Both the position numbers and the translations under genes were made by a program. The notes under the pieces were generated by a model, which was not told the origin of the DNA, did not search any database, and saw only the letters and a list, made by a program, of their open reading frames with translations. Positions 1-64,000 of a stretch of DNA of 64,000 bases are shown here, piece after piece. The stretch covers positions 62,001 through 126,000 of the forward strand of contig NZ_JACYFU010000001.1 of assembly GCF_014837245.1 (NCBI RefSeq), read 5' to 3'. The DNA comes from Devosia oryzisoli (GTDB taxonomy: Bacteria > Pseudomonadota > Alphaproteobacteria > Rhizobiales > Devosiaceae). How positions within the stretch are numbered: position 1 is the stretch's first letter; each line of letters begins with the position of its first letter.

Positions 1-921
1 GACGTGCACTACTACACCCATGGCCGTATCGGGCCGTTCGTGGTCAACGAGCCGATGGTGCTGGGGCACGAGGCAGCCGGCACGGTGGTGGAAGTGGGTG
101 AGGGCGTCAGCCATCTCAAGGTCGGCGACCGCGTCTGCATGGAGCCCGGCATCCCCGACCCGCAATCGCGCGCCAGCCGGCTGGGCATGTATAATGTCGA
201 TCCGGCCGTCCGGTTCTGGGCGACCCCGCCCGTGCACGGCGTGCTGACGGCAGAGGTGGTGCATCCGGCCAACTATACCTTCAAGCTGCCGGACCACGTC
301 AGCTTTGCCGAAGGTGCCATGGTGGAGCCCTTCGCAGTGGGTATGCAGGCCGCGACCAAGGCGCGAATCACGCCCGGTGACACGGCCATCGTGCTTGGAG
401 CCGGACCGATCGGCACCATGGTCGCCCTTGCGGCGCTGGCCGGCGGTTGTGCCAGGGTGATCGTCGCTGACTTTGCCCAACCCAAGCTCGACATCGCGGC
501 GCAATATCAGGGCGTCATTCCGGTCAATATCGGCAAGCGCAACCTCGCCGAGGTCGTGAGCGAGCTGACCGAAGGGTGGGGCGCCGATGTGGTGTTCGAG
601 TGCTCCGGCTCGCCCAAGGCCTGGGAAACCATCATGGATCTGCCGCGTCCGGGTGGCGCTATCGTCGTCGTGGGGCTGCCGGTGGAGCCGGTGCGGATTG
701 ACGTCGCGGCCGCCTCCGTCAAGGAAGTGCGGATTGAGAACGTCTTCCGTTATGCCCACCAATATGATCGGGCCATTGCGCTCATCGGCTCGGGCAAGGT
801 CGACCTCAAGCCGCTGATTTCCGAGACGTTTGCCTTCGAGGACGCGGTCGCGGCGTTCGATCGGGCTGTCGAGGCGCGGCCCAGCGACGTCAAGTTGCAG
901 ATCAGGGTCGCTGCCGAATAG
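1..921 (+). CDS. Xylitol/sorbitol-type zinc alcohol dehydrogenase (5' truncated by window)
   Basis: C-terminal 306 residues of a medium-chain dehydrogenase/reductase; the reading frame is open to base 1, so the start lies outside the window. Visible are the GHEAAG segment (about residues 22-27) of the GroES-like catalytic domain, a zinc-ligand-like Glu pair region around GAMVEPF, and a Rossmann dinucleotide motif GAGPIG (about 132-137) followed by an acidic Asp (VADFAQPK), which favours NAD over NADP. The cysteine cluster for a structural zinc is absent, as in sorbitol/xylitol dehydrogenases. The protein probably oxidises a polyol to a ketose in the cytoplasm; the exact polyol cannot be read from sequence. 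Confidence 0.85.
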
Positions 922-993
922 CCGCAGGCGCTGCCGGGAACCGCAAACGGTTGGCCGCTGTTGTGCCCACAGCGTCACCGGTGGTCATTGGTC

Positions 994-1494
994 ATGGATT
1001 TTGGCAACAGTTTTGGGCTGGTAGAAACGTACCTTCCCCTCCACATCATCGCCATTCGGCTGACCATAGCCGCCGTTCTGGGGGCCGCCATAGGGTTCGA
1101 GCGCGAGGTTCACACGGCCGAGGCGGGGCTGCGCACGCACATCCTCGTGGCGGTTGCAGCCGCGCTCTTCACCATCCTGGCCTTCGAGATCTTTCACACC
1201 ATCCAGACGGCCAACAACACCAACCCCGACCCGATCCGCGCGGTCGAGGCGGTCACGGCGGGCATTGCGTTTCTGGGCGCTGGCGCCATCTTTCGCAGCG
1301 GGGGCGGGGTGCAGGGCCTCACCACCGGCGCCGGCATGTGGCTCGCCGGCGCTGTCGGGTTGGCCGCTGCGCTGGGATATTATGTCGTGGCTGCGGGGGT
1401 GGCCGTGCTGGCGGTCATCGTCATGGCGGCCTTGCGGGCGCTTTCGCACCGCATCATCGGCAGCAAGGGCCGGCGATCCCGGGAAGAACGCTGA
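994..1494 (+). CDS. MgtC/SapB family membrane protein
   Basis: A 166-residue protein with four to five hydrophobic segments. It carries the family pattern RLTIAAVLGAAIGFERE (about 22-38) followed by the GLRTH motif (about 45-49) and the glycine-rich GIAFLGAGAIFRSG segment typical of MgtC/SapB/YhiD proteins. The ATG at 994 is preferred over the upstream in-frame TTG at 961 because the family motif begins soon after it. Short members such as this one lack the C-terminal ACT-like domain of Salmonella MgtC. The role is uncertain: the family is linked to magnesium limitation and acid stress. It lies 72 bp after the dehydrogenase and is probably transcribed separately. Confidence 0.85.
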   Translation: MDFGNSFGLVETYLPLHIIAIRLTIAAVLGAAIGFEREVHTAEAGLRTHILVAVAAALFTILAFEIFHTIQTANNTNPDPIRAVEAVTAGIAFLGAGAIFRSGGGVQGLTTGAGMWLAGAVGLAAALGYYVVAAGVAVLAVIVMAALRALSHRIIGSKGRRSREER

Positions 1495-1781
1495 AGCGCC
1501 CAGAACGGGGACGTGGGGAGAAGCGTTCGGTGCCCGGCGCGCCGAGGGACAAGCGCGCCCAATGCTCCTGCTTCTCCCCTCGTACGGTGCGCGACCGGGA
1601 GGTGCCGCGACCGTGTCCCCACGCCGGCGTGCCTGGAGTGCAACCGGCGCATCGACCCGTGGTGGTGCAAACCTCGGGCCGGATTTACTGGCGGGGAGGA
1701 CGCTTGGGAATGCAGCCCGGCCCGAAAGCCGTTTTGCAGCATCGCTCCCCACCACGGCATGAAACCCTGTGGACGCAGGCT

Positions 1782-2231
1782 CTACATGCCAACCATGTCC
1801 GGGCGCGGCTGGCGCGCCAGGAAATTGAGAAGTCCGGCAGCCTCGCGACGATAGGCGTCGCGCTCCGGCTGCCGAAAGAATACGCCCGACGCGCCGGCCC
1901 GGTGCAGCACCTCACGGTCCTTGCGGGGGATCGGGCGGCACATCACGACGAGCGGGATGCCCTTGGCGTCCAGCATCGCGTGGTGCTGTTCGGCGAACTC
2001 GGTGTTCGCCCGGCTGTTGGCTTTGAGGTCGACCACCACCAGATCCGGCCAGCTGGACGCAGGCGCCTGCAGCAGCGCGTGCAATCGCTCGCCGCCGATC
2101 GTACCGCCGCCCAGATGCTGCACCGCAAGATCGCCCTGCGCCGTCAGTGTCTTGTGCAGAAGCCGCGCGGAATGCTCATCGTCATCGATGAGAGCAACCA
2201 GGGGCGCCACAACGGCGAAAGTACTCAACAC
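1782..2231 (-). CDS. Orphan response-regulator receiver domain protein, atypical
   Basis: A 149-residue single-domain protein with a CheY-like pattern: acidic patch IDDDE (residues 15-19) and putative phospho-acceptor Asp68 in LVVVDLK. The conserved Thr/Ser after beta-4 appears to be Cys (VVMCR), and the conserved Lys before the beta-5 Pro is Arg (FFRQPE), so phosphorylation switching may be altered. No output domain and no histidine kinase are adjacent. The GTG at 2231 is the longest start; an in-frame GTG at 2210 also leaves the domain intact. It is divergent from the TolB/TPR gene at 2487, with a palindrome in the shared spacer. Confidence 0.7.
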   Translation of the reverse strand: MLSTFAVVAPLVALIDDDEHSARLLHKTLTAQGDLAVQHLGGGTIGGERLHALLQAPASSWPDLVVVDLKANSRANTEFAEQHHAMLDAKGIPLVVMCRPIPRKDREVLHRAGASGVFFRQPERDAYRREAAGLLNFLARQPRPDMVGM

Positions 2232-2409
2232 ACCCTCCGCTCCGCCGCCACGGAACGCTGATTTGTGGTCGCACGCCCGAATGGCGAACGGATCCGGGTA
2301 CCTTGAAAATGACTAAAAGTGCGGCGGGGCCTAACCGCCAGAGATGGGCGGCCGCAACGCTACCCATTCCTGCCATATGCTCCCTTCTTCCTGCCGCGCA
2401 AAGAAACGA

Positions 2410-2452
2410 CATGTAAAACACGGGTAACTGGCCTTGCATTTTACATGTAAAT
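2410..2452. promoter_or_regulatory. AT-rich palindrome plus half-site between divergent genes
   Basis: A perfect 12-bp palindrome TTTACATGTAAA lies at 2441-2452, and a second ACATGTAAA half-site at 2410-2418, 34 bp away (about three helical turns). The surrounding DNA is GC-rich, so these stand out. They sit in the 255-bp spacer between the receiver gene and the TolB/TPR gene and look like a paired operator. The cognate regulator is unknown. Confidence 0.45.
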
Positions 2453-2486
2453 TCTCACACTCGGCTCAGACCGATGGAGAGCCTGG

Positions 2487-4217
2487 GTGGCAAATCAAGG
2501 GCCGCAGTCGGAAGAGGTTGAAGCAGCCCTGGGCCGGTTGCTCGCTTGGCCCGAAATCGCCCGCTCCCCTCAACTCGCCGCCTTCCTGGACTACATCGTC
2601 CGGCGGACACTGAGAAACGAGGCGACAGCGATCAAGGCTTATGCCATCGCGGTGGACGTTCTGGGTCGGCCGTCGGGTTTCGACCCGCAATCCGACCCGA
2701 TCGTGCGGGTCCAGGCGCGGCGCCTGCGCTCTCTGCTCGACCACTACTATTCCGCCGACGGGCAGGATGAGCGCGTGCGGATCGAACTGCCGGTGGGGCG
2801 CTATGTGCCGGAATTCGTCGTGGTCGGGCAGAGCGTGCCGCTTCTGCTTGCACGGGCGGACGACACCGTTGACGAGGCGGGTCCGGCCGCTCCAGCCCGC
2901 CCGCGCCACCGCCGCCGACGATCCGTGGCTATTGCTGCCCTGACTGCGGCGGGCATTCTGGCAATCGTCGCTGTCCTTGCCTTCCTGGTGCCGCATCTGG
3001 GAACCCCCGACCCCTTGTCGGAGACCGCGACCCGGCCCTCGCTCGCCATCAAGGAGTTCGAGAACCTCACCGGCGATCCCTCTGCGGTCTCGCTCTCTGC
3101 GGGGCTGGCGCTTGAACTTGTGACGGACCTTGAGCAATTCGAAACGCTGACGGTCTCCTATAGCGGCAGCGGCACCCCAGTCGGGGCCGTGGATGCGACG
3201 CCGGATTTCGTGCTCAACGGCATCGTGCGGATGGACGAGGGTAAACCGCAATACAGCGTCATCCTCAGCGACCCGACGCAGAACGACGTGGTGTGGACGA
3301 GAATCATCTCCCTCAGCGCGGCCGAAGCCGATCGCCCCGATGTCCTCGACAGCGTCTCGGGAATATTGAGCCGCGAACTGGGCAGTTTCCGCGGACCACT
3401 GCATGCCAACGCCCGCGCACTGGTGCAGGGCCGGCGGAGCCTGGCGGGAATGGAAACGCTCTACCGGTGCCGCATGGCCTTCGATGCCTATCGCGAGACC
3501 AGCTCGACGGCGGCTGGCGAGAAGGCGCAGAGCTGTTTTGCCGCGCTCGATGAGGAGACGCGTCAACGGGGCGTGGCTCTGGCCGCCGAGGCGAGCCTGC
3601 TGGTTGAGCTGTCCGGCGGCACGATGGCTGATGCGGCCGCCAACGAGGCATCCCGCCTCTTGGACGAGGCGCAGCAAGTCTCGCCCACCAACTCCTTCGT
3701 CTGGGAGCAGCGGGCGCGCCTTGAAGAGCGGCGGGGAAGGCATGATGCGGCCGAGGCGGCCTATAACTCGGCCCTGCAGCTCAACCCCTCCAATCTCGAC
3801 GCCATCGCCGCCCGCGCGCGGCATCTGGCGTTCCTGGGTCGCGTCAGCCAGGGGGCGGCCCTCGCCCGGGTGGCCATAGAAGGGGCTCCTCCCGCGCCAC
3901 CCTGGTACCATGCGGCGCTGGTGCTCGAGCGGTTCGACGCCGGCGAGTTTGATGCGGCCCTGGCCAGTGCCGAACTCTATGCCCGTGCCGACGCGGAGGT
4001 GGGGCCGGTGCTGGCCGTGATGGCGGCGCAGCGCTTGGGGCGGCGGGAAACGGTCAGCCGGTATCTGGCGCAGGTCATGGACACCGACAGCTTCCGGCGG
4101 CTGGGCGTCGTGGCGCAGTTGCGCCGCCGGCTGGCAGACCCGACGCGTTTGAGCGCCATGCGCCAGAGCCTGCTCGATGCGGGGGTGCCCATGCAGGCCC
4201 TTTATTCAGCGTTCTGA
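2487..4217 (+). CDS. Membrane-anchored TolB-like/TPR protein with cytoplasmic N-terminal regulatory domain
   Basis: A 576-residue protein with three parts. Residues 1-110 match a domain often found at the front of TPR/TolB-type proteins (pattern SPQLAAFLDYIV, then DPIVRVQARRLR, then ELPVGRYVPEF), usually interpreted as DNA- or signal-binding. A basic stretch (about 138-146) and one transmembrane helix (about 147-168) follow. The remainder, predicted periplasmic, starts with a TolB/FlgO-like segment (IKEFENLTGD) and ends in TPR-like helices (about 370-500). The GTG start at 2487 is preceded by GGAG. The topology resembles ToxR/CadC-like one-component sensing, but DNA binding is an inference. 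Confidence 0.7.
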   Translation: MANQGPQSEEVEAALGRLLAWPEIARSPQLAAFLDYIVRRTLRNEATAIKAYAIAVDVLGRPSGFDPQSDPIVRVQARRLRSLLDHYYSADGQDERVRIELPVGRYVPEFVVVGQSVPLLLARADDTVDEAGPAAPARPRHRRRRSVAIAALTAAGILAIVAVLAFLVPHLGTPDPLSETATRPSLAIKEFENLTGDPSAVSLSAGLALELVTDLEQFETLTVSYSGSGTPVGAVDATPDFVLNGIVRMDEGKPQYSVILSDPTQNDVVWTRIISLSAAEADRPDVLDSVSGILSRELGSFRGPLHANARALVQGRRSLAGMETLYRCRMAFDAYRETSSTAAGEKAQSCFAALDEETRQRGVALAAEASLLVELSGGTMADAAANEASRLLDEAQQVSPTNSFVWEQRARLEERRGRHDAAEAAYNSALQLNPSNLDAIAARARHLAFLGRVSQGAALARVAIEGAPPAPPWYHAALVLERFDAGEFDAALASAELYARADAEVGPVLAVMAAQRLGRRETVSRYLAQVMDTDSFRRLGVVAQLRRRLADPTRLSAMRQSLLDAGVPMQALYSAF

Positions 4218-5518
4218 TCAAGCGCGCCGGCGCCAAACATCTCCCGGCTCAATGCCACGAAACGCCTGCCGCGCTCCTCGAAATTCTTGAACTGATTGTA
4301 GGACGGGGCGCCGGGCGAGAGGATGATCGTGTCGAACCGCTCGCGCATGTCCGCCAGCGCGCGAATGCCGGCCTCAAGGTCCGCAACTTCCACCACGCTC
4401 ATGCGCGGCGACAGGTTCCGTGCGGCCTCCGCCAGGCGCGGGCCCGTCACCGGCAGCGTCACCAGCGTCGTCACGCCCCGCTGTTCGAGAAGCCCGGCAA
4501 GTTCGGTGTAATCCTGCTCGCGCTCGTGGCCACCCGCGATCAGCGCAATGCGCCGCCCGGGATAGGCAGCCAGGGCCGCTTTGGTGGCCTCGGGGGTGGT
4601 CGAGATCGAATCATTGACGATCGTCAGCGCCCCGACCGCATGTTCCTCCAGCCGGTGGGGCAGGGGCCGGAATGCGCCGATGCCAGCCACGACCCCGGCA
4701 AGCGCACCCCCGGCCGCCAGCGCGATCTGCGCGGCCAGAAGCGCGTTGTCGAGATTGTGCGCCCCACGCAGGCGGGACGACGCCGTGGCCGCCTTGATCG
4801 CTGTTTCTTCCGCCTCCGTCAGCTCCCGCAGGAGCCGGCGATGATCGCGCACCGCCCGTGCCACGATGGCGTTTGCCCGCGCCGCGCGGCCAAGCGCGAC
4901 TGCGAAGCCGCCGTCCCGGTCGATCAGGTGCAGCTTGTCGGCGTAGTAGCGCTCCACCGACCCGTGCCAGTCGACATGCTCGGGGTAGAGATTGGTGATG
5001 GCGCCGATGTCGGGCAGGAAGTTCATGTCCGCCGTCTGGTAGCTCGAGAGCTCGAAGACGACCACGGGATGCTTGTCCGCAATCTCGAGGGGTGCCAGTC
5101 CGACATTGCCGGCCAGGCCCGCATCGACGCCCGAATGGGTCAGCATCAGATGCGTCAGCGTGGCCGTCGTCGACTTGCCCTTGGTGCCGCTGATGGCGAT
5201 CACCGTGCGGCCGTGGCGATAGGCGCTCCCCCACAGATTGAGATTGGACGTGATGGGAATGCCGGCATTGCGGGCCAAATCGAAAATCGGCTTGTAGCGC
5301 GACACGCCGGGGCTCTTGACGATCAGCCCGAAGCGATGGTCGGCGATGGCCTTGGGCAGGTCGCCGGCGGCGATGGGCTCGGCCTCCGGTATGTCGGCGG
5401 CGCCACTATCGACCGTCACGAACACCTTCAGCTCCGGCTGCCGGCTCTTGAGGAACTGCCGCGTCGAGAACGCCTCGCGCCCCGCGCCATAGAGCAGGAC
5501 CGGTTCCTCAAACCGCAT
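4202..5518 (-). CDS. murD2: UDP-MurNAc-L-Ala--L-Glu ligase (MurD2-like Mur ligase)
   Basis: A 438-residue Mur ligase. The ATP-binding loop GTKGKST is at 111-117; the GNVG segment, the LSSYQ motif and the NLYPEHVDWHGS segment are all present as in MurD-type enzymes. It is not in a dcw cluster but directly behind a murL gene, with an 11-bp overlap (murL stop at 5508, this ATG at 5518). In Xanthomonas, MurD2 adds L-Glu to UDP-MurNAc-L-Ala and MurL epimerises that residue to D-Glu. The pairing here therefore suggests L-Glu rather than D-Glu as substrate. That assignment rests on context; sequence alone only says MurD family. Confidence 0.82.
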   Translation of the reverse strand: MRFEEPVLLYGAGREAFSTRQFLKSRQPELKVFVTVDSGAADIPEAEPIAAGDLPKAIADHRFGLIVKSPGVSRYKPIFDLARNAGIPITSNLNLWGSAYRHGRTVIAISGTKGKSTTATLTHLMLTHSGVDAGLAGNVGLAPLEIADKHPVVVFELSSYQTADMNFLPDIGAITNLYPEHVDWHGSVERYYADKLHLIDRDGGFAVALGRAARANAIVARAVRDHRRLLRELTEAEETAIKAATASSRLRGAHNLDNALLAAQIALAAGGALAGVVAGIGAFRPLPHRLEEHAVGALTIVNDSISTTPEATKAALAAYPGRRIALIAGGHEREQDYTELAGLLEQRGVTTLVTLPVTGPRLAEAARNLSPRMSVVEVADLEAGIRALADMRERFDTIILSPGAPSYNQFKNFEERGRRFVALSREMFGAGALDQNAE

Positions 5519-6881
5519 AGGCGGCCACCTGCGCGGCCAGTGCCGGCGGAATGTGGTGGTCGTGGCTGTCGGTCAGGCATTCGGCCATGGCAAGCTGCAG
5601 TTTTTCCTCGCCATACTGGGCCAGAAGATCGGGTTTCAGCGCCTTGACCACCGCATCCTCATGCCAGTCGGCATGGCGGGACAGCGTATAAAAGCACGCC
5701 GCCGCTTCGAGGATTTCTCCCACGCATTCCCAAGGTTTTTGCCCCGTCAGCCCCGCCAGTTCGCGGAAGGAATGCTCATTGGCCGGCTCGTCGAGCAGGT
5801 TCTTGCCGAAAATGCGCAACAGGCGATCCTTGGGCATGAAGGGCGCGAAGATCAGGAACACGAAGTGGCATTTCGGGCACTCGCCGCACCAGAGCGGGCC
5901 GTCGTTGCCGGTCAGGCGGAAATTGCGGTTGCAGCTCGAAAACACGCTGTCGAAGCGGTGCCCATGCGTGAAGAGCGAGGCGATGCGCGCTTCCGAATAG
6001 GGCCGGAGCAGGGAAAAATAGCGCAGCGCCCCGCCCGTCGCATGCAAGAGGATATCGGCGATGCGGACCTCGAAGCCCAGCGATTTGGAATATTGGTGAT
6101 TGGTCTCGCGCCCGTCGAACACCACATTGCCCTCGCTGGCCGAGCGCTCGTTGGACAGCACGATCTGGTCGTAGCCGAACAGCAGCGCGCAGAGCGCCGC
6201 GATCATCGAGTTGATGGCTGTCGAGGGGACGTGGCCATTGTAGTAGCCGGGCTCCTTGCCCAGCCGGATCATCTCGGGGTCGAGCGTACGGGTGACATAG
6301 ACGGGTTCGATGCCGATCGCCTCCACTGACGAGAGGATCGGTCCCTTGGGGTTGACGGCGAACGGGGTGAACTCAGCCCCGACATGGGTCAGAAGATCGA
6401 CGCTCACCAGCGAATCCTTGCCCCCGCCGATGGGCAGCAGCGTGCGCTCCTTGAGGACGGGCGCGGGAAGCTGCGCCTTGTCATCCTCGGGTGCGTCAAG
6501 GCTCAGCCGGCCGAAGCGCTGCAGCCCGTTGCGGGCGTAGAACTCTCCGAGCCCATTTTCGTAGACGTCGAGGACAAAGGCCCGCTCGTCCGGCGTCAGG
6601 GCGATGTCGGTCTCGATGCGCAGCGGCGCGCGCAGCTTGAAATAGCTCACCCCCAGCACGATCGCGCACAGCCCCAGCAGCTTCTGGAACGAGGGCGTAT
6701 CGAGCACGGCGATGTCGGACACGTGCGGAAAGCGCAGCACTTCGGTGAAGGCGAGATCGTTCAGCCGATAGCTGAAGCGCGCCTCGCTGGTGTCAGGGTC
6801 GAACTGGGGACACTCGATGCGGAAAAATTCGGTCACGGGCAACTCGCTGGCTTTCTCCCCATATAGGTGATTTGCGCGCAT
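5508..6881 (-). CDS. murL: UDP-MurNAc-L-alanyl-L-glutamate epimerase (MurL)
   Basis: A 457-residue protein with a PP-loop-like ATP motif GGGKDS at 152-157, an SNERSASEGN segment, and a cysteine cluster WCGECPKCHF near residue 350. This architecture matches MurL, which uses ATP to epimerise the terminal L-Glu of UDP-MurNAc-L-Ala-L-Glu. It is the first gene of the murL-murD2 pair, with translationally overlapping ends. The start is uncertain: ATG at 6881 is used because conserved-looking sequence begins there, but in-frame ATGs at 6923 and 6941 exist and none has a clear Shine-Dalgarno. It is divergent from the GST gene. Confidence 0.85.
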   Translation of the reverse strand: MRANHLYGEKASELPVTEFFRIECPQFDPDTSEARFSYRLNDLAFTEVLRFPHVSDIAVLDTPSFQKLLGLCAIVLGVSYFKLRAPLRIETDIALTPDERAFVLDVYENGLGEFYARNGLQRFGRLSLDAPEDDKAQLPAPVLKERTLLPIGGGKDSLVSVDLLTHVGAEFTPFAVNPKGPILSSVEAIGIEPVYVTRTLDPEMIRLGKEPGYYNGHVPSTAINSMIAALCALLFGYDQIVLSNERSASEGNVVFDGRETNHQYSKSLGFEVRIADILLHATGGALRYFSLLRPYSEARIASLFTHGHRFDSVFSSCNRNFRLTGNDGPLWCGECPKCHFVFLIFAPFMPKDRLLRIFGKNLLDEPANEHSFRELAGLTGQKPWECVGEILEAAACFYTLSRHADWHEDAVVKALKPDLLAQYGEEKLQLAMAECLTDSHDHHIPPALAAQVAAYAV

Positions 6882-6967
6882 GGCGGGAGTGGGGCGTACC
6901 CCTCTGTCGAAACTGCTGGTCATGGTGCGTCGTCTGGGCAAGATTGGCTGCTAGGGACCCAAGCGAC

Positions 6968-7627
6968 ATGACCCCCATCCTCACCGTCTTCAAATGGTCG
7001 CCCGATGGCGGCAAGGGTCTTGCCCGGGACATGCGCGTCCGCTGGGCGCTCGAAGAGGTCGGGCAGCCCTACGAGGTGCGCCTCGTCTCCTTCAAGCAGA
7101 TGAAGCAGCCCGAGCACCTTGCGCGGCAGCCCTTCGGCCAGATTCCGGTCTATGAGGAGGGGGCTCTGACCCTCTTCGAATCAGGGGCCATCGTGCTGCA
7201 TCTGGCCCAGACGCGTGCTGGCCTCTTGCCCGGTGACGCCAATGCCAGGGCCCGCGCCGTGACGTGGATGTTCGCCGCGGTGGGCACGGTGGAGCCGCCG
7301 ATCGTGGAGCGCGAGCAGGCCGGTTTCACCGACCCGGGCCAACCCTGGTACAGCCCTGCGCGCCTCGCCTTGCTCGATGACCGCATCCGGGTGCGGCTGA
7401 GGGCCCTGTCGGACCGGCTGGGCGATGCGGAGTGGCTCGAGGGTGCCTTCAGCGCCGGGGACCTGATGATGGTCATGGTCCTGCGCCGCGCCGATGACTG
7501 GCTGCTCGACGAATTTCCAAGGCTCAGGGCCTATGTGGCACGCGCCGAGGCCCGGCCGGCCTATCAGCGGGCCTATGCGGCGCAGCACGCGCTGTATTCG
7601 GGCGCGCCGACCGACAGCTTTCAGTAG
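6968..7627 (+). CDS. Glutathione S-transferase family protein
   Basis: A 219-residue cytosolic GST with a thioredoxin-like N-terminal half (to about residue 85, including QIPVYEEG and the glutathione gamma-glutamyl-binding ESGAI segment) and an all-helical C-terminal half. ATG at 6968 begins directly before the first beta strand; an upstream in-frame start would overlap the divergent murL gene. The physiological substrate is unknown. The 3' end overlaps by 7 bp the end of the convergent phosphoesterase gene. Confidence 0.9.
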   Translation: MTPILTVFKWSPDGGKGLARDMRVRWALEEVGQPYEVRLVSFKQMKQPEHLARQPFGQIPVYEEGALTLFESGAIVLHLAQTRAGLLPGDANARARAVTWMFAAVGTVEPPIVEREQAGFTDPGQPWYSPARLALLDDRIRVRLRALSDRLGDAEWLEGAFSAGDLMMVMVLRRADDWLLDEFPRLRAYVARAEARPAYQRAYAAQHALYSGAPTDSFQ

Positions 7628-8511
7628 ATGCGCATCTGCATGCGCATGACGATCTCGTTGCCCAGCCGTTGGAAGCCGAACTCGCGCATCATGCAGTTCC
7701 AGCCCTCGCCATTGCGCTCGATGCGGAAGAGATTGTAGCGCGCCGGATCGTCCAGCGTGCCGCCCTGGGCCGCGCTGGCGGCGGCGACGCCGATCACCGG
7801 CACTTCCCTGTCCTTGCCCGGGATGTGGTGGATCGAGGAGCGGTGCGTATGGCCGTGCAGAATCATTTCCGCGCCATGCTCGGCGATCACCTGGCGGAAG
7901 ATGCGGTGGCCGCGCAGGCCGAAGGAAGGATGCTGCAGTTCCGCATTGGGCGGGTGGTGGATCATGACGACGCGGAAATAGCCCGCGTCCCCGAGCAGCT
8001 TCAGCATGCGTGCCAGGCGCGCCGCCTGGCTTTCCTCGAACCGCCCTGCAGCCACGAAGGGAGGCATGGGCACGGCGCTGGAGCAGGAGACGATGGCGAC
8101 GTCCTCGATTCGCCGCACGAAGGGAAATGGTTGGCCCTCCAGCGTTTCGCCCTTGAGGTAGGAGCCCCAGCTTTCCTGCGCCTGGGAAAGCGCGCCATGC
8201 ACATAGGCGTCGTGATTGCCAGGGCAGACGGCGATCCGCTCGCTGTCGCCCAGGGCTTCGAGCCACTTGTTGGCGCGCACCATCTCGTCCTTGAGCGCCA
8301 GGTTGACGAGGTCGCCGGTCACCGCTGTGAAATCGGCGCGCTGCTCCTGCATATGCGCCACGAGCCGCGCCAGCGTTTCGCTGTTCAATTCGTCGTGCCG
8401 CTTCAGCTTCCAGTTGAGGTAGCCGGTGAACCGCTTGCCTAGCAGATCGGAGAGACCGATCTCGGGCAGGGGCGAGAGATGAACGTCGGAGATGTGGGCC
8501 AGGGTAATCAT
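7621..8511 (-). CDS. Calcineurin-like metallophosphoesterase
   Basis: A 296-residue enzyme with the full di-metal motif set: DVH (residues 9-11), GDLVN (66-70), GNHD (98-101), an HHP segment near 185 and HGHTH (219-223). These ligate two metals (usually Mn/Fe) and hydrolyse phosphomonoesters or diesters such as cyclic nucleotides. There is no signal peptide, so it is cytoplasmic. The sequence is closest in outline to the 3',5'-cAMP phosphodiesterase (CpdA-like) group, but the substrate cannot be fixed. Confidence 0.88.
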   Translation of the reverse strand: MITLAHISDVHLSPLPEIGLSDLLGKRFTGYLNWKLKRHDELNSETLARLVAHMQEQRADFTAVTGDLVNLALKDEMVRANKWLEALGDSERIAVCPGNHDAYVHGALSQAQESWGSYLKGETLEGQPFPFVRRIEDVAIVSCSSAVPMPPFVAAGRFEESQAARLARMLKLLGDAGYFRVVMIHHPPNAELQHPSFGLRGHRIFRQVIAEHGAEMILHGHTHRSSIHHIPGKDREVPVIGVAAASAAQGGTLDDPARYNLFRIERNGEGWNCMMREFGFQRLGNEIVMRMQMRIY

Positions 8512-8627
8512 TGCGTGCGGTTTTGCCAGAACGCGAGCGGCGAGAAAACGTTCAATCGTTCCAACGCACGATTTTGTCTCGCGCCAAGCTCTGCTAGGCG
8601 TGAGGGACGAGACGGAGCACTGCCCAA

Positions 8628-9101
8628 ATGATGAATCGCTTCCAGCGCGTCCGCGCCAAGGTATTCCTGACCGCCAAGGGCCTCTGGCACCGCATGACGA
8701 TGGGCACGCGGGTCATGGTGGTGGATGGCGACAAGGTGCTCCTCATCCGCCATACCTATGTCCCGGGCTGGCAGTTCCCGGGCGGTGGCGTCGGTCCGGG
8801 CGAAACCTTCGAGGAGGCGGGACGGCGCGAAACGCTCGAGGAAACCGGCTATCGCGTCGACGGGCCGCTCGAGCTTTTCGGCCTTTATCACAACACCAGC
8901 CCCGTCACGAACCGCGACCACGTTGCCTTCTACGTGGCCCGGAAATTCGTCCACGAGTTCGAGCGCAAGAAGGACCACGAGATTTCCGAGGTCCGCTGGT
9001 TCGACCGCCGCGCCCTCCCCGAAGGGGTGACCCCCGCCACCAGCCAGCGCATCGACGAATATTTCGACCATGTCGAAAAGCGGGCGGTGTGGGGCTACTG
9101 A
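8628..9101 (+). CDS. Nudix hydrolase
   Basis: A 157-residue protein with a complete Nudix box (G-x5-E-x7-RE-x2-EE-x-G), beginning at the GGGVGPGE segment near residue 49 and ending ETGY. This helix-loop binds Mg2+ and hydrolyses nucleoside diphosphates linked to another moiety. The substrate is unknown. Two adjacent ATG codons begin the gene, with a CGGAG sequence about 11 bp upstream. It is divergent from the phosphoesterase and convergent with the glutathionyl-hydroquinone reductase. Confidence 0.9.
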   Translation: MMNRFQRVRAKVFLTAKGLWHRMTMGTRVMVVDGDKVLLIRHTYVPGWQFPGGGVGPGETFEEAGRRETLEETGYRVDGPLELFGLYHNTSPVTNRDHVAFYVARKFVHEFERKKDHEISEVRWFDRRALPEGVTPATSQRIDEYFDHVEKRAVWGY

Positions 9102-9122
9102 CCCACCCCGCCCAATTGCCCA

Positions 9123-10082
9123 TCAGTCCATGAACGGCAGGTCCGGCCCGATCGGCACGATACGGTGCGGATTGATGGTGGTGTGGCTCCAGTAATAGTG
9201 CGTCTTGATGTGGTCCATGTTGACCGTCTCCTTGACGCCGGGCACCTCGTAGAGCGCCTTGAGATAGTGCGAGATGTTCGGATAGTCGGCGATGCGGCGC
9301 CGGTTGCACTTGAAGTGCCCGAAATAGACCGCGTCGAACCGCACCAGCGTGGTGAACAGCCGCCAGTCGGCCTCGGTGACGTCGTCCCCGGCGAGATAAG
9401 CGTGTTCGCCCAGCAGTTCCTCCACCCAATCGAGCGCGTCGAAGAGCGTGGTGGCCGCCTCCTCGTAGGCCGACTGGGTGGTGGCAAAGCCGGCCTTGTA
9501 GACGCCATTGTTGATGTCGTCGTAGACGCGCGCATTGATCTCCTCGATGCGCGGGCGCAGCGCCTCGGGAAAATAGTCGTCCGTGTTGCCGGTGATGTCG
9601 TTGAAGGCGGTGTTGAACATGCGGATGATTTCCGCGCTCTCGTTCGACACGATGGTGTTGCGCTTCTTGTCCCACAGCACGGGCACGGTGACGCGGCCGG
9701 TATAGGTGGGGTCGACCTCGGTATAGACCTGCCAGAGGAACTGCTTGCCCAGGATCTGGTCGCCGCTCGAGCCTTCCTCGGTCTTGAAGCTCCAGCCGGT
9801 GTCGTCGGGCATCTTGGGGGACACCACGGACACCGAGATCAGGTCCTCCAACTCCTTGAGCCTGCGGAAGATCAGCGTGCGGTGCGCCCAGGGGCAGGCC
9901 AGCGAAACGTAGAGATGATAGCGGCCCGGTTCGGCCGCGAAGTTGCCTTCGCCCGATGGGCCGGGTCTGCCGTCCGCCGTCAACCAGTTGCGGAAGCCGG
10001 CCTGGCTGCGCACGAACTTTCCGCCCGTCTTGGAGGTGTCGTACCACTGGGTGGACCACTTGCCATCGATCAACTGTCCCAT
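9123..10082 (-). CDS. Glutathionyl-hydroquinone reductase (Xi-class GST, YqjG/PcpF family)
   Basis: A 319-residue Xi-class GST. The active-site segment CPWAHR (near residue 50) gives the catalytic Cys, and the flanking sequences (YHLYVSLA before, SVVSPKMPDD..GW after) are family hallmarks. These enzymes reduce glutathionyl-hydroquinones to hydroquinones and rescue quinone-glutathione adducts. ATG at 10082 (MGQLIDGKW) is chosen because the conserved N-terminus begins there. Confidence 0.92.
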   Translation of the reverse strand: MGQLIDGKWSTQWYDTSKTGGKFVRSQAGFRNWLTADGRPGPSGEGNFAAEPGRYHLYVSLACPWAHRTLIFRRLKELEDLISVSVVSPKMPDDTGWSFKTEEGSSGDQILGKQFLWQVYTEVDPTYTGRVTVPVLWDKKRNTIVSNESAEIIRMFNTAFNDITGNTDDYFPEALRPRIEEINARVYDDINNGVYKAGFATTQSAYEEAATTLFDALDWVEELLGEHAYLAGDDVTEADWRLFTTLVRFDAVYFGHFKCNRRRIADYPNISHYLKALYEVPGVKETVNMDHIKTHYYWSHTTINPHRIVPIGPDLPFMD

Positions 10083-10442
10083 TGTTGCTCCTTTGCGGTC
10101 ATCAAGCCGTCGGCATTGTCCGATCAAGTCCTGAACGGGGATGCGGGTTGCGGCGTTGGTTAAGACTTAACGGCGGGCTGGCCGATCGATAAGCCCGCCA
10201 TGCGACAACGGTGCGTTGTGCAACCGTGCCACAACGACGGGAAGGAGTGAGGAATTTTGCCATGTGCCGCACATTCCCATTTACGGCCCCCCATGTGGGT
10301 GTTAATGCGAATCCAGACGTGGAGGCGTCCAGGATGGTGAAGGTTTTGCAGACGGAACGACGACCCTAGTTGGTCGTGCCACGCGGCGCCCGATGGCGTG
10401 CCGCTCATGCTGTCTCGCATTGCTTTTACCGGACCTTGCCCC
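10083..10442. other. 360-bp intergenic region with hairpins
   Basis: The spacer lies between the divergent reductase and GNAT genes. It holds a small palindrome GTTAAG-A-CTTAAC (10159-10171), an 8-bp stem with a 12-nt loop at 10172-10199 (GGCGGGCT / AGCCCGCC) and a CGTTGTG / CACAACG inverted repeat at about 10211-10233. A 35-codon ATG frame at 10262-10369 is present but unsupported. No RNA family is recognised. Confidence 0.4.
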
Positions 10443-10988
10443 ATGACCACGCTCGTTGCGGCCGAAGCCGCTGCTTCTCCTTCCGGCCAGCCTATCGTCC
10501 GTCTCGCCACCCCGGCCGATGACGCCTATATCGATGATCTGCAAGCCATCGCTTTCGGTCCGGGCCGGTTCGCTCGCACGGCATTCCGTGTGCGCGAACG
10601 CTTCCCCATCGACCCGACGCTGAGCTTGGTCGCCGAAATCGACGGCACGACCTGTGGTTCGGTCTGGATGACGCCGATCAGCGTGGGCGGTCTCAAGGGC
10701 TATCTGCTGGGGCCACTCGCCACCCACCCCAATTTCCGCAAGCGCGGCGCGGGCAAGCTCCTCGCCCGCGAGGTCAGTAAGCTGGCGCTGTCCCGCGGCG
10801 AGGGGCATTTCGTCCTGCTGGTGGGCGATCAGGATTATTACTGCCCCCTCGGCTGGGTCCCGACCGTGCCGGGCAACATCCAGTTCCCCGGCCCGGTGGA
10901 CCCGACGCGCGTCCTCTTGCTGGCCGACGACAAGAGCTTGGCCCAGTCGCTCAAAGGCCCGATTGCCAGTTTCGACCAGGGCCAGTAG
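10443..10988 (+). CDS. GNAT family N-acetyltransferase (YhbS-like)
   Basis: A 181-residue protein with the acetyl-CoA-binding core LLGPLATHPNFRKRGAG (about residues 94-110), i.e. the V/L-x-P-x-[FY]-[RQ]-[RK]-x-G-x-G motif A of GNAT enzymes. A C-terminal FVLLVGDQDYYCPLGW segment is typical of the YhbS subgroup. Substrate unknown. ATG at 10443 is used because the conserved IVRLATPADD strand begins about 18 residues later; an in-frame upstream ATG at 10398 is less likely. Confidence 0.85.
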   Translation: MTTLVAAEAAASPSGQPIVRLATPADDAYIDDLQAIAFGPGRFARTAFRVRERFPIDPTLSLVAEIDGTTCGSVWMTPISVGGLKGYLLGPLATHPNFRKRGAGKLLAREVSKLALSRGEGHFVLLVGDQDYYCPLGWVPTVPGNIQFPGPVDPTRVLLLADDKSLAQSLKGPIASFDQGQ

Positions 10989-11037
10989 ACGCGACGGAGC
11001 GGCTTGACTTGTGTCGGCCGCTCCTCATCTTTGCCTC

Positions 11038-11664
11038 ATGCTCTCCGCGCCCTCCATCATCGACAGACTGCCGCAGATGCTGCTGAGCGCGCCGCCGGAC
11101 CTGCCGGCGCGCGAGACGCTGGTGCCGGATTGGGCGCCGCCGCAGCCGATCACCCGGCCACCCGTGGCTGCCGCCGTCCTGATCGCTCTCGTGCGCCGGC
11201 CCGAGGGCCATACCGTGCTCTACACCGAACGCTCGCCCGACCTGCGCGCCCATTCGGGCCAGGTCGCGTTTCCCGGCGGCAAGGTCGATGCTTCGGATGC
11301 GGACGCCGCCGCTGCCGCCCTGCGCGAGGCGTGGGAAGAGGTGGGGATGCGGCAGGAGGATGCGCGTATCCTGGGCTACATGCTGCCCTACTACACCGGC
11401 ACCAACTATCTCATCACCCCTGTCGTGGCCGAAGTCGCGCCCGCGCGGCCCTTCGTGCCCAATCCGGGGGAAGTGCACTCGGTGTTCGAGGTACCCCTGA
11501 GCCGCATCCTCGATCCCGGCAGCTATGGCCGCTTCCGCATCAAGCGCGGTGGGGAGGAGCACTCGACCTGGCAGATCGACCACGAAGGCCACACCATCTG
11601 GGGCATCACTGCCAATCTCACGCGGCGCTTCCACGACATCGTCATGGGCGAGGCGGCGGCGTGA
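11038..11664 (+). CDS. CoA pyrophosphatase, NudL-type Nudix hydrolase
   Basis: A 208-residue Nudix protein with the NudL/PCD1 signature: TERSPDLRAHSGQVAFPGG upstream of the Nudix helix, then LREAWEEVG. It probably cleaves CoA and its derivatives to 3'-phospho-ADP and phosphopantetheine. The ATG at 11038 has no visible Shine-Dalgarno; an in-frame GTG at 11011 has a GGAG 11 bp upstream and could be the true start. The stop overlaps the next start (GTGA at 11661-11664), so the two genes are translationally coupled. Confidence 0.88.
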   Translation: MLSAPSIIDRLPQMLLSAPPDLPARETLVPDWAPPQPITRPPVAAAVLIALVRRPEGHTVLYTERSPDLRAHSGQVAFPGGKVDASDADAAAAALREAWEEVGMRQEDARILGYMLPYYTGTNYLITPVVAEVAPARPFVPNPGEVHSVFEVPLSRILDPGSYGRFRIKRGGEEHSTWQIDHEGHTIWGITANLTRRFHDIVMGEAAA

Positions 11665-12839
11665 GCGGCGCGCGTATCGAGGCCGAGTGGCTGCGGCGTC
11701 CGGCCACGCAGGCCATTCTAGCGGCGCTCGAGGGCGCGAGCGGGCGCACCCGCGTGGTCGGCGGGGTGGTTCGCGACACGCTTTTCGGGCGCGAGCGCAC
11801 CAATCCCGACATCGACATGGCGACCGAGCTCCTGCCGGTCGTCGTCATGCAGCGCGCCAAGGCGGCAGGCATCGCCGCCCACCCCACCGGCATCGACCAC
11901 GGCACGGTGACGCTGGTGCTGGACAATACCATCGCCGAGGTCACCACGCTGCGCGAGGATGTTGCGACCGACGGCAGGCACGCCGAGGTCCGGTTCGGCA
12001 CCGACTGGGTGCGCGACGCCGAGCGGCGCGACTTCACCATCAACGCGCTCTATTGCGAGGCGGACGGCACGCTGTTCGACCCGCTGGGCGGCCTGCCCGA
12101 TCTCGAGGCCGGCCGGGTGCGCTTCATCGGCGACGCTGCAAAGCGCATTGCCGAGGATGGCCTGCGCGTCTGGCGGTTTTTCCGCTTTTCGGCCAGCCAC
12201 GCCCAACAGCGGTTCGACCCCGAAGGCCTTGCGGCCTGTCGCCATGCCGTCGGCCACCTCGATCACATCTCAGCCGAGCGGATCGGGTCGGAGATGCGCC
12301 GCATGCTGGCCCTGCCGCAGATCGCCCGCACTCTGGCCGTCATGGCCGAGATCGGCCTGCTCGACGCCGGCGAGCAGGTGCTGGGCCGCCTCTTCGCCTA
12401 TGAGGCGCTGGGTGGGGCGTCGTCCGAAACGCGCCTCGCCATGCTTTCAAACGGCGACGTTGGTCGGCTTGTCGCTGCGTGGCGGCTCTCCAATGCCGAG
12501 CGGGAGGCGATGGACAGCCGGCTCGCCGCCGCCGACCTGCTTTCCGCCGGCAAGCTGGCCTGGGCGGCCTATAGGTTCGGCGAAGCGGCCGTGGAGGGCC
12601 TGGCACTGGCGGCGGCCCGGGGGGGCTGGCGGCGCGAACAATTGGCCGAAATAGCGCGCGAACTGGGGCGCCTGCCGGTTGCCCCGCTGCCGGTCAAGGG
12701 GCAGGACCTGATCGAGCTGGGCATGCAGCAGGGACCGGCTCTGGGCGCCACCCTCAAGCGCCTGGAGACGGCATGGGTCGACAGCGCCTTCACGCTCGAG
12801 CGCAAGGACCTGCTGCTGCTGGCGTCGTCCGGCCCATAA
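11661..12839 (+). CDS. cca: CCA tRNA nucleotidyltransferase / poly(A) polymerase family
   Basis: A 392-residue class II nucleotidyltransferase. GGVVRD near residue 35 and the metal-binding DIDMATE near 50 form the catalytic core; RRDFTINAL and the DPLGG..DLEAGRVRFIGDA..RIAEDGLRVWRFFRF segment follow, as in bacterial CCA-adding enzymes. It adds or repairs the 3'-CCA of tRNAs. GTG at 11661 overlaps the nudL stop; the pairing of these two genes is common in Rhizobiales. Confidence 0.9.
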   Translation: MSGARIEAEWLRRPATQAILAALEGASGRTRVVGGVVRDTLFGRERTNPDIDMATELLPVVVMQRAKAAGIAAHPTGIDHGTVTLVLDNTIAEVTTLREDVATDGRHAEVRFGTDWVRDAERRDFTINALYCEADGTLFDPLGGLPDLEAGRVRFIGDAAKRIAEDGLRVWRFFRFSASHAQQRFDPEGLAACRHAVGHLDHISAERIGSEMRRMLALPQIARTLAVMAEIGLLDAGEQVLGRLFAYEALGGASSETRLAMLSNGDVGRLVAAWRLSNAEREAMDSRLAAADLLSAGKLAWAAYRFGEAAVEGLALAAARGGWRREQLAEIARELGRLPVAPLPVKGQDLIELGMQQGPALGATLKRLETAWVDSAFTLERKDLLLLASSGP

Positions 12840-12865
12840 AAAAGCCCCCGACTGGGTCGGGGGCT
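12837..12865 (-). terminator. Rho-independent terminator (minus strand)
   Basis: A 10-bp perfect stem (12843-12852 with 12856-12865, 3-nt loop) is followed on the minus strand by six T residues (12837-12842). It lies 22 bp past the stop of the DUF1059-like gene and overlaps the cca stop codon, so it probably ends transcription from the minus side. Confidence 0.8.
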
Positions 12866-12886
12866 CGAACATCCCGTACTGGAGGG

Positions 12887-13081
12887 TCAGTGCCGGGTCT
12901 GGGTGTCGCCGGTGTCGACGATGCGTTCCTTGATGCGTTCCACCATGTCGGGGCGCACTTCCGTCTCGCCATTGAGGGTCTTGAGCTTTTCGACGGCCTG
13001 GCGCACCACCTCAGCCTCGTTGTCGGCTTCCGCACGCCAGGTCGAACCGGGAATGAGCGTTCCGGAATCGAAGCGTTTCAT
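12887..13081 (-). CDS. DUF1059-like small protein lacking the cysteine ligands
   Basis: A 64-residue protein whose layout follows DUF1059: MKRF..G..IPG..W..EA near the N-terminus and a VRPDMVERIKERI helix at the end. In typical DUF1059 proteins the N-terminal motif is CGD-x2-PGC, and histidines follow in an HA-x3-HG segment. Here both Cys are Ser (residues 6 and 13) and the His segment reads VEKLKTLNG, so a metal site is not expected. ATG at 13081 has a strong AAGGAG. A good terminator follows. Confidence 0.6.
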   Translation of the reverse strand: MKRFDSGTLIPGSTWRAEADNEAEVVRQAVEKLKTLNGETEVRPDMVERIKERIVDTGDTQTRH

Positions 13082-13155
13082 CGCTATCTCCTTCACTCGG
13101 CCTTCTTGTGTCCCCGAACAACGCCGGTCCGCTGCCGGGGTTCCTGATCGGCCGA

Positions 13156-14325
13156 TCACAGCTCGTCCGGAAAGTGCCCGACCTGCGAGAGGCCCTCCAG
13201 CCACGTCCCCTCATCGGTGCGGATCACCGTGCGCGGCACCACGCCCGAGAGGTCCGCGATCGCGGCCGCCAGCTCCTGCGAATGGGTCACCACCCAGACC
13301 TGGCTGCGCCCCGCAGCGCCGACGATCATGCGGGCCAGGAGCGGCAGCAGGGAAGGGTGGAGGCTGGTCTCGGGTTCATTGAGGGCTATGAAGGGCGGCA
13401 GGCGGTAGGCCATTAGCGCGCCCGCCAGCGCCAAAAATTGCAGTGTCCCGTCGGACAGTTCATGGGCCAGAAACGTCCGCTTCGGCATCTCCGGGTAGCG
13501 CAGGCCGAAGCGGATGAACTCGCCCAGTTCCACATCGAGCCTGGCCCCGCCGAAGGCGTCGGCGATCAGGCCATCGAGATCGGTCGTGTCTTCGCGGATG
13601 AAGCGCAGCGTCGCCAGCACCGCCCCCAGATTGTCCCCCGAGGCGCCGAGGGCGGGCGCGGTCACCGCGCGCGCCGGCTGGCGCAGCGGCGAATCGGCAT
13701 CGGTGCGAAAACCATGGTAGAAGCGCCAGCCGAGGAGGGTCTCGCGCAGCATCGCGACCTCGGGCACTCCGGCCAGACGCGACAGCGCCGTTTCGCTGGG
13801 CAGCACGTCCACATCGGCCGCCTCGCGCACCCCCTCCGCGTCGCGCACCCAGATGGCGGCATCCTTGCGCTCCATCAGCGCCACCGGCTTGCGGCGGGCC
13901 AGCAGCAGGCTCTCGAGCTTCACCTGCGCCTCGTTGGGAAAGGCCGCGGCCGCCTCCTTGGGCGGAAAGCCGACCTCCAGCCGGTAGCGCAGCGGCAGGC
14001 CCGTTTCCCCTTCTTCAAGCGAAATCTCCAGCGCCAGCCGGTTGGCCTCGCCCTTGCGGTACCCATCGGTGCGGTACATCGGGTCGAACCCGCCATCGGC
14101 ACTCAAATTGCGCCCGCCGGCCCAGAACACCGAGCCAAGGCCGCCCTCGCGCGCCAGATCTTCGGCCAGCGTTCCCCGTGCCGCCGCCTGAAGCAGTTCA
14201 AGGCCGCGGTAGAGGTTTGTCTTGCCCACGCCATTGCCACCGACCAGCACCGTAAGTTGGCGCAACGGCATGGTGATGCGGCGAACCGACCGATAGCCTT
14301 GGATCGTGAGATCGGTCACACTCAT
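13156..14325 (-). CDS. AAA family ATPase (RecF/OLD-like predicted ATPase)
   Basis: A 389-residue ABC-type P-loop ATPase. Walker A GGNGVGKT is at 29-36, after the QGYRSVRRI segment typical of RecF/SMC-like AAA_21 proteins. The ABC signature-like ELSDGTLQFLALAGAL and the Walker B ALNEPETSLHP (about 318-328) follow, then the H-loop VTHSQEL. Asn stands at the usual Asp of Walker B (LNEPE), as in some members. No nuclease domain is visible, and there is no partner nuclease next door, so a defence role cannot be claimed. Confidence 0.8.
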   Translation of the reverse strand: MSVTDLTIQGYRSVRRITMPLRQLTVLVGGNGVGKTNLYRGLELLQAAARGTLAEDLAREGGLGSVFWAGGRNLSADGGFDPMYRTDGYRKGEANRLALEISLEEGETGLPLRYRLEVGFPPKEAAAAFPNEAQVKLESLLLARRKPVALMERKDAAIWVRDAEGVREAADVDVLPSETALSRLAGVPEVAMLRETLLGWRFYHGFRTDADSPLRQPARAVTAPALGASGDNLGAVLATLRFIREDTTDLDGLIADAFGGARLDVELGEFIRFGLRYPEMPKRTFLAHELSDGTLQFLALAGALMAYRLPPFIALNEPETSLHPSLLPLLARMIVGAAGRSQVWVVTHSQELAAAIADLSGVVPRTVIRTDEGTWLEGLSQVGHFPDEL

Positions 14326-14342
14326 GTGCGTTCACCCCAGCC

Positions 14343-15215
14343 CTAGGGCCACTTCACCGCTGGCGGCATGGACGAGAGAATCGAATTGACGTTGCCGCCG
14401 GTCTTGAGGCCGAAGGTCGTGCCCCGGTCGTAGAGCAGGTTGAATTCCACGTAGCGCCCGCGGCGCACCAGTTGCTCGTCGCGCTCCGCCTCAGTCCAGG
14501 CTTGCTCGAAATTGCGCCGCACCAGCTGGGGGTAGACCTCGAGAAACGCCTCGCCCACCGCCTGGGTGAAGGCGAAGTCGGCGTCCCAGTCGCCCGAATT
14601 GAAGTGATCGTAGAAGATGCCGCCTATGCCGCGGTGTTCGTTGCGGTGCGGCAGGAAGAAGTATTCGTCGCACCAGGCCTTGAACCGCTCATAGTCCACT
14701 CCTGGCCGGCCTTCGCAGGCCCGGCGCATGGCGGCGTGGAAGTCGACGCTGTCGGGATCGTCCTGCGTCCGGCGGCGGTCGAGCACCGGCGTCAGGTCGG
14801 CGCCACCGCCCCACCATTGCTTGCCGGTCACGATCATGCGCGTGTTCATGTGCACGGCGGGAACGTGCGGGTTCCAGGGGTGGACGATCAGGGATATTCC
14901 CGAGCTCCAGAAGCCAGTGCCGGCTTCCGTGCCGGGCATCTGGCGCGCGAAGTCCTCCGAGAAGTTTCCGTGGACGGTGGAAATATGCACCCCGGCCTTC
15001 TCGAAGACACGGCCGTGCAGCATGGACATTTCCCCGCCGCCTCCGGCGGCGCGGTCCCATGGCGTACGCTCGAAGGCACCCGGCGCCATATCGCTATTGG
15101 GGCCCGAGACGTCTGCTTCGAGGCGCTCGAACTGGGCGCAGATACGATCGCGCAGGCTGCGGAACCATGCGCTGGCGGTGGCTTTCTTGGTCTCAATGTC
15201 GGCTGGCAGGGTCAT
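14343..15215 (-). CDS. hemF: Oxygen-dependent coproporphyrinogen III oxidase
   Basis: A 290-residue HemF. Diagnostic segments are [50 protein letters not shown] and [16 protein letters not shown]. It converts coproporphyrinogen III to protoporphyrinogen IX with O2 during haem synthesis. The ATG overlaps the trmL stop (ATGA at 15212-15215). Its position near petABC links haem supply to the bc1 complex. Confidence 0.96.
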
Positions 15216-15703
15216 GGCGTGGACATGAACCCATCGGCAAGCCGTGTAAAGCCGCCAGTCTGCCGCAGCGCTTCGCCCAGCACCATGGCCCCGGCCACGG
15301 CGACGTTGAGCGAGCGCAGGCCCTCGCGCATGGGGATGCGCAGGCGAAGGTCGGCACGCGCCGCGACGTCGTTCGGCACGCCAGCGCTTTCGCGCCCCAG
15401 CATCAGCATGTCTCCGGCAAGGAACCCCGCCTCGTAGGCCGATTGGCTCGCCTTGGTGGTCAGCAGCACCAGCCGCCGGTTTTCCGCCGCCCGCCACGCC
15501 TCGAAGGCCTCGAAGCTGCGGTGTTCGACGAGACTGGCCTTGTCCAGGTAGTCCATGCCCGCCCGCGCCAGATTGCGGTCCGTGATCGCAAAGCCGGCCG
15601 GATGAATCAGGTGCACCCGGACGCCGAGGCAGGCGCCGAGTCGCAGCAGCGTTCCGGTATTGGCGGCGATGTCGGGCTGGTAGAGGGCGAGGTCGATCGG
15701 CAT
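15212..15703 (-). CDS. trmL: tRNA (cytidine(34)-2'-O)-methyltransferase
   Basis: A 163-residue SPOUT methyltransferase with the knotted SAM-binding C-terminus: [31 protein letters not shown]. The N-terminal [22 protein letters not shown] segment is the TrmL/YibK hallmark. It methylates the wobble nucleotide of tRNA-Leu isoacceptors. ATG at 15703 ([11 protein letters not shown]) is preferred to upstream in-frame starts because family members begin here. It is divergent from petA. Confidence 0.92.
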
Positions 15704-15921
15704 CGGAAGGGGCACAAAGGCGGGGAGGGAAGAGAACTCGGGTATAGTGTCGCACTTGTTCCCTGTCACGGCCGCGCGCACTGGACAAGTTCATGTGACA
15801 GTGCAAAAAGGACGCTACCTGACGGGCCGCTTGAGGGCGGACGGCGGTCGATTCTGCTTGAAGGTCGACACTTGCGCCGGGGCCGGCCCAGTCAATAGTG
15901 CATCGTACGGGGATACGGACC

Positions 15922-16449
15922 TTGGCCACGCAAGCAGAACATTCATCCACCAACCGGCGGGACTTTCTCTACGTCGCCACTGGCGCCGTCGCGGGGGTCG
16001 GTGCCGCGGCCGTGGTCTGGCCGCTGATCAACCAGCTCAATCCGGACGCGTCGACCCTGGCCCTGGCCACGATCGAATACGACATTTCGGCCATTCCCGA
16101 GGGCCAGACGGTGACCATCACCTGGCGCGGCCTGCCGGTCTTCGTGCGGCACCGCACGGCGGCCGAAGTCGAAGAGGCCAAGGCGGTTCCGCTTAGCGAA
16201 CTCAAGGATCCCGAGACGGACGAGCAGCGCACCAAGGAAGGGCATGAGCCCTGGCTGATCATGATCGCCAACTGCACCCATCTGGGTTGCGTGCCCACGG
16301 GCGAGGCGGGCGAGTTCGATGGCTGGTTCTGCCCGTGCCACGGTTCGGAATACGATACTGCCGGCCGTATCCGCAAAGGTCCCGCACCCAAGAACCTCGT
16401 GGTGCCGCCTTATGAATTCGTCAGCGACACGCTGGTCCGTATCGGTTAG
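15922..16449 (+). CDS. petA: Ubiquinol-cytochrome c reductase Rieske iron-sulfur subunit
   Basis: A 175-residue Rieske protein. A twin-arginine-type N-terminus ([11 protein letters not shown], residues 11-21) leads into one membrane anchor (about 17-36). The 2Fe-2S ligands lie in NCTHLGC (Cys118, His120) and FCPCHGS (Cys137, His140), with Cys123 and Cys139 available for the structural disulfide. The start is TTG at 15922, 8 bp after GGGGA; an in-frame GTG at 15898 is an alternative. First gene of petABC. Confidence 0.95.
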
Positions 16450-16463
16450 TGGGGGCTTTTCCG

Positions 16464-17717
16464 ATGTCTGAACATTCGACTTACGTTCCGGGAAGTGCCG
16501 TCGAGAAGTGGCTCGACGACCGCCTGCCCATCATCCGGTTCTCCAAAGAACATTTGATGGACTTCCCCACGCCCAAGAACCTCAACTACTGGTGGACCTT
16601 CGGCGCCATCCTGGTGATGTGCCTGGGCATCCAGATCGTCACCGGCATCATCCTGGCGATGCACTATACGCCCAATATCGCCATGGCGTTCGACTCGGTC
16701 GAGCATATCCGCCGCGACGTCAATGGCGGCCGCGTCATCCAGGCCGTCCATGCCGTGGGCGCCTCGGCGTTCTTCGCCGCGCTCTATATCCACATCTTCC
16801 GCGGCCTGTTCTTTGGCTCCTACAAGGCGCCGCGCGAGATCCTGTGGATCCTGGGCGTCGTGATCTTCATCCTCGTGATGGCCACCGCCTTCATGGGCTA
16901 CGTGCTGCCGTGGGGCCAGATGAGCTTCTGGGGCGCCACCGTGATCACCAACATCTTCTCGGCGATTCCGCTGGTGGGCAATTCCATCATGGAACTGCTT
17001 CGCGGCGGCTTTGCCGTGGGCAATCCGACGCTCAATCGCTTCTTCTCGCTGCACTACCTCCTGCCGTTCATCGTTGCTGCGGTGGTCGCGCTCCACATCT
17101 GGGCGCTCCATGTTCCGGGCAACAACAACCCGATCGGCGTCGAGGTGAAGGACAGTCGCGATACCCTGCCGTTCCATCCGTACTATACGATGAAGGACGC
17201 GCTGGGCATGGTGGTGTTCCTCATCCCCTTCGCCTGGTTCGTGTTCTTCGCGCCAGACATCCTGGGCCACCCGGACAACTACATCCAGGCCAACAGCCAG
17301 GTGACGCCCACGCACATCGTGCCCGAATGGTATCTCCTGCCGTTCTACACCATCCTGCGCGCCATCGACTTCAACGTGCTGTTCATCGACTCCAAGCTTG
17401 GTGGCGTCATCGCCATGGGCGGCTCGATGCTGTGCCTGCTGGTCGTGCCGTGGCTCGACACCGCCCGCGTTCGCTCGGGCAGCTTCCGCCCGCTGTTCAA
17501 GTGGTTCTATGCCCTCTTCGTGCTCAACTTCATCGGCCTCACCTATATGGGTGCGCAGGATCCGTCCGTGCCGCTGAACAACATCCTGGGCAAGGTGTTC
17601 GTGGCCTACTACTTCATCTACTTCCTGGTCATCCTGCCGGTGCTGTCGCGGATCGAAACGCCCAAACCGCTGCCGACCAGCATTTCCGAGAGCGTTCTCG
17701 GCAAGGCGCACGCGTGA
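16464..17717 (+). CDS. petB: Cytochrome b subunit of the bc1 complex
   Basis: A 417-residue multi-pass membrane protein with haem-b ligand histidines in two transmembrane helices (HAVGASAFFAALYIHIFRG and HYLLPFIVAAVVALHIWALH regions), the WGQMSFWGATVI segment of the quinol-oxidation site, and the PEWY signature (VPEWYLLP). Length fits a bacterial cytochrome b that is not split. It starts 14 bp after petA. Confidence 0.97.
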   Translation: MSEHSTYVPGSAVEKWLDDRLPIIRFSKEHLMDFPTPKNLNYWWTFGAILVMCLGIQIVTGIILAMHYTPNIAMAFDSVEHIRRDVNGGRVIQAVHAVGASAFFAALYIHIFRGLFFGSYKAPREILWILGVVIFILVMATAFMGYVLPWGQMSFWGATVITNIFSAIPLVGNSIMELLRGGFAVGNPTLNRFFSLHYLLPFIVAAVVALHIWALHVPGNNNPIGVEVKDSRDTLPFHPYYTMKDALGMVVFLIPFAWFVFFAPDILGHPDNYIQANSQVTPTHIVPEWYLLPFYTILRAIDFNVLFIDSKLGGVIAMGGSMLCLLVVPWLDTARVRSGSFRPLFKWFYALFVLNFIGLTYMGAQDPSVPLNNILGKVFVAYYFIYFLVILPVLSRIETPKPLPTSISESVLGKAHA

Positions 17718-17734
17718 TCGGGGTGGCACAGTTC

Positions 17735-18580
17735 ATGTTCAAGACCAAGTTCATCATCGCCGCCCTCGCTGTTGTTGCGGGGCTCGGCGTGGTTTCCACG
17801 CAGGCCGCCGAAGGCGAAGCGCCGCATATCGAGAAGCAAAGTTGGAGCTTCGGCGGCATCTTCGGCACCTACGACCAGAACCAGCTGCAGCGCGGCTTCC
17901 AGGTGTTCCGCGAGGTCTGCTCCAGCTGCCACGGCGCGCGCCTCCTGGCGTTCCGCAACCTCTCCGAAGAGGGTGGCCCAGGCTTCTCCGAAGCCCAGGT
18001 GAAGGCTCTGGCGGCCGAATACGAAGTGGACGATCCCAGCGCCGAAGGCGGTCGCCGCCCGGCCGTTGCCGCCGATCGGTGGCCCGAACCCTTTGCGAGC
18101 GAGCAGGACGCGCGTGACGCCAATGGCGGCGCCCTGCCTCCCGATTTCTCGGTGCTGGCCAAGGCGCGTGGCGTTCACGATGCCTTCCCGTACTGGATCT
18201 TCAACTACTTCACCGCCTACCAGGAAGGCGGACCGGATTATATCCATGCCCTCCTGAACGGCTATCATGAAGAACCGCCGGAAGGCTTCGTGCTGCCCGA
18301 AGGCAAGTACTATAACGACTACTTCCCCGGCCACGCGATCGGCATGCCCCCGCCGCTGTCGGAAGGCGTCATCGCCTATGAAGCGGACGAGAATGGGGTG
18401 ACCCTGCCGCAGACGGTCGAGCAGTATTCCTACGATGTCTCCGCCTTCATGATGTGGCTCGCCGATCCGCACCTGGCCTCGCGCAAGCAGACGGGTTTTG
18501 CCGTGCTGGTCTTCCTCGTGCTGTTCGCCGGCCTGATGCTGGCCACCAAGCGCAAGATCTGGGCCGGTATCGAACACTGA
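17735..18580 (+). CDS. petC: Cytochrome c1
   Basis: A 281-residue protein with a cleavable signal (about residues 1-25, ending TQA), the haem-c motif CSSCH (62-66), an axial-Met region (GHAIGMPPPLSEG) and a C-terminal membrane anchor (FAVLVFLVLFAGLMLATKRK). Third subunit of the bc1 complex, acting on the periplasmic face. ATG at 17735 is preferred; a GTG at 17714 overlapping the petB stop is also in frame. Confidence 0.96.
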   Translation: MFKTKFIIAALAVVAGLGVVSTQAAEGEAPHIEKQSWSFGGIFGTYDQNQLQRGFQVFREVCSSCHGARLLAFRNLSEEGGPGFSEAQVKALAAEYEVDDPSAEGGRRPAVAADRWPEPFASEQDARDANGGALPPDFSVLAKARGVHDAFPYWIFNYFTAYQEGGPDYIHALLNGYHEEPPEGFVLPEGKYYNDYFPGHAIGMPPPLSEGVIAYEADENGVTLPQTVEQYSYDVSAFMMWLADPHLASRKQTGFAVLVFLVLFAGLMLATKRKIWAGIEH

Positions 18581-18596
18581 CAACTGTCCCGCAGGG

Positions 18597-18621
18597 CAAA
18601 TCGCTCCAGTGGAGCGATTTG
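18597..18621. terminator. 11-bp perfect hairpin after petC
   Basis: CAAATCGCTCC and GGAGCGATTTG flank a 3-nt loop 17 bp past the petC stop. There is no T tract. It may protect or end the petABC transcript, or be a dispersed palindromic element. Confidence 0.5.
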
Positions 18622-18693
18622 AGGATGTCAGGCCCGGAGAGCTACGCTCGCAGGGCGGCCCGCGTTTCGCCTGAAGCGCTGGAAATCTGATAC

Positions 18694-18717
18694 CGAAGGG
18701 GCCCGCGGGCCCCTTCG
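18694..18717. terminator. 24-bp perfect palindrome
   Basis: A self-complementary GC-rich block with the core GGGGCCCGCGGGCCCC lies between petC and the small gene at 18828. It would form a very stable hairpin but has no T run in either direction. The 247-bp spacer otherwise shows nothing recognisable. Confidence 0.45.
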
Positions 18718-18827
18718 ACACGTGTGACAAGTCCGTCAGGGCCTTGTCATTGGCCGACAATGCCGCAATGATGCCCGCATGATCCTGCTTCGCGGGGTCG
18801 TATCGCCGGTTCTGGAGGACGAGGAAC

Positions 18828-19025
18828 ATGCCTGCCGTTCGTGTGGCCGTCGCCGTGGTCAGCACCGCTCTTGCCGTCAGCCGCCATCCGGTCGTTCGCG
18901 CCGGCGTGCAGGCGGCGCTCAACAATCCCAAGACGCGCGAAGTCGCGATCCAGGCTACGCGCACCGCCGCTTACAATGCGGGCGTCGTCGCGCGGCATCT
19001 CTTGGGCCGCAACCGCTCCTCCTGA
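18828..19025 (+). CDS. Small hypothetical protein
   Basis: A 65-residue, alanine/valine/arginine-rich protein with a hydrophobic N-terminal stretch (about residues 3-17) and a basic C-terminus (HLLGRNRSS). ATG at 18828 has a good GAGGA site. No family recognised. It may be membrane-associated. It ends 24 bp before apt and could be co-transcribed with it. Confidence 0.5.
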   Translation: MPAVRVAVAVVSTALAVSRHPVVRAGVQAALNNPKTREVAIQATRTAAYNAGVVARHLLGRNRSS

Positions 19026-19049
19026 TTTTCCCGTATTTCCAGGCTTTTC

Positions 19050-19583
19050 ATGTCGCTGGACTTAAAGTCGCTCGTCCGCACGATCCCCGACTATCCCAAG
19101 AAGGGAATCCTGTTCCGGGACATCACCACGCTGATCGAGCACCCGGAGGGGTTCCGCGAGAGCGTTGAGCGCATCGCCGACGCGCATCGGGGCATGGACT
19201 TTACCCACGTCGCCGGTATCGAGGCGCGCGGCTTCATCTTCGGGGCCGGCGTGGCGATTGCCCTCGGCGTCGGGTTCGTCCCCGTGCGCAAGCGCGGCAA
19301 GCTGCCGGGCCAGACCATCGGGCAGAATTACGTGCTCGAATACGGCGTCGACACCATCGAGATTCATGCCGACGTCCTGAGCAATGTGCACAAGGTGCTG
19401 CTCGTGGATGATCTCATCGCAACCGGCGGCACGGCCATCGCGGCCGTCAACCTGATGCGCCGCACCGGGGCCATCTGCGACAACGCGGCCTTCGCCATCG
19501 ACCTCCCCGAGCTTGGCGGAGCCGCCAAGCTCGCGGCCGAGAACGTCGCGGTGCATTCCCTCATCGCCTTCGAGGGCCACTAG
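19050..19583 (+). CDS. apt: Adenine phosphoribosyltransferase
   Basis: A 177-residue purine salvage enzyme that makes AMP from adenine and PRPP. The PRPP-binding loop is VLLVDDLIATGGTA (about residues 116-129). The FRDITTL segment, GIEARGFIFG and the RKRGKLPG flexible loop are all in place. Length is typical. Confidence 0.96.
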   Translation: MSLDLKSLVRTIPDYPKKGILFRDITTLIEHPEGFRESVERIADAHRGMDFTHVAGIEARGFIFGAGVAIALGVGFVPVRKRGKLPGQTIGQNYVLEYGVDTIEIHADVLSNVHKVLLVDDLIATGGTAIAAVNLMRRTGAICDNAAFAIDLPELGGAAKLAAENVAVHSLIAFEGH

Positions 19584-19610
19584 CCCTCAGACTGCCGGGT
19601 CGTGGCAGAC

Positions 19611-20009
19611 CTACCAGTTGTTGCGGCCGTCCATCTGCTCCACCTCGATCTTCGACCAGTCGAGGCCGTCGATCATGTTGAGATTCACCGCATAGGTGCG
19701 CCGGCTCGGCACCACGCCGGGGTCACCCTTGGGCGTGCCGTCGGCATTGTAGGCCGACGCCCAGTCGGGTGAACTGCCCCAGGTCTGCATGCCGCACTGG
19801 CCACAGAAGTGATGCTGGTTGAGCCCGCCGCTGGCCGAATAGGTCCTGTCGTTCTCGAGCGAGGCGAACTCCAGTTCCCCTTCCTCGAAATAGGCCCAGA
19901 CCGCGCCGGCGCGCTGGCAGAAGCTGCAGTTGCACGCCTTCGCCTCCGCCGGTTGGCGGGGCAGGGTGATACGGGTGGCGCCACAATGGCACGTCACGGA
20001 CAGCGTCAT
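19611..20009 (-). CDS. GFA/CENP-V family zinc protein
   Basis: A 132-residue protein with the zinc-binding Cys pattern of the glutathione-dependent formaldehyde-activating family: CHCGA (near 8), CNCSFCQRAG (near 27-36) and CGQCGMQ (near 69). Despite the name, many members have no shown role in formaldehyde metabolism. It is convergent with apt and sits just downstream of the VOC protein gene. Confidence 0.85.
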   Translation of the reverse strand: MTLSVTCHCGATRITLPRQPAEAKACNCSFCQRAGAVWAYFEEGELEFASLENDRTYSASGGLNQHHFCGQCGMQTWGSSPDWASAYNADGTPKGDPGVVPSRRTYAVNLNMIDGLDWSKIEVEQMDGRNNW

Positions 20010-20078
20010 GGATCTCTCCCTTCGGAACGATCCACGTGTAAGGCAGCCCGCTGACGGTTCCTGTCAGCACCTGCTCAT

Positions 20079-20480
20079 TCAGGCCGCGACGCGGTTCGCC
20101 ACGTCGTGCGCATCCACGAGGCAGAACTGGTTGCCTTCCGGATCGCGCATGACCGTATAGGTCGGCAGCACGCGCTCGACCGATGCGCCCGCTTCGGTCA
20201 GCCGCTGCGTCTCGCTGGCGCGGTCGGAGACTTCGACGTCGAAATGCACGCGGTTGTTGTCGCACCGCTGGCCATCGACGTTCTGGAAGCAGATCGAGGG
20301 ACCCGGCCCGTCGACCATCACCGTGGTCTCCGTCTGGGCGTTGAGATCGAGGGCGATCATCTGGGCGATGTCGTCTTCGTCGCGGTGCCGCACGCTGTAG
20401 CCGTCGAGCAGTTCTGCCCAGAAGGCGGCGAGTTCGCCGGGGTTGTCGCAGTCAAAGACAATTTCATGGATGACAGCCAT
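20079..20480 (-). CDS. VOC (glyoxalase/dioxygenase superfamily) protein
   Basis: A 133-residue protein with two beta-alpha-beta-beta-beta units: IHEIVFDCDNPGELAAFWAELL at the front and NRVHFDVEVSD...YTVMRDPEGNQFCLVD at the back. The DPEGNxF segment and the HFD histidine are the usual metal-site positions. Substrate unknown. ATG at 20480 lies 9 bp after AAGGAG. Confidence 0.85.
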   Translation of the reverse strand: MAVIHEIVFDCDNPGELAAFWAELLDGYSVRHRDEDDIAQMIALDLNAQTETTVMVDGPGPSICFQNVDGQRCDNNRVHFDVEVSDRASETQRLTEAGASVERVLPTYTVMRDPEGNQFCLVDAHDVANRVAA

Positions 20481-20588
20481 TCTGCCCATCTCCTTTGCAT
20501 TCCGCCACATCAGTTAACGAAAGATTGCGGCAAGAAAGGTGCAAAGGAGATGGGGCTGGAGCCCAGGGGAAACCGGACCCCAGGAGGG

Positions 20589-20768
20589 TCACCGTCTCGG
20601 CGGCTGGCGGGACAGCAACTGATCTAGTGGCGGCAAGGCGGCGGCCGGTTCGGCCGGCCCCCGTTCACCGCGCTTGGCAGGGGCTGGCACGCCGGCCTGC
20701 TTGCCGTGGCGCGGGACCTTGTGGTCGTGGTTCACGGGTTGGGGGCGCTGGAAGGTGTTTTTGGGCAT
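20589..20768 (-). CDS. Small basic hypothetical protein
   Basis: A 59-residue protein rich in Pro, Arg, Lys and His (starts MPKNTFQRPQ, ends SRQPPRR), probably disordered or nucleic-acid-binding. An AAAGGA site precedes ATG at 20768. No family recognised. The call rests on the ribosome site and composition only. Confidence 0.4.
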   Translation of the reverse strand: MPKNTFQRPQPVNHDHKVPRHGKQAGVPAPAKRGERGPAEPAAALPPLDQLLSRQPPRR

Positions 20769-21052
20769 GCGTTTTCCTTTCCCATCCGCGTCTTCGCGAA
20801 TTGGCCAAAGGTTTCGGAGCAGCGGTGCGAAAGGCGACCGCCAACGGGGATTGGGAGAACGCTCGTGCTGGGGAAATGAAGCGGCGCGGTCAGCCGAAAC
20901 AGGGCTGGAGCACATGAATCCGGATCATCGCAAAACGCCAGCGTGGGTCAGCGGTCCCTGTGAAGCAGGGGAGCCGTCCGTACCTGGAGCGTCGGTTGCG
21001 ACTTCTCAGATCATTTTCGTGCAAAAACCTCGCGTTGGAAGCGCAAGGGTAG
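20769..21052. other. Intergenic region without recognised gene
   Basis: Sequence between the small basic protein gene and the terC terminator. It should contain the small gene's promoter. I see no supported reading frame and no RNA family. Confidence 0.3.
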
Positions 21053-21085
21053 AAAAGCCAGGGGCCGGCGTCAAGCGCCGGCCCC
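21053..21085 (-). terminator. Rho-independent terminator of terC
   Basis: A 10-bp GC stem (21061-21070 with 21076-21085, loop TCAAG) is followed on the minus strand by TGGCTTTTCT. It starts about 12 bp after the terC stop codon. Confidence 0.8.
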
Positions 21086-21097
21086 CCATGATACCGG

Positions 21098-22117
21098 TTA
21101 CGGCTCGAGCTGGCCCGTCTCCGGCCGCTTCTCGGCCGAGATGTCGGGCTCGTTGCGCGTCTTCCAGAGCGAGAAGACGATGCCACCGGCCAGGATCGCG
21201 AGCGTGGCACCCAGCGAGAGCAGGGTGTCGATCTTGATGCCCAGGGGTACGAGGAAGATCTTGATACCGATGAGCACGAGGATGATCGCCAGCGAAATCT
21301 GCAGGTAGCGGAAGCGGTTCATCGCCGCTGCCAGCGCGAAGTAGAGCGCCCGCAACCCGAGGATGGCGAAGATGTTCGAGGTGTAGACGATGAACGTATC
21401 CTGCGTCACCGCGAACACGGCCGGCACGGAGTCGACGGCAAAGATCAGGTCGACGAATTCCACCATGATCAGCGCCACGGCCAATGGCGTCAGCCAGGTG
21501 ACGATCTTGCCGGTCTTTGGATCAGGCTCCTTGACGGTAAAGGCGCGGCCCCGCAGTTCCTTGGTGATGCGGAAGCGCTTGCTCAAGAACTTGAAGACCG
21601 GGTTTTCCTCGATATGGGGCTCTTCGTCCTTGTGGCTGAACATCCTTATGCCGGTGAACACCAGGAAGGCGCCGAACAGGAACAGGATCCAGCTGAACTG
21701 GTAGACGAGCGCCGCACCCACGCCAATGAGGATGGCGCGGAACGCGATGACGCCGAGGATGCCCCAGAACAGCACGCGGTGCTGGTAGAGGCGGGGAATG
21801 CCGAGGAAGCCGAAGATCGTGGCGATGACGAACATATTGTCCATCGCCAGCGATTGTTCGATCAGGTAGCCGGTGTAGAACTCCAGCCCCGCCTGTGCGC
21901 CGCGCTGGAACCAAACCCAGACGCCGAACAGCAGCGCCACCACGACGTAAAAGCCGTAGAGCAGCAGGCTTTCCCTGGCTTCGATCTCGTGTTCATCCTT
22001 GTGCAGGATGCCGAGGTCGAAGACGAGCAAGCCGATGACGATCGCGATGAACGCGACCCAGAAGTAAATTGGTGTGCCGAGAAACTCGCCCGATAGGGCG
22101 GCAATAAGCGATTCCAT
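21098..22117 (-). CDS. TerC family integral membrane protein (Alx-like)
   Basis: A 339-residue protein with eight or nine transmembrane helices. The membrane-embedded acidic motifs of TerC/Alx are present: SLAMDNMFV near residue 90 and DLIFAVDSVPAVFA near 222. A charged loop (HKDEEPHIEENP) separates the halves. Relatives export manganese or help metallate secreted enzymes, or are linked to tellurite resistance. I looked for a manganese riboswitch in the 206-bp 5' region and did not recognise one. Confidence 0.9.
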   Translation of the reverse strand: MESLIAALSGEFLGTPIYFWVAFIAIVIGLLVFDLGILHKDEHEIEARESLLLYGFYVVVALLFGVWVWFQRGAQAGLEFYTGYLIEQSLAMDNMFVIATIFGFLGIPRLYQHRVLFWGILGVIAFRAILIGVGAALVYQFSWILFLFGAFLVFTGIRMFSHKDEEPHIEENPVFKFLSKRFRITKELRGRAFTVKEPDPKTGKIVTWLTPLAVALIMVEFVDLIFAVDSVPAVFAVTQDTFIVYTSNIFAILGLRALYFALAAAMNRFRYLQISLAIILVLIGIKIFLVPLGIKIDTLLSLGATLAILAGGIVFSLWKTRNEPDISAEKRPETGQLEP

Positions 22118-22323
22118 CGCCGGACCTTCTCCATGTAGTCAAGTGGAGCAGCTCCGACATCGCCATAGCGGGTAGCCATGACCAGAGGGGCCCGGCGCTG
22201 CCCCGCTAAAATGCGCAAAAAAGAGAAAAGTTCAAGCCCCCCGCCCTCGAGGGCATGGCGAGCAGGCCGCAGGCGCGGAGCTTCTGGCACGTCCCGGCGG
22301 AATGAAAGGCGCGGTCGCCGCGC

Positions 22324-22668
22324 TCAGCGCGGCGTGCACATCATCACGATGGCGTCCTTGGTTTCGAGCTGCACAGCAACGCCATTGGCGGGGTCGCTGA
22401 TGATGCGTCCGGCCTGGATGCCGGCCTTGGCCCGCAGATTGCCGTCGTTGAAGCCCACGCCGTCCTGGTAGAGCGTGAGCGTGCCCGTCCCGGAGTTGGG
22501 GTCGCCGGCGACGCGGGAGGCGTAGCCGTAGGATTGGCCATAGATGGTGAGAATGCCGGCGCGATTGGTCGTGGCGTCGCGACAGCTCCAGTTGCCCTGA
22601 TAGGATTGGGCCGCCGCGGGCAGCGTGGCGGCGAGGACGAGAGCTGTGATGAGGGCGAATCGGCGCAT
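22324..22668 (-). CDS. Secreted hypothetical protein
   Basis: A 114-residue protein with a clear Sec signal peptide (MRRFALITALVLAATLPAAAQ, cleavage near AAA-QS) and a small mature domain beginning YQGNWSCRD with two cysteines (CRD and C-terminal MMCTPR) that could form a disulfide. No catalytic motif visible. Probably periplasmic. Confidence 0.7.
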   Translation of the reverse strand: MRRFALITALVLAATLPAAAQSYQGNWSCRDATTNRAGILTIYGQSYGYASRVAGDPNSGTGTLTLYQDGVGFNDGNLRAKAGIQAGRIISDPANGVAVQLETKDAIVMMCTPR

Positions 22669-22699
22669 GCAGGCACAGTGCCGAGCGCGCCCGCCTCTT

Positions 22700-23257
22700 T
22701 CAAGCGCCTCGACGCAGGCGCCGTCCGATCACGGGCACTCTGGTGAGCGCCTGCAACAGCCTGAGCCGCAGCGGCATCTTGTAATCCCTGAGCTTGGAAA
22801 AGCTTACCAGATCAGCGGTGTAGACCAGTTCGTTGCGCTGGTTGACGGCGGTGATCCGGTTGAACAGCAGGCCCCAGCCGGGAATCGAATTGGACGCGCG
22901 CTTGTCGTTCACGACCAGTTCATAGGTCACCGTGTCCCCCGGCCGCACCGGCACCTTGAAGTCCATGGCGTTGACGCCGGGCGAGGGCCCCGACACACCC
23001 GGTTCCTCTCCCAGTCCGCGCAGCCGCTCTTCCTCGGCGAACAGCGCGTCCACCATTTTGCGGTGGCCGATGCTGACCGTATGCCACCCCGAAGCGATGA
23101 GTCCGCCGAAATGGCTCTCCCGCGCGAGCTCCGGGTCAATGTGAAAATACTGCGGGTCATACGCCCTGCCGAAGCGGATGATCTCTTCCTCGGTAAAGGT
23201 GTGGCTGCCGAGCGGAAACGGCTCGCCCGGCGTGATGTTCTCGAACCAGCGCGTCAT
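22700..23257 (-). CDS. MaoC-like hot-dog dehydratase, second of a pair
   Basis: A 185-residue MaoC-type hot-dog protein. The hydratase-type segment YDPQYFHIDPELA (about 34-46) supplies the Asp/His pair, followed by GGLIASGWHT. These proteins hydrate enoyl-CoA-type substrates. ATG at 23257 overlaps the stop of the preceding MaoC gene (ATGA), so the two are coupled and may form a heterodimer. A C-terminal basic tail (GRRLRRGA) is odd but short. Confidence 0.85.
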   Translation of the reverse strand: MTRWFENITPGEPFPLGSHTFTEEEIIRFGRAYDPQYFHIDPELARESHFGGLIASGWHTVSIGHRKMVDALFAEEERLRGLGEEPGVSGPSPGVNAMDFKVPVRPGDTVTYELVVNDKRASNSIPGWGLLFNRITAVNQRNELVYTADLVSFSKLRDYKMPLRLRLLQALTRVPVIGRRLRRGA

Positions 23258-23733
23258 GCCGGCGCTCCGGCGTCGCGACACTCGACCAGATTGGCCAGCC
23301 GCATGGTCAGCACCGGCTTGTCCTTCTGGTTGCGCACGTCGAAATCGAGCGTGACGATCCCCCATTGCGGATGGCTGTTGGAGCGGCGCAACTCGGCAAT
23401 CGTCACGGTGCCGCCGATGGTGTCGCCCGCCATCACCGGGTTCTTCCATTTCAGGTTGCGAAAGCCCAGCCCCCCGCAGGAGGCGACGGTGGAGAGAAAC
23501 CGGTCCACCAGCATGCGCAGGCCCAGGCCCCCGGTCTGCCAGCCGCTCGAAGCCAGTCCGCCGAGCAGGCTGTTGCGCGCGGCCTCCTCGTCGAGGTGAA
23601 AGGGCAGGGGGTCGAACTCACGGGCAAAGGCGAAGATCATGTCCTTGGTGATGGTCTCGTGCCCCAGGTCGATCACTTCGCCCACAGCGAGGTCCTCGAA
23701 ATGGCGCCTGTCCTTGGTGACGGGATTGGTCAT
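23254..23733 (-). CDS. MaoC-like hot-dog dehydratase, first of a pair
   Basis: A 159-residue hot-dog protein with REFDPLPFHLDEEAARNS (about 38-55) as the likely Asp-His active segment, then GGLASSGWQT. It resembles its downstream partner and both probably act on acyl-CoA thioesters. ATG at 23733 is preferred; a GTG at 23766 is in frame. The gene is 57 bp downstream of the AraC regulator gene on the same strand. Confidence 0.85.
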   Translation of the reverse strand: MTNPVTKDRRHFEDLAVGEVIDLGHETITKDMIFAFAREFDPLPFHLDEEAARNSLLGGLASSGWQTGGLGLRMLVDRFLSTVASCGGLGFRNLKWKNPVMAGDTIGGTVTIAELRRSNSHPQWGIVTLDFDVRNQKDKPVLTMRLANLVECRDAGAPA

Positions 23734-23790
23734 TGGCTTGCCCCATACGTCAACGGGTTTTTGCACGTCGCGACGCCCCCGGCAAGTCGG

Positions 23791-24657
23791 TCAATTGGCT
23801 TCGAGGCGTGTGGCCCTGAAGGCCAGCGGCGAACATTGACGCCGCCGGCGGAACGTCTTGGCGAGGTAGTTGCCATCGGCAAAACCCGTCAGTTTTGCGA
23901 TTTCGGCCACCGTCATCTCGGTGGCCAGCAGCAGCCGTTCCACCCGCTCGATGCGCCGGTCGAGCACATAGTCGGAAGGTGGCGTGCCCGTGGCCGCCGC
24001 AAAGGTGCGCACGAAATGGGCGCGGCTCATCTCCGCTATGCTGGCCAGGCGCTCCACCTGCAGGGGGGCGCCCAGATTGGCCTCGATATGGGCGATCACC
24101 CGGCTGACCGCGGCCGGTAGGGCCCGGTCGGCCGTCGGCCGGGCGCCGAAAGCGGCGTCGTGCAGGCTCGATATGGCCTGGTAGGCGAGGGTCGAGGCCT
24201 CTCCCGCCGAGAATTCGGGCTGGCGCATGAGGCCGAGGCACGCGGCGGCCAGCCGGTCTACCTGGCCTTTCGTCGGGCGCAAGACGGGGCCGGTGCTGTC
24301 GAGAATCTCGCGCGCCAACCGCAGCGCCTCTCGCCCGTTCAGCACCATCCAGAAATATTCCCAGTGCCCGCCGCGCTCGAGCCAGTAGCGGTGGGCATGC
24401 GGCATCGTCACCAGCATGGTCTGGCCCGGGCCGAGCCGGTGGCTGGCACCGGCATAGTCGAGCCGTCCCTCGCCATAGGTGGTGTGCTGGATGACGAGGA
24501 ACGGCGCCGTCCCCCGCTTGCGGCCATCCCAGGAGTAGACCTCGTTCATGCGCTGCTCGTAGCCGGCGCTCACCGCCATGCAGTGGAGCGGCGCGGCGCT
24601 GCGGGGCAGCTCAAGCCGGCGAATGTCATGGCCATGGTCGAGAAGCTGAAAGAGCAC
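23791..24657 (-). CDS. AraC family regulator, probably of the adjacent GH4 gene
   Basis: An AraC/XylS regulator of about 288 residues: a cupin-type sensing domain (TMLVTMPHAHRYWLERGG) followed by two helix-turn-helix motifs (LASIAEMSRAHFVRTFAAATG and VAEIAKLTGFADGNYLAKTFRRR). The start is uncertain: GTG at 24657 retains the LELPRSAAPLHC segment expected in this group; ATG at 24579 would remove it. It is divergent from the GH4 gene at 24759, suggesting it controls that gene. Confidence 0.8.
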   Translation of the reverse strand: MLFQLLDHGHDIRRLELPRSAAPLHCMAVSAGYEQRMNEVYSWDGRKRGTAPFLVIQHTTYGEGRLDYAGASHRLGPGQTMLVTMPHAHRYWLERGGHWEYFWMVLNGREALRLAREILDSTGPVLRPTKGQVDRLAAACLGLMRQPEFSAGEASTLAYQAISSLHDAAFGARPTADRALPAAVSRVIAHIEANLGAPLQVERLASIAEMSRAHFVRTFAAATGTPPSDYVLDRRIERVERLLLATEMTVAEIAKLTGFADGNYLAKTFRRRRQCSPLAFRATRLEAN

Positions 24658-24758
24658 AAAATTACCCGCGTTCGCACAAGCTTTCTCTACACCGCCGGGG
24701 CGTCTGGCGCTAGCACTGTGACGGATTGGAAATTGCTCGTGCCCTGCGGAGGAAAACC

Positions 24759-26213
24759 ATGGCATTCAAGGTAACGGTGATCGGTGCCGGATCGGTGGGC
24801 TTCACCAAAACGCTGATCTCGGACCTGCTCAAGGTCCCCGAATTTGCCGAATGCGAATTCGCCTTGACCGACATCAACCCGCACAATCTCGACATGGTCA
24901 GGCAGATCATCGAGACCATCGTTTCGGTCAACAAGCTGCCCGCCAAGGTCACGGCTACGACCGATCGGCGCGCCGCCATCACCGGCGCCCGCTACATCAT
25001 GAGCTGCGTGCGCGTGGGCGGGCTCGAGGCCTTTTCGAGCGACATTTCCATTCCGCTCAAATACGGCGTCGACCAGTGCGTGGGCGACACCATCTGCGCC
25101 GGCGGCATCCTCTACGGCCAGCGCAACATCCCGGTCATCCTCGATTTCTGCAAGGACATCCGCGAGGTCGCCGAGCCGGGCGCACTGTTCCTCAACTATG
25201 CCAACCCCATGGCCATGAACACCTGGGCGGCCGAGATGTATGGCGGGGTCAACGTCGTCGGCCTCTGCCACGGCGTGCAGCATGGCGCGCACCAGATCGC
25301 GCAGGTGCTGGGCGTCGATGACAGCGAGCTCGACTATGTGTGCTCGGGCATCAACCACCAGACCTGGTACATCGACATCCGCGCCAAGGGCCGCAAGGTC
25401 GGGAAGGACGAGCTGATCGCGGCGTTCGAGGCGCATCCGGTCTATTCGCGGCAGGAGAAGGTGCGCATCGACGTGCTCAAGCGCTTCGGCGTCTATTCCA
25501 CCGAGAGCAACGGGCACCTCTCCGAATACCTGCCCTGGTACCGCAAGCGACCCGAGGAGATCGGCCGCTGGATCGACATGAGCGACTGGATCCACGGCGA
25601 GACGGGCGGCTACCTGCGTTACTCCACCGAGCGCCGGAACTGGTTCGAAACCGACTTCCCGATGTTCAAGGAACAGGCCAGCAAGCCCCTCTCCGAGGTC
25701 AAGCGCACCAGCGAGCACGCCAGCTACATCATCGAGGCGATGGAGACCGGCCGCGTCTATCGCGGCCACTTCAACCGCCGCAACAATGGCATCATCACCA
25801 ACCTGCCCGACGACGCCATCATCGAAAGCCCCGGCTATGTCGACCGCTTCGGCATCAACATGATCGAGGGCATCACGCTGCCCACCGCCTGCGCCGCCAC
25901 CTGTTCGGTCTCGGTTTCCGTGCAGCGCCTGTCGGTGGAAGCGGCGATGAGCGGTGACATCGATACGCTCAAGCTCGCCGTGCTGCACGATCCCTTGGTG
26001 GGCGCCATCTGCACCCCCGACGAAGTCTGGGCCATGGTCGACGAAATGGTCGTCGCCCAGGCCCAGTGGCTGCCCCAATATGCCGACGCCGTCCCGGCCG
26101 CCCGGGAGCGGATCGCCAAATCCACCGTCAAGACCCGCGACTGGGAAGGCGCCGCCCGCAAGCGCGTCCGCTCCGTCGAAGAACTGCGCGAAATGAGCGG
26201 CGCGCATCATTGA
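24759..26213 (+). CDS. GH4 glycosidase with CHGV motif (possible alpha-glucuronidase/galacturonidase type)
   Basis: A 484-residue NAD-dependent family 4 glycoside hydrolase. GAGSVG (9-14) binds NAD; Asp-Ile-Asn (38-40) follows the second strand; NYANPMAMNT (146-155), CHGV (170-173) and GINHQTWY (197-204) form the metal/NAD site. GH4 enzymes work by redox-assisted elimination needing NAD and Mn2+. CHSV is typical of alpha-galactosidases and CN[VI]P of phosphoglycosidases; CHGx is, as I recall, associated with alpha-glucuronidases. Cytoplasmic. AAGGAGG-like GGAGG precedes ATG 24759. Divergent from an AraC gene; a terminator follows. Confidence 0.85.
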   Translation: MAFKVTVIGAGSVGFTKTLISDLLKVPEFAECEFALTDINPHNLDMVRQIIETIVSVNKLPAKVTATTDRRAAITGARYIMSCVRVGGLEAFSSDISIPLKYGVDQCVGDTICAGGILYGQRNIPVILDFCKDIREVAEPGALFLNYANPMAMNTWAAEMYGGVNVVGLCHGVQHGAHQIAQVLGVDDSELDYVCSGINHQTWYIDIRAKGRKVGKDELIAAFEAHPVYSRQEKVRIDVLKRFGVYSTESNGHLSEYLPWYRKRPEEIGRWIDMSDWIHGETGGYLRYSTERRNWFETDFPMFKEQASKPLSEVKRTSEHASYIIEAMETGRVYRGHFNRRNNGIITNLPDDAIIESPGYVDRFGINMIEGITLPTACAATCSVSVSVQRLSVEAAMSGDIDTLKLAVLHDPLVGAICTPDEVWAMVDEMVVAQAQWLPQYADAVPAARERIAKSTVKTRDWEGAARKRVRSVEELREMSGAHH

Positions 26214-26238
26214 TCATCCACGTCCTCCCTGACGTGAG

Positions 26239-26262
26239 GCCCCCGGTACGCCGGGGGCTTTT
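26239..26262 (+). terminator. Rho-independent terminator after GH4 gene
   Basis: An 8-bp GC stem (26239-26246 with 26251-26258, loop TACG) followed by TTTTCT, 25 bp past the GH4 stop. Confidence 0.85.
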
Positions 26263-26389
26263 CTATTGCGCCGACTGCGCGACCTCCCCCTCCCGCCGTC
26301 ATTGCCCGGCTCGTCCGGGCAATCCATCTCGCCACGCACCAGGATAACGGGAATTAGCCGGTGACGACGATACGTAACCAACCACCAAG

Positions 26390-26462
26390 TCATCCCCGCG
26401 AAAGCGGGGACCTCCGTTTCCTTTGGGCGAGAAAACAGGGGTTCCCGCTTTCGCGGGAATGA
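26390..26462. repeat. Palindromic intergenic element, copy 1
   Basis: Two arms of about 22 bp, 26390-26411 (TCATCCCCGCGAAAGCGGGG start) and 26441-26462 (TTCCCGCTTTCGCGGGAATG core), are near inverted copies around a 29-nt spacer; each arm also contains its own short hairpin. It lies in the 375-bp gap between the GH4 and halogenase genes, which holds no supported gene. Related copies are at 29318-29385 and 36051-36113. Confidence 0.7.
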
Positions 26463-26588
26463 GACTCTGGGAAGCCCTCTCACACCCCGGTGTGTCTGCG
26501 GCAAAAAGGAGAAAATTTCCGGTTTTCACAGAAGCGCTTGTCCGGCTGACAGCTGCACCATAGCGTCGTGCGGGGGAGGATGCTTCGC

Positions 26589-28130
26589 ATGGCACAGCCG
26601 GCGCATTTCGTCATTGTGGGTGGCGGCACCGCCGGGTGGATCGCGGCGTTCATCGTGCAGGATGCCGCGCGCCGCAAGGGCTTCGATATTCGCCTTTCCG
26701 TGGTCGAAAGCTCCAAGATCCCGACCGTCGGCGTCGGCGAGGCGACCACAGCGGCGTTCCGCGTGCTGCTCAAGTCCTTCGGCATCGATGAGTTCGAGTT
26801 CCTGCGCAAGACCGATGCCAGCTTCAAGCTCGGAATTCGCCACGAGGACTGGCGGCGCAACGGTTTTACCTATTATGGCCCTATTGACGATCCGCACCAG
26901 GTGATCCAGCCGCCCGCTGGCGCCCCCTCGGACTATCTCAATGTCTATGCCGTGGCGGCCGGCCGCGCGGTGCAGGAGATGCACCTTTTCCAGCCGCTCC
27001 TCGAGCAGAAGAAGGCGCCCTACGCGCGCAAGGCCGATGGTTCGCTGGTCCCGCTCGGGCCGTTCCACCACGCCTTCCACTTCGATCAGGCGCTGGTCGG
27101 CAAGTTTTTCGCCAGCAAGGCCAAAGGCGTCGAAAAGGTCGACGCCATGGTGGCCGGGGTCGAGCGCAACGGCGAAACCGGCGACATTGCCGCGCTGGTG
27201 CTGGATGACAACTCTCGCCTCGAAGCCGATTTCTTCATCGACGCGACCGGCTTTCGCAAGCAGCTGATCGTCAAGGCGCTGGAAGCGCCCTGGAAATCCT
27301 ATGCGCACGAATTGCCGGTCAACCGGGCGCTGCCGTTCTGGATCGACGTCAAGAAAGGCGAACCGCTCCCCAACTACACCCGCGCCTGGGCGCAAGGGTC
27401 GGGCTGGATGTGGCAGATCCCGACGCGGACGCGCTTCGGTTGCGGCTATGTGTTTTCCGATGAGTTCACCACCCCCGAAGCCGCCAAGGCCGAAATCGAG
27501 ACGGTCCTCGGCCACGAGATCGAGGTGCGCGGCGATATCCGCTTCCAGATCGGGCGGCTCGAGAACGCCTGGATCGGCAATTGCCTCGCCGTTGGCCTCA
27601 GCTCGAGTTTTCTCGAGCCGCTTGAATCCACCTCCATCCACGGCACCATCGTGCAGATGATGCTGTTCGCCCAGCATTTCCTCGATCTGCCCGGCCGCAT
27701 GACCGACAAGAGCAGGGCAGACTACAATGCCCGGGTCGGCCGGCAGGTCGATGACTTCCGCACCTTCGTCAACACGCACTATGTCACCGAGCGCGACGAC
27801 ACGCCGTTCTGGCGCGAGGTCCGCGCCCGCCGCATTCATCCCGAGACGCGCGAGCGCCTCGCCTATTGGCAGCGTCACATGCCACGGCGCGAGCAGTTTC
27901 CGTCATACCTCGGCGGCCTGCCGCACATCGAAACGCAGCTCTATTATCCGGTGCTCGACGGGCTGGGGCTGCTCGATCGCGACGTGGCGCGGCGCGAGAT
28001 GGAGGCCGATCCGGCGTTGCGGCGCTTTGCGCAGCAGACCTTCGACAGCCTCGTCGCCGAATACCGCGCCGCCGCCGCGCAGGCGCTCGACCACGCCGAA
28101 TTCCTGCGCATCGTGCAGGAGATGGGGTGA
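26589..28130 (+). CDS. Tryptophan-halogenase-like flavoprotein
   Basis: A 513-residue flavin-dependent halogenase homologue. It has the FAD motif GGGTAGW (11-17), a Lys at 80 in the position of the catalytic Lys79 of PrnA, the WxWxIP motif as WMWQIP (273-278), and Glu346 in LEPLESTS, the position of the catalytic Glu. All catalytic elements are therefore present. No flavin reductase, efflux or tailoring gene is adjacent. In proteobacteria such genes often sit in carbohydrate loci and their substrates are unknown. GGGGAGGA precedes ATG 26589 by 8 bp. Confidence 0.85.
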   Translation: MAQPAHFVIVGGGTAGWIAAFIVQDAARRKGFDIRLSVVESSKIPTVGVGEATTAAFRVLLKSFGIDEFEFLRKTDASFKLGIRHEDWRRNGFTYYGPIDDPHQVIQPPAGAPSDYLNVYAVAAGRAVQEMHLFQPLLEQKKAPYARKADGSLVPLGPFHHAFHFDQALVGKFFASKAKGVEKVDAMVAGVERNGETGDIAALVLDDNSRLEADFFIDATGFRKQLIVKALEAPWKSYAHELPVNRALPFWIDVKKGEPLPNYTRAWAQGSGWMWQIPTRTRFGCGYVFSDEFTTPEAAKAEIETVLGHEIEVRGDIRFQIGRLENAWIGNCLAVGLSSSFLEPLESTSIHGTIVQMMLFAQHFLDLPGRMTDKSRADYNARVGRQVDDFRTFVNTHYVTERDDTPFWREVRARRIHPETRERLAYWQRHMPRREQFPSYLGGLPHIETQLYYPVLDGLGLLDRDVARREMEADPALRRFAQQTFDSLVAEYRAAAAQALDHAEFLRIVQEMG

Positions 28131-28199
28131 ATGGCCGGCGCGCATTGACATCAGCGCCGATCCGACCCAAGTGGAGCCCAACAGTTTCCGGAGATCCCC

Positions 28200-29297
28200 A
28201 TGGGCTTCAAGATGGGCATTGTCGGCCTGCCGAATGTCGGCAAGTCGACGCTTTTCAACGCATTGACGCGCACCGCGGCGGCGCAGGCGGCCAATTTCCC
28301 GTTCTGCACCATCGAGCCGAATGTGGGCGAGGTCTCGGTGCCCGATCCGCGCCTCGAAAAGCTGGCTGCCATCGGCAAGTCGGCGCAGATCCTGCCCGCG
28401 CGGATGAGCTTCGTCGACATCGCGGGCCTCGTCAAAGGCGCCTCGCAGGGGGAGGGGCTGGGCAACCAGTTCCTCGCCAATATCCGCGAGACCGACGCCA
28501 TCGCCTATGTCCTGCGCTGCTTTGAAGACAGCAACGTCATCCACGTCGCCAACAAGGTCGATCCGCTGGCCGACGCCGAAGTGGTCGAGACCGAGTTGAT
28601 GCTGGCCGACCTCGAAAGCCTCGAAAAGCGCCGTCCGGGCGTCGAGAAGAAGGCCAAGGGCAACGACAAGGACGCCAAGCTGACGCTCGAGCTCATCGAC
28701 CGCTCGCTCGTCGTGCTGCGCGAAGGCAAGTCGGCTCGTTTCGTCAAGCGCGACGCCGAGGAAGAAAAGGCTTTTCGCGAGCTGCAGCTCCTGACCAGCA
28801 AGCCGGTTCTATACGTCTGCAACGTCGACGAAGGCTCGGCCGCCACCGGCAATGCGCTCTCCGCCAAGGTCGAGGAATACGCCAAGGCCAACGATGCCGG
28901 CGTCGTCATCATCTCGGCCGAGATCGAGAGCCAGCTTGCGCAACTGCCCGACGAGGAACAGGCCGAATATCTCGCCTCCCTCGGGCTCGAGCAGCCGGGC
29001 CTCAACCGGCTGATCCGCGAGGCCTACGACCTGCTGCACCTGCAAACTTACTTCACCGTCGGTCCCAAGGAGACGCGCGCCTGGACCATCCACAAGGGCG
29101 ACAAGGCCCCGCAGGCGGCCGGCGTCATCCACACCGATTTCGAGCGCGGCTTCATCCGCGCCCAGACCATCGCCTATGACGACTTCGTCACCCTGGGCGG
29201 CGAAGTCCCCGCCAAGGAAGCGGGCAAGGCACGTGACGAAGGCAAGGAATACGTCGTCAAGGACGGCGACGTCATGCTGTTCAAGTTCAACACCTAG
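28200..29297 (+). CDS. ychF: Redox-regulated ATPase YchF (Obg-related)
   Basis: A 365-residue translation-linked P-loop ATPase. G1 is GLPNVGKS (9-16), G3 is [14 protein letters not shown], and NVDE replaces the NKxD specificity motif, which explains ATP rather than GTP preference. The C-terminal TGS domain ([37 protein letters not shown]) is complete. In many Rhizobiales it follows pth directly; here pth is about 11 kb away on the other strand. Confidence 0.96.
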
Positions 29298-29317
29298 CGC
29301 CAGCCCCTCACACCGAT

Positions 29318-29385
29318 GTCACCCCGGCGCAGGCCGGGGTCTATCCCGAGATGTCGAGATTGTTCCCGGCCTGCGCCGGGATGAC
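29318..29385. repeat. Palindromic intergenic element, copy 2
   Basis: Arms at 29318-29341 (GTCACCCCGGCGCAGGCCGG start) and 29363-29385 are near inverted copies with GTCA / TGAC ends. It lies between the convergent ychF and PhyH genes and resembles copies at 26390 and 36051 in layout, with a different arm core. Confidence 0.65.
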
Positions 29386-29421
29386 GTTCTGTGAGCTGGA
29401 CCGTATGCTGGGCCAATCCCC

Positions 29422-30231
29422 TCAGTGCGGCCCAACCTCCGCCAGCGTCCCGCACGGTCCCCCGTCCTCGTTCACCCCGATCTCCTGCCGCGCGCCGGCA
29501 AAGCTCATCGCTTCGTACCAGTGGCTCATCTCCACCGTGCTGGCCGGCACGTAGTGGAAGATCAGCGAGCGGCGAAACCGGTCGGTGCTGGTGTTGGGCG
29601 TCGAGCCGTGGATGACGCTGCCGTTGAAGAACAGCACGTCGCCGGCCTTGAGATCCATCATCTGCGGTTCCAGCCCGTCGGGCGGCTCGACATGTTCGGT
29701 GGTGAACGACACGGCCGGGTCCGAGGGTTCGGGACAGGCGATGTCGAGCGTTGCCGTCTGGGGCACGCACATCATGCCGCCATTGCCCGCGTCGGCATCA
29801 TCCACCGCGATCCAGGCGGCCATGCAGGTGCCCGGCTTCACCCGCAGGTAGAAATTGTCCTGGTGCAGGTCCTGTCCGCGCGCCCCGGGCGGCTTGAAGT
29901 AGAACATGGACTGGCAGGCATAGGGCTGCTCGCCGAAGAGCTGGGCGAGGATCGGCTCCAGCCGCGGATCGAGCATGTGGCGCATGGCCAGCTGCCCCGC
30001 CGCTTTGTCGGCATGCTTGTGCGGGTGCATCATGCGCGGATAGCGCGCCAGCGGGTCATCGGGTGAAGGATTGCCGCGCGGCAAATCCGACAGCCCCGGC
30101 ACCGGGCCGTCCGCGGCCTGCTGCATGAAGGTGTCGCGGATTTCCGCGATCTCGGCCGGGCTGAACAGTCCGCGCGCGGCGACGAAACCGTCGCGCTGGA
30201 AGGCGGCATACTGGTCTGGTGTGAGGCTCAT
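29422..30231 (-). CDS. Phytanoyl-CoA dioxygenase (PhyH) family protein
   Basis: A 269-residue Fe(II)/2-oxoglutarate dioxygenase. HQD (in QDLHQDNFY, about 126-134) and the distal His in VIHGSTPNTS are the iron triad; the Arg in TDRFRRSL would bind 2-oxoglutarate. The N-terminal FQRDGFVAARGLFSPAEIAEIR segment is the family hallmark. Substrate unknown. It sits just upstream, on the same strand, of where AraC transcription ends (71-bp gap), so AraC read-through is possible. AGGAG precedes ATG 30231. Confidence 0.88.
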   Translation of the reverse strand: MSLTPDQYAAFQRDGFVAARGLFSPAEIAEIRDTFMQQAADGPVPGLSDLPRGNPSPDDPLARYPRMMHPHKHADKAAGQLAMRHMLDPRLEPILAQLFGEQPYACQSMFYFKPPGARGQDLHQDNFYLRVKPGTCMAAWIAVDDADAGNGGMMCVPQTATLDIACPEPSDPAVSFTTEHVEPPDGLEPQMMDLKAGDVLFFNGSVIHGSTPNTSTDRFRRSLIFHYVPASTVEMSHWYEAMSFAGARQEIGVNEDGGPCGTLAEVGPH

Positions 30232-30302
30232 GCACTGCTCCTGGTCGGCGCTCACACTAGGCCGCCCAGGCCGCAGGCGCCAAGCCGCTTCCTGCGCTGA
30301 TG

Positions 30303-31223
30303 CTAGCGAATCGTGTTCTGGCGCATCTGGTTCGGCGTCATCCCATAGGCGCGGCGGAAGTGTTCATAGAACTGGGTCTGGCTGACGAAGCCCGAGTGGA
30401 ACGCCACGTTGGCAATCGACAGGCTCCCGTCGAACAGCAGGCTGCGCGCCCGGATCAGCCGCATGCGGATGACGAATTTCTGCACGGAAATGTGCATCAC
30501 CTTGGTGAAGAGGTTGGTGGCGTAGTTGGGATGCAGCCCCACCACCGCCGCGATGTCTTCGGCACTCAGGCGATCGGTAATGTTCTCCACGATGTGGCGC
30601 ACCATGCGCACCACATAGCGCACCGGGGAGGCGCTGCGGGTGCGGCTCGCCGACTTTTCCAGCCAGGGTGGCAGAAGCGTTTCCCAGCCGGTGATGGCGG
30701 CGCGTCGGAACATGGTCCCGATTTCGGCGCGCACGAGGTCTGAGCGCAGTGAGTTGCCGCTGCGATAGTCGCCATGCCAGCGCTCCAGCGTCTCGAGGCC
30801 GATGCAGTCGGGGGTAAGCTGGATGACCCCGCCGCCCATCAGGGTCTCGGTCAGCCGCCCCAGTTGCGGCATTTCGAGAAAGGCGTCCATGGGCAGGTAG
30901 ATGTTGAGCTGGCGCCCATCGTCCACGTCGCGCAGCGCCACCGTTTGGTGGGGTATCCCGGCCCAGAAGGCCACGAGACGATTGGGCCCGACGGTGATGT
31001 CGCCGCCGTCGAAGACATAGTCCATTTCGCCGCGCGTCAGCCAGTTGAACTCGATATGGCCGTGGCTATGGGGCTGCGGCATGATCTGCGGCGGGAAGGC
31101 CCGAATGCCGAAACGGCCGAAGGCCTTGCCCGAAGCGTAGAAGCTCCGGTCGGGGCGCGGTGTCGGGCGCGGCGCCTTTTCGCGGGTGCGCGAAGCGGGT
31201 GAGGGGCGGTCCTCGATTATCAT
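30303..31223 (-). CDS. AraC family regulator of the importer/alpha-galactosidase operon
   Basis: A 306-residue AraC/XylS protein. The cupin sensing domain starts near residue 40 (PHSHGHIEFNWLTRGEMDYVFDGG), and the C-terminal double helix-turn-helix (IAAVVGLHPNYATNLFTKVMH and IANVAFHSGFVSQTQFYEHFRRAYGMTP) is complete. It resembles MelR-type regulators of alpha-galactoside use. Divergent from the binding-protein gene, with two palindromes in the spacer. ATG at 31223 is chosen; upstream in-frame starts would run across those palindromes. Confidence 0.85.
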   Translation of the reverse strand: MIIEDRPSPASRTREKAPRPTPRPDRSFYASGKAFGRFGIRAFPPQIMPQPHSHGHIEFNWLTRGEMDYVFDGGDITVGPNRLVAFWAGIPHQTVALRDVDDGRQLNIYLPMDAFLEMPQLGRLTETLMGGGVIQLTPDCIGLETLERWHGDYRSGNSLRSDLVRAEIGTMFRRAAITGWETLLPPWLEKSASRTRSASPVRYVVRMVRHIVENITDRLSAEDIAAVVGLHPNYATNLFTKVMHISVQKFVIRMRLIRARSLLFDGSLSIANVAFHSGFVSQTQFYEHFRRAYGMTPNQMRQNTIR

Positions 31224-31226
31224 ACT

Positions 31227-31273
31227 TATCCGCGGATATCTTAGAAAACCGGAATTAGTCACTACTATTCCGG
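31227..31273. promoter_or_regulatory. Two palindromes in the AraC/importer divergent spacer
   Basis: A perfect 12-bp palindrome TATCCGCGGATA lies at 31227-31238, directly before the AraC start codon. A second inverted repeat at 31249-31273 has 7-bp arms CCGGAAT / ATTCCGG around 11 bp. Both are candidate operators for the AraC protein or another sugar regulator. Confidence 0.5.
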
Positions 31274-31385
31274 ATTGTATCGGCGCTGGCAAGGCGTAGG
31301 CTTCAGTATGCGCGGTGTTCCGTCCGGTGGGAGAGACCGGCTCGTGCGATAGACGCAAAACACCGTCCGCAAATGGGAGGTTCTA

Positions 31386-33464
31386 TTGAGAAAGCACACC
31401 TATGCCCTTGGCGGGGCAGGCCTTTTGCTGTCCGTCTCCATGCTGGCCATCCCGGCCCAGGAACTGACGGGCGAGCTGCCCGATCCGCCCGAGTTCGCGG
31501 CACAGAGCGAGCCGAACTTCGTTTCCGTCGGCGACATCCTCGAATTCAAGGCGCTGCCCGAATATCACGAACCCGACTGGGTCACCTCGAAATATGTCGA
31601 CGAAGGCAAGCTGCCGCCGGTCGCAGAGCGCCTGCCCAAGGAACCGCTGGTCTACAAGACGGCCAACATGCCCGACGGCGTCGGCGTCTATGGCGACACC
31701 ATGCGCCACGTCATCGGCGGCCGGCCCGAGGGCTGGAACTATATCGGCGGCCAGAGCCAGGGCTGGGGCGGCATCGACATCGGCCTGTCCGAATGCCTGA
31801 CGCGCACCGGCCCGCTGTTCCAGGTCAAGGCCGACGAACTCGAACCGCTGCCGAACCTGGCCAAGAGCTGGGAGTGGTCCGAAGACGGGCACGAATTGAC
31901 CATGCACCTGATCGAAGGCGCCAAGTGGTCCGACGGCGATCCATTCGATGCGGAAGACGTGATGTTCTACTGGAACGACAACGTCCTCGATTCCAACGTC
32001 TCCCCGCTCAATGGCGCCACGCCCGAAACCTTTGGCGAAGGCACCACGCTCGAGCAGGTCGATCCCTACACCATCAAGTGGACGTTCAAGGAAGCCTTCC
32101 CCAAGCAGTACCTCTACGCCATGGCCTATGGCACGTTCTGCCCGGGGCCGAGCCACATTCTCAAGCCCGAGCATCCGAAATACTCGGACAACACCTATGA
32201 GCAGTACAAGAACGCCTTCCCGCCCGAATACATGAACATGCCGGTGATGGGCGCCTGGGTGCCGGTGGAATACCGGCCGGACGACATCATCGTCATGCGC
32301 CGCAACCCGTACTACTGGAAGGTCGACGAGGAGGGCAACCAGCTCCCCTATCTCAACGAGATGCATTATCGCCTCTCGACCTGGGCGGATCGCGACGTGC
32401 AGGCCGTGGCCGGCTCGGGCGACTTCTCCAACCTCGAACAGGCTGAAAGCTACGTCGAATCGCTGCGCCGCTCGGCTGAAGACAGTGCTCCGGCCCGTCT
32501 GCAGTTCGGCGCCCGCACCATCGGCTATGCCCTGCGCATGAATCTGTCCGGCAATGGCTGGGGCGACCCCGACGAACGCGAGCAGGCCGTGCGCGAGCTC
32601 AATCGCAACCTCGACTTCCGCAAGGCCGTCACTATTGCGGTCGATCGGCAGCGCTTGGGCGAGTCGCTGGTCCGTGGGCCGTTCACGGCCATCTATCCCG
32701 GCGGCCTCTATGCCGGCACCGCCTTCTACGACAAGGCGTCCACGGTCTACTATCCGTTCAACCTCGACGCGGCCAAGAGCCTGCTCGATGGCCTTGATCT
32801 CAAGGACACCGACGGCAACGGCATCCGCAACTTCCCCGAAGGAACGGCTGGCGGCGCCGACGTCGAAATCACGCTGCTCGCCAATACCGACTACGGCACC
32901 GACACCAACCTGGCCGAAGGCGTCATCGCCATGATGGAGCCGCTGGGCATTCGCGTCATCGCCAATTTCCAGTCGGGAACGGCGCGTGACGACATGTCCC
33001 AGGCCGGTCAGTTCGACTGGAGCGTCGAGCGGCAGGGTTCGGAAATGGTCTCGGTCGTGCAGAACACGGCCACGCTCGCCCCGACCGGTCCGCGCACCAG
33101 CTACTTCCACCGCGCGGGGACCGATGGCACGGTCGATCTGCTGCCCTTCGAGCAGGAACTGGTGGATGTGGTGAACAAGTTCATCGCCACCAGCGACAAC
33201 GCCGAACGCGTGGAGCTGATGAAGCAGTATCAGAAGATCTATACCGAGAACGTCTATTCGGTGGGCCTCACCCAGTATCCGGGTGCCCTGATCATCAACA
33301 AGCGCTTCGCCAACGTCCCCGCCGGCACGCCGATCTTCATGTTCAACTGGGCAGAAGACAGCGTGATGCGCGAGCGGCTCTACGTGCCGGAAGACAAGCA
33401 GGGCAATTACGAGCTGTTCCCCGAAACCCTGCCGGGCGAACCGGGCGGCGAAGGCCCAGCCTGA
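31386..33464 (+). CDS. Periplasmic binding protein of a peptide-family (SBP_bac_5) oligosaccharide importer
   Basis: A 692-residue solute-binding protein, longer than the usual 500-550 for dipeptide binders. A signal peptide covers about residues 1-25. Family features include LAKSWEWSEDGHELTMHLIEGAKWSDGDPFDAEDV and RNPYYWKVDEEGNQLPYL. The translation start is TTG at 31386, 6 bp after GGGAGG. With an alpha-galactosidase at the end of the operon and an AraC regulator divergent, the ligand is more likely an alpha-galactoside (as for the Agp system of Sinorhizobium) than a peptide. Confidence 0.88.
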   Translation: MRKHTYALGGAGLLLSVSMLAIPAQELTGELPDPPEFAAQSEPNFVSVGDILEFKALPEYHEPDWVTSKYVDEGKLPPVAERLPKEPLVYKTANMPDGVGVYGDTMRHVIGGRPEGWNYIGGQSQGWGGIDIGLSECLTRTGPLFQVKADELEPLPNLAKSWEWSEDGHELTMHLIEGAKWSDGDPFDAEDVMFYWNDNVLDSNVSPLNGATPETFGEGTTLEQVDPYTIKWTFKEAFPKQYLYAMAYGTFCPGPSHILKPEHPKYSDNTYEQYKNAFPPEYMNMPVMGAWVPVEYRPDDIIVMRRNPYYWKVDEEGNQLPYLNEMHYRLSTWADRDVQAVAGSGDFSNLEQAESYVESLRRSAEDSAPARLQFGARTIGYALRMNLSGNGWGDPDEREQAVRELNRNLDFRKAVTIAVDRQRLGESLVRGPFTAIYPGGLYAGTAFYDKASTVYYPFNLDAAKSLLDGLDLKDTDGNGIRNFPEGTAGGADVEITLLANTDYGTDTNLAEGVIAMMEPLGIRVIANFQSGTARDDMSQAGQFDWSVERQGSEMVSVVQNTATLAPTGPRTSYFHRAGTDGTVDLLPFEQELVDVVNKFIATSDNAERVELMKQYQKIYTENVYSVGLTQYPGALIINKRFANVPAGTPIFMFNWAEDSVMRERLYVPEDKQGNYELFPETLPGEPGGEGPA

Positions 33465-33516
33465 TCGGCGCAGCGCCGTTTAGCCTGGCCGGCAAAGGCA
33501 CCGGCCTCCAAGCCGA

Positions 33517-33764
33517 CTCCCTCCCCCTTGCGGGGAGGGATCAAGGGTGGGGGGGCTGAGCCCGGATTTTCCGGCTCTCGCTAGCCTTACCCGGCGCCGA
33601 CGCTTTGGCTCCGGCCGTCCCTCCCCCCTGGTGGGGAGGGAGAGCGAGATCGGACTTGGCCCTTCGCCAAGTCCGTCAATCGAGCAGGGTTGGGGGGATC
33701 TCTCCGCAAACGCATTGCGCGGAAATCCCCCCACCCTTGATCCCTCCCCACGAGGGGGCGGGAG
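33517..33764. repeat. 248-bp inverted-repeat structure between binding-protein and permease genes
   Basis: Arms of about 38 bp, 33517-33554 and 33726-33764, are inverted copies with the shared core GGGGAGGGATCAAGGGTGGG; a third related CCCTCCCC-type block sits in the middle (about 33622-33645), followed by a GGACTTGGC / GCCAAGTCC hairpin (33653-33675). It fills most of the 352-bp gap, which has no gene. In mRNA it would fold strongly and could stabilise the binding-protein message or dampen permease expression. Confidence 0.65.
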
Positions 33765-33816
33765 ACGACTAAGACGCCGGGGATCAATATCCCGCTGAAG
33801 ACCTCGAGAGGCCAAG

Positions 33817-34827
33817 ATGCTCCGCTTCCTGACCATACGCGTGCTCGGCGCGATCCCGCTGCTGTTCCTGCTCAGCGTCGTGACCTTCGCCATCATCCAG
33901 GCCCCGCCGGGCGACTATGGCGACACCATCCGCTCCATGCTGATCAACCAGGGCGGTGCGGCCCCCGACGTCGCTGAAGCCCAAGCGGAGATCTATCGCG
34001 AGAGGAACGGCCTCAACGATCCGATCATCGTGCAGTATTTCCGCTGGATCACCGGCATCGTCACCCGCTTCGATTTCGGCCAGTCCTACTTCTACAACAA
34101 GCCCGTGGCCAACGTCGTGGCCGAGCGCCTGCCGGCGACCATCGCGCTGGCGCTTGTGTGTCACATCCTGGCCTCGCTGCTCGGCATCGGCCTTGGCATC
34201 GTCGCCGCCACCCGCCAGTATTCCTGGGTCGATACGCTTCTGGGCATTGTCAGCTTCCTTGGCATGACGATCCCGCGCTTCCTCCTTGCCATCATCATCC
34301 TCTATCTCCTCGTCTTCCGGCTCAACGTCTCGGAGGTGGGCATGTTCTTTTCCGCCCGCTATGGCGGCGCGCCCTGGAGTTGGGACAAGTTCGTCAACCT
34401 CATCCAGCATGTCTGGCCGGTGATCTTCATCGCCACCTTTGGCGGGCTCGCCTACAATATGCGCGTCATGCGCGCCAATCTGCTCGACGTGCTCAATTCG
34501 CAGTATGTCGAGACGGCGCGGGCCAAGGGCCTGCCCGAAAGTGCCGTCATCATGAAGCACGCGGTGCCCAATGCGCTTCATCCGCTGATCGCCTATCAGG
34601 GCGTGGTGCTGCCCTACATGCTGACCGGCGAGATCGAGGTCGCCATCGTCTTCGGCCTGGCCACCGTCGGTCCGGCCATCGTCGGGTCCATGGGGGCAGG
34701 GGACGTCTATGTCACCGCCACCTTCATGCTGGTGCTGGCCGCCACGCTGATCATCGGCAACATCATCGCCGACCTGCTGCTGGTCGCCCTCGACCCGCGC
34801 GTGCGCATGGGAGGAAACGCCGAATGA
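33817..34827 (+). CDS. ABC transporter permease (DppB/OppB-type)
   Basis: A 336-residue permease with about six membrane helices. An N-terminal TIRVLGAIPLLFLLSVVTFAI helix and GLNDP segment mark the DppB/OppB class, and the cytoplasmic coupling (EAA) loop reads YVETARAKGLPESAVIMKHAVPNAL near residues 229-253. It overlaps the next permease by ATGA. Confidence 0.93.
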   Translation: MLRFLTIRVLGAIPLLFLLSVVTFAIIQAPPGDYGDTIRSMLINQGGAAPDVAEAQAEIYRERNGLNDPIIVQYFRWITGIVTRFDFGQSYFYNKPVANVVAERLPATIALALVCHILASLLGIGLGIVAATRQYSWVDTLLGIVSFLGMTIPRFLLAIIILYLLVFRLNVSEVGMFFSARYGGAPWSWDKFVNLIQHVWPVIFIATFGGLAYNMRVMRANLLDVLNSQYVETARAKGLPESAVIMKHAVPNALHPLIAYQGVVLPYMLTGEIEVAIVFGLATVGPAIVGSMGAGDVYVTATFMLVLAATLIIGNIIADLLLVALDPRVRMGGNAE

Positions 34828-36011
34828 GCAAGGTCGATACCCGCTCCTCCATCCCGCTGCCGACCGATCTTGCCGGTGGCCCTGAGCCCACCTTCGCCGA
34901 GGAGGCCGATGTCCCCCCTGCGGTCTCCCGCTACGGCTCTGGCAACGAAACCTATGCGGCCCTCGTCTGGCGCCGCTTCCGTCGCTCCACCATGGGCATG
35001 ATCGGCCTCGTGCTCGTCGCGCTCCTGCTGTTCGTCTCGATCTTCGCCGATACCTTCGCGCCCATGGACCCCAAGGCCGCCAACCTGCCGTTCGCGCCGC
35101 CCGACACCATCGCCTTCGAGGACCCGCAGGGCAATTTCAGCCTCATCCCTTACGTCTATCCCATCGGCGACACGGGCGAGTTCGACCCCGTCACCTTCCA
35201 GCCGCTGACCGGTGCCGACAAGTCCAACCCCACCCCTACCGGGTTCTTCGTCGAGGGCTACAGCTATCATCTCCTCTGGTTCATTCCGACCAACATCCAC
35301 TTCTTCGGCTCGACCGACGGGCGCCCGATCCAGCTCCTGGGCACCGACAAGTTCGGCCGCGACATCCTTTCGCGCGGCATCGTCGGTTCACGCATCTCGC
35401 TGATGATCGCGCTGGCCGTGGTCACCATGACCACCGTCGTCGGCACTCTGGTGGGCATCACCTCGGGCTATATCGGCGGGGCGCTTGACGCCTGGGTGCA
35501 GCGCTTCGTCGAGTTCGTCCTCGCCTTCCCGCAACTGCCGCTCTACCTCGCGCTCACCTCGCTCATCCCGGTGACGGCGCCGTCCAACGTGTTCCTCACC
35601 TTCGTGATCTTCGTCATGGCGGTGCTGGGCTGGGCGCAGCTGAGCCGTGAGGTGCGCTCCAAGACCCTGGCGCTGGCCCGCATCGACTATGTCCGCGCCG
35701 CCATCGCCGTGGGCTCGTCCGATGCGCGCATCATCACCCGCCATATCCTGCCCAATGTGCTCAGCCACATCATCGTGGCGGTGACACTGGCCATCCCCAG
35801 CGTCGTGCTGCTCGAAAGCTTCCTCGGCTTCCTCGGCTTTGCGGTGAAGCCTCCGCTCGTCTCGTGGGGCCTGATGCTGCAGGACACCGGCACCTTCTCG
35901 GTGATTGGTTCCTACCCCTGGATCCTCTCGCCCGTCATCTTCGTGCTGATCACCGTCTTTGCGTTCAACGCGCTCGGCGATGGCCTGCGCGACGCCATCG
36001 ACCCCTATTGA
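34824..36011 (+). CDS. ABC transporter permease (DppC/OppC-type)
   Basis: A 395-residue permease, longer than standard DppC because of an extended N-terminus (about 45 residues) and a large first periplasmic loop (about 75-165). The LLGTDKFGRDILSRGIVGSRISL segment is the DppC signature; the coupling loop is DYVRAAIAVGSSDARIITRHILPNVL. It starts in the stop codon of the upstream permease gene, with GGAGGAA ahead. Confidence 0.93.
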   Translation: MSKVDTRSSIPLPTDLAGGPEPTFAEEADVPPAVSRYGSGNETYAALVWRRFRRSTMGMIGLVLVALLLFVSIFADTFAPMDPKAANLPFAPPDTIAFEDPQGNFSLIPYVYPIGDTGEFDPVTFQPLTGADKSNPTPTGFFVEGYSYHLLWFIPTNIHFFGSTDGRPIQLLGTDKFGRDILSRGIVGSRISLMIALAVVTMTTVVGTLVGITSGYIGGALDAWVQRFVEFVLAFPQLPLYLALTSLIPVTAPSNVFLTFVIFVMAVLGWAQLSREVRSKTLALARIDYVRAAIAVGSSDARIITRHILPNVLSHIIVAVTLAIPSVVLLESFLGFLGFAVKPPLVSWGLMLQDTGTFSVIGSYPWILSPVIFVLITVFAFNALGDGLRDAIDPY

Positions 36012-36050
36012 GAGGGCGTTCAGCATGCGCATCTCCGCCTCCCCACCAGG

Positions 36051-36113
36051 TCATTCCCGCGCAAGCGGGAACCCCTGTTCCCCTAACGAGGGCTCCCGCT
36101 TGCGCGGGAATGG
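36051..36113. repeat. Palindromic intergenic element, copy 3
   Basis: Arms 36051-36071 (TCATTCCCGCGCAAGCGGGA start) and 36092-36113 are inverted copies. The element lies inside the operon, between the second permease and the ATPase gene, so it is transcribed. It resembles copy 1 closely. Confidence 0.7.
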
Positions 36114-36152
36114 CACCGTGTGCCGCCATCTGAACGATCCAAGGAGCCTCCC

Positions 36153-37817
36153 GTGACTCCGGAGAATCTCGCCCCCTCCGAGCGCTTCGACCTTGGCCAG
36201 CATGGCCGCGAGCTGATCCTCGATGTGCGCAACATCGCGGTCGATTTCAAGGTCGAGGGCGGCGTGGTCAACGCCGTGCGCGACGTCTCCTTCCAGCTCC
36301 ACAAGGGCGAAACCATCGCGCTGGTCGGCGAAAGCGGCTCGGGCAAATCGGTCACCGCCCGCACGGTGATGAAGCTCCTCACCAAGCGCGCCACCATCGG
36401 CAAGAACACCCAGATCACGCTCAAGGGCAAGAACATCGTGACGATGAGCGACGGCGAGATGCGCAAGCTGCGCGGCAACGATCTCGCCATGATCTTCCAG
36501 GAGCCGATGAGCTCGCTCAACCCCGTCTACACCATCGGCCAGCAAATCTGCGAGATCATCCACCTCCACAACAAGGTGTCGCGCGCCGAGGCCATGAACC
36601 GGGCCGAAAAGCTGCTCGAGGAAGTGCAGATTCCCGAGCCGCGCGCCCGCCTCAACAATTATCCGCACCAGCTCTCGGGCGGGCAGCGCCAGCGCGTGAT
36701 GATCGCCATGGCGCTGGCCAACCGGCCGGACGTGCTCATCGCCGACGAGCCCACCACGGCGCTCGACGTCACCGTGCAGGCGCAGATCCTCAACCTCATC
36801 AAGGACCTCAAGGACAAATACGGCATGGCGGTGATCCTGATCACCCATGACCTGACCATCGTGCGGCAGTTCTCCGAATATGTCTACGTCATGCAGAATG
36901 GCGCCGTGCAGGAGCACAACGAGACCGAGGCGCTGTTCGCCAATCCGCAACATGCCTACACCAAGCACCTGCTGGCCTCCGAGCCCAAGGGCACCGCTTT
37001 GCCGCTCGAGGAGGGGGCGCATGAGACGGTGCTCGAAGGCCAGAACGTCAAGGTCAGCTTCACGCTCAAGCGCGGCGGCTTCTTCAAGCCCGATTTCTTC
37101 GAATTGAAAGCCGTCGACAATCTCGACATCAAGCTGATGCGCCACGAAACCCTCGGCATCGTGGGCGAAAGCGGCTCGGGCAAGACGACGTTCGGTCAGG
37201 CGCTCATCCGCCTCATCGGCAATCAGGGTGGCAAGATCTGGTTCGATGGCGAACCCATCGAGGACAAGGATCGGGCGGCCATGCGGCCCTTGCGCAGCCG
37301 CATGCAGATCGTCTTCCAGGACCCGTTCGCCTCGCTCAATCCGCGCATGTCGATTCGCCAGATCATCGAGGAAGGGCTGATCGTCAACGGCATCGGCGCC
37401 AATGGTCGCGAGCGCATCGACCGCGTCCGCCAGGCGCTGCGCGACGCGGGCATGCCCGACACCATCCTGCAACGCTTCCCGCACGAATTTTCCGGCGGCC
37501 AGCGCCAGCGCATCGCCATTGCCCGGGCCATCGCGCTCGAGCCCGAGTTCATCCTGCTCGACGAACCCACCTCGGCGCTCGATTTGTCGGTGCAGTCCCA
37601 GATCATCGACCTGTTGCGCAAGCTGCAGGACGAAAAGGGGCTTTCCTACCTCTTCATCAGCCATGATCTCAAGGTCGTGCGGGCCCTGTGCCACCGCGTC
37701 ATGGTCATGCAGAACGGCCGGATCGTCGAGGAAGGCCCGGTCAACGAAGTCCTCATCCACCCCAAGACCGATTACACGGCCCGGCTCGTCCGCGCCGCGT
37801 TCGAAATTGCCGCCTGA
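36153..37817 (+). CDS. Dual ATP-binding protein of the ABC importer (DppD-DppF fusion)
   Basis: A 554-residue protein with two full ABC domains. Domain 1: Walker A GESGSGKS (59-66), signature LSGGQRQR near 172, Walker B ADEPTTALDV. Domain 2: GESGSGKT near 335, FSGGQRQR near 445, LDEPTSALDL. Two-domain fusions are usual for this importer class in Rhizobiales. The start is GTG at 36153, 7 bp after AAGGAG. It energises uptake through the two permeases. Confidence 0.94.
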   Translation: MTPENLAPSERFDLGQHGRELILDVRNIAVDFKVEGGVVNAVRDVSFQLHKGETIALVGESGSGKSVTARTVMKLLTKRATIGKNTQITLKGKNIVTMSDGEMRKLRGNDLAMIFQEPMSSLNPVYTIGQQICEIIHLHNKVSRAEAMNRAEKLLEEVQIPEPRARLNNYPHQLSGGQRQRVMIAMALANRPDVLIADEPTTALDVTVQAQILNLIKDLKDKYGMAVILITHDLTIVRQFSEYVYVMQNGAVQEHNETEALFANPQHAYTKHLLASEPKGTALPLEEGAHETVLEGQNVKVSFTLKRGGFFKPDFFELKAVDNLDIKLMRHETLGIVGESGSGKTTFGQALIRLIGNQGGKIWFDGEPIEDKDRAAMRPLRSRMQIVFQDPFASLNPRMSIRQIIEEGLIVNGIGANGRERIDRVRQALRDAGMPDTILQRFPHEFSGGQRQRIAIARAIALEPEFILLDEPTSALDLSVQSQIIDLLRKLQDEKGLSYLFISHDLKVVRALCHRVMVMQNGRIVEEGPVNEVLIHPKTDYTARLVRAAFEIAA

Positions 37818-37833
37818 CCTTACGGAGCATTCC

Positions 37834-39201
37834 ATGGCAAACCCAAAAATCACCTTCATCGGAGCCGGCTCGTCGGTGTTCATGAAGAACATCGTCGGCG
37901 ACATCCTGCAGCGCCCGGCGCTCAGCGGCGCCCAGATCCGGCTGATGGACATCAACCCCACGCGCCTCGAGGAAAGCGAGATCATCGCCAAAAAGCTGGT
38001 CTCGACGCTCGGCGTCCCGGCCACCGTCGAAACCTTCTCCGACCAGAAGAAGGCCCTCGATGGCACCAATTTCGTCGTCGTCTGCTTCCAGATCGGCGGC
38101 TACGAGCCCTCCACCGTCGTCGATTTCGACGTGCCCAAGAAATACAACCTCCGCCAGACCATTGCCGACACGCTGGGCGTCGGCGGCATCATGCGCGGCC
38201 TCAGGACCGTGCCGCACCTCTGGAGCATCTGCGAGGACATGCTCGCGGTCGCACCCAACGCGGTCATGCTGCAATACGTCAACCCGATGGCCATCAACAC
38301 CTGGGCGATTTCGGAGAAATACCCCACCATCAAGCAGGTCGGCCTCTGCCACTCGGTGCAGGGCACGGCCATGGAACTGGCCCACGACCTCGACATCCCC
38401 TACGAGGACATCCGCTACCGCTCGGCCGGCATCAACCACATGGCGTTCTACCTCAATTTCGAGCAGCGCCTGCCCGATGGCTCCTACAAGGATCTCTACC
38501 CCGAGCTGCACCGCGCCTATCGCGAAGGCCGCGCCCCCAAGGCCGGCTGGAATCCGCGCTGTCCCAACAAGGTGCGCTACGAGATGATGACGCGGCTGGG
38601 GTATTTCGTCACCGAGAGCTCCGAGCACTTTGCCGAGTACACGCCCTACTTCATCAAGGAAGGCCGCGAAGACCTGATCGAGAAGTTCGGCATTCCGCTC
38701 GACGAATACCCCAAGCGCTGCGTCGAGCAGATCGCGCGCTGGAAAAAGACCAGCGAAGACTACAAACAGGCCGACAAGATCGAGGTGAAGCCCTCCAAGG
38801 AATACGCCTCTTCCATCGTCAATTCGGTGTGGACGGGCGAGCCTTCGGTGATTTACGGCAATCTCAGGAACAACGGCGTCATCACCTCGCTGCCCAACAA
38901 TGCCGCCGTGGAAGTGCCGTGCCTTGTCGACAACAATGGACTGCAGCCCACCTATATCGGCGAGTTGCCGCCGCAGCTGACGGCACTCATCCGCACCAAC
39001 ATCAACGTGCAGGAGCTGACGGTCCGCGCGCTGATGGAGGAAAACCGTGAGCACATCTACCACGCCGCCATGATGGACCCCCACACCGCCGCCGAACTCG
39101 ATCTCGACCAGATCTGGGCCGTGGTGGACGACCTCATCGAAGCCCACGGCACCTGGCTCCCCGAATGGGCCCGCGGCCCCCGCAAGGCCCAGGTGGCCTA
39201 A
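37834..39201 (+). CDS. GH4 alpha-galactosidase (MelA-type)
   Basis: A 455-residue GH4 enzyme, close to the 451 residues of E. coli MelA. GAGSS (10-14) binds NAD, DIN (39-41) follows the second strand, YVNPMAINTW (148-157), CHSV (172-175) and GINHMAFY (about 200-207) build the active site. The CHSV motif is that of alpha-galactosidases. It needs NAD and a divalent metal and would hydrolyse imported melibiose/raffinose-type sugars in the cytoplasm. Last gene of the importer operon; CGGAG precedes ATG 37834. Confidence 0.9.
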   Translation: MANPKITFIGAGSSVFMKNIVGDILQRPALSGAQIRLMDINPTRLEESEIIAKKLVSTLGVPATVETFSDQKKALDGTNFVVVCFQIGGYEPSTVVDFDVPKKYNLRQTIADTLGVGGIMRGLRTVPHLWSICEDMLAVAPNAVMLQYVNPMAINTWAISEKYPTIKQVGLCHSVQGTAMELAHDLDIPYEDIRYRSAGINHMAFYLNFEQRLPDGSYKDLYPELHRAYREGRAPKAGWNPRCPNKVRYEMMTRLGYFVTESSEHFAEYTPYFIKEGREDLIEKFGIPLDEYPKRCVEQIARWKKTSEDYKQADKIEVKPSKEYASSIVNSVWTGEPSVIYGNLRNNGVITSLPNNAAVEVPCLVDNNGLQPTYIGELPPQLTALIRTNINVQELTVRALMEENREHIYHAAMMDPHTAAELDLDQIWAVVDDLIEAHGTWLPEWARGPRKAQVA

Positions 39202-39219
39202 GCGCAACGTCCTCCCTGG

Positions 39220-39509
39220 GCGGTCTCTCCCGCCCTGTCGGTTGCCGATGATGTCTGGCCGCCCACGATGCAGCTCCTCCCCCTTGACGGGGGAGGCTGG
39301 GTGGGGGTGCGCCACGCCCTGGGGACCCGTATCCAGCCTCCTGCACGCGATCTCCCCACCCCATCCCTCCCCGCGAGGGGGAGGGAGCCGGATCGCGCAA
39401 TCCCTCCACCTCGCCGGTCTCCCCCGCCCCATCGGTTGCCCATGACATCTGGGCAACCGCGATGCAGCTCCTCCCCCTCGACGGGGGAGGCCGGGTGGGG
39501 GTGCGCCAC
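39220..39509. repeat. Two direct copies of a ~97-bp intergenic sequence
   Basis: Segments 39220-39315 and 39413-39509 are clearly similar (shared runs GATGCAGCTCCTCCCCCT, GACGGGGGAGGC and GGGTGGGGGTGCGCCAC). Each contains a CTCCCCC / GGGGGAG hairpin. They occupy the 471-bp gap after the alpha-galactosidase gene, where I see no gene. The G-run hairpins could also end the operon transcript. Confidence 0.6.
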
Positions 39510-39672
39510 ATACTGGTGGCCCATAGTCTGCTCGCGACACACTCTTCCCGCGAGGCGCAGAGTGCCGGATCAAGCCAGCAGGTGGCCCCCACCAGCGGCC
39601 GGAGCCATGCGGAACATTTTCCGCCTGTCCCCATTAGCCTTTCACCTGCTTATCACGGAACGGAGACCACCC

Positions 39673-39816
39673 ATGCTTTGGACGATCGCGGTCATACTGC
39701 TTATTCTGTGGGCTGCCGGCCTGGCATTCAAGGTGGCGGGTGCGCTGATCCACCTGCTGCTCGTGATCGCGGTGATCGTGGTGCTGGTCAAACTGTTCAT
39801 GGGCCGCAAGGCCTGA
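39673..39816 (+). CDS. Small Lmo0937/DUF5670-type membrane protein
   Basis: A 47-residue protein that is almost entirely two hydrophobic segments: MLWTIAVILLILWAAGLAF and GALIHLLLVIAVIVVLVKLF, ending GRKA. The pattern (L-W-x-LGLxxxxxxGxxIHxLLVIAxIxxLxxL) matches the Lmo0937 family of tiny membrane proteins of unknown function. CGGAG lies 8 bp before ATG 39673. Confidence 0.8.
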   Translation: MLWTIAVILLILWAAGLAFKVAGALIHLLLVIAVIVVLVKLFMGRKA

Positions 39817-40218
39817 AGCCGCAAACGCGTCGGGCGTGCTTTCGCCATTCATCGCACCCCGGCCAAACGCGAGACAGCGGGTGAAAATCTCTCCACCTCG
39901 CTCGCGTTCTCCTCGCCCCCAAAACCGCGTGCCATTCTTCTCCCATCCCCGCCAGGTTACGCGGCCCCTACGCAGGGCCGGGTGGGGAGGATCGGATGGG
40001 GGAGGCGTCCCCCTGCGTGGGTAGAAAATCGGCAGCCGGGCTTGCAACACAGTTCCGCCTGAGACCGGACCCCCTAAGCAAGCCGATGCCGTGACGGGCG
40101 GCCCTTGGACCGTTCTACCTATTCGGAAGGCCCAAAGGCCGCCCGTTACCGTGCCCTCCAGCAGGACACACCAGCGAAAGCGCGACGCCAGCAGGCCGGG
40201 CGCTAATTTCGCACGTCC
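39817..40218. other. 402-bp intergenic region
   Basis: No supported gene. A 10-bp perfect inverted repeat (ACGGGCGGCC at 40094-40103 with GGCCGCCCGT at 40137-40146) lies about 73 bp past the pth stop on the minus side and may end that transcript, although no T tract follows. G-rich repeats resembling those at 39220-39509 occur at about 39945-40010. Confidence 0.4.
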
Positions 40219-40941
40219 TCAGTCGCCCGACTTGCCGAACAGCTTGCTCAGCATGTCGGCCATCGGTCCGGACTTGGGCAGTTCGGCCTGTGGCTTGGGC
40301 GGACGCGCCTGTCGGATGTGGCTCTGCGCCTTAGGAGTGCCCTTGGGCGCGGACTTTTCCGCCTTGGCGGGGTCGTCGGCCTGGACGGCCAGTGCCAGCT
40401 TGTTCATGAAGCCGCTGTCGTCGCCCTTGAGCAGCAGCGGCGCCTGGCGCCCCATCTCCTCGAGCAGGGGTTTAAGCCAGCTCTGGTCGGCCTTGGCGAA
40501 GTCGCCCAGCACATGGGGCGTCACGAATTCCTTGCCCGGGTGCCCGATGCCGATGCGGACGCGCTTGTAGTCGAGCCCGATCTGCGGATCGATGGACCTC
40601 AGGCCATTGTGCCCGCCATTGCCGCCGCCGACCTTGACCCGCACCTTGCCCGGCGCCAGGTCGAGCTCGTCGTAAAAGACGATGACGTCGCTGTTGGCGA
40701 TCTTGAAGAAGCGCGTGGCCTGCTGCATGCTGTCGCCGGACTTGTTCATGAAGGTCTGCGGCTTCAGGAGCAGCACCTTCTCGCCGCCGATCGTCCCCTC
40801 GGCGAGCAGCCCGGCGTGCTTGGATTTCCACGGCCCGATGCCATGCGCATCGGCAATGGCGTCGATGGCCATGAAGCCCACATTGTGGCGGTTGCCGGCA
40901 TATTGCGCGCCGGGATTGCCGAGGCCGACCAGCAGTTTCAT
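40219..40941 (-). CDS. pth: Peptidyl-tRNA hydrolase
   Basis: A 240-residue Pth. GLGNPGAQYAGNRHNVGFM carries the catalytic His (HNVG), and KPQTFMNKSG, FYDELDLAPG, GGNGGHNGLRSI are complete. It recycles peptidyl-tRNAs dropped from ribosomes. About 45 extra C-terminal residues, rich in Lys, Pro and Ala, extend beyond the E. coli length, as is common in alphaproteobacteria. Downstream of rplY, 75 bp away. Confidence 0.95.
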   Translation of the reverse strand: MKLLVGLGNPGAQYAGNRHNVGFMAIDAIADAHGIGPWKSKHAGLLAEGTIGGEKVLLLKPQTFMNKSGDSMQQATRFFKIANSDVIVFYDELDLAPGKVRVKVGGGNGGHNGLRSIDPQIGLDYKRVRIGIGHPGKEFVTPHVLGDFAKADQSWLKPLLEEMGRQAPLLLKGDDSGFMNKLALAVQADDPAKAEKSAPKGTPKAQSHIRQARPPKPQAELPKSGPMADMLSKLFGKSGD

Positions 40942-41016
40942 CGTTGTGGCGCCTTTCAAATGACAGAGGCGGCCGCGGGGCCGCCTCGTTCAAACGCTGG
41001 GAAAGCGCAAGGAGGA

Positions 41017-41652
41017 TTACGCCTCTTCGCCGCCTTCAGCCGCTTCTTCGGTCTCTTCGCTCTCGGCATCGCCAGCCGAGCGCAGGCTCGACGGAGCGAC
41101 GACGGTCGCGATGGTGAAGTCGCGGTCGGTGATGGCCGGCTTGACGCCCTTGGGCAGGGTCACGGCTGAGATGTGCACCGAGTCGCCGATCTCGTAGCCG
41201 GAAAGATCAACGGTGATCTCTTCGGGGATGGCATTGGCCGGGGCGATCAGCTCGACAGTGTGGCGCACGACGTTGAGCGTGCCGCCGCGCTTGAGGCCGG
41301 GGCTCTTTTCTTCGTTTACGAAGACCACGTGCACCTCGACGTGGAGCGACGAATTGCCTGAAACGCGCAGGAAGTCGACATGGACGGGCATGTCCTTGAC
41401 GACGTCGAGCTGGTAGTCGCGCGGAATGACGCGGTGCTTTTCGCCATCGACGTCCAGTTCGAGCACGTGCGACTTGAAGCCGCCATCATAGATGGCCTTC
41501 AGCGTCTCGTTGAATGACAGCGAAATGGTGACGGGGGGCTTCTTGTCACCGTAGATAACAGCGGGAACACGTCCCTGACGGCGCAGTTCGCGAGCGGCCC
41601 CCTTGCCCACTCCGTCACGCGCCTGTGCCTTGAGCACTTTGGTCTCAGCCAT
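41017..41652 (-). CDS. rplY: Ribosomal protein bL25 (Ctc form)
   Basis: A 211-residue bL25 of the long TL5/CTC type: 5S rRNA-binding N-terminal domain ([20 protein letters not shown]) plus the beta-rich C-terminal domain ([28 protein letters not shown]) and an acidic tail ([14 protein letters not shown]). ATG at 41652 is preferred; an in-frame ATG lies 9 bp upstream. Confidence 0.95.
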
Positions 41653-41803
41653 GGAAATCATCCATTGGGTTGGTGTATGGCGTCATCACAACGGCATACG
41701 CGCCCGTCCTCCAGGGGTGACGAGCGCTTCATGGCCGCGGGATATAGAGGAAAGCATCCGGCACGGCAAGCCGGTGCGGACGTTGTTCGGCAGGGCTTTC
41801 TGA

Positions 41804-42736
41804 CTAGTCGAACAGGCTCGAGACGCTCTGCTCGCTGGCGGTGCGAGCAACCGCCTCGCCGATCAGCGGCGCGATGGTGATGCGCCTTATATTGGGAGCG
41901 GCCCGCGTGGCGTCGGTCTCCTGGATCGAATCGGTCACCACCAGCTCCTTGAGCTTGCTGGCCGCGATGCGCTCGGAGGCCCCCTCGGACAGCACGCCGT
42001 GGGTGATATAGGCCGAGACCGACTTGGCGCCTGCCTTGAGCAGCGCCTCGGCGGCGTTGATCAGCGTACCGCCACTGTCGACGATATCGTCGATCAGGAT
42101 GCAGCTCTGACCCTCGACGTCGCCGATGATGTTCATCACCTCCGACACACCAGCCCGCGGGCGGCGCTTGTCGACGATGGCCAGATCCCGCCCCAGGCGC
42201 TGCGCCACGGCGCGCGCCCGCGCCACCCCGCCGACATCGGGGGAGATGATCATGGTGTGGTCGAGCTGGTAGTTATCCAAAATGTCGCGCGTGATGATCG
42301 GGGCGGCATAGAGATTGTCGGTCGGAATGTCGAAGAAGCCCTGGATCTGGGCGGCGTGGAGGTCGAGCGTGATGACGCGGTTGACGCCGGCCTCGGTAAT
42401 GAGGTTCGACACCAGCTTGGCGGAAATCGGCGTGCGGCCGGCGGCGCGGCGGTCCTGCCGGGCATAGCCGAAATAGGGGATCACGGCGGTGATGCGCCGG
42501 GCCGAGGAGCGCCGCAGCGCGTCCGTCAGGATCAGCAGCTCCATCAAATTGTCATTGGCCGGGAAGCTCGTCGACTGGATGATGAAGGCGTCTTCGCCCC
42601 GTACATTCTCGTGCACCTCGACATAGACTTCTTTGTCCGCGAAGCGCTTGACGGTGCAGTCGGTGAGGGGAAGTTCGAGGTAGCTGGCGACGGCCTGGGC
42701 GAGGGCGCGGTTGGAGTTGCCGGTCACCAGCTTCAT
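41804..42736 (-). CDS. prs: Ribose-phosphate pyrophosphokinase
   Basis: A 310-residue class I PRPP synthase. [11 protein letters not shown]-type segment (here [11 protein letters not shown]), the flexible-loop [35 protein letters not shown] and the PRPP loop [13 protein letters not shown] are all present. It makes PRPP from ribose-5-phosphate and ATP, feeding apt and other salvage and biosynthetic steps. Confidence 0.96.
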
Positions 42737-42844
42737 GGGCGCGATCCTGTCTCAACCGGTCCGGGAGGCGGACCATGCAGTTTCGCGGGCAGCTTTAACG
42801 GCTACGCCGGGCAGGCGCAACGGCACTTTGGGCGGATCGGTAAA

Positions 42845-43615
42845 TTAAACCTGCGTCAATCCGATGACGGCGATCTGCCGCCCCGTGCGTGTGCCGTGAT
42901 GGGTTGCGCGCCGGTGCGAGAAGTACCTGCCGGGGTTGGCATAGGTACAGGCGCCAACCCGCTCCACCCGTTCAATCCCGGCCCTGCGCACCTGCTCCTC
43001 GACAAAGCCGGGCAGGTCGAAGTGGGGCGCCCCGCCCGGAGGGGTGTGGAAGTGCGGGGCGGCATCGGCGTGGAGCGCGAGCACGTCGGCCATGAACTGC
43101 TCGCCCACCTCGTAATTCTCGCCATAAATCGTCGGTCCATAGGCGCAGATGATGTTTTCGCGCCGAGCCCCGACGGCCGTCATCGCCTCTACAGTGTGCT
43201 CGACAATACCATCGACGGCTCCCCGCCACCCCGCATGCGCCGCGCCGATCACCCCGGCCTCGGGGTCGGCGAAGAGGATCGGCGTGCAGTCGGCGGTCAG
43301 AATGCCGAGCAGCAGCCCCGGCGTGGCCGTGACCATGGCGTCGGCTTCGACCATCCGGTCGCCCACGGGAGTGGTGACGGTTTCGGCGTGGTTGGAGTGC
43401 ACCTGCTTGAGGATGCAGAGCTGGGCCGGATCAAAGCCCATCATGCGCGCGACGCCGGCGCGATTGGCCAGCACCGCGACCGGGTCATCGCCAACCGCCA
43501 GGGAGACGTTGTTGTCGGCGAACTCGCCGGTCGACTGGCCACCGGCGCGCCCGAAAAAGCCGTGCGTCACCCCGGCGATCCCGCTCAGTGCTTCGGACGT
43601 CTCATAGATGCTCAC
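42845..43615 (-). CDS. pgeF: Peptidoglycan editing factor / multicopper polyphenol oxidase family (YfiH)
   Basis: A 256-residue laccase-domain protein. Conserved zinc/catalytic positions lie in KQVHSNHA, LTADCTPILFAD and GAAHAGWRG, and the C-terminal FSHRRATHHGTRTGRQIAVIGL is the usual ending. PgeF removes L-Ser-containing muropeptide precursors from the peptidoglycan route in E. coli; others of the family deaminate adenosine. ATG overlaps the stop of the upstream methyltransferase gene (43612-43615). Confidence 0.93.
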   Translation of the reverse strand: MSIYETSEALSGIAGVTHGFFGRAGGQSTGEFADNNVSLAVGDDPVAVLANRAGVARMMGFDPAQLCILKQVHSNHAETVTTPVGDRMVEADAMVTATPGLLLGILTADCTPILFADPEAGVIGAAHAGWRGAVDGIVEHTVEAMTAVGARRENIICAYGPTIYGENYEVGEQFMADVLALHADAAPHFHTPPGGAPHFDLPGFVEEQVRRAGIERVERVGACTYANPGRYFSHRRATHHGTRTGRQIAVIGLTQV

Positions 43616-44691
43616 GGCGCGAAACCCGCCGGCTGCAGTCCCGGACTGTGTGCGCAGAACACCTTGAAGAGTTCGCCCATCTGGTCCTTGCCGATCAGCC
43701 GGTCGTGGCCTGACTGGATATCGGCAGCGGCGCCGGGATTGGCTTTCTGCAGGGCATTCTTGCGCTCGCCAATGCCCATCCGGGTCAGGAACTGCCCTTG
43801 CGTGGCCAGCGGCTCCACCGCGAGGCCGCTCTGCCGCGCGACATTGGCAAGCGCGCCAAAATCCACGTGGGCGGACAGATCCGTCTCTCCCGGCGTGTCG
43901 AGGACATCGGCATAAGCATGGCGGCGGACCCCTTGCAGCGTCTCTCCCGTCTGGCTGGCTGCGTACCCGTAATCGATCGCAAGGATACTGCCACCGAGCC
44001 GCGCCACTGCCTTTGCAAGGTGCGACAGCACTTCGGCCGCCGCAAAGCAGACCTCGAACACGGCATCGATCTCGGCATCGGCCACCGCATCGGGCATGCT
44101 CGCGGCCGGGATGGGGGTAGGGGACAACCCGAAAGCGCGCTTGTCCTCAACCAGGCCGATCACCCGCTCGTGCCAGCCATCGGGGCGCCGCACGAACTGG
44201 CGGATGGGCATGGCATCGAAGAATTCGTTGGCCACCACCAGCAGCGGCCCTTGCGGAAAGTCGTCGAAGTTCTGGATCCATTGCGGATCATAACTCTCGA
44301 GCCGGTCCTTTTGCGCCGCCAGCAGGTTGGGGCTCGTTTCGAACAGGCGCAGCTGCAGGCCGTCCCGGAACCCCGGTGCCCGGCAGGCGACGCGCAGGAT
44401 GTCGGCCATCAGCGTGCCGCGGCCGGGGCCCAGCTCCAGGAGCGTGAAGGCTTTCGGCTCGCCCATTTGTTGCCAGAGGTTGACGAGGTTAAAGCCGATC
44501 AGCTCGCCGAACATCTGCGAGATTTCGGGCGCGGTAATGAAGTCGCCGCCCTGGCCGAACGGGTCGGCACCCTTGTAGTAGCCACGTGTCGGATGCGTCA
44601 GGCAGAGGCCCATATAGGTCGCGACCGACATGGGGCCGTTGGTGCGGATCTGCAGGTCGATCTGCTCGTCCAGAGAGAGAGCATCTGTCAT
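43612..44691 (-). CDS. SAM-dependent methyltransferase, MidA/NDUFAF7 family
   Basis: A 359-residue class I methyltransferase. LTHPTRGYY and GGDFITAPEISQMFGEL near the start, the SAM site LLELGPGRGTLMADILR (about 84-100) and VVANEFFDAMP identify the COG1565/MidA family. The mitochondrial homologue NDUFAF7 methylates an arginine of a complex I subunit; the bacterial substrate is unproven. Lies between lgt and pgeF, the usual order in Rhizobiales. Confidence 0.9.
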   Translation of the reverse strand: MTDALSLDEQIDLQIRTNGPMSVATYMGLCLTHPTRGYYKGADPFGQGGDFITAPEISQMFGELIGFNLVNLWQQMGEPKAFTLLELGPGRGTLMADILRVACRAPGFRDGLQLRLFETSPNLLAAQKDRLESYDPQWIQNFDDFPQGPLLVVANEFFDAMPIRQFVRRPDGWHERVIGLVEDKRAFGLSPTPIPAASMPDAVADAEIDAVFEVCFAAAEVLSHLAKAVARLGGSILAIDYGYAASQTGETLQGVRRHAYADVLDTPGETDLSAHVDFGALANVARQSGLAVEPLATQGQFLTRMGIGERKNALQKANPGAAADIQSGHDRLIGKDQMGELFKVFCAHSPGLQPAGFAP

Positions 44692-44706
44692 GGTGCGGGC
44701 GGCCTT

Positions 44707-45531
44707 CTAGGGACGGATCGGGTTTTCTCGCCGGGTCAACGCATAAGCGACGAGGCCGATGCCGATGATCAGCATGGGCAGACTCAGCACCTGTCCCAGT
44801 GTCAGCCAGCCGCCATAGAGGTATCCGATCTGGACGTCGGGTAGGCGGACGAACTCCACGAGGATGCGCGCCAGCGAGTAGCCTATGGCAAAGATGCCTG
44901 CAACCAGACCCGGCTTGCGCAGGCCATGGAAGAGGTGCGTGACGACGCGGATGAGCAGTAAGAGCAGCAGGCCTTCGAGCAGAGATTCGTACAGCTGGCT
45001 CGGATGGCGCGGAACCTGCAGCGGATCGGTCGGGAAGATGACGCCCCAGGGCAGGGTGGTGGGGGCGCCATAGAGTTCGCCGTTGATGAAATTGGCAATG
45101 CGTCCGAGCATAATGCCGATGGTGGCGACGGCCCCGAGAAGATCGAGCGCGGACAGCCAGTGGCCGCCCTTGGACCGCGCAAACAGCACGGCTGCGAGCA
45201 TCAACCCGAGCATGCCACCGTGGTAGGACATGCCGCCATCGAGGGTGTTGATGATCTGCGTGGGGTTCTGCAGATAATAGGGGAGGTTGTAGAACAGCAC
45301 GTAACCGGTGCGGCCGCCGATCACGATGGCGAGCATGGCCCAGAAGGCGAAATCCCAGATGTCCTTGGCAGGGAAGGGCGGCGCGCCGCGATACCAGAGC
45401 CGTGGGTTGCGCAGCAGGAGCCATCCATAGGCCGCGCCCAGCAGAACCCCGAACAAGTAAGCGAGAGCATACCAGCGGATGGCAATCGGGCCGATCGCGA
45501 AGGCAATGGGATCGATATTGGGGAAAGGCAC
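44707..45531 (-). CDS. lgt: Prolipoprotein diacylglyceryl transferase
   Basis: A 274-residue inner-membrane enzyme that attaches diacylglycerol to lipobox cysteines. Seven or so membrane helices are visible, with the signature GGMSYHGGMLG, GRIANFINGELYG and RHPSQLYE (catalytic His/Arg region). The start is GTG at 45531, 7 bp after GGAGA; an ATG at 45579 would add 16 residues not typical of the family. Confidence 0.93.
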   Translation of the reverse strand: MPFPNIDPIAFAIGPIAIRWYALAYLFGVLLGAAYGWLLLRNPRLWYRGAPPFPAKDIWDFAFWAMLAIVIGGRTGYVLFYNLPYYLQNPTQIINTLDGGMSYHGGMLGLMLAAVLFARSKGGHWLSALDLLGAVATIGIMLGRIANFINGELYGAPTTLPWGVIFPTDPLQVPRHPSQLYESLLEGLLLLLLIRVVTHLFHGLRKPGLVAGIFAIGYSLARILVEFVRLPDVQIGYLYGGWLTLGQVLSLPMLIIGIGLVAYALTRRENPIRP

Positions 45532-45714
45532 GTTCGCGTCTCCAGCGGCCGATGGCGCTCGCTTGGCCAATGCGGCCAATCGCCCAGTGGCCTAGCCTTT
45601 TGGGCGCTGCGGTTCAAGCAGTGCGGCGGGGGCAGACTGGCCAAGTGCCGGTATGTGCCCTACATATCGGCAAAGAGCCCGACACCCGGGCGCCCAGCAG
45701 TGAACGGAAGTGCC

Positions 45715-45969
45715 ATGAACCAGAGCAACCGGATCTTCGACAATCTCGGCCGGATGATGAACGAGGCCGCCGGCATGGCGGATGGCGTGCGGCGCGAAGT
45801 CGAGACCATCGTCAAGTCGCAGGCGCAACGGATCATTTCGGACATGGAACTGGTCAAGCGCGAAGATTTCGACGCGCTGCGCGAGCTCGTGCAGGTGCAG
45901 GGCGAAGAGATCGATGCTCTTCGCAAGGAACTTGCGGAGCTGAAGGGCAAGGGCACGCCGTCCGCCTGA
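45715..45969 (+). CDS. Ubiquinone biosynthesis accessory factor UbiK family (BMFP/YqiC)
   Basis: An 84-residue, mostly helical protein: an amphipathic N-terminal helix (FDNLGRMMNEAAGMADGVRRE) and a C-terminal coiled coil (REDFDALRELVQVQGEEIDALRKELAELK). This matches UbiK, which binds membranes and aids late ubiquinone assembly factors under oxygen. It is divergent from lgt; this arrangement is conserved in the order. Confidence 0.88.
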   Translation: MNQSNRIFDNLGRMMNEAAGMADGVRREVETIVKSQAQRIISDMELVKREDFDALRELVQVQGEEIDALRKELAELKGKGTPSA

Positions 45970-46335
45970 CGGCCCATTCGCCTTCTGACCGCTTCAGCCC
46001 TGCGTTGTGGAAAACTGACCTCTTTCGGGACGGTTTTCCCCGGCTGCGGCTGGCGTGTTAAGGTTGCGTTAACCTTGTCGGACCAATCATCATCCACAAG
46101 GAAATGGTCCTCGTGGCGTTCCCTGCCGTCCCCTGAATCGCCGGGGCAATGTAGGGTCCTCTCATGTGGACGATTCGTAAGCCCTTGAGGCAGCGACCAG
46201 TTCTCTACAGTGTTCGGTCGCGTCTTGCGGATGGGAGGAGTGCCCGTCCGTTGCGTGTTCCAGCGTACCCGATGCCATGCCGGTTTGTTCGCCCGAACCG
46301 GATAGACGACAACGCCTTCCAGACGGAACCCGTCC
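45970..46335. other. 366-bp intergenic region upstream of ybjN-like gene
   Basis: No supported gene. The region contains a CtrA-type box (46058-46073) and several short ATG frames without ribosome sites. It separates ubiK from the YbjN-proC pair and probably holds their promoter. Confidence 0.4.
46058..46073 (+). promoter_or_regulatory. CtrA-type binding box TTAA-N7-TTAAC
   Basis: TTAAGGTTGCGTTAAC matches the full CtrA consensus TTAA-N7-TTAA(C) of alphaproteobacterial cell-cycle regulation. It lies 89 bp after ubiK and 263 bp before the YbjN-like start. The match is exact in both half-sites; occupancy is an inference. Confidence 0.5.
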
Positions 46336-46836
46336 ATGTCTCTGATTGAGTTTGAGCCAGATCGCGTCTCCCACCCGGTGGACTTGGTCGAGCATATCGC
46401 GTCGATCAACGACTGGACCTTCGAGCGCCAGGACGCCGACGAAATTTCTATCTCGGTACGGGGCGGCTGGAGCGACTACCACGTCTCCTTCAACTGGATG
46501 GAAGATCTCGAGTCGCTTCACATCGCCTGTGCGTTCGATCTGAAGGTACCCGATGGCCGTCGCAGCGAGATCAAGCAATTGATCACCCTGATAAACGAAC
46601 AGCTCTGGATCGGTCACTTCGACATTTGGCACAAGGAAGGGGTGGTGCTGTTCCGCAATTCGCACCTGCTGACCGGCGGGGCGGATGTTTCCCCGCAACA
46701 ATGTGAAGCCCTGCTGCGTTCAGCCAGCGACAGCTGCGATCTTTACTACCAGGCCTTCCAGTTCGTGGTGTGGGCCGGCAAGTCGGCCGCAGATGCTCTG
46801 AGCCATGTGATGTTCGAAACAGTGGGCGAGGCCTGA
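46336..46836 (+). CDS. YbjN domain-containing protein
   Basis: A 166-residue protein of the YbjN family (type III secretion chaperone-like fold). Recognisable are HPVDLVEHIASINDWTFERQDADEISI, the LHIACAFDLKVP strand, and INEQLWIGHFDIWHKEGVVLFR. Family members influence motility, stress and cell-surface behaviour, but the mechanism is unknown. Its stop overlaps the proC start (TGATG at 46834-46838), so both are on one transcript. Confidence 0.88.
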   Translation: MSLIEFEPDRVSHPVDLVEHIASINDWTFERQDADEISISVRGGWSDYHVSFNWMEDLESLHIACAFDLKVPDGRRSEIKQLITLINEQLWIGHFDIWHKEGVVLFRNSHLLTGGADVSPQQCEALLRSASDSCDLYYQAFQFVVWAGKSAADALSHVMFETVGEA

Positions 46837-47657
46837 TGACGACAGTGCGAGATGTTGGCCCGGTCATGTTGATCGGGGCCGGAAAGATGGGATTGGCGAT
46901 GGCACAGGGCTGGCTCGATGCCGGCCTGGCGCCAAACAATCTCATCCTGGCCGATCCGCTGCCCAGCGAGGCGGCGAAGGGCTTCGCGCAAGACTATGAG
47001 ATCGATATCGGTCCCGACCCCGTCGGGTTGCAGCCCAATGTGCTGGTATTGGCGGTGAAGCCGCAAATCATCGCCGACGTCATGAAAACGCTCAGCCCTG
47101 TCATCGGTCGGCATACCACGGTTCTTTCGATTGCGGCGGGGATATCCATTGCCCAACTCGCTCGCGGGCTTGAGACGGATAATATCGTACGCGCCATGCC
47201 CAATACGCCGGCGCAGGTCGGCAAGGGCATGACAGGAGCGGTTGCTGGTCCCGGCGTCAGCGCCGAGGGAAAAGCTGCCGTGGATGCCCTTCTGAGGGCG
47301 TCGGGGCAGTTGGTCTGGTTCGATGCCGAGAGCGATCTTGATGCGGTGACCGCGGTCTCAGGTTCTGGCCCGGCTTATGTTTTCAACCTGGTGGAAGCCT
47401 TGGCTGCCGCCGGTGTGGCGCAGGGGCTTCCGGAGCACATCGCCATGCAGCTGGCCCGCCAAACCGTCATCGGTGCCGCGGCGCTGATGGAAGCCGATCA
47501 GAGTCCTGCCGGGGTGTTACGGCAGAATGTGACGTCACCCAAGGGGACGACGGCGGAGGCGCTGGCAGTGCTGATGGCGGATGATGGACTTGGCCCCCTC
47601 GTCGGTCGCGCCGTCGCAGCTGCACGCCGGCGCAGTGAGGAACTGGGGCGGGGCTGA
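46836..47657 (+). CDS. proC: Pyrroline-5-carboxylate reductase
   Basis: A 273-residue P5C reductase catalysing the last step of proline synthesis. The Rossmann motif is LIGAGKMGLAMAQGW (about 12-26), VLAVKPQ follows, and the C-terminal signature VSGSGPAYVFNLVEALAAAGVAQGLP...TVIGAAALM...NVTSPKGTTAEAL is complete. Confidence 0.95.
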   Translation: MTTVRDVGPVMLIGAGKMGLAMAQGWLDAGLAPNNLILADPLPSEAAKGFAQDYEIDIGPDPVGLQPNVLVLAVKPQIIADVMKTLSPVIGRHTTVLSIAAGISIAQLARGLETDNIVRAMPNTPAQVGKGMTGAVAGPGVSAEGKAAVDALLRASGQLVWFDAESDLDAVTAVSGSGPAYVFNLVEALAAAGVAQGLPEHIAMQLARQTVIGAAALMEADQSPAGVLRQNVTSPKGTTAEALAVLMADDGLGPLVGRAVAAARRRSEELGRG

Positions 47658-47669
47658 CGCTTCGATCGC

Positions 47670-48188
47670 TCAGATATTTGCGGTCAGGTTCAGCCGGTCG
47701 AGCGTCGGGTGATCGGCGGGATCGACCATGCCGACCAGGAAACGCCTGACCGTGGTCGCCGCCTCGGGCGGCAACGCGGCAATGGAGGCGTCGATACGGG
47801 TGGCCTGGCTCACCGAGAGGTCAGCGAAAAAGGCGCGACCCTTGTCCGTTGCGAACAAGAGCCGCTGCCGTCGATCGGCGTGCCCGGTCTTTTGTTCGAC
47901 GTAGCCATGGTCGATCAGTTGCCGCAGCACGCGAGCGAGCGACTGCTTGGTGATCTTGAGGATGTCGAGCAGGTCCGCGACCGGCATGCCCGGTCGCAAG
48001 TTGACAAAATAGAGCACCCGGTGGTGCGCGCGCCCGAAGCCTTGCCGCTCCAGCAGGGCATCGGCGTCACCGGTAAAATCCCGATAGGCAAAGAAGAAGA
48101 GTCCCATGATGTCGAGCGGGAGGTGTGGCTGATCGGATACCGGCGAAATTATGTCAGCCTTGTTGACATTTTTAGGGTGCTCTGCCAT
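47670..48188 (-). CDS. MarR family transcriptional regulator
   Basis: A 172-residue winged-helix protein: LERQGFGRAHHRVLYFVNLRPGMPVADLLDILKITKQSLARVLRQLIDHGYVEQ is the recognition helix region, followed by the HADRRQRLLFATDKG wing (the DxRxR..LTxxG MarR signature). Divergent from ilvE with an inverted repeat between them. GGGAG precedes ATG 48188. It converges with proC, 12 bp apart. Confidence 0.88.
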   Translation of the reverse strand: MAEHPKNVNKADIISPVSDQPHLPLDIMGLFFFAYRDFTGDADALLERQGFGRAHHRVLYFVNLRPGMPVADLLDILKITKQSLARVLRQLIDHGYVEQKTGHADRRQRLLFATDKGRAFFADLSVSQATRIDASIAALPPEAATTVRRFLVGMVDPADHPTLDRLNLTANI

Positions 48189-48226
48189 TGTGTCTCCCAA
48201 GCCGCCGCATGCTGTCTTATCCCAAA

Positions 48227-48248
48227 GAGCTTGGTATTTGCCAAGCTC
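48227..48248. promoter_or_regulatory. MarR-type palindromic operator candidate
   Basis: Perfect 8-bp arms GAGCTTGG / CCAAGCTC around TATTTG, centred in the 132-bp spacer between marR and ilvE. The size and spacing fit a MarR dimer site that could control both genes. Confidence 0.5.
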
Positions 48249-48320
48249 GGGTACGCTGGGCATGATGAGCGGAACCGTGCCTGAACAGGGCGAACGACAC
48301 TTTATTCTCGGGAGAGGATC

Positions 48321-49214
48321 ATGGCAGGCCTGCCGATGGACCAGCGCGATGGCTGGATCTGGTTCGATGGGGAACTCAAACCCTGGAAGGATGCGAAGAT
48401 CCACGTGCTCACGCACGGGCTGCATTATGCCAGTTCGGTATTCGAAGGCGAACGCGCCTATGGCGGCGAAATCTTCAAGTCGCGCGAGCATTCCGAGCGT
48501 CTGATCCGCTCTGCCGCGACGCTGGACATGCCTTTCCCGTATACGGTCGAGGAACTCGAAGCGGCCAAGCGGCTGGTGCTGGAAAAGAACGGTCTTGTCG
48601 ACGCCTATGTTCGTCCTGTCGCCTGGCGCGGATCGGAAGAATTGTCGGTGCCGGCTCGCAACAACACGGTGCACGTGGCGATCGCGGCCTGGGTGTGGCC
48701 GAGTTATTTCTCGGTCGAGGAAAAGCTCAAGGGCATTCGGCTCGAATGGAGCAAATGGAAGCGTCCGTCGCCGGAGACGATCCCGTCCTCTGCCAAGGCC
48801 GCGGGTCTTTACATGATCTGCACACTGTCGAAAGACCATGCCATGGCCAACGGCTATGCCGATGCGCTGATGCTGGACTATCGCGGTTATGTGGCCGAAG
48901 CCACTGGCGCCAATGTGTTCTTCATCAAGGGCAAGGACATCACGACGCCGACGCCCGATTGCTTCCTCAACGGCATCACGCGGCAGACTGTCATTGCGCT
49001 GGCCAAGGAGAACGGTTTCACCGTCACCGAACGGCACATCAAGCCCGAGGAACTGAGCGACTTCGACGAGTGCTTCCTCACCGGTACTGCCGCCGAAGTG
49101 ACGCCGGTGTCGCTGATCGGGGACTACACGTTCACACCGGGCGAAGGGTGCCGCACACTGATCGATGCCTACACTCGGGCGGTTCAGCCCAAGCGGGCAC
49201 AAGCGGCCGAATAG
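48321..49214 (+). CDS. ilvE: Branched-chain amino acid aminotransferase
   Basis: A 297-residue class IV PLP aminotransferase. LTHGLHYASSVFEGERAY at the front, the PLP lysine in SSAKAAGLYM (about 156-165), EATGANVFFIKG and the CFLTGTAAEVTPV ending are typical. It interconverts Leu, Ile, Val and their keto acids. GAGAGGATC precedes ATG 48321. The gene is next to, and probably regulated by, the MarR protein. Confidence 0.94.
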   Translation: MAGLPMDQRDGWIWFDGELKPWKDAKIHVLTHGLHYASSVFEGERAYGGEIFKSREHSERLIRSAATLDMPFPYTVEELEAAKRLVLEKNGLVDAYVRPVAWRGSEELSVPARNNTVHVAIAAWVWPSYFSVEEKLKGIRLEWSKWKRPSPETIPSSAKAAGLYMICTLSKDHAMANGYADALMLDYRGYVAEATGANVFFIKGKDITTPTPDCFLNGITRQTVIALAKENGFTVTERHIKPEELSDFDECFLTGTAAEVTPVSLIGDYTFTPGEGCRTLIDAYTRAVQPKRAQAAE

Positions 49215-49240
49215 GGCTCGTGTTTCACCAGAAGATGAAG

Positions 49241-49266
49241 TGCCCGCCGGTCCGGCGGGCATTTTT
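49241..49266 (+). terminator. Rho-independent terminator after ilvE
   Basis: Stem TGCCCGCC / GGCGGGCA (49241-49248 with 49254-49261, loop of 5) followed by TTTTT, 27 bp past the ilvE stop. Confidence 0.88.
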
Positions 49267-49275
49267 CTTTGCGCG

Positions 49276-50205
49276 TCAGGCAGGGACGGAGGCGGTGCCG
49301 AACAGCGTTTCTTGCACAAGCCCCGTCGTGTAGCCGCGGGTGTTGTGCGCTCTGGCGGCGTAAGCCGGATTGGACATCAGCGCCGCGTGCAATTGGGGCA
49401 GGTTGTAGAAGGGGACGCTGGGGTAGAGGTGATGCTCGAGGTGGTAATTGACGTGGTGCGGCGCAAAGAGTGCTCGCTCCCACTGATAGGGCACGACGGA
49501 ACGGGTGCCGCCCAGTTCATGCGAATAGTCCATCGACCCGAAATGCTCGGCCACACTGCGGACATGCATGAGCAGGAAAAAGGCCGTGAAATAAGGGACA
49601 AACCAATAGAGAAGAACCTCGCGCCAGATACCGAGGACTGTGAAGAGTGCCGCGAGGACAAGATAGTAGCCGAGGCGCGCGAGGCGGTAGGCGAGCGGCG
49701 GCTTTGGCGCGGCCTTGAGGCGAGCGGTGATGCTGAAGATGTCGATGATGGACCCGACGACGACGAGATAGCTGACCAGATCGAGCGCCGCGTGCTGCCA
49801 GGCCTGGGGGAACGTGAACTTGCGCTTGCCCAGCTTGATGACCCAGTCCGGGTCCTTGTCGGTATTGGTGTAGCGATGGTGCGCGAGGTGGTTCTGGCGG
49901 TAGCTGGCGACGGTTGAAAGGATCGGCCAGGCGACAAAGTTGTCGCATATCCAGTCGCTCAAGCCCTTTCGCCCGGACAGGAACCGATAGTGCGCGAAAT
50001 CGTGCAGGAGGACGCCAAAACCGTGCATGCGGCCACCGACAATCACTACGGCCAGCAGGTAGATCGCCCAGTGCTGCGCCCATTGGGAAAGGGCGATGGC
50101 GGCAACGATGACGCCCCAGTCGAAGGCAAGCGCAAAGGCGGTGCGCCACGGCGTGAGCACGGAGAGCCGCTTGACCGTAGCGGCGTCGAGATAGGGTTGC
50201 GACAT
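49276..50205 (-). CDS. Membrane fatty acid desaturase family protein
   Basis: A 309-residue di-iron membrane enzyme with all three His boxes: HDFAH (68-72), HLAHH (106-110) and HLEHH (about 256-260, in NYHLEHHLYP). About four membrane helices. It could desaturate acyl lipids or hydroxylate carotenoids or sphingolipid-like substrates; the substrate cannot be told. ATG at 50205 is chosen over an in-frame upstream start at 50256. A degenerate CtrA-type sequence lies upstream at 50274-50289. Confidence 0.85.
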   Translation of the reverse strand: MSQPYLDAATVKRLSVLTPWRTAFALAFDWGVIVAAIALSQWAQHWAIYLLAVVIVGGRMHGFGVLLHDFAHYRFLSGRKGLSDWICDNFVAWPILSTVASYRQNHLAHHRYTNTDKDPDWVIKLGKRKFTFPQAWQHAALDLVSYLVVVGSIIDIFSITARLKAAPKPPLAYRLARLGYYLVLAALFTVLGIWREVLLYWFVPYFTAFFLLMHVRSVAEHFGSMDYSHELGGTRSVVPYQWERALFAPHHVNYHLEHHLYPSVPFYNLPQLHAALMSNPAYAARAHNTRGYTTGLVQETLFGTASVPA

Positions 50206-50295
50206 GGTGTGGCCCCAGCCGGCGTTTGACTGACGCACTGTTATCACGGATCGCATGGGAGCGGCAGTTATGGTTACCGGACGGTTAACAGGCCG

Positions 50296-50739
50296 TCAGG
50301 ACCAGCGGCCGCGGGCCGCGTCGTCCTCGGATTTGGCCGCTACCCACTCCAGGCCGTTCTCGGTCTCTTCCTGTTTCCAGAATGGAGCATCTGTCTTGAG
50401 GTAGTCCATGAGGAACGCGGCGCCCTCGAAAGCGGCTCGGCGGTGCGGCGCCAAAGTTATGACCTGCATGATGGTGTCCCCGGGCAGAAGGCGGCCATGG
50501 CGGTGCGTGATGGCAGCGTCGATGAGCCCAAAGCGGACGATCGCCCGGTCCCGCATCTCGGCCAACTCGTGTTCGGCCAGCGCCGGATAGCACTCCAGGA
50601 CCAGCGCGGTGATCGGGCGATCCGGCGTGGAGCGAACGATGCCGGTGAAGGTGACCATCGCCCCGGCGCCCTCGCTCTCCGCCTGAAACCGATTGGCGTT
50701 GAGGCCGGGGTCAAACGGGTCGGCGGTCACGCGGATCAT
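50296..50739 (-). CDS. moaE: Molybdopterin synthase catalytic subunit
   Basis: A 147-residue MoaE. TFTGIVR near residue 32, the RHGRLLPGD segment and the lysines of FLMDYLKTDAPFWKQE (catalytic Lys119/Lys126 region) are in place. With MoaD it transfers sulfur to precursor Z to make molybdopterin. A TTG at 50745 overlaps the moaD stop, but ATG at 50739 is the more ordinary start. Confidence 0.93.
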   Translation of the reverse strand: MIRVTADPFDPGLNANRFQAESEGAGAMVTFTGIVRSTPDRPITALVLECYPALAEHELAEMRDRAIVRFGLIDAAITHRHGRLLPGDTIMQVITLAPHRRAAFEGAAFLMDYLKTDAPFWKQEETENGLEWVAAKSEDDAARGRWS

Positions 50740-50741
50740 CG

Positions 50742-50993
50742 TCAACCACCCGTCATGGGGGGCAGGATGGCGATCTCGCGCGCGCCGGCGATGGGCGTGT
50801 CAGGCGAAACGATGCGGGCATCGCGCGAGAGCTTGAAGAGGGCGGGATTGGCCATGGCGATATCCAGCGCTTCGTCCCGCGCCCGCAGCCAGTGCACGAG
50901 ATCGGCAAGCGTTTTCACCTCTGCAGGCGGGTCGATCTCGTCGCTGGCGCGATTGAGGCGCTCGCGCAGCCAGGCGAAATAGAGAACCTTCAT
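50742..50993 (-). CDS. moaD: Molybdopterin synthase sulfur carrier subunit
   Basis: An 83-residue ubiquitin-like protein ending PPMTGG; the C-terminal Gly-Gly is adenylated and thiocarboxylated to carry sulfur. The ATG overlaps the pgsA stop (50990-50993) and the stop runs into moaE, so pgsA-moaD-moaE are one transcript. Confidence 0.93.
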   Translation of the reverse strand: MKVLYFAWLRERLNRASDEIDPPAEVKTLADLVHWLRARDEALDIAMANPALFKLSRDARIVSPDTPIAGAREIAILPPMTGG

Positions 50994-51556
50994 TTGCCGG
51001 TGCCAAGAAGGTGTGGCCAGGAGGCGCGAAGATAGTTCCAGCCCGTCCACAGTGTCAGCGCCCCGGCCAGCCAAAGAACAATGTCGGACAGGAGCCGCAA
51101 GCCCGGGATGATGCCTTCGAGCAGCACGATCGCAAGGGCGATCAACTGCACCGTAGTCTTCCACTTGGCCAGCTTGCTGACCGGCAGCACCACGGCGGTA
51201 TTGCCGAGAAATTCACGCAGCCCGGAGATGAAGAACTCGCGAAAGAGGATGGCGATGACCGGGATCATGTCCCAGCCGGACAAGCTGCCATCCCAAGCGA
51301 GGACCGCCACCATGATGCCGACGAGCAGCTTGTCGGCGATGGGGTCGAGCATGCGGCCGAGGTCGGAATACTGGTTCCAGGCGCGGGCGAGATAGCCGTC
51401 TACCCAGTCACTGGCGGCGGCCAGCACATAGAGAACCAGAGCGACGATGCGAAGGCCAATGTCGCCTTCCATCACCAGCCACGCGATCGGCACGATCGCC
51501 GCGATGCGGATGATGGTGAGGATGTTGGGGACGAGAAGCAGGGGGTTGCGGGCCAT
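50990..51556 (-). CDS. pgsA: CDP-diacylglycerol--glycerol-3-phosphate 3-phosphatidyltransferase
   Basis: A 188-residue membrane enzyme for phosphatidylglycerol synthesis. The CDP-alcohol phosphotransferase motif D-G-x2-A-R-x8-G-x3-D-x3-D is exact in DWVDGYLARAWNQYSDLGRMLD (about 49-70). Four or more helices. In related genomes it directly follows uvrC; here about 4.6 kb separates them. Confidence 0.94.
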   Translation of the reverse strand: MARNPLLLVPNILTIIRIAAIVPIAWLVMEGDIGLRIVALVLYVLAAASDWVDGYLARAWNQYSDLGRMLDPIADKLLVGIMVAVLAWDGSLSGWDMIPVIAILFREFFISGLREFLGNTAVVLPVSKLAKWKTTVQLIALAIVLLEGIIPGLRLLSDIVLWLAGALTLWTGWNYLRASWPHLLGTGK

Positions 51557-51719
51557 GGCGGGAGAGAACAGGAACGCGGGGTGCCGGTCAAGCCGCTTCG
51601 ACGCGGAGCCGACCGTCCTGAGCGTACGGCGCTTCCGGTTAGTGACTTGCCTTCCGGGCTCTCTCACCCCCTCCCGGCCTCCCCCGGAGGGGGAGAGGCG
51701 GGTCGGTGCGTGGGATGGA

Positions 51720-52793
51720 CTATGCCACCGCCTGGGTGGTTGCGGCGCGGCGTTTTTCGACGGCGGCGGCGAGAGCCTCAAGGGTCTTAACTGTCGTGTC
51801 CCAACCGATGCAGCCGTCGGTGATGGACTGACCGTAGGTGAGGGGCTGACCCGGTACGAGGTCCTGCCGGCCGGCGACGAGGTTGGATTCGATCATCACG
51901 CCGATGATGCGGTTGTCACCGGAGGCCATCTGGTCTCCGATCTCGGCCAGAACGCGGGGCTGGTTTTCGGGATTCTTGGAGGAGTTGGCGTGGCTGGCGT
52001 CGATCATGATCGCCGGCGCGAGGCCCGCCTTTTGTGCTGCCTTGGCAGCGGCATCGACGCTTTCGGCATCGTAGTTCGTGGTCTTGCCGCCACGCAGGAT
52101 GATGTGGCAATCGGGATTGCCGGTGGTGGCCGCGATGGCTGACTGGCCGTCCTTGGTCACCGCCATGAAGTGATGCGGCTGGCTGGCGGAAAGGACCGCG
52201 TCAAGCGCGATCTTGACGTTGCCATCGGTGCCGTTCTTGAAGCCCACCGGGCAGGAAAGGCCTGAGGCCAGTTCGCGGTGGATCTGCGATTCGGTGGTGC
52301 GCGCGCCAATCGCGGCCCAGGCGACGAGATCGGCCAGATATTGCGGCGTTGTCATGTCGAGGAATTCGCAGGCGGTCGGAAGGCCGAGATTGGTGATGTC
52401 GAGCAACAGGGCGCGTGCGGTGTGCAGCCCCTGGCGAATATTGAAGCTGCCGTCGAGATCGGGATCGTTGATGAGACCCTTCCAGCCCACCGTCGTGCGG
52501 GGCTTTTCGAAGTAGACGCGCATGATGATTTCGAGCCGGTCGCCGAGCTTTTCGCGCAGGGGCGCCAGGCGCGTGGCGTACTCGATGGCGGCGGCCGGAT
52601 CGTGAATGGAACAGGGACCGACGATGACGGCCAGCCGGTCGTCCTGGCCCGTGAGAATGTTATGGAGATCGTGCCGAGCCGAAATCACCGTGCGCGTCGC
52701 GGCGTCGGTGCGTGGATGCTGGCGCATCACCTCGATGGGCGGCGTCAGCGGCTTGATTTCGGTGATGCGGAGGTCGTCGGTCGATTTGAGCAT
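51720..52793 (-). CDS. aroG: 3-deoxy-7-phosphoheptulonate synthase, class I (AroFGH type)
   Basis: A 357-residue DAHP synthase, first enzyme of the shikimate pathway (PEP plus erythrose-4-phosphate). VIVGPCSIHDP, RVYFEKPRTTVGWKGLINDP, GARTTESQIHRELASGLSCPVGFKNGTDG and DASHANSSK are hallmarks of the E. coli AroF/G/H family; many Rhizobiales use the unrelated-looking class II enzyme. Expression is probably set by attenuation: a leader peptide and terminator lie immediately upstream. ATG at 52793. Confidence 0.94.
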   Translation of the reverse strand: MLKSTDDLRITEIKPLTPPIEVMRQHPRTDAATRTVISARHDLHNILTGQDDRLAVIVGPCSIHDPAAAIEYATRLAPLREKLGDRLEIIMRVYFEKPRTTVGWKGLINDPDLDGSFNIRQGLHTARALLLDITNLGLPTACEFLDMTTPQYLADLVAWAAIGARTTESQIHRELASGLSCPVGFKNGTDGNVKIALDAVLSASQPHHFMAVTKDGQSAIAATTGNPDCHIILRGGKTTNYDAESVDAAAKAAQKAGLAPAIMIDASHANSSKNPENQPRVLAEIGDQMASGDNRIIGVMIESNLVAGRQDLVPGQPLTYGQSITDGCIGWDTTVKTLEALAAAVEKRRAATTQAVA

Positions 52794-52827
52794 TTGGTCC
52801 CTCGGGGTGGTGCTGCGAGGGGCCAAG

Positions 52828-52856
52828 AAAAAAGCCGCCTCGGAAGTCGGGCGGCT
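52828..52856 (-). terminator. Attenuator terminator in the aroG leader
   Basis: On the minus strand AGCCGCC (52856-52850) pairs with GGCGGCT (52839-52833) around a 10-nt loop and is followed by a run of six T (52833-52828, sharing one base). It lies 31 nt after the leader-peptide stop and 35 bp before the aroG start codon, where a terminator makes sense only as an attenuator. Confidence 0.8.
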
Positions 52857-52914
52857 GGCTTGCGGTTTGGTCTGGTCTTGTCTGGATCAGGACACGCGCG
52901 CGTTAGCCTCCGCC
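52850..52914 (-). promoter_or_regulatory. Antiterminator pairing in the aroG leader
   Basis: GGCGGAGGCT (52914-52905, inside leader codons 16-19) can pair with AGCCAGCCGCC (52860-52850), which contains the terminator's 5' arm, so the two folds exclude each other. TCCGC (52923-52919) can instead pair with GCGGA (52913-52909), giving the 1:2 hairpin of a classical attenuator. A ribosome stalled on the aromatic codons would cover TCCGC and favour the antiterminator. Confidence 0.7.
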
Positions 52915-52961
52915 GGGAGCGGATAGCTAAAATACCAATAAAAGGTGGCGGCGTTGATCAT
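52887..52961 (-). CDS. aroG leader peptide, aromatic-rich
   Basis: A 24-residue frame, start ATG at 52961, stop TGA at 52889-52887. Residues 7-13 read FYWYFSY: six aromatic codons (TTT, TAT, TGG, TAT, TTT, TAT) out of seven. It precedes the attenuator terminator and aroG. There is no Shine-Dalgarno, but promoter-like boxes would start transcription at or next to the ATG, so it may be translated leaderless, as reported for the Sinorhizobium trpL leader. It senses Phe, Tyr and Trp supply. Confidence 0.82.
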   Translation of the reverse strand: MINAATFYWYFSYPLPAEANARVS

Positions 52962-52968
52962 GAGGCGA

Positions 52969-52997
52969 AAGGTAGCGGGGCAGGCGGAGGTTGTCGA
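52969..52997 (-). promoter_or_regulatory. Putative aroG promoter
   Basis: On the minus strand TCGACA (52997-52992) and TACCTT (52974-52969) are 17 bp apart. Seven bases separate the -10 from the leader ATG, so the transcript would begin at or next to the A of that codon. The -10 is a weak match; the spacing is good. Confidence 0.45.
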
Positions 52998-53032
52998 GCC
53001 CCGACTTTGGTAGGGGCAGGAGTGTTTGAGCC

Positions 53033-53833
53033 TTAGCCTCCCGCGCCTTGGTAATTGCGCAGGCACCAGCGCCAATGGGCGGCCGCGAGGATGACGAAGA
53101 GGGGGCCGATGAGAAGGGAGGCCGCTGGCGCGAGGTCCCCAAGGATCGGCACGGGTTTGCCGAGCACAACGGCGCAGGGGATGAACGCCAGGAAGCCCAG
53201 AGGCGCAAAGGTGATCATCAGGATCTGGAGCGGTGCGGGGAAGATGTTGAGCGGGTAGCGAGCCAGTTCCCAGAAGCCGAAGAAGATCGCAAACAGGTGG
53301 CGCGACCGCACCCAGATCAGAGCGGTGGCACCGATCATGGTCATCAGGGCGGCCACAAGCATCGCCGCGCTGGCGACCGCGGCGGCGAAATAGAGGGCCA
53401 GGCCTGGTGTCCAGGGCAGGTCGAGGCTGAGCAACGCCCAGATCATCAACCCGATGGCCAGCGCGATGTGCCCCCCATATTCGATATTGAGCCCGGAGAA
53501 GGCGAGGAACGTCCACGGGCCGATCGGCTTGACGAGGATGGCGTCGAAGGTGCCGAAGCGGATCTTTTCTTCCATATCGCGGAATTGGACGAAGCTGATG
53601 CAGGCGCCGACCGCGTAGGCGAGCAGATGGAAGGCGAGCAGCAGCGCCATCTGTGGCCAGGTCCAGCCGCCGAGGTTTTCGAAGCGGTTGATGATCAGCG
53701 CAATGGAGGCATACATGCCGCCATACCCGACCGCTTGAGCGATCCACCCAATGACCAGGGCGCTGCGGTATTCCATGTGCGTGCGCACGTGAATGCCGAT
53801 GAGATGGGGCAGGAGGCGAAGTGTGCGCAGCAT
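53033..53833 (-). CDS. ABC-2 family exporter permease, subunit 2
   Basis: A 266-residue protein with six membrane helices in the ABC-2/DUF990 pattern (EYRSALVIGWIAQAVGYGGMYASIALI and FWELARYPLNIFPAPLQILMITFAPLGFLAFIP). It pairs with the similar permease upstream and the NatA-like ATPase. Substrate unknown. Follows the other permease by 3 bp. Confidence 0.85.
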   Translation of the reverse strand: MLRTLRLLPHLIGIHVRTHMEYRSALVIGWIAQAVGYGGMYASIALIINRFENLGGWTWPQMALLLAFHLLAYAVGACISFVQFRDMEEKIRFGTFDAILVKPIGPWTFLAFSGLNIEYGGHIALAIGLMIWALLSLDLPWTPGLALYFAAAVASAAMLVAALMTMIGATALIWVRSRHLFAIFFGFWELARYPLNIFPAPLQILMITFAPLGFLAFIPCAVVLGKPVPILGDLAPAASLLIGPLFVILAAAHWRWCLRNYQGAGG

Positions 53834-53836
53834 GGC

Positions 53837-54634
53837 TCAGCCCCCCTGCACGACCAGCCGGTGGCGGGCGCGCGACCAGAGCCAGCCGGCAAGGGCTGCG
53901 AGCGCGGCGAGCCAGGAGAGGCCGATGAGCAGGTACACCCCGGAGGTCGGCGCATCGAGTTTGCCGAGATAGACGGCGCTCGGATAATAGCTGACCCAGG
54001 CGAAGGGGAGGTGGCCAAGGAGTGCCGCAAGTGCGCCCGGCATGAACCACAGTGGAACGACGGCACCGGAGGCGAGCGCCATGATGCCGCGCAGGAACCA
54101 TTCCAGCGAAAACGCCGTCAGCAGCCAGAAGGCGAGGAGGCCAGTCAGCGTGGCGATCAGGAACAGCATGCACCAGGAGACTGCCCAGAACGCCAGGAAG
54201 AGCAGGCCGTGGGCCGGGCTTGCCGGCGGCAGCAGGCCGACGGTGAGGGCCACGATCACGGCAACCGGCAGGGTGATTGTCAGTTGCTCGAAGGCGTTGT
54301 TGCCCAGCTGGTTGAAGAACAGCAGCGCCGGATAGTGCAGCGGCTTGAGCAGGAACACCGTGACATCGCCATTGCGAATGCTGTCGCCGACCTCGCGGAT
54401 ATAGCGCGTCGTGTTCCAGTTGAGCAGCGGCCCGGCGATCAGCACGTAAGTGACCATGTCGGGCAAGGTGACGCCATCGACATTGCGCGAGCCGGAGAAG
54501 GCTGCCGTCCACACGGCGATGAAGGCGAAGGTGGCGACAAGTTCGCCAAAGACGCCGGACCACACCTGGTTGCGGTAGACAAGGCGCGAGAGGAACGCCG
54601 TGACGGTGAAGGCGGGATAGGCGCTGACCTTCAT
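53837..54634 (-). CDS. ABC-2 family exporter permease, subunit 1
   Basis: A 265-residue, six-helix DUF990-type permease (YRNQVWSGVFGELVATFAFIAVWTAAF; FLLKPLHYPALLFFNQLGNNAFEQLTITLPVAVIVALTVG). ATG overlaps the ATPase stop by ATGA. The two permeases differ, so the transporter is likely a heterodimer. Confidence 0.85.
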   Translation of the reverse strand: MKVSAYPAFTVTAFLSRLVYRNQVWSGVFGELVATFAFIAVWTAAFSGSRNVDGVTLPDMVTYVLIAGPLLNWNTTRYIREVGDSIRNGDVTVFLLKPLHYPALLFFNQLGNNAFEQLTITLPVAVIVALTVGLLPPASPAHGLLFLAFWAVSWCMLFLIATLTGLLAFWLLTAFSLEWFLRGIMALASGAVVPLWFMPGALAALLGHLPFAWVSYYPSAVYLGKLDAPTSGVYLLIGLSWLAALAALAGWLWSRARHRLVVQGG

Positions 54635-55635
54635 GGCGCAGCGCCGGCCAGCTGCGGCTTGGTCTTGTAGAAGGTGCGGATGACCTCTTCGATGTCCGGC
54701 TCCTCGAGCTTGACGTCCTTCAGCCCGTGGCCGCGGCCCAGCTCTTCCAGCACGTCGAGCAAGGACACGCTTTCGTCTTCGAGCAGGAAGTGCTTGGCCG
54801 CGCCGTCATCGGCCGTCAGCGTGGCCGAGGTCAGAATGATGGGACCGGGGTCGCCGGCAAATTCGAGGGTCAGCCGGCGGCGCGAGCCGAGGGTGGCGCG
54901 CAGGCGTTTGAGTTCGCCGTCGAACAGCAGCTTGCCATCGTCCACCATGATGAGGCGAGGGCAGATTTCCTCGATGTCCACGAGATCGTGGGTGGTGAGG
55001 ATGATGGTGGTGCCGCGCTCGCGATTGACCTCGGCCAGGAACTTGCGGACCGCATCCTTGGCGACGACATCGAGGCCGATGGTGGGCTCGTCGAGGAACA
55101 GGATTTTGGGATCGTGCAACAGCGCCATGGCGATTTCGGCGCGCATGCGCTGGCCGAGGCTGAGCTGGCGCACGGGGCGGTCGATATACCCGCCCATGTC
55201 CAGCATGGCGGTCAGATAGCGGAGGTTTTCGGTGAAGCGGCCTGCGGGGATATCGTAGATGTGACGGTTGAGATCGAAACTGTCGCGTACCGGCAGATCC
55301 CACCACAGCTGGCTGCGCTGGCCGAAGACGACGCCGATTTCGGCGGCGTTGAGGATGCGGTTGCTGTGCGGTTCACGTCCGAGGACGGAGAGGGTGCCGG
55401 CCGTCGGGACGAGAATGCCGGTCATCATCTTGATCATGGTCGATTTGCCGGCGCCATTGGGTCCGAGATAGCCCGTGGCTTCGCCCGCAGCGATGTCGAA
55501 GCTGATGCCATCGACGGCGCGGACTTCGGTGAACTCCCGGGTGAACAAGGTCCTGAGGCCGCCGATGAAGCCGGGAAGGCGCCTGGGCTGGCGGAAGATC
55601 TTCTCCACGCCGCGCGCGGCGATGATGGACGGCAT
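54631..55635 (-). CDS. ABC exporter ATP-binding protein
   Basis: A 334-residue ATPase. Walker A GPNGAGKST (near 61-69), Q-loop region FGQRSQLWWDLPV, signature LSLGQRMRAEIA, Walker B ILFLDEPTIGLD and the H-loop THDL are intact. The C-terminal extra region (about residues 235-334) is typical of DUF990-associated ATPases. ATG at 55635 has GGGGGAG 8 bp upstream. First of the three-gene exporter operon. Confidence 0.9.
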   Translation of the reverse strand: MPSIIAARGVEKIFRQPRRLPGFIGGLRTLFTREFTEVRAVDGISFDIAAGEATGYLGPNGAGKSTMIKMMTGILVPTAGTLSVLGREPHSNRILNAAEIGVVFGQRSQLWWDLPVRDSFDLNRHIYDIPAGRFTENLRYLTAMLDMGGYIDRPVRQLSLGQRMRAEIAMALLHDPKILFLDEPTIGLDVVAKDAVRKFLAEVNRERGTTIILTTHDLVDIEEICPRLIMVDDGKLLFDGELKRLRATLGSRRRLTLEFAGDPGPIILTSATLTADDGAAKHFLLEDESVSLLDVLEELGRGHGLKDVKLEEPDIEEVIRTFYKTKPQLAGAAP

Positions 55636-55762
55636 TGCAGTCACTCCCCCGAGGGAAGGGGAGGTTAGGTCGATTCTGCGACCGAGGGGAGGAAGAAGTG
55701 CGGTGCTGCAGGGGTTAAGGCCTGCCCCAGCCCTCGCAGCTTTGCAGCCGGCACTTGCGCGG

Positions 55763-56116
55763 TCAGCCGGCCATGTTGAACTGCTGGAGGTGAAGGATCG
55801 TCACCTCGCCATCCCATTGCGGCCAGTGCTGGCGGTGCAGGTCGACGAAGCGCTGCGTCCAATCGACGATCTCCGCCTCGGTGGGCAGTTCATAGATGGC
55901 GTAACCGCCCACCATCTCCTTGGCTTCGGCGTAGGGGCCGTCGGTGACGAGTTCGCCCTTGCGCGTGCTGACCGTCCCCGCCAGGGCCACGCCGCCGGTT
56001 TCGGTCATCTTCGCGCCGGCTTCCATGCCGAGCTTGACGATGGCCTGCATCAGGGCGGGCGGGGGATTGGTGGCGGTCTCGGGATTGAGCGTCTTGACCA
56101 TGGTGAGGAATTTCAT
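55763..56116 (-). CDS. YCII-related (DGPF domain) protein
   Basis: A 117-residue ferredoxin-like fold protein. MKFLTMVK starts the first strand, and LVTDGPYAEAKEMVGGYAIYEL is the DGP[FY]-x-E-x-KE motif of the family. Often associated with ECF sigma factors, but none is next to it here. GGGAG precedes ATG 56116. Function unknown. Confidence 0.85.
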   Translation of the reverse strand: MKFLTMVKTLNPETATNPPPALMQAIVKLGMEAGAKMTETGGVALAGTVSTRKGELVTDGPYAEAKEMVGGYAIYELPTEAEIVDWTQRFVDLHRQHWPQWDGEVTILHLQQFNMAG

Positions 56117-56202
56117 CGGTATCTCCCTGTGGATGCCCCTGCGACGATCCAGCCGTGTAGATTTCGACACAGGGTCGAGGGGCCAGAGAGACGGTTGCTG
56201 GG

Positions 56203-58083
56203 TCAGGTCCGGTTGAAGTGGTCGTAGACCAGTTGCGCCATGGCCTTGGAGATGCCGGGAACGGCTTCGAGATCGAGCAGGCTGGCGCGGGACACGGCCT
56301 TGGCCGAGCCGAAGTGATTGAGCAGCGAGCGCTTGCGCGTGGGGCCGATGCCCTCGATTTCATCGAGCGGGTTCTTCACCACGTCCTTCTTGCGCTTGGC
56401 GCGGTGGGTGCCGATGGCGAAGCGGTGCGCTTCGTCGCGCAGCCGCTGGACGTAGTAGAGCACCGGATCGCGGTGCGGCAGCATGAAGGCGTCCTTGCCT
56501 TCCATGAAGAATTTTTCGCGCCCGGCATCGCGTTCTTCGCCCTTGGCGATGCCGATGAAGGTGACCTCGCGGGGGAGGTTGAGCTCGGCGATGACCTCGC
56601 GCACCGCATTGAGCTGGCCCGCGCCGCCATCGATGAACACGACGTCGGGCCAATCGGGCATGCCGGTCTGCTCGTCCTCGGCGTCGGCATCGCTTTCCGA
56701 GGCGAGCCGGGCGAAGCGGCGGGTGAGGACTTCGCGCATCATGCCGAAGTCGTCGCCGGCGGAGATGTCGGATTTGATGTTGAAGGTCCGGTAGTGCTTC
56801 TTGGAGAAGCCTTCCTCGCCCGCCACCACCATGGCGCCGACCATGTTGGTGCCCGAGATGTGGGAGTTGTCGTAGACCTCGATGCGGCGCGGGATGTTGT
56901 CGAGGCCGAAGCAGTTGGCGACACCTTCGAGCAGGGTTCGGTTCGAGGCGCCCTCCGCCAGCTGGCGGCCGAGCGCCTCGCGGGCGTTTTGCAGCGCGTG
57001 ATTGACCAGGTCGCGTTTTTCACCGCGCTGCGGCACTTCGATGCGCACCTTCCGGCCGGCGCGAGAGGAGAAGGCTTCTTCGAGCAGGGCGGGCTCGGCG
57101 AGGTCATGGCTGAGCAGCACGAGGCGCGGGGGCGTGCGGTCTTCGTAGAACTGAGCGATGAAGGCTTCGAGCACTTCGGCATCGCTGAGGCTGTCGTCGG
57201 CCTTTGGCCGGAAGGCGTGATTGCCCCAGTTCTGAAAGGCGCGGAAAAAGAACACCTGCACGCAGAACTGGCCACCTTCGTGATGGATGGCGAAGACGTC
57301 GGCTTCTTCCACTGACCGCGCCGTGGCATCGCCTTGCGACTGGATCAGCGCAAGCGCAGAGAGACGATCGCGGATCAGGGCAGCGCGCTCGAAATCGAGG
57401 TTCTCTGCCGCCTGGTTCATCTCCGTCTGCAGGTGATCGCGCACCGTCTGCGACTTGCCGGAGAGGAAGAGGCGTGCGTCCTCGACGAGCCCGGCGTAGT
57501 CCTCGAGGCTGATCTCGCGCGTGCAGGGGCCCGAGCAGCGCTTGATCTGGTACTGCAGGCAGGGGCGCGTGCGCGCGGCGTAAAAACTGTCCGAGCAATT
57601 GCGCAGCAGGAAGGCTTTCTGCAGGCTGGCGATGGTTCGGCTGACGGCGACGGCGGAGGCGAAGGGGCCGAAATAGTGGCCCTGCCGGCGGCGGGAGCCG
57701 CGGTGCTTGGTCAGCTCGGGGGCCTCATGGTCCGTGGCGATGAGGATATAGGGGAAGCTCTTGTCGTCGCGCAGCAGCACGTTGAAGCGCGGCTTCAGGC
57801 GCTTGATCATGTTGGCTTCGAGCAGGAGCGCCTCGGACTCCGTCTCGGTGCGCACGAATTCCATGCTGACGGTGGCCGCGATCATGCGCTGGATGCGCAC
57901 GGGCAGGGCCTCGGGGCGGGTGTAGTTCGTGACGCGGGCCTTGAGGCTGCGGGCCTTGCCGACATAGATCACGGCGCCATCGGCATCGAGCATGCGATAG
58001 ACGCCCGGTGCAGAAGGCAGCGTCCGGACGAAGGCGCGGATGACATCCGGACCGGATTGTAGGGGGGCGGAGGTATCGGTCAT
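56203..58083 (-). CDS. uvrC: UvrABC system protein C
   Basis: A 626-residue excinuclease subunit. The GIY-YIG nuclease is at the N-terminus ([23 protein letters not shown], about 25-47), a UVR domain near 215-250, the RNase H-like endonuclease in the second half ([26 protein letters not shown]) and tandem helix-hairpin-helix at the end ([35 protein letters not shown]). The ATG overlaps the SDR stop. Confidence 0.97.
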
Positions 58084-58865
58084 TGTCGCGGCGTAGGCCC
58101 GCGCCTGGCGGGATAGTCGAGATGTTTGCCGCCATCAAGGGCCAGCATCTGACCGGTCATCGACGGCAGGGAGAGGATGGTGAGGATGCCCTGGGCAATC
58201 GCATCAGGGTCGGCATGGCGCCTGAGCGGGAGCGCCTCGACACCCTGATCAAATTCCTGCTGGCTCTGGCGCGAATGGGGCAGGACGGGCCCGGGACCGA
58301 TCGCATTGACGCGAATGGCCGGCGCCAGCGATTGGGCAAGCGTCTGCGTTGCCGTCCAAAGCACGGATTTAGACAGAGTATAACTGAAATAGGCCGGGCT
58401 GGGGTGCAGCACGCGCTCGTCGATCATATTGACGATGTTCCCTTGTGCGCCTTCGGGAAGCTGGTTGGCGAAGTCGCGCGAGAGAAATATGGGCGCTTCA
58501 GCGTGAATCGAAAAGTGCTGATCCCACAATTGCTCGTTCACATCGTGGGCACAGTCGGGATCGAACACGGAGGCGTTGTTGACCAGCAGGGTCAGCGGTC
58601 CGAAGGGTTCGGTTGCCCGCCGCACCAGCGTCTGGCGTTCATGCCGGTCCGCAATATCGGCGCCGAGGATCTCGGCGTTTCCTCCAGCCGCCCGGATGGC
58701 ATGGCGGACCTCTGCGGCCCCCTCAACGTTGGACCGGTAGTGGACGACAACAGCGTAGCCTATGTCGGCGAGCGCTTGCGCGATCGTTGCGCCGATGCGG
58801 CTTCCGGCCCCCGTAACGAGGGCGACCGGGGGATGAGCGGTGGTTGCTGGAGCAGGACTGGACAT
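58080..58865 (-). CDS. Short-chain dehydrogenase/reductase
   Basis: A 261-residue classical [11 protein letters not shown] (19-26) binds NAD(P); NNAS and the catalytic YTLSK (YxxxK) follow, the catalytic Ser position being less clear. It resembles the FolM/pteridine-type reductases that often precede uvrC in Rhizobiales. Substrate unproven. ATGA overlap with uvrC indicates co-translation. Confidence 0.87.
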
Positions 58866-59066
58866 CGGCGTGGACCTTAGGCCGGAAGGGCAGCTGGCAT
58901 CAATCGGAGAGAATGGGGTGGAGCGCGCTCAGCGGTGATTGCTGACACGGCCCGGCAGGAAGTGCGCAGGCGGAAGCGCTTGGCGGTCGGGCCGAGGCTG
59001 GGTTAAGGGAAGGTGTTTTGCGCCGTGGACGGCGTGGAACTGCACCAGCCAGGATCCTTCCTCCTC

Positions 59067-59990
59067 ATGACCGCCGCACCCGATTCGCAGCGTCCCGATG
59101 CCGTGGGTCGCGCCATAGTCTTGACCCTTCTCACGATTGGGGTGTTCGGGATTCAGGACGCCGTGGGCAAGATTCTTGTTCAGACGTACTCGCCGTTCCA
59201 GGTGACCATGATGCGGTACTGGGGATTTACCCTGTTCGCGCTTTTCATGGTGATGCGCCAGGCGCCTCTGAGCCAGGCGCTGAGTTCGAAGGCGGTCGGC
59301 TGGCAGGTGCTGCGTGGCGTCCTCCTCATGGCCGATATCTGGCTCTTTGCCATCGCGCTGCGCACCGTGCCGCTGGGCGAGTTGCAGGCGATCGTGATCG
59401 TCTACCCCCTGCTGGTGACGTTGTTCGCCATTCCTCTGCTGGGCGAGAAAGTGGGTGTGTTTCGGTTCGTGGCGGTGGCGGTTGGTTTCCTCGGGGCGCT
59501 CGTGGTGGTTCGGCCCGGAGGGGTGCCCTTGAGCTGGGGCGTGGGCGCCGGCCTCGCCTCTTCTGCGCTTTACGCCCTCTACATCGTCATCACCCGCAAG
59601 GTCAGCCGCATCGACAGCGCCGCGACGAGCCTGCTCTATACGGCCCTGGTCGGCCTGATCCTTTCGGGCGCTGTGGGCATCTTTGCCTGGGAGCCGATGG
59701 CCTGGACGGACGTGCTCCTGGTGATCGTGACGATGGCAACCACGTGTGCCGGTCATGGTGTCATGGTCTATGCCTTGTCCATGGCACCCGCGAGCACGCT
59801 GCAGCCGTTCAACTACTTCTCGCTGCCCTGGGCGATCTTTCTCAGCGCCACCATCTTCGGACATTTCATCGACCCGATCTCGCTGGTCGGCGCCGGCATC
59901 ATCGTTGCGGCGGGGCTCGTGGTGATGGCCCGGGAACGCAAGCGAAAGGTGGCCGTGGTCACCGCCGGCCCCGTTCCCGGGCGTGAGTAA
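59067..59990 (+). CDS. DMT family (EamA) transporter
   Basis: A 307-residue protein with ten membrane helices in two EamA repeats (residues about 18-145 and 155-290). The motif region PLGELQAIVIVYPLLVTLFAIPLLGEKV is the end of the first repeat. Such carriers export amino acids or other metabolites; the substrate is unknown. ATG at 59067 fits the first helix. Confidence 0.88.
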   Translation: MTAAPDSQRPDAVGRAIVLTLLTIGVFGIQDAVGKILVQTYSPFQVTMMRYWGFTLFALFMVMRQAPLSQALSSKAVGWQVLRGVLLMADIWLFAIALRTVPLGELQAIVIVYPLLVTLFAIPLLGEKVGVFRFVAVAVGFLGALVVVRPGGVPLSWGVGAGLASSALYALYIVITRKVSRIDSAATSLLYTALVGLILSGAVGIFAWEPMAWTDVLLVIVTMATTCAGHGVMVYALSMAPASTLQPFNYFSLPWAIFLSATIFGHFIDPISLVGAGIIVAAGLVVMARERKRKVAVVTAGPVPGRE

Positions 59991-59993
59991 AGA

Positions 59994-60389
59994 TCAGGCC
60001 AAGAACCGGCCGGCCCAAGTGGCTGCGGCTGCGGTCACGGCCGTCAGTGCCGTTCCCCAGGCCATATCGACCATCGCGACTGCGGGGGTGAAGCCCTTGA
60101 CCGTGGAGAGATTGGTCAGGTCGTACGTCCCGTAGGCGACGAAGCCAAGAACCGCGCCGAGCACGGCCGCTTTCATGATGTCGCCTTCGGCGGGAGCAAC
60201 CACGAGAATGACGACACCCACCAGGTAGGCAAGGTAGAACAGGCCCGCGATGACCAGGTTGGGCTGGTCGAGCAGAAGCCCGTTGAGCTCCTTGAAGTAG
60301 AAGTTCTTGCCCATCGTGCTGAGCCAGATGAAGTCGAGCGGGAAAAACACCACGGCGCAGGCTGCGTAGATGATGAGATGCTTGGTCAC
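59994..60389 (-). CDS. DUF2177 family membrane protein
   Basis: A 131-residue protein with four membrane helices. VVFFPLDFIWLSTMGKNFY at the front, LGFVAYGTYDLTNLSTVKGF and VDMAWGTALT are the DUF2177 pattern. Function unknown. The start is GTG at 60389, with CGGAG ahead. Its stop faces the DMT gene stop, 3 bp apart. Confidence 0.85.
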   Translation of the reverse strand: MTKHLIIYAACAVVFFPLDFIWLSTMGKNFYFKELNGLLLDQPNLVIAGLFYLAYLVGVVILVVAPAEGDIMKAAVLGAVLGFVAYGTYDLTNLSTVKGFTPAVAMVDMAWGTALTAVTAAAATWAGRFLA

Positions 60390-60510
60390 GGCGGGCTCCG
60401 ATGCGGTATCGAAGCGGAAACGGAGCAAACTCGCCGCTGGATCATTCGCCCGTGCGTCTTGAACTTGGGCGAACGCGGAGGCATGTGAGGTCTATGGATG
60501 GGAGGACCAA

Positions 60511-60951
60511 ATGGCCTGGCTGATCGAACTTGCGCTGGTACTGCTGTTGATCGGTGGCGGCTGGTCGCTGCTCAACAGGGGCGGCAAGACGGGTGGGCGC
60601 GATGCGCTGACGATGCGCCGGGTCGACGCCTACATCGAAACCATCCGCCGAGAGCGCCGCAATCCCGACCTTGCCGCGATGAGCGATACCGAGTTGCGCG
60701 ACCTTCTCCACTCTGGAGCGCACAATCTCAGGATGGCCGAGCAGAAGAAGACCTGGACGCTGGCCGGCGTGGCCGGGGTGACACTGCTCGCTGCGGTGGT
60801 GATGGTCAATCAGCAGGGCTGGATGGCTTGCGCCATCACGGCCGTGATTGGCGTCATCGCCGGCTACGGGGTCAATGAATACCTCACCCGCCGGATGCGG
60901 GCGCCGCTGGAGCGGCGCGGCGTCGACATCGATCGTCTGCGGGTGGAATAG
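60511..60951 (+). CDS. Membrane protein of unknown function
   Basis: A 146-residue protein with an N-terminal membrane helix (WLIELALVLLLIGGGWSLL), a charged middle region (about 25-75) and two more helices (TWTLAGVAGVTLLAAVVMV; CAITAVIGVIAGYGV). GGGAGG precedes ATG 60511. No family recognised. Confidence 0.7.
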   Translation: MAWLIELALVLLLIGGGWSLLNRGGKTGGRDALTMRRVDAYIETIRRERRNPDLAAMSDTELRDLLHSGAHNLRMAEQKKTWTLAGVAGVTLLAAVVMVNQQGWMACAITAVIGVIAGYGVNEYLTRRMRAPLERRGVDIDRLRVE

Positions 60952-60954
60952 AAA

Positions 60955-60974
60955 GCGCCGCCCGGAGGCGGCGC
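60955..60974. terminator. GC-rich hairpin between convergent genes
   Basis: GCGCCGCC / GGCGGCGC around CGGA, 3 bp past the stop of the membrane protein gene and 9 bp from the stop of the SH3 gene. No strong T run, so termination is weakly supported on either side. Confidence 0.5.
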
Positions 60975-60983
60975 CTGGTCACG

Positions 60984-61460
60984 TCAATCGCCGATGCAGA
61001 AGTAGCCGTTCGGGCCATTGTAACAGAAGCTGGCTCCGGGCTGGGTCGGGTAGGGCGGCCGCGGATAACCGTGATGTGGCGGACGCGGCGGGCGCGGATC
61101 CCAATGGGGCGGACGAGGTGGGTGGTGGTCCCAACGAGGAGGCCGCGGGTCCCAGTGCGGAGGACGGTTCCAGCCATCATGGTCATTCCAGCCGGGACGG
61201 CCACCACGATCGAGGTAGCTGGCCGAGACCCAGCCGTCGGGCCCGCGCTTCTGCACGAAGCACCAGCTGCCGCGGCAGTACTGGACGTCGACCTGCTCGC
61301 CCCGACGCAGGGCATCGATGACCGCATAGCCCGTGCCGGGGCCGGTGCGCACGTTGACATTGCTGGTTGCATAGGCGGGAGCCGCAGAAGCAGCCGCCGT
61401 GGTTGCGATCATGGCCAAGCCAGCCAGGCCGGTGGCTATGAGCTTCCGGGAAATCGCCAT
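60984..61460 (-). CDS. Secreted SH3-domain protein with Pro/Trp/His-rich C-terminus
   Basis: A 158-residue protein. A Sec signal peptide (about 1-27) is followed by a bacterial SH3 (SH3b) domain (NVNVRTGPGTGYAVIDALRRGEQVDV...GWVSASYL, about 32-84). The rest is a repetitive tail with the unit HWDPRPPR repeated with variation, ending in a Cys-containing FCYNGPNGYFCIGD. SH3b domains bind cell-wall peptides. AAGGAG precedes ATG 61460. Confidence 0.82.
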   Translation of the reverse strand: MAISRKLIATGLAGLAMIATTAAASAAPAYATSNVNVRTGPGTGYAVIDALRRGEQVDVQYCRGSWCFVQKRGPDGWVSASYLDRGGRPGWNDHDGWNRPPHWDPRPPRWDHHPPRPPHWDPRPPRPPHHGYPRPPYPTQPGASFCYNGPNGYFCIGD

Positions 61461-61581
61461 GGGAAGTCTCCTTCTTGTGGGTCGGGCGTCGCAACGCCTG
61501 TAACGCCACCTAACCGCATTGCGCATGAACCCAGGCTGAACGCCGTGTTTAGCGTCCCGGTTGCCGCATCCGCAGTGTCTG

Positions 61582-62004
61582 CTAAAGACGCAAGAGGTCG
61601 ACAAACCGGCGCAGTGCGCCGGAGAACTTCTTGCGCTGCTTGGGCTTGAGTTCACCCATCAGCGCCTCTTCGAGTTGGCTCCAGTGCTCGGCGAGGCTGT
61701 TGCGGATGCGCATGCCACGCTCGGTCAAGGCCACGCCCGGCGTCAACTCGGGACCGACAGCCTGCCGTCCCACCAGTTCTCGCTCGATGAGACGGTTGAG
61801 CCGGCCCTCGATGGCGTCCCATGGCAGGCCCAGCTCGTCGGCCAGCTCCTGCTCGGTGGTGCCGGACCGGCCCAAGACGAAGAGGATGGCATCGTCCCCC
61901 GGTTCAAGTCCCTTATCTCTGAGAGGGACCAGCAGGGCCCTGTGCGCCAATTGGCCGGCCTCGATGAGACGGTAGAGCGCAGAATTGGAGGAGGGCTTGG
62001 CCAT
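61582..62004 (-). CDS. MarR family winged-helix regulator
   Basis: A 140-residue MarR-type protein: DAILFVLGRSGTTEQELADELGLPWDAIEGRLNRLIERELVGRQAV is the helix-turn-helix and LTERGMRIRN the wing. Regulated genes are not evident; the nearest divergent gene is the LysR regulator. Confidence 0.82.
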   Translation of the reverse strand: MAKPSSNSALYRLIEAGQLAHRALLVPLRDKGLEPGDDAILFVLGRSGTTEQELADELGLPWDAIEGRLNRLIERELVGRQAVGPELTPGVALTERGMRIRNSLAEHWSQLEEALMGELKPKQRKKFSGALRRFVDLLRL

Positions 62005-62197
62005 GGGCGGGAAAATAGTCCGAACTCCTCTGTTCCGTCGATCCGGCTTGCATCCTATCGTTAATCGCCCAACGACCAAGGCCCGTTATTGTTCACCCTG
62101 TGCAGATGAGTTATGCGTCTGATCAAGCCGGGCCAAACCGGCAGATCATCGGAGCGACCGTCGCCAGCCGCCGTCGCAGACGCCAGAACGGACACAG

Positions 62198-63097
62198 ATG
62201 ACCCAGGACCTCGCCCGCATCCGAGCCTTCGTACAGGTCTTCGATGCAGGCGGGTTCTCTGCCGCGGCGCGCCAGCATGGCCGATCGAAGGCGCTTCTGA
62301 GCAAATACGTGACGGACCTCGAGGATTATCTCGGCGTGCGCCTGATGAACCGCACGACGCGCAAGCTGAGCCTGACCGAAGCGGGTGAAGCCTATTACCG
62401 GGAAGCCTCGGGGCTGCTGCAGCAGCTGGATGACCTCGACGCCACCATTGCCGACCAGACCACCGAGCCCCGCGGCCTGCTGCGTGTCTCGGCGCCGCGC
62501 AATTTTGGCGAAACTACCCTTTCGCCGGCCATCTTCGAGTACCTCAAGAAGTACCCGAAAGTGTCGCTCGACCTGCGCCTCGAGGACCGCTACGTCGATC
62601 TTGTGGACGAGGGAATCGATGTCGCCCTGCGCATCTCGACGCTTTCGGACTCGTCGCTGATCGCGCGCAAGATTGCCGATATGCACGTCGTTGCGGGGGC
62701 GTCGCCAACCTTGCTCAAGAGCGTGGGAGCGCCAAAGCATCCCGAAGATCTGCGGCATCTGCCCTGCATCGTGGACGTCAACCTGCAGGGTCAGTCCAAC
62801 TGGCGTTTCATCGAAGAGGGCAAAACGATCTCGGTGCCGGTGACAGGACCCTTGCGCGTCAATTCCCCTCTCGCGGCCCGGACGGCAGCCATTCTGGGGC
62901 TGGGGTTCGTCGTCCTCCCGTCGTATCTGGCCGACCCGGCGGTGGCCGCCGGAGAACTGGTGCCGGTGCTGGCAAGCTATCTGCCCACAGGGCAGAAATT
63001 GCAGGCCGTCTACCCGCATCGGCGGCACCTTGCAGGCAAGGTGCGGGCGCTGATCGACCACCTGGTGGACTGGTTCGCCGTCCACCCCATTACCTGA
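62198..63097 (+). CDS. LysR family transcriptional regulator
   Basis: A 299-residue LTTR. The N-terminal winged helix-turn-helix is complete (IRAFVQVFDAGGFSAAARQHGRSKALLSKYVTDLEDYLGVRLMNRTTRKLSLTEAG, about 6-61), then a substrate-binding type effector domain. It is 9 bp upstream of the DUF1007 gene on the same strand, so it may share its transcript. The effector is unknown. Confidence 0.93.
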   Translation: MTQDLARIRAFVQVFDAGGFSAAARQHGRSKALLSKYVTDLEDYLGVRLMNRTTRKLSLTEAGEAYYREASGLLQQLDDLDATIADQTTEPRGLLRVSAPRNFGETTLSPAIFEYLKKYPKVSLDLRLEDRYVDLVDEGIDVALRISTLSDSSLIARKIADMHVVAGASPTLLKSVGAPKHPEDLRHLPCIVDVNLQGQSNWRFIEEGKTISVPVTGPLRVNSPLAARTAAILGLGFVVLPSYLADPAVAAGELVPVLASYLPTGQKLQAVYPHRRHLAGKVRALIDHLVDWFAVHPIT

Positions 63098-63106
63098 GGG
63101 CGAGAC

Positions 63107-64000
63107 TTGGCCAGGCTGTGGTGGCTGGGGGCGGCCCTGGGAGCAGCGCTGACCGTTGGGGCCTCGGGTGTCGCAGAGGCGCATCCGCACATCTTCATCG
63201 ATGCGGCGGTGGATGTGACCTTCGATGCGCAGGGCCGGGTCAGCGCCCTCCACCATCGCTGGACGTTCGATACAGCCTTCTCCGTCTGGATGGTGCAGGG
63301 CCTCGACGCCGACGGCGATGGCAATGTCAGTTCGGCGGAGATGCAGGAGCTGGCGGACGAGAATGTCGGCTCCCTCGCTGAGTATGGGTTTTACACCTAT
63401 GCCGGCGAGGGACTTGAGTTCACCAGCGCCGGTGATCAGCGGATGACCTATGCGGGCGAGCGCGTGACGCTGGGTTTTACGGTCAACGCGGTGACGCCCG
63501 AACCGCCGGGTCATCGGTTTGAACTGGGCGTCTACGACCCCGAATACTATGTGGCGATCAGCTTCGGGGGTAGCGAGGACGTTCATCTGCTGGATGCCCC
63601 TCCGGGCTGCTCCGCGACGCTTGAACCGCCCAAGCCGATGGCTCCCGAGGTGGAAGAGCGGCTCTATGCGCTGGGACCGGAAGTGCTGGAGCTGCCGCCG
63701 GACCTCGCCGCCGCGATGCGTGGTACGCAAGGCCTGATCGCGATCTCCTGCGGGCAAGCGCCGCCGGCAACCAATGCGCTCGAAGCGGTAAACCAGGCGG
63801 CGGCGCCGCCACGAAGCCTGCCCTTCGGCGGCCCGCCGCCGGAGGTGGGGCTGCCGGTGTGGCGGACGGGCTTGATGGGATGGGTGCAGCAGCAACAGCG
63901 GGAGTTCTACGCGGCGCTGACGCGTTCCCTCGACGCCTTGCGGACTGACTGGACGGCCTTCTGGGTGCTCGGTGGGCTGAGTTTTGCCTATGGGGTGTTT
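63107..64000 (+). CDS. DUF1007 family protein, probably fused or linked to a NicO/RcnA Ni/Co transporter (3' truncated)
   Basis: Frame open to the end of the window (298 codons). The start is TTG at 63107, 6-7 bp after GAGGG. A signal peptide (about 1-24) leads to AHPHIFIDAAVDVTFDAQGRVSALHHRW, the DUF1007 hallmark with an HPH metal-binding-like start. A canonical EF-hand loop (DADGDGNVSSAE) sits at about 68-79. The last visible residues (WTAFWVLGGLSFAYGVF) begin a membrane helix, as in DUF1007 genes next to or fused to NicO nickel/cobalt transporters. Confidence 0.82.
   Translation, partial: MARLWWLGAALGAALTVGASGVAEAHPHIFIDAAVDVTFDAQGRVSALHHRWTFDTAFSVWMVQGLDADGDGNVSSAEMQELADENVGSLAEYGFYTYAGEGLEFTSAGDQRMTYAGERVTLGFTVNAVTPEPPGHRFELGVYDPEYYVAISFGGSEDVHLLDAPPGCSATLEPPKPMAPEVEERLYALGPEVLELPPDLAAAMRGTQGLIAISCGQAPPATNALEAVNQAAAPPRSLPFGGPPPEVGLPVWRTGLMGWVQQQQREFYAALTRSLDALRTDWTAFWVLGGLSFAYGVF

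Follow-up and report, generated by a model that had tools for sequence, protein, structure and literature searches.

The window analysed here, a 64,000-nt stretch of a Devosia oryzisoli contig, carries on its minus strand between positions 52961 and 52828 a compact element composed of a short leader ORF, a spacer, and an intrinsic terminator. After the terminator lies a class I (AroG-type) DAHP synthase gene (51720..52793, minus strand; PF00793, E 6.2e-96), whose ATG is at position 52793 and which is predicted to be the regulated gene. Its product scores 531 bits against TIGR00034, over the cut-off, and 554 bits against the AroG equivalog model NF006723, just under the cut-off of 568, and its close relatives of solved structure include the phenylalanine-regulated enzyme 1gg1/1kfl. 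The gene is the only place in its genome that matches PF00793 and the only class I DAHP synthase gene there; a class II DAHP synthase is encoded elsewhere, and a scan of the 420 nt preceding that class II gene revealed no aromatic leader. An earlier note on this DNA had described a 24-codon frame with FYWYFSY at codons 7-13 in front of a class I DAHP synthase gene. The frame is present and had been placed correctly, and the profile matches agree with the identity given for the gene.

The leader ORF (MINAATFYWYFSYPLPAEANARVS plus stop codon; 52887..52961, minus strand) comprises 24 codons running from the ATG at 52961 to the TGA at 52887, and its start, length, and aromatic run are kept in related loci. 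The putative regulatory codons 7-13 (52923..52943, minus strand) specify Phe Tyr Trp Tyr Phe Ser Tyr, so that codons for the end products of the pathway are clustered within a short reading frame; the corresponding columns are conserved as aromatic, with variable identity of the aromatic residue. The window has 524 ATG-to-stop frames 15-40 codons long, and this one, with six aromatics in seven residues, is the only one to reach four or more; the maximum in a random control of 40 first-order Markov windows (24,020 frames) was five; the run is no chance product of the window. A threshold of at least three aromatics in seven is a weak criterion by itself, being reached by 24 of the 523 other short frames of the window. 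The reading frame of the leader is open for 558 codons from a far-upstream GTG (52887-54563, minus strand), and the choice of leader start codon therefore rests on conservation and on promoter spacing. This open frame overlaps, in other frames, both ABC-2 permease genes (53033-53833 and 53837-54634), and ORF callers may miss the leader as a consequence.

Four segments with alternative pairing partners can be delineated in the RNA, all on the minus strand. Segment 1 (52918..52930) is the 5′ arm of a predicted protector hairpin of 12 pairs (-14.0 kcal/mol), in which nucleotides 32-44 of the ORF pair with nucleotides 48-59 and which reaches into codons 11-13; none of 300 synonymous-codon shuffles of the window leader was equally stable. 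Segment 2 (GGCGGAGGCTAA; 52903..52914) lies inside the leader ORF and may pair with either segment 1 or segment 3. Segment 3 (AGCCAGCCGCC; 52850..52860) is common to the antiterminator and the terminator, and its core, CCGCC, is nearly invariant in 62 leaders. In the antiterminator, GGCGGAGGCT can pair with AGCCAGCCGCC. Segment 4, GGCGGCT (52833..52839), forms the 3′ arm of the terminator, and its last T is the first T of the T run (52828..52833). The terminator, AGCCGCC-(10 nt)-GGCGGCTTTTTT, thus ends at 52828, between leader and gene. A simple pattern scanner that accepts loops of 3-8 nt reported no terminator in 52000-54600, the loop here being 10 nt, and the terminator is accordingly identified by its stem, its T run, and its conservation. 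Both the terminator with T run after the leader stop codon and the alternative 2:3 pairing had been anticipated in the earlier note and are borne out, the latter being kept across relatives; the 1:2 pairing proposed there is present as well, but with its 12 pairs it is longer than stated, and it is strong in Devosia-type leaders but not in general.

Relatives of the DAHP synthase were obtained by a scan of genome contigs, and the comparison covers the best 80 listed, beyond which more exist. A short upstream ORF with at least three aromatics in seven residues precedes the gene in 78 of these best 80 listed relatives, and 72 have at least four; because the three-in-seven criterion is weak alone, the weight rests on the leader alignment. 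All 79 sequences, that is, 78 relatives and the window, can be aligned over the leader and possess a GGYGG-T-run terminator, and two of the best 80 (L077 and L078) have the DAHP synthase gene without a leader. The proposal had been framed around Devosia-like bacteria, a restriction that does not hold, as the relatives with a leader span the alpha-, beta-, and gammaproteobacteria. By their labels, the genera among the best 80 listed relatives include Devosia, Mesorhizobium, Rhizobium, Kaistia, Rhodopseudomonas, Methylosinus, Inquilinus, Phenylobacterium, Stenotrophomonas, Dyella, Rhodanobacter, Bordetella, Advenella, Massilia, Paraburkholderia, and others. Within the aromatic columns, which are conserved as such, F, Y, and W replace one another, yielding runs such as FYWYFSY, FFFYFYAF, YFWYYF, and FYFYFFWY. 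One locus labelled Mycobacterium sp. KBS0706 (L018) has a DAHP synthase (73% identical) and a leader that resemble those of Inquilinus (L024, L053), and its label therefore looks wrong.

Helix conservation was assessed on an alignment (A1) of 62 of the 79 leaders; the 17 omitted are 14 close relatives of rows that were kept and three (L061, L063, and L071) judged to be badly aligned, two of which, L061 and L071, have segment 2 located past the stop codon. The terminator helix is paired in 94.8% of the cells of A1 and in at most 62.5% when slid, with 12 double-change cells versus 2.0 in shuffles (0/500) and three double-change pairs versus 1.3 (3/500); further pair types showed no excess over shuffles (7 versus 6.4; 218/500). 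For the antiterminator, 78.0% of cells are paired, against a shuffle value of 72.2% and a maximum of 50.5% on sliding, and there are 44 double-change cells versus 22.1 (0/500); paired cells, covariation score, and double-change cells lie above all 500 shuffles and all slides. No excess over shuffles was seen in A1 for antiterminator double-change pairs (7 versus 6.3; 209/500) or further pair types (22 versus 22.1; 312/500). Relatedness can inflate measures of the cell type and affects pair-count and pair-type measures much less, and because these more robust measures are not above shuffles, the antiterminator has moderate covariation support.

The near invariance of the core limits the covariation that can be seen there. 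The clearest compensation occurs in the rhizobial type, where a C to U change in segment 3 accompanies a G to A change in segment 2 in four rows, and where the terminator tolerates the segment 3 change as a G-U pair. In four other rows of A1, one core antiterminator pair is broken as aligned, the outer antiterminator helices are paired in just 75% and 55% of cells, and RNAalifold applied to A1 returned the terminator alone and no antiterminator. The 2:3 duplex outperforms synonymous-codon shuffles (p<=0.05) in 53 of the 79 leaders, with a median z of -1.9. By the same kind of control, all 11 of the 11 Devosia-type leaders have a conspicuous 1:2 hairpin, but only 19 of 79 leaders overall reach p<=0.05, so that this hairpin is not generally above controls. 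Covariation among orthologous leaders had been put forward in the earlier note as a check on the two folds: the aromatic run, both helices, and some compensatory changes are indeed found, but not every measure exceeds its control.

Ribosome positions were represented by a footprint extending 14 nt upstream and 15 nt downstream of the P site. Equilibrium folding, performed for 76 of the 79 leaders, favours the terminator in nearly all states; for the full-length leader with a stalled ribosome, 2:3 exceeds 3:4 in 16 of the 76, the window not being among them. At equilibrium, then, stalling does not as a rule displace the terminator, and the switch has to operate kinetically. In a co-transcriptional model covering 78 of the 79 leaders, the transcript was truncated immediately ahead of segment 4, which corresponds to the moment of decision; leaders left out of either run have no segment 2 by the rule of the script. 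For the window, this model gives a probability of 2:3 pairing, P(2:3), of 0.81-0.97 with the ribosome on codons 7-11 and 0.61 on codon 13, compared with at most 0.02 on codons 15-24, 0.04 at the stop codon, and 0.01 without a ribosome, so that the three ribosome states are predicted to behave as in the classical scheme.

Across the 78 leaders, mean P(2:3) is 0.83 on the aromatic codons and at most 0.06 at four to eleven codons past the last of them, and in 72 of the 78 the modelled stalled ribosome frees segment 2 for segment 3 (mean P(2:3) above 0.5). The mean is already 0.73 before the run, so that a high P(2:3) in the model is not peculiar to a shortage of aromatic amino acids. With the ribosome at the stop codon the mean is 0.37, and without a ribosome it is 0.42; values above 0.5 occur in 29 and 33 of the 78 leaders, respectively, where the timing of release consequently matters. 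In many relatives, the model suggests, the termination state would depend on a ribosome that still shields segment 2.

A putative -10 element, TACCTT (52969..52974, minus strand), ends 7 nt before the leader ATG, and a putative -35 element, TCGACA (52992..52997, minus strand; 5/6 to TTGACA), lies at a 17-nt spacing from it; GTGACAA-type sequences occupy the -35 place in many alphaproteobacterial relatives. Among 78 of the 79 leaders (the upstream sequence of L014 being too short), the best -10-like hexamer ends 6-9 nt upstream of the ATG in 57, versus 221 of 1020 control ATGs, the -10-like score is at least that of the window in 59 versus 24.5% of controls, and the -35 match is at least 4/6 in 53 versus 14.0% of controls. 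A 5/6 Shine-Dalgarno match in an equal 20-nt stretch was found for two of these 78 leaders versus 43 of 79 DAHP synthase genes. Many of the loci are closely related, so that the promoter and Shine-Dalgarno counts are not independent. With the -10 element ending 7 nt before the ATG, the transcript probably begins at or beside this codon, and the spacing points to a leaderless ORF.

Codon choice in the leader departs from that of the adjoining gene. Of all Phe codons, UUU accounts for 168 of 211 (80%) in the leaders versus 54 of 475 (11%) in the DAHP synthase genes, and at every one of the 79 loci the UUU fraction of the leader exceeds that of the gene; Tyr codons differ little (UAU, 57% versus 46%). 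A single tRNA usually decodes both Phe codons. The UUU bias may reflect slow decoding or, alternatively, serve to keep the run unstructured. The bias and the apparent leaderless start are two hitherto unremarked features of the leader.

We consider it highly probable that the element is a ribosome-mediated transcription attenuator of the class I DAHP synthase gene. The attenuation reading set out in the earlier note is well supported by comparison. The analysis shows a conserved leader, retention of the alternative helices, linkage to the gene, and the ribosome geometry in silico; where transcription starts, how the switch behaves kinetically, which amino acids are sensed, and any response of the cell are inferred. 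In the proposed mechanism, transcription would begin at or near the leader ATG, with a ribosome trailing the polymerase. When charged Phe and Tyr (in this lineage also Trp) tRNAs are plentiful, the ribosome would pass codons 7-13 and move over segment 2; once it is past, segments 1 and 2 would close behind it, leaving segment 3 free, and the 3:4 terminator would form and stop transcription before the DAHP synthase gene. Should one of these amino acids be short, the ribosome would halt on the aromatic codons and cover segment 1, and segment 2 would pair with segment 3 before segment 4 is made, allowing the polymerase to enter the gene. The apparent role of such a switch would be to turn up the enzyme when Phe, Tyr, and Trp run short. 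As a widely conserved regulatory RNA, the element would act where aromatic amino acid synthesis begins in many alpha-, beta-, and gammaproteobacteria, with rhizobia, Xanthomonadales, and Burkholderiales represented among the loci.

The distribution of the leader was surveyed with a covariance model (R1), which in the genome of origin finds one place, the window leader. In a sample of 199 genomes from the order, 22 have a DAHP synthase match (E<=1e-20), and the leader is adjacent in all 22. A sample of 398 genomes from the phylum, searched with stricter filters at the cost of weak matches, gave 56 R1 matches, one per genome, of which 48 precede a class I DAHP synthase gene and eight precede pheS- or pheA-like genes. 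Six of these eight are leaders of pheS-like genes, with a 14-residue peptide that we take to be the PheM sequence, and two precede pheA-like genes; a Pfam check confirmed three of the eight genes (one pheS-like and both pheA-like), and the four of these eight pheS/pheA leaders that were tested all match Rfam Phe_leader above its cut-off. A leader accompanies 36 of the 37 best-scoring DAHP synthase matches in the phylum, a cut that was chosen post hoc at the onset of misses; in the exception (G316), a different open frame ends immediately upstream of the gene. At E<=1e-20, a DAHP synthase is matched in 225 of the 398 genomes overall, and in 177 of these 225 no R1 match was found beside the homologue under the stricter filters. 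Inspection of 18 further genes lacking a model match revealed an evident leader missed by R1 in one (G225) and a frame with four aromatics in seven in two. As some sampled genomes may be kin of the sequences in R1, these counts constitute a test of linkage and not an independent discovery.

One further match in the order sample, in genome G499, precedes a tyrosyl-tRNA synthetase gene (tyrS). At this locus (L159; G499:C3:397131-397249, locus position ~532-650), a leader with the sequence MIKTAATFVYFYYVTSIPAAA and a GGCGGCTTTTT terminator lies directly before the tyrS-like gene (PF00579, E 5.9e-71) of a genome in the same order, and it is possibly a Tyr/Phe attenuator of tyrS. A simple scan revealed no aromatic leader before the tyrS gene of the D. 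oryzisoli genome.

No Rfam family was found for the leader, and in the literature searched, leaders of this type are not described for aroG-type genes of alpha-, beta-, or gammaproteobacteria, although comparative surveys (Lopatovskaya 2010, Vitreschak 2004) may contain a prior prediction; no such leader is mentioned in the available portions of PMC2965389, PMC4833913, and PMC5343134. Five leader peptides tested had no NCBIfam or Pfam match. In the available part of a study on Shewanella, aroF and aroH figure among the genes predicted to be under RNA control, with a 1980 E. coli paper cited as the source for aroF (PMC2659441). For the window leader, membership of the Phe_leader family (RF01859) was rejected, as there was no match at the gathering score or at E<=10, and a riboswitch or T-box was set aside, no such Rfam model being matched. 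The Phe leaders of pheA and pheST likewise combine an aromatic-rich peptide, alternative helices, and an intrinsic terminator, but they precede other genes.

Among known systems, the rhizobial trp attenuator comes closest in design. In the accessible text of the reports on S. meliloti, this RNA, rnTrpL, carries its leader ORF at the very 5′ end with a leaderless start, encodes the peptide peTrpL, and is described as a trans-acting small RNA (PMC7298713, PMC10117765). The two share the terminator arms AGCCGCC and GGCGGCTTTTTT and, as predicted for the window, the 5′-end leader ORF, and they differ in that the trp attenuator has WWW codons and precedes trpE. Among Rfam models, RcsR1 (RF02552) matches the window leader best, over the whole of the model, at 20.3 bits and E 0.056; this is below the gathering score of 60, and membership was rejected. 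RcsR1 matches at E<=1 occur in 114 of the 199 order genomes, so that weak matches are mostly background; the only one counted in the D. oryzisoli genome is the window leader, and two rhizobial-type leaders tested gave no RcsR1 match. The two above-threshold RcsR1 loci of the order sample have WWW leaders before trpE-like genes and a very similar terminator, and they are the rhizobial trp attenuator; the name RcsR1 does not appear in the available text of PMC7298713. One genome (G043) carries the DAHP synthase leader and the rhizobial trp attenuator at separate places. With its apparent leaderless design, the DAHP synthase leader would be a second aromatic attenuator of this kind, beside the rhizobial one.

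Attenuators had been described in the earlier note as known for trp and phe genes; attenuation of a DAHP synthase gene, too, has already been reported, for aroR-aroF of Corynebacterium glutamicum. That aroF gene is presumably also of class I. The available sources describe attenuation of aroF with a Phe-Tyr-Phe leader (PMC4046766) and, in a review, a response of the aroR leader to Phe and not to Tyr (PMC11802643). Both systems place an aromatic leader peptide before a DAHP synthase gene, and aroR transcription is reported to rise under Phe limitation; as far as a comparison by description goes, aroR-aroF differs in being actinobacterial, in that Phe-Tyr-Phe alone is named, and in giving no Tyr response. 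The leader described here represents a widespread new case of a known attenuator type, in which the amino acids sensed are suggested by the codons of the run.

Sensing of all three end products, as originally proposed, can hold at most in some lineages, because Trp codons are missing from 20 of the 79 leaders (present in 59). Phe occurs in 79 of 79, and this, together with the loss of Trp, would be expected if the attenuator sensed only Phe, as reported for aroR, with the Tyr and Trp codons reflecting drift between similar codons of little regulatory effect. The Phe-specific response of the C. glutamicum Phe-Tyr-Phe leader, the strong UUU bias of the Phe codons, and the weak R1 matches to known Phe leaders of pheS and pheA all agree with such a reading, to which we assign a real but clearly minor chance. 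However, 78 of the 79 leaders contain Tyr, one alignment column is W in 55 of 79 and is followed by two columns in which 152 of 154 rows have F or Y, and in the window P(2:3) is at least 0.61 with the ribosome on any of the six aromatic codons. The idea that leaders lose their Trp codons in the presence of another DAHP synthase isozyme was not supported in the genomes of 50 of the best 80 loci: a class II enzyme and Trp in the leader occur together in 30 and are both absent in nine, seven (all of the rhizobial type) have class II without Trp, and four have Trp without class II, one of these (L068) with its Trp outside the aromatic run.

A more far-reaching interpretation, which we regard as unlikely though somewhat better than fanciful, holds that the leader is an old, proteobacteria-wide sensor for which a shortage of Phe, Tyr, or Trp alone suffices, that the aborted leaderless mRNA of ~130 nt persists, rnTrpL-like, as a small RNA with a small peptide acting in trans, as reported for the rhizobial trp attenuator, and that the rare UUU codons sharpen the response by slow decoding. 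Far less probable is a TnaC-like arrest peptide, in which the nascent chain would bind a free aromatic amino acid and stall the ribosome. The peptide is conserved and aromatic, and Pro directly follows the aromatic run in 37 of 71 rows, yet the order and identity of the aromatics vary between leaders, so that no arrest motif is kept, and the conserved positions outside the run coincide with paired RNA segments; by pathway logic, moreover, induction by excess product has the wrong sign for a biosynthetic gene. It is equally improbable that the element is no more than a constitutive terminator or a read-through buffer beside a spurious short ORF, alike in relatives because the locus descends from a common ancestor. 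In favour of this reading are the frame, which in the window stays open from far upstream, the sequence that close relatives largely have in common, and the stricter antiterminator covariation measures, which are not above shuffles; against it stand the retention of the leader, the terminator, and the antiterminator pairing in three classes of proteobacteria, the ATG-anchored promoter spacing, and the UUU bias. Attenuation by a translating ribosome remains the preferred reading, and the leader offers a natural test case for the integration of as many as three amino acids by a single leader and for why its Phe codons are the otherwise rare UUU.

Two further observations concern the same genome. 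A simple scan for at least three aromatics in seven residues detected no leader before its chorismate-binding gene in a trpE-like region (L161; C1:770772-771533), whose start site was only roughly checked, in contrast to the WWW leaders that precede trpE-like genes in two genomes of the order. Elsewhere in the window, at 22145-22203 on the minus strand, the terC RNA motif (RF03067) is matched with 53.6 bits, above its cut-off of 39.9.
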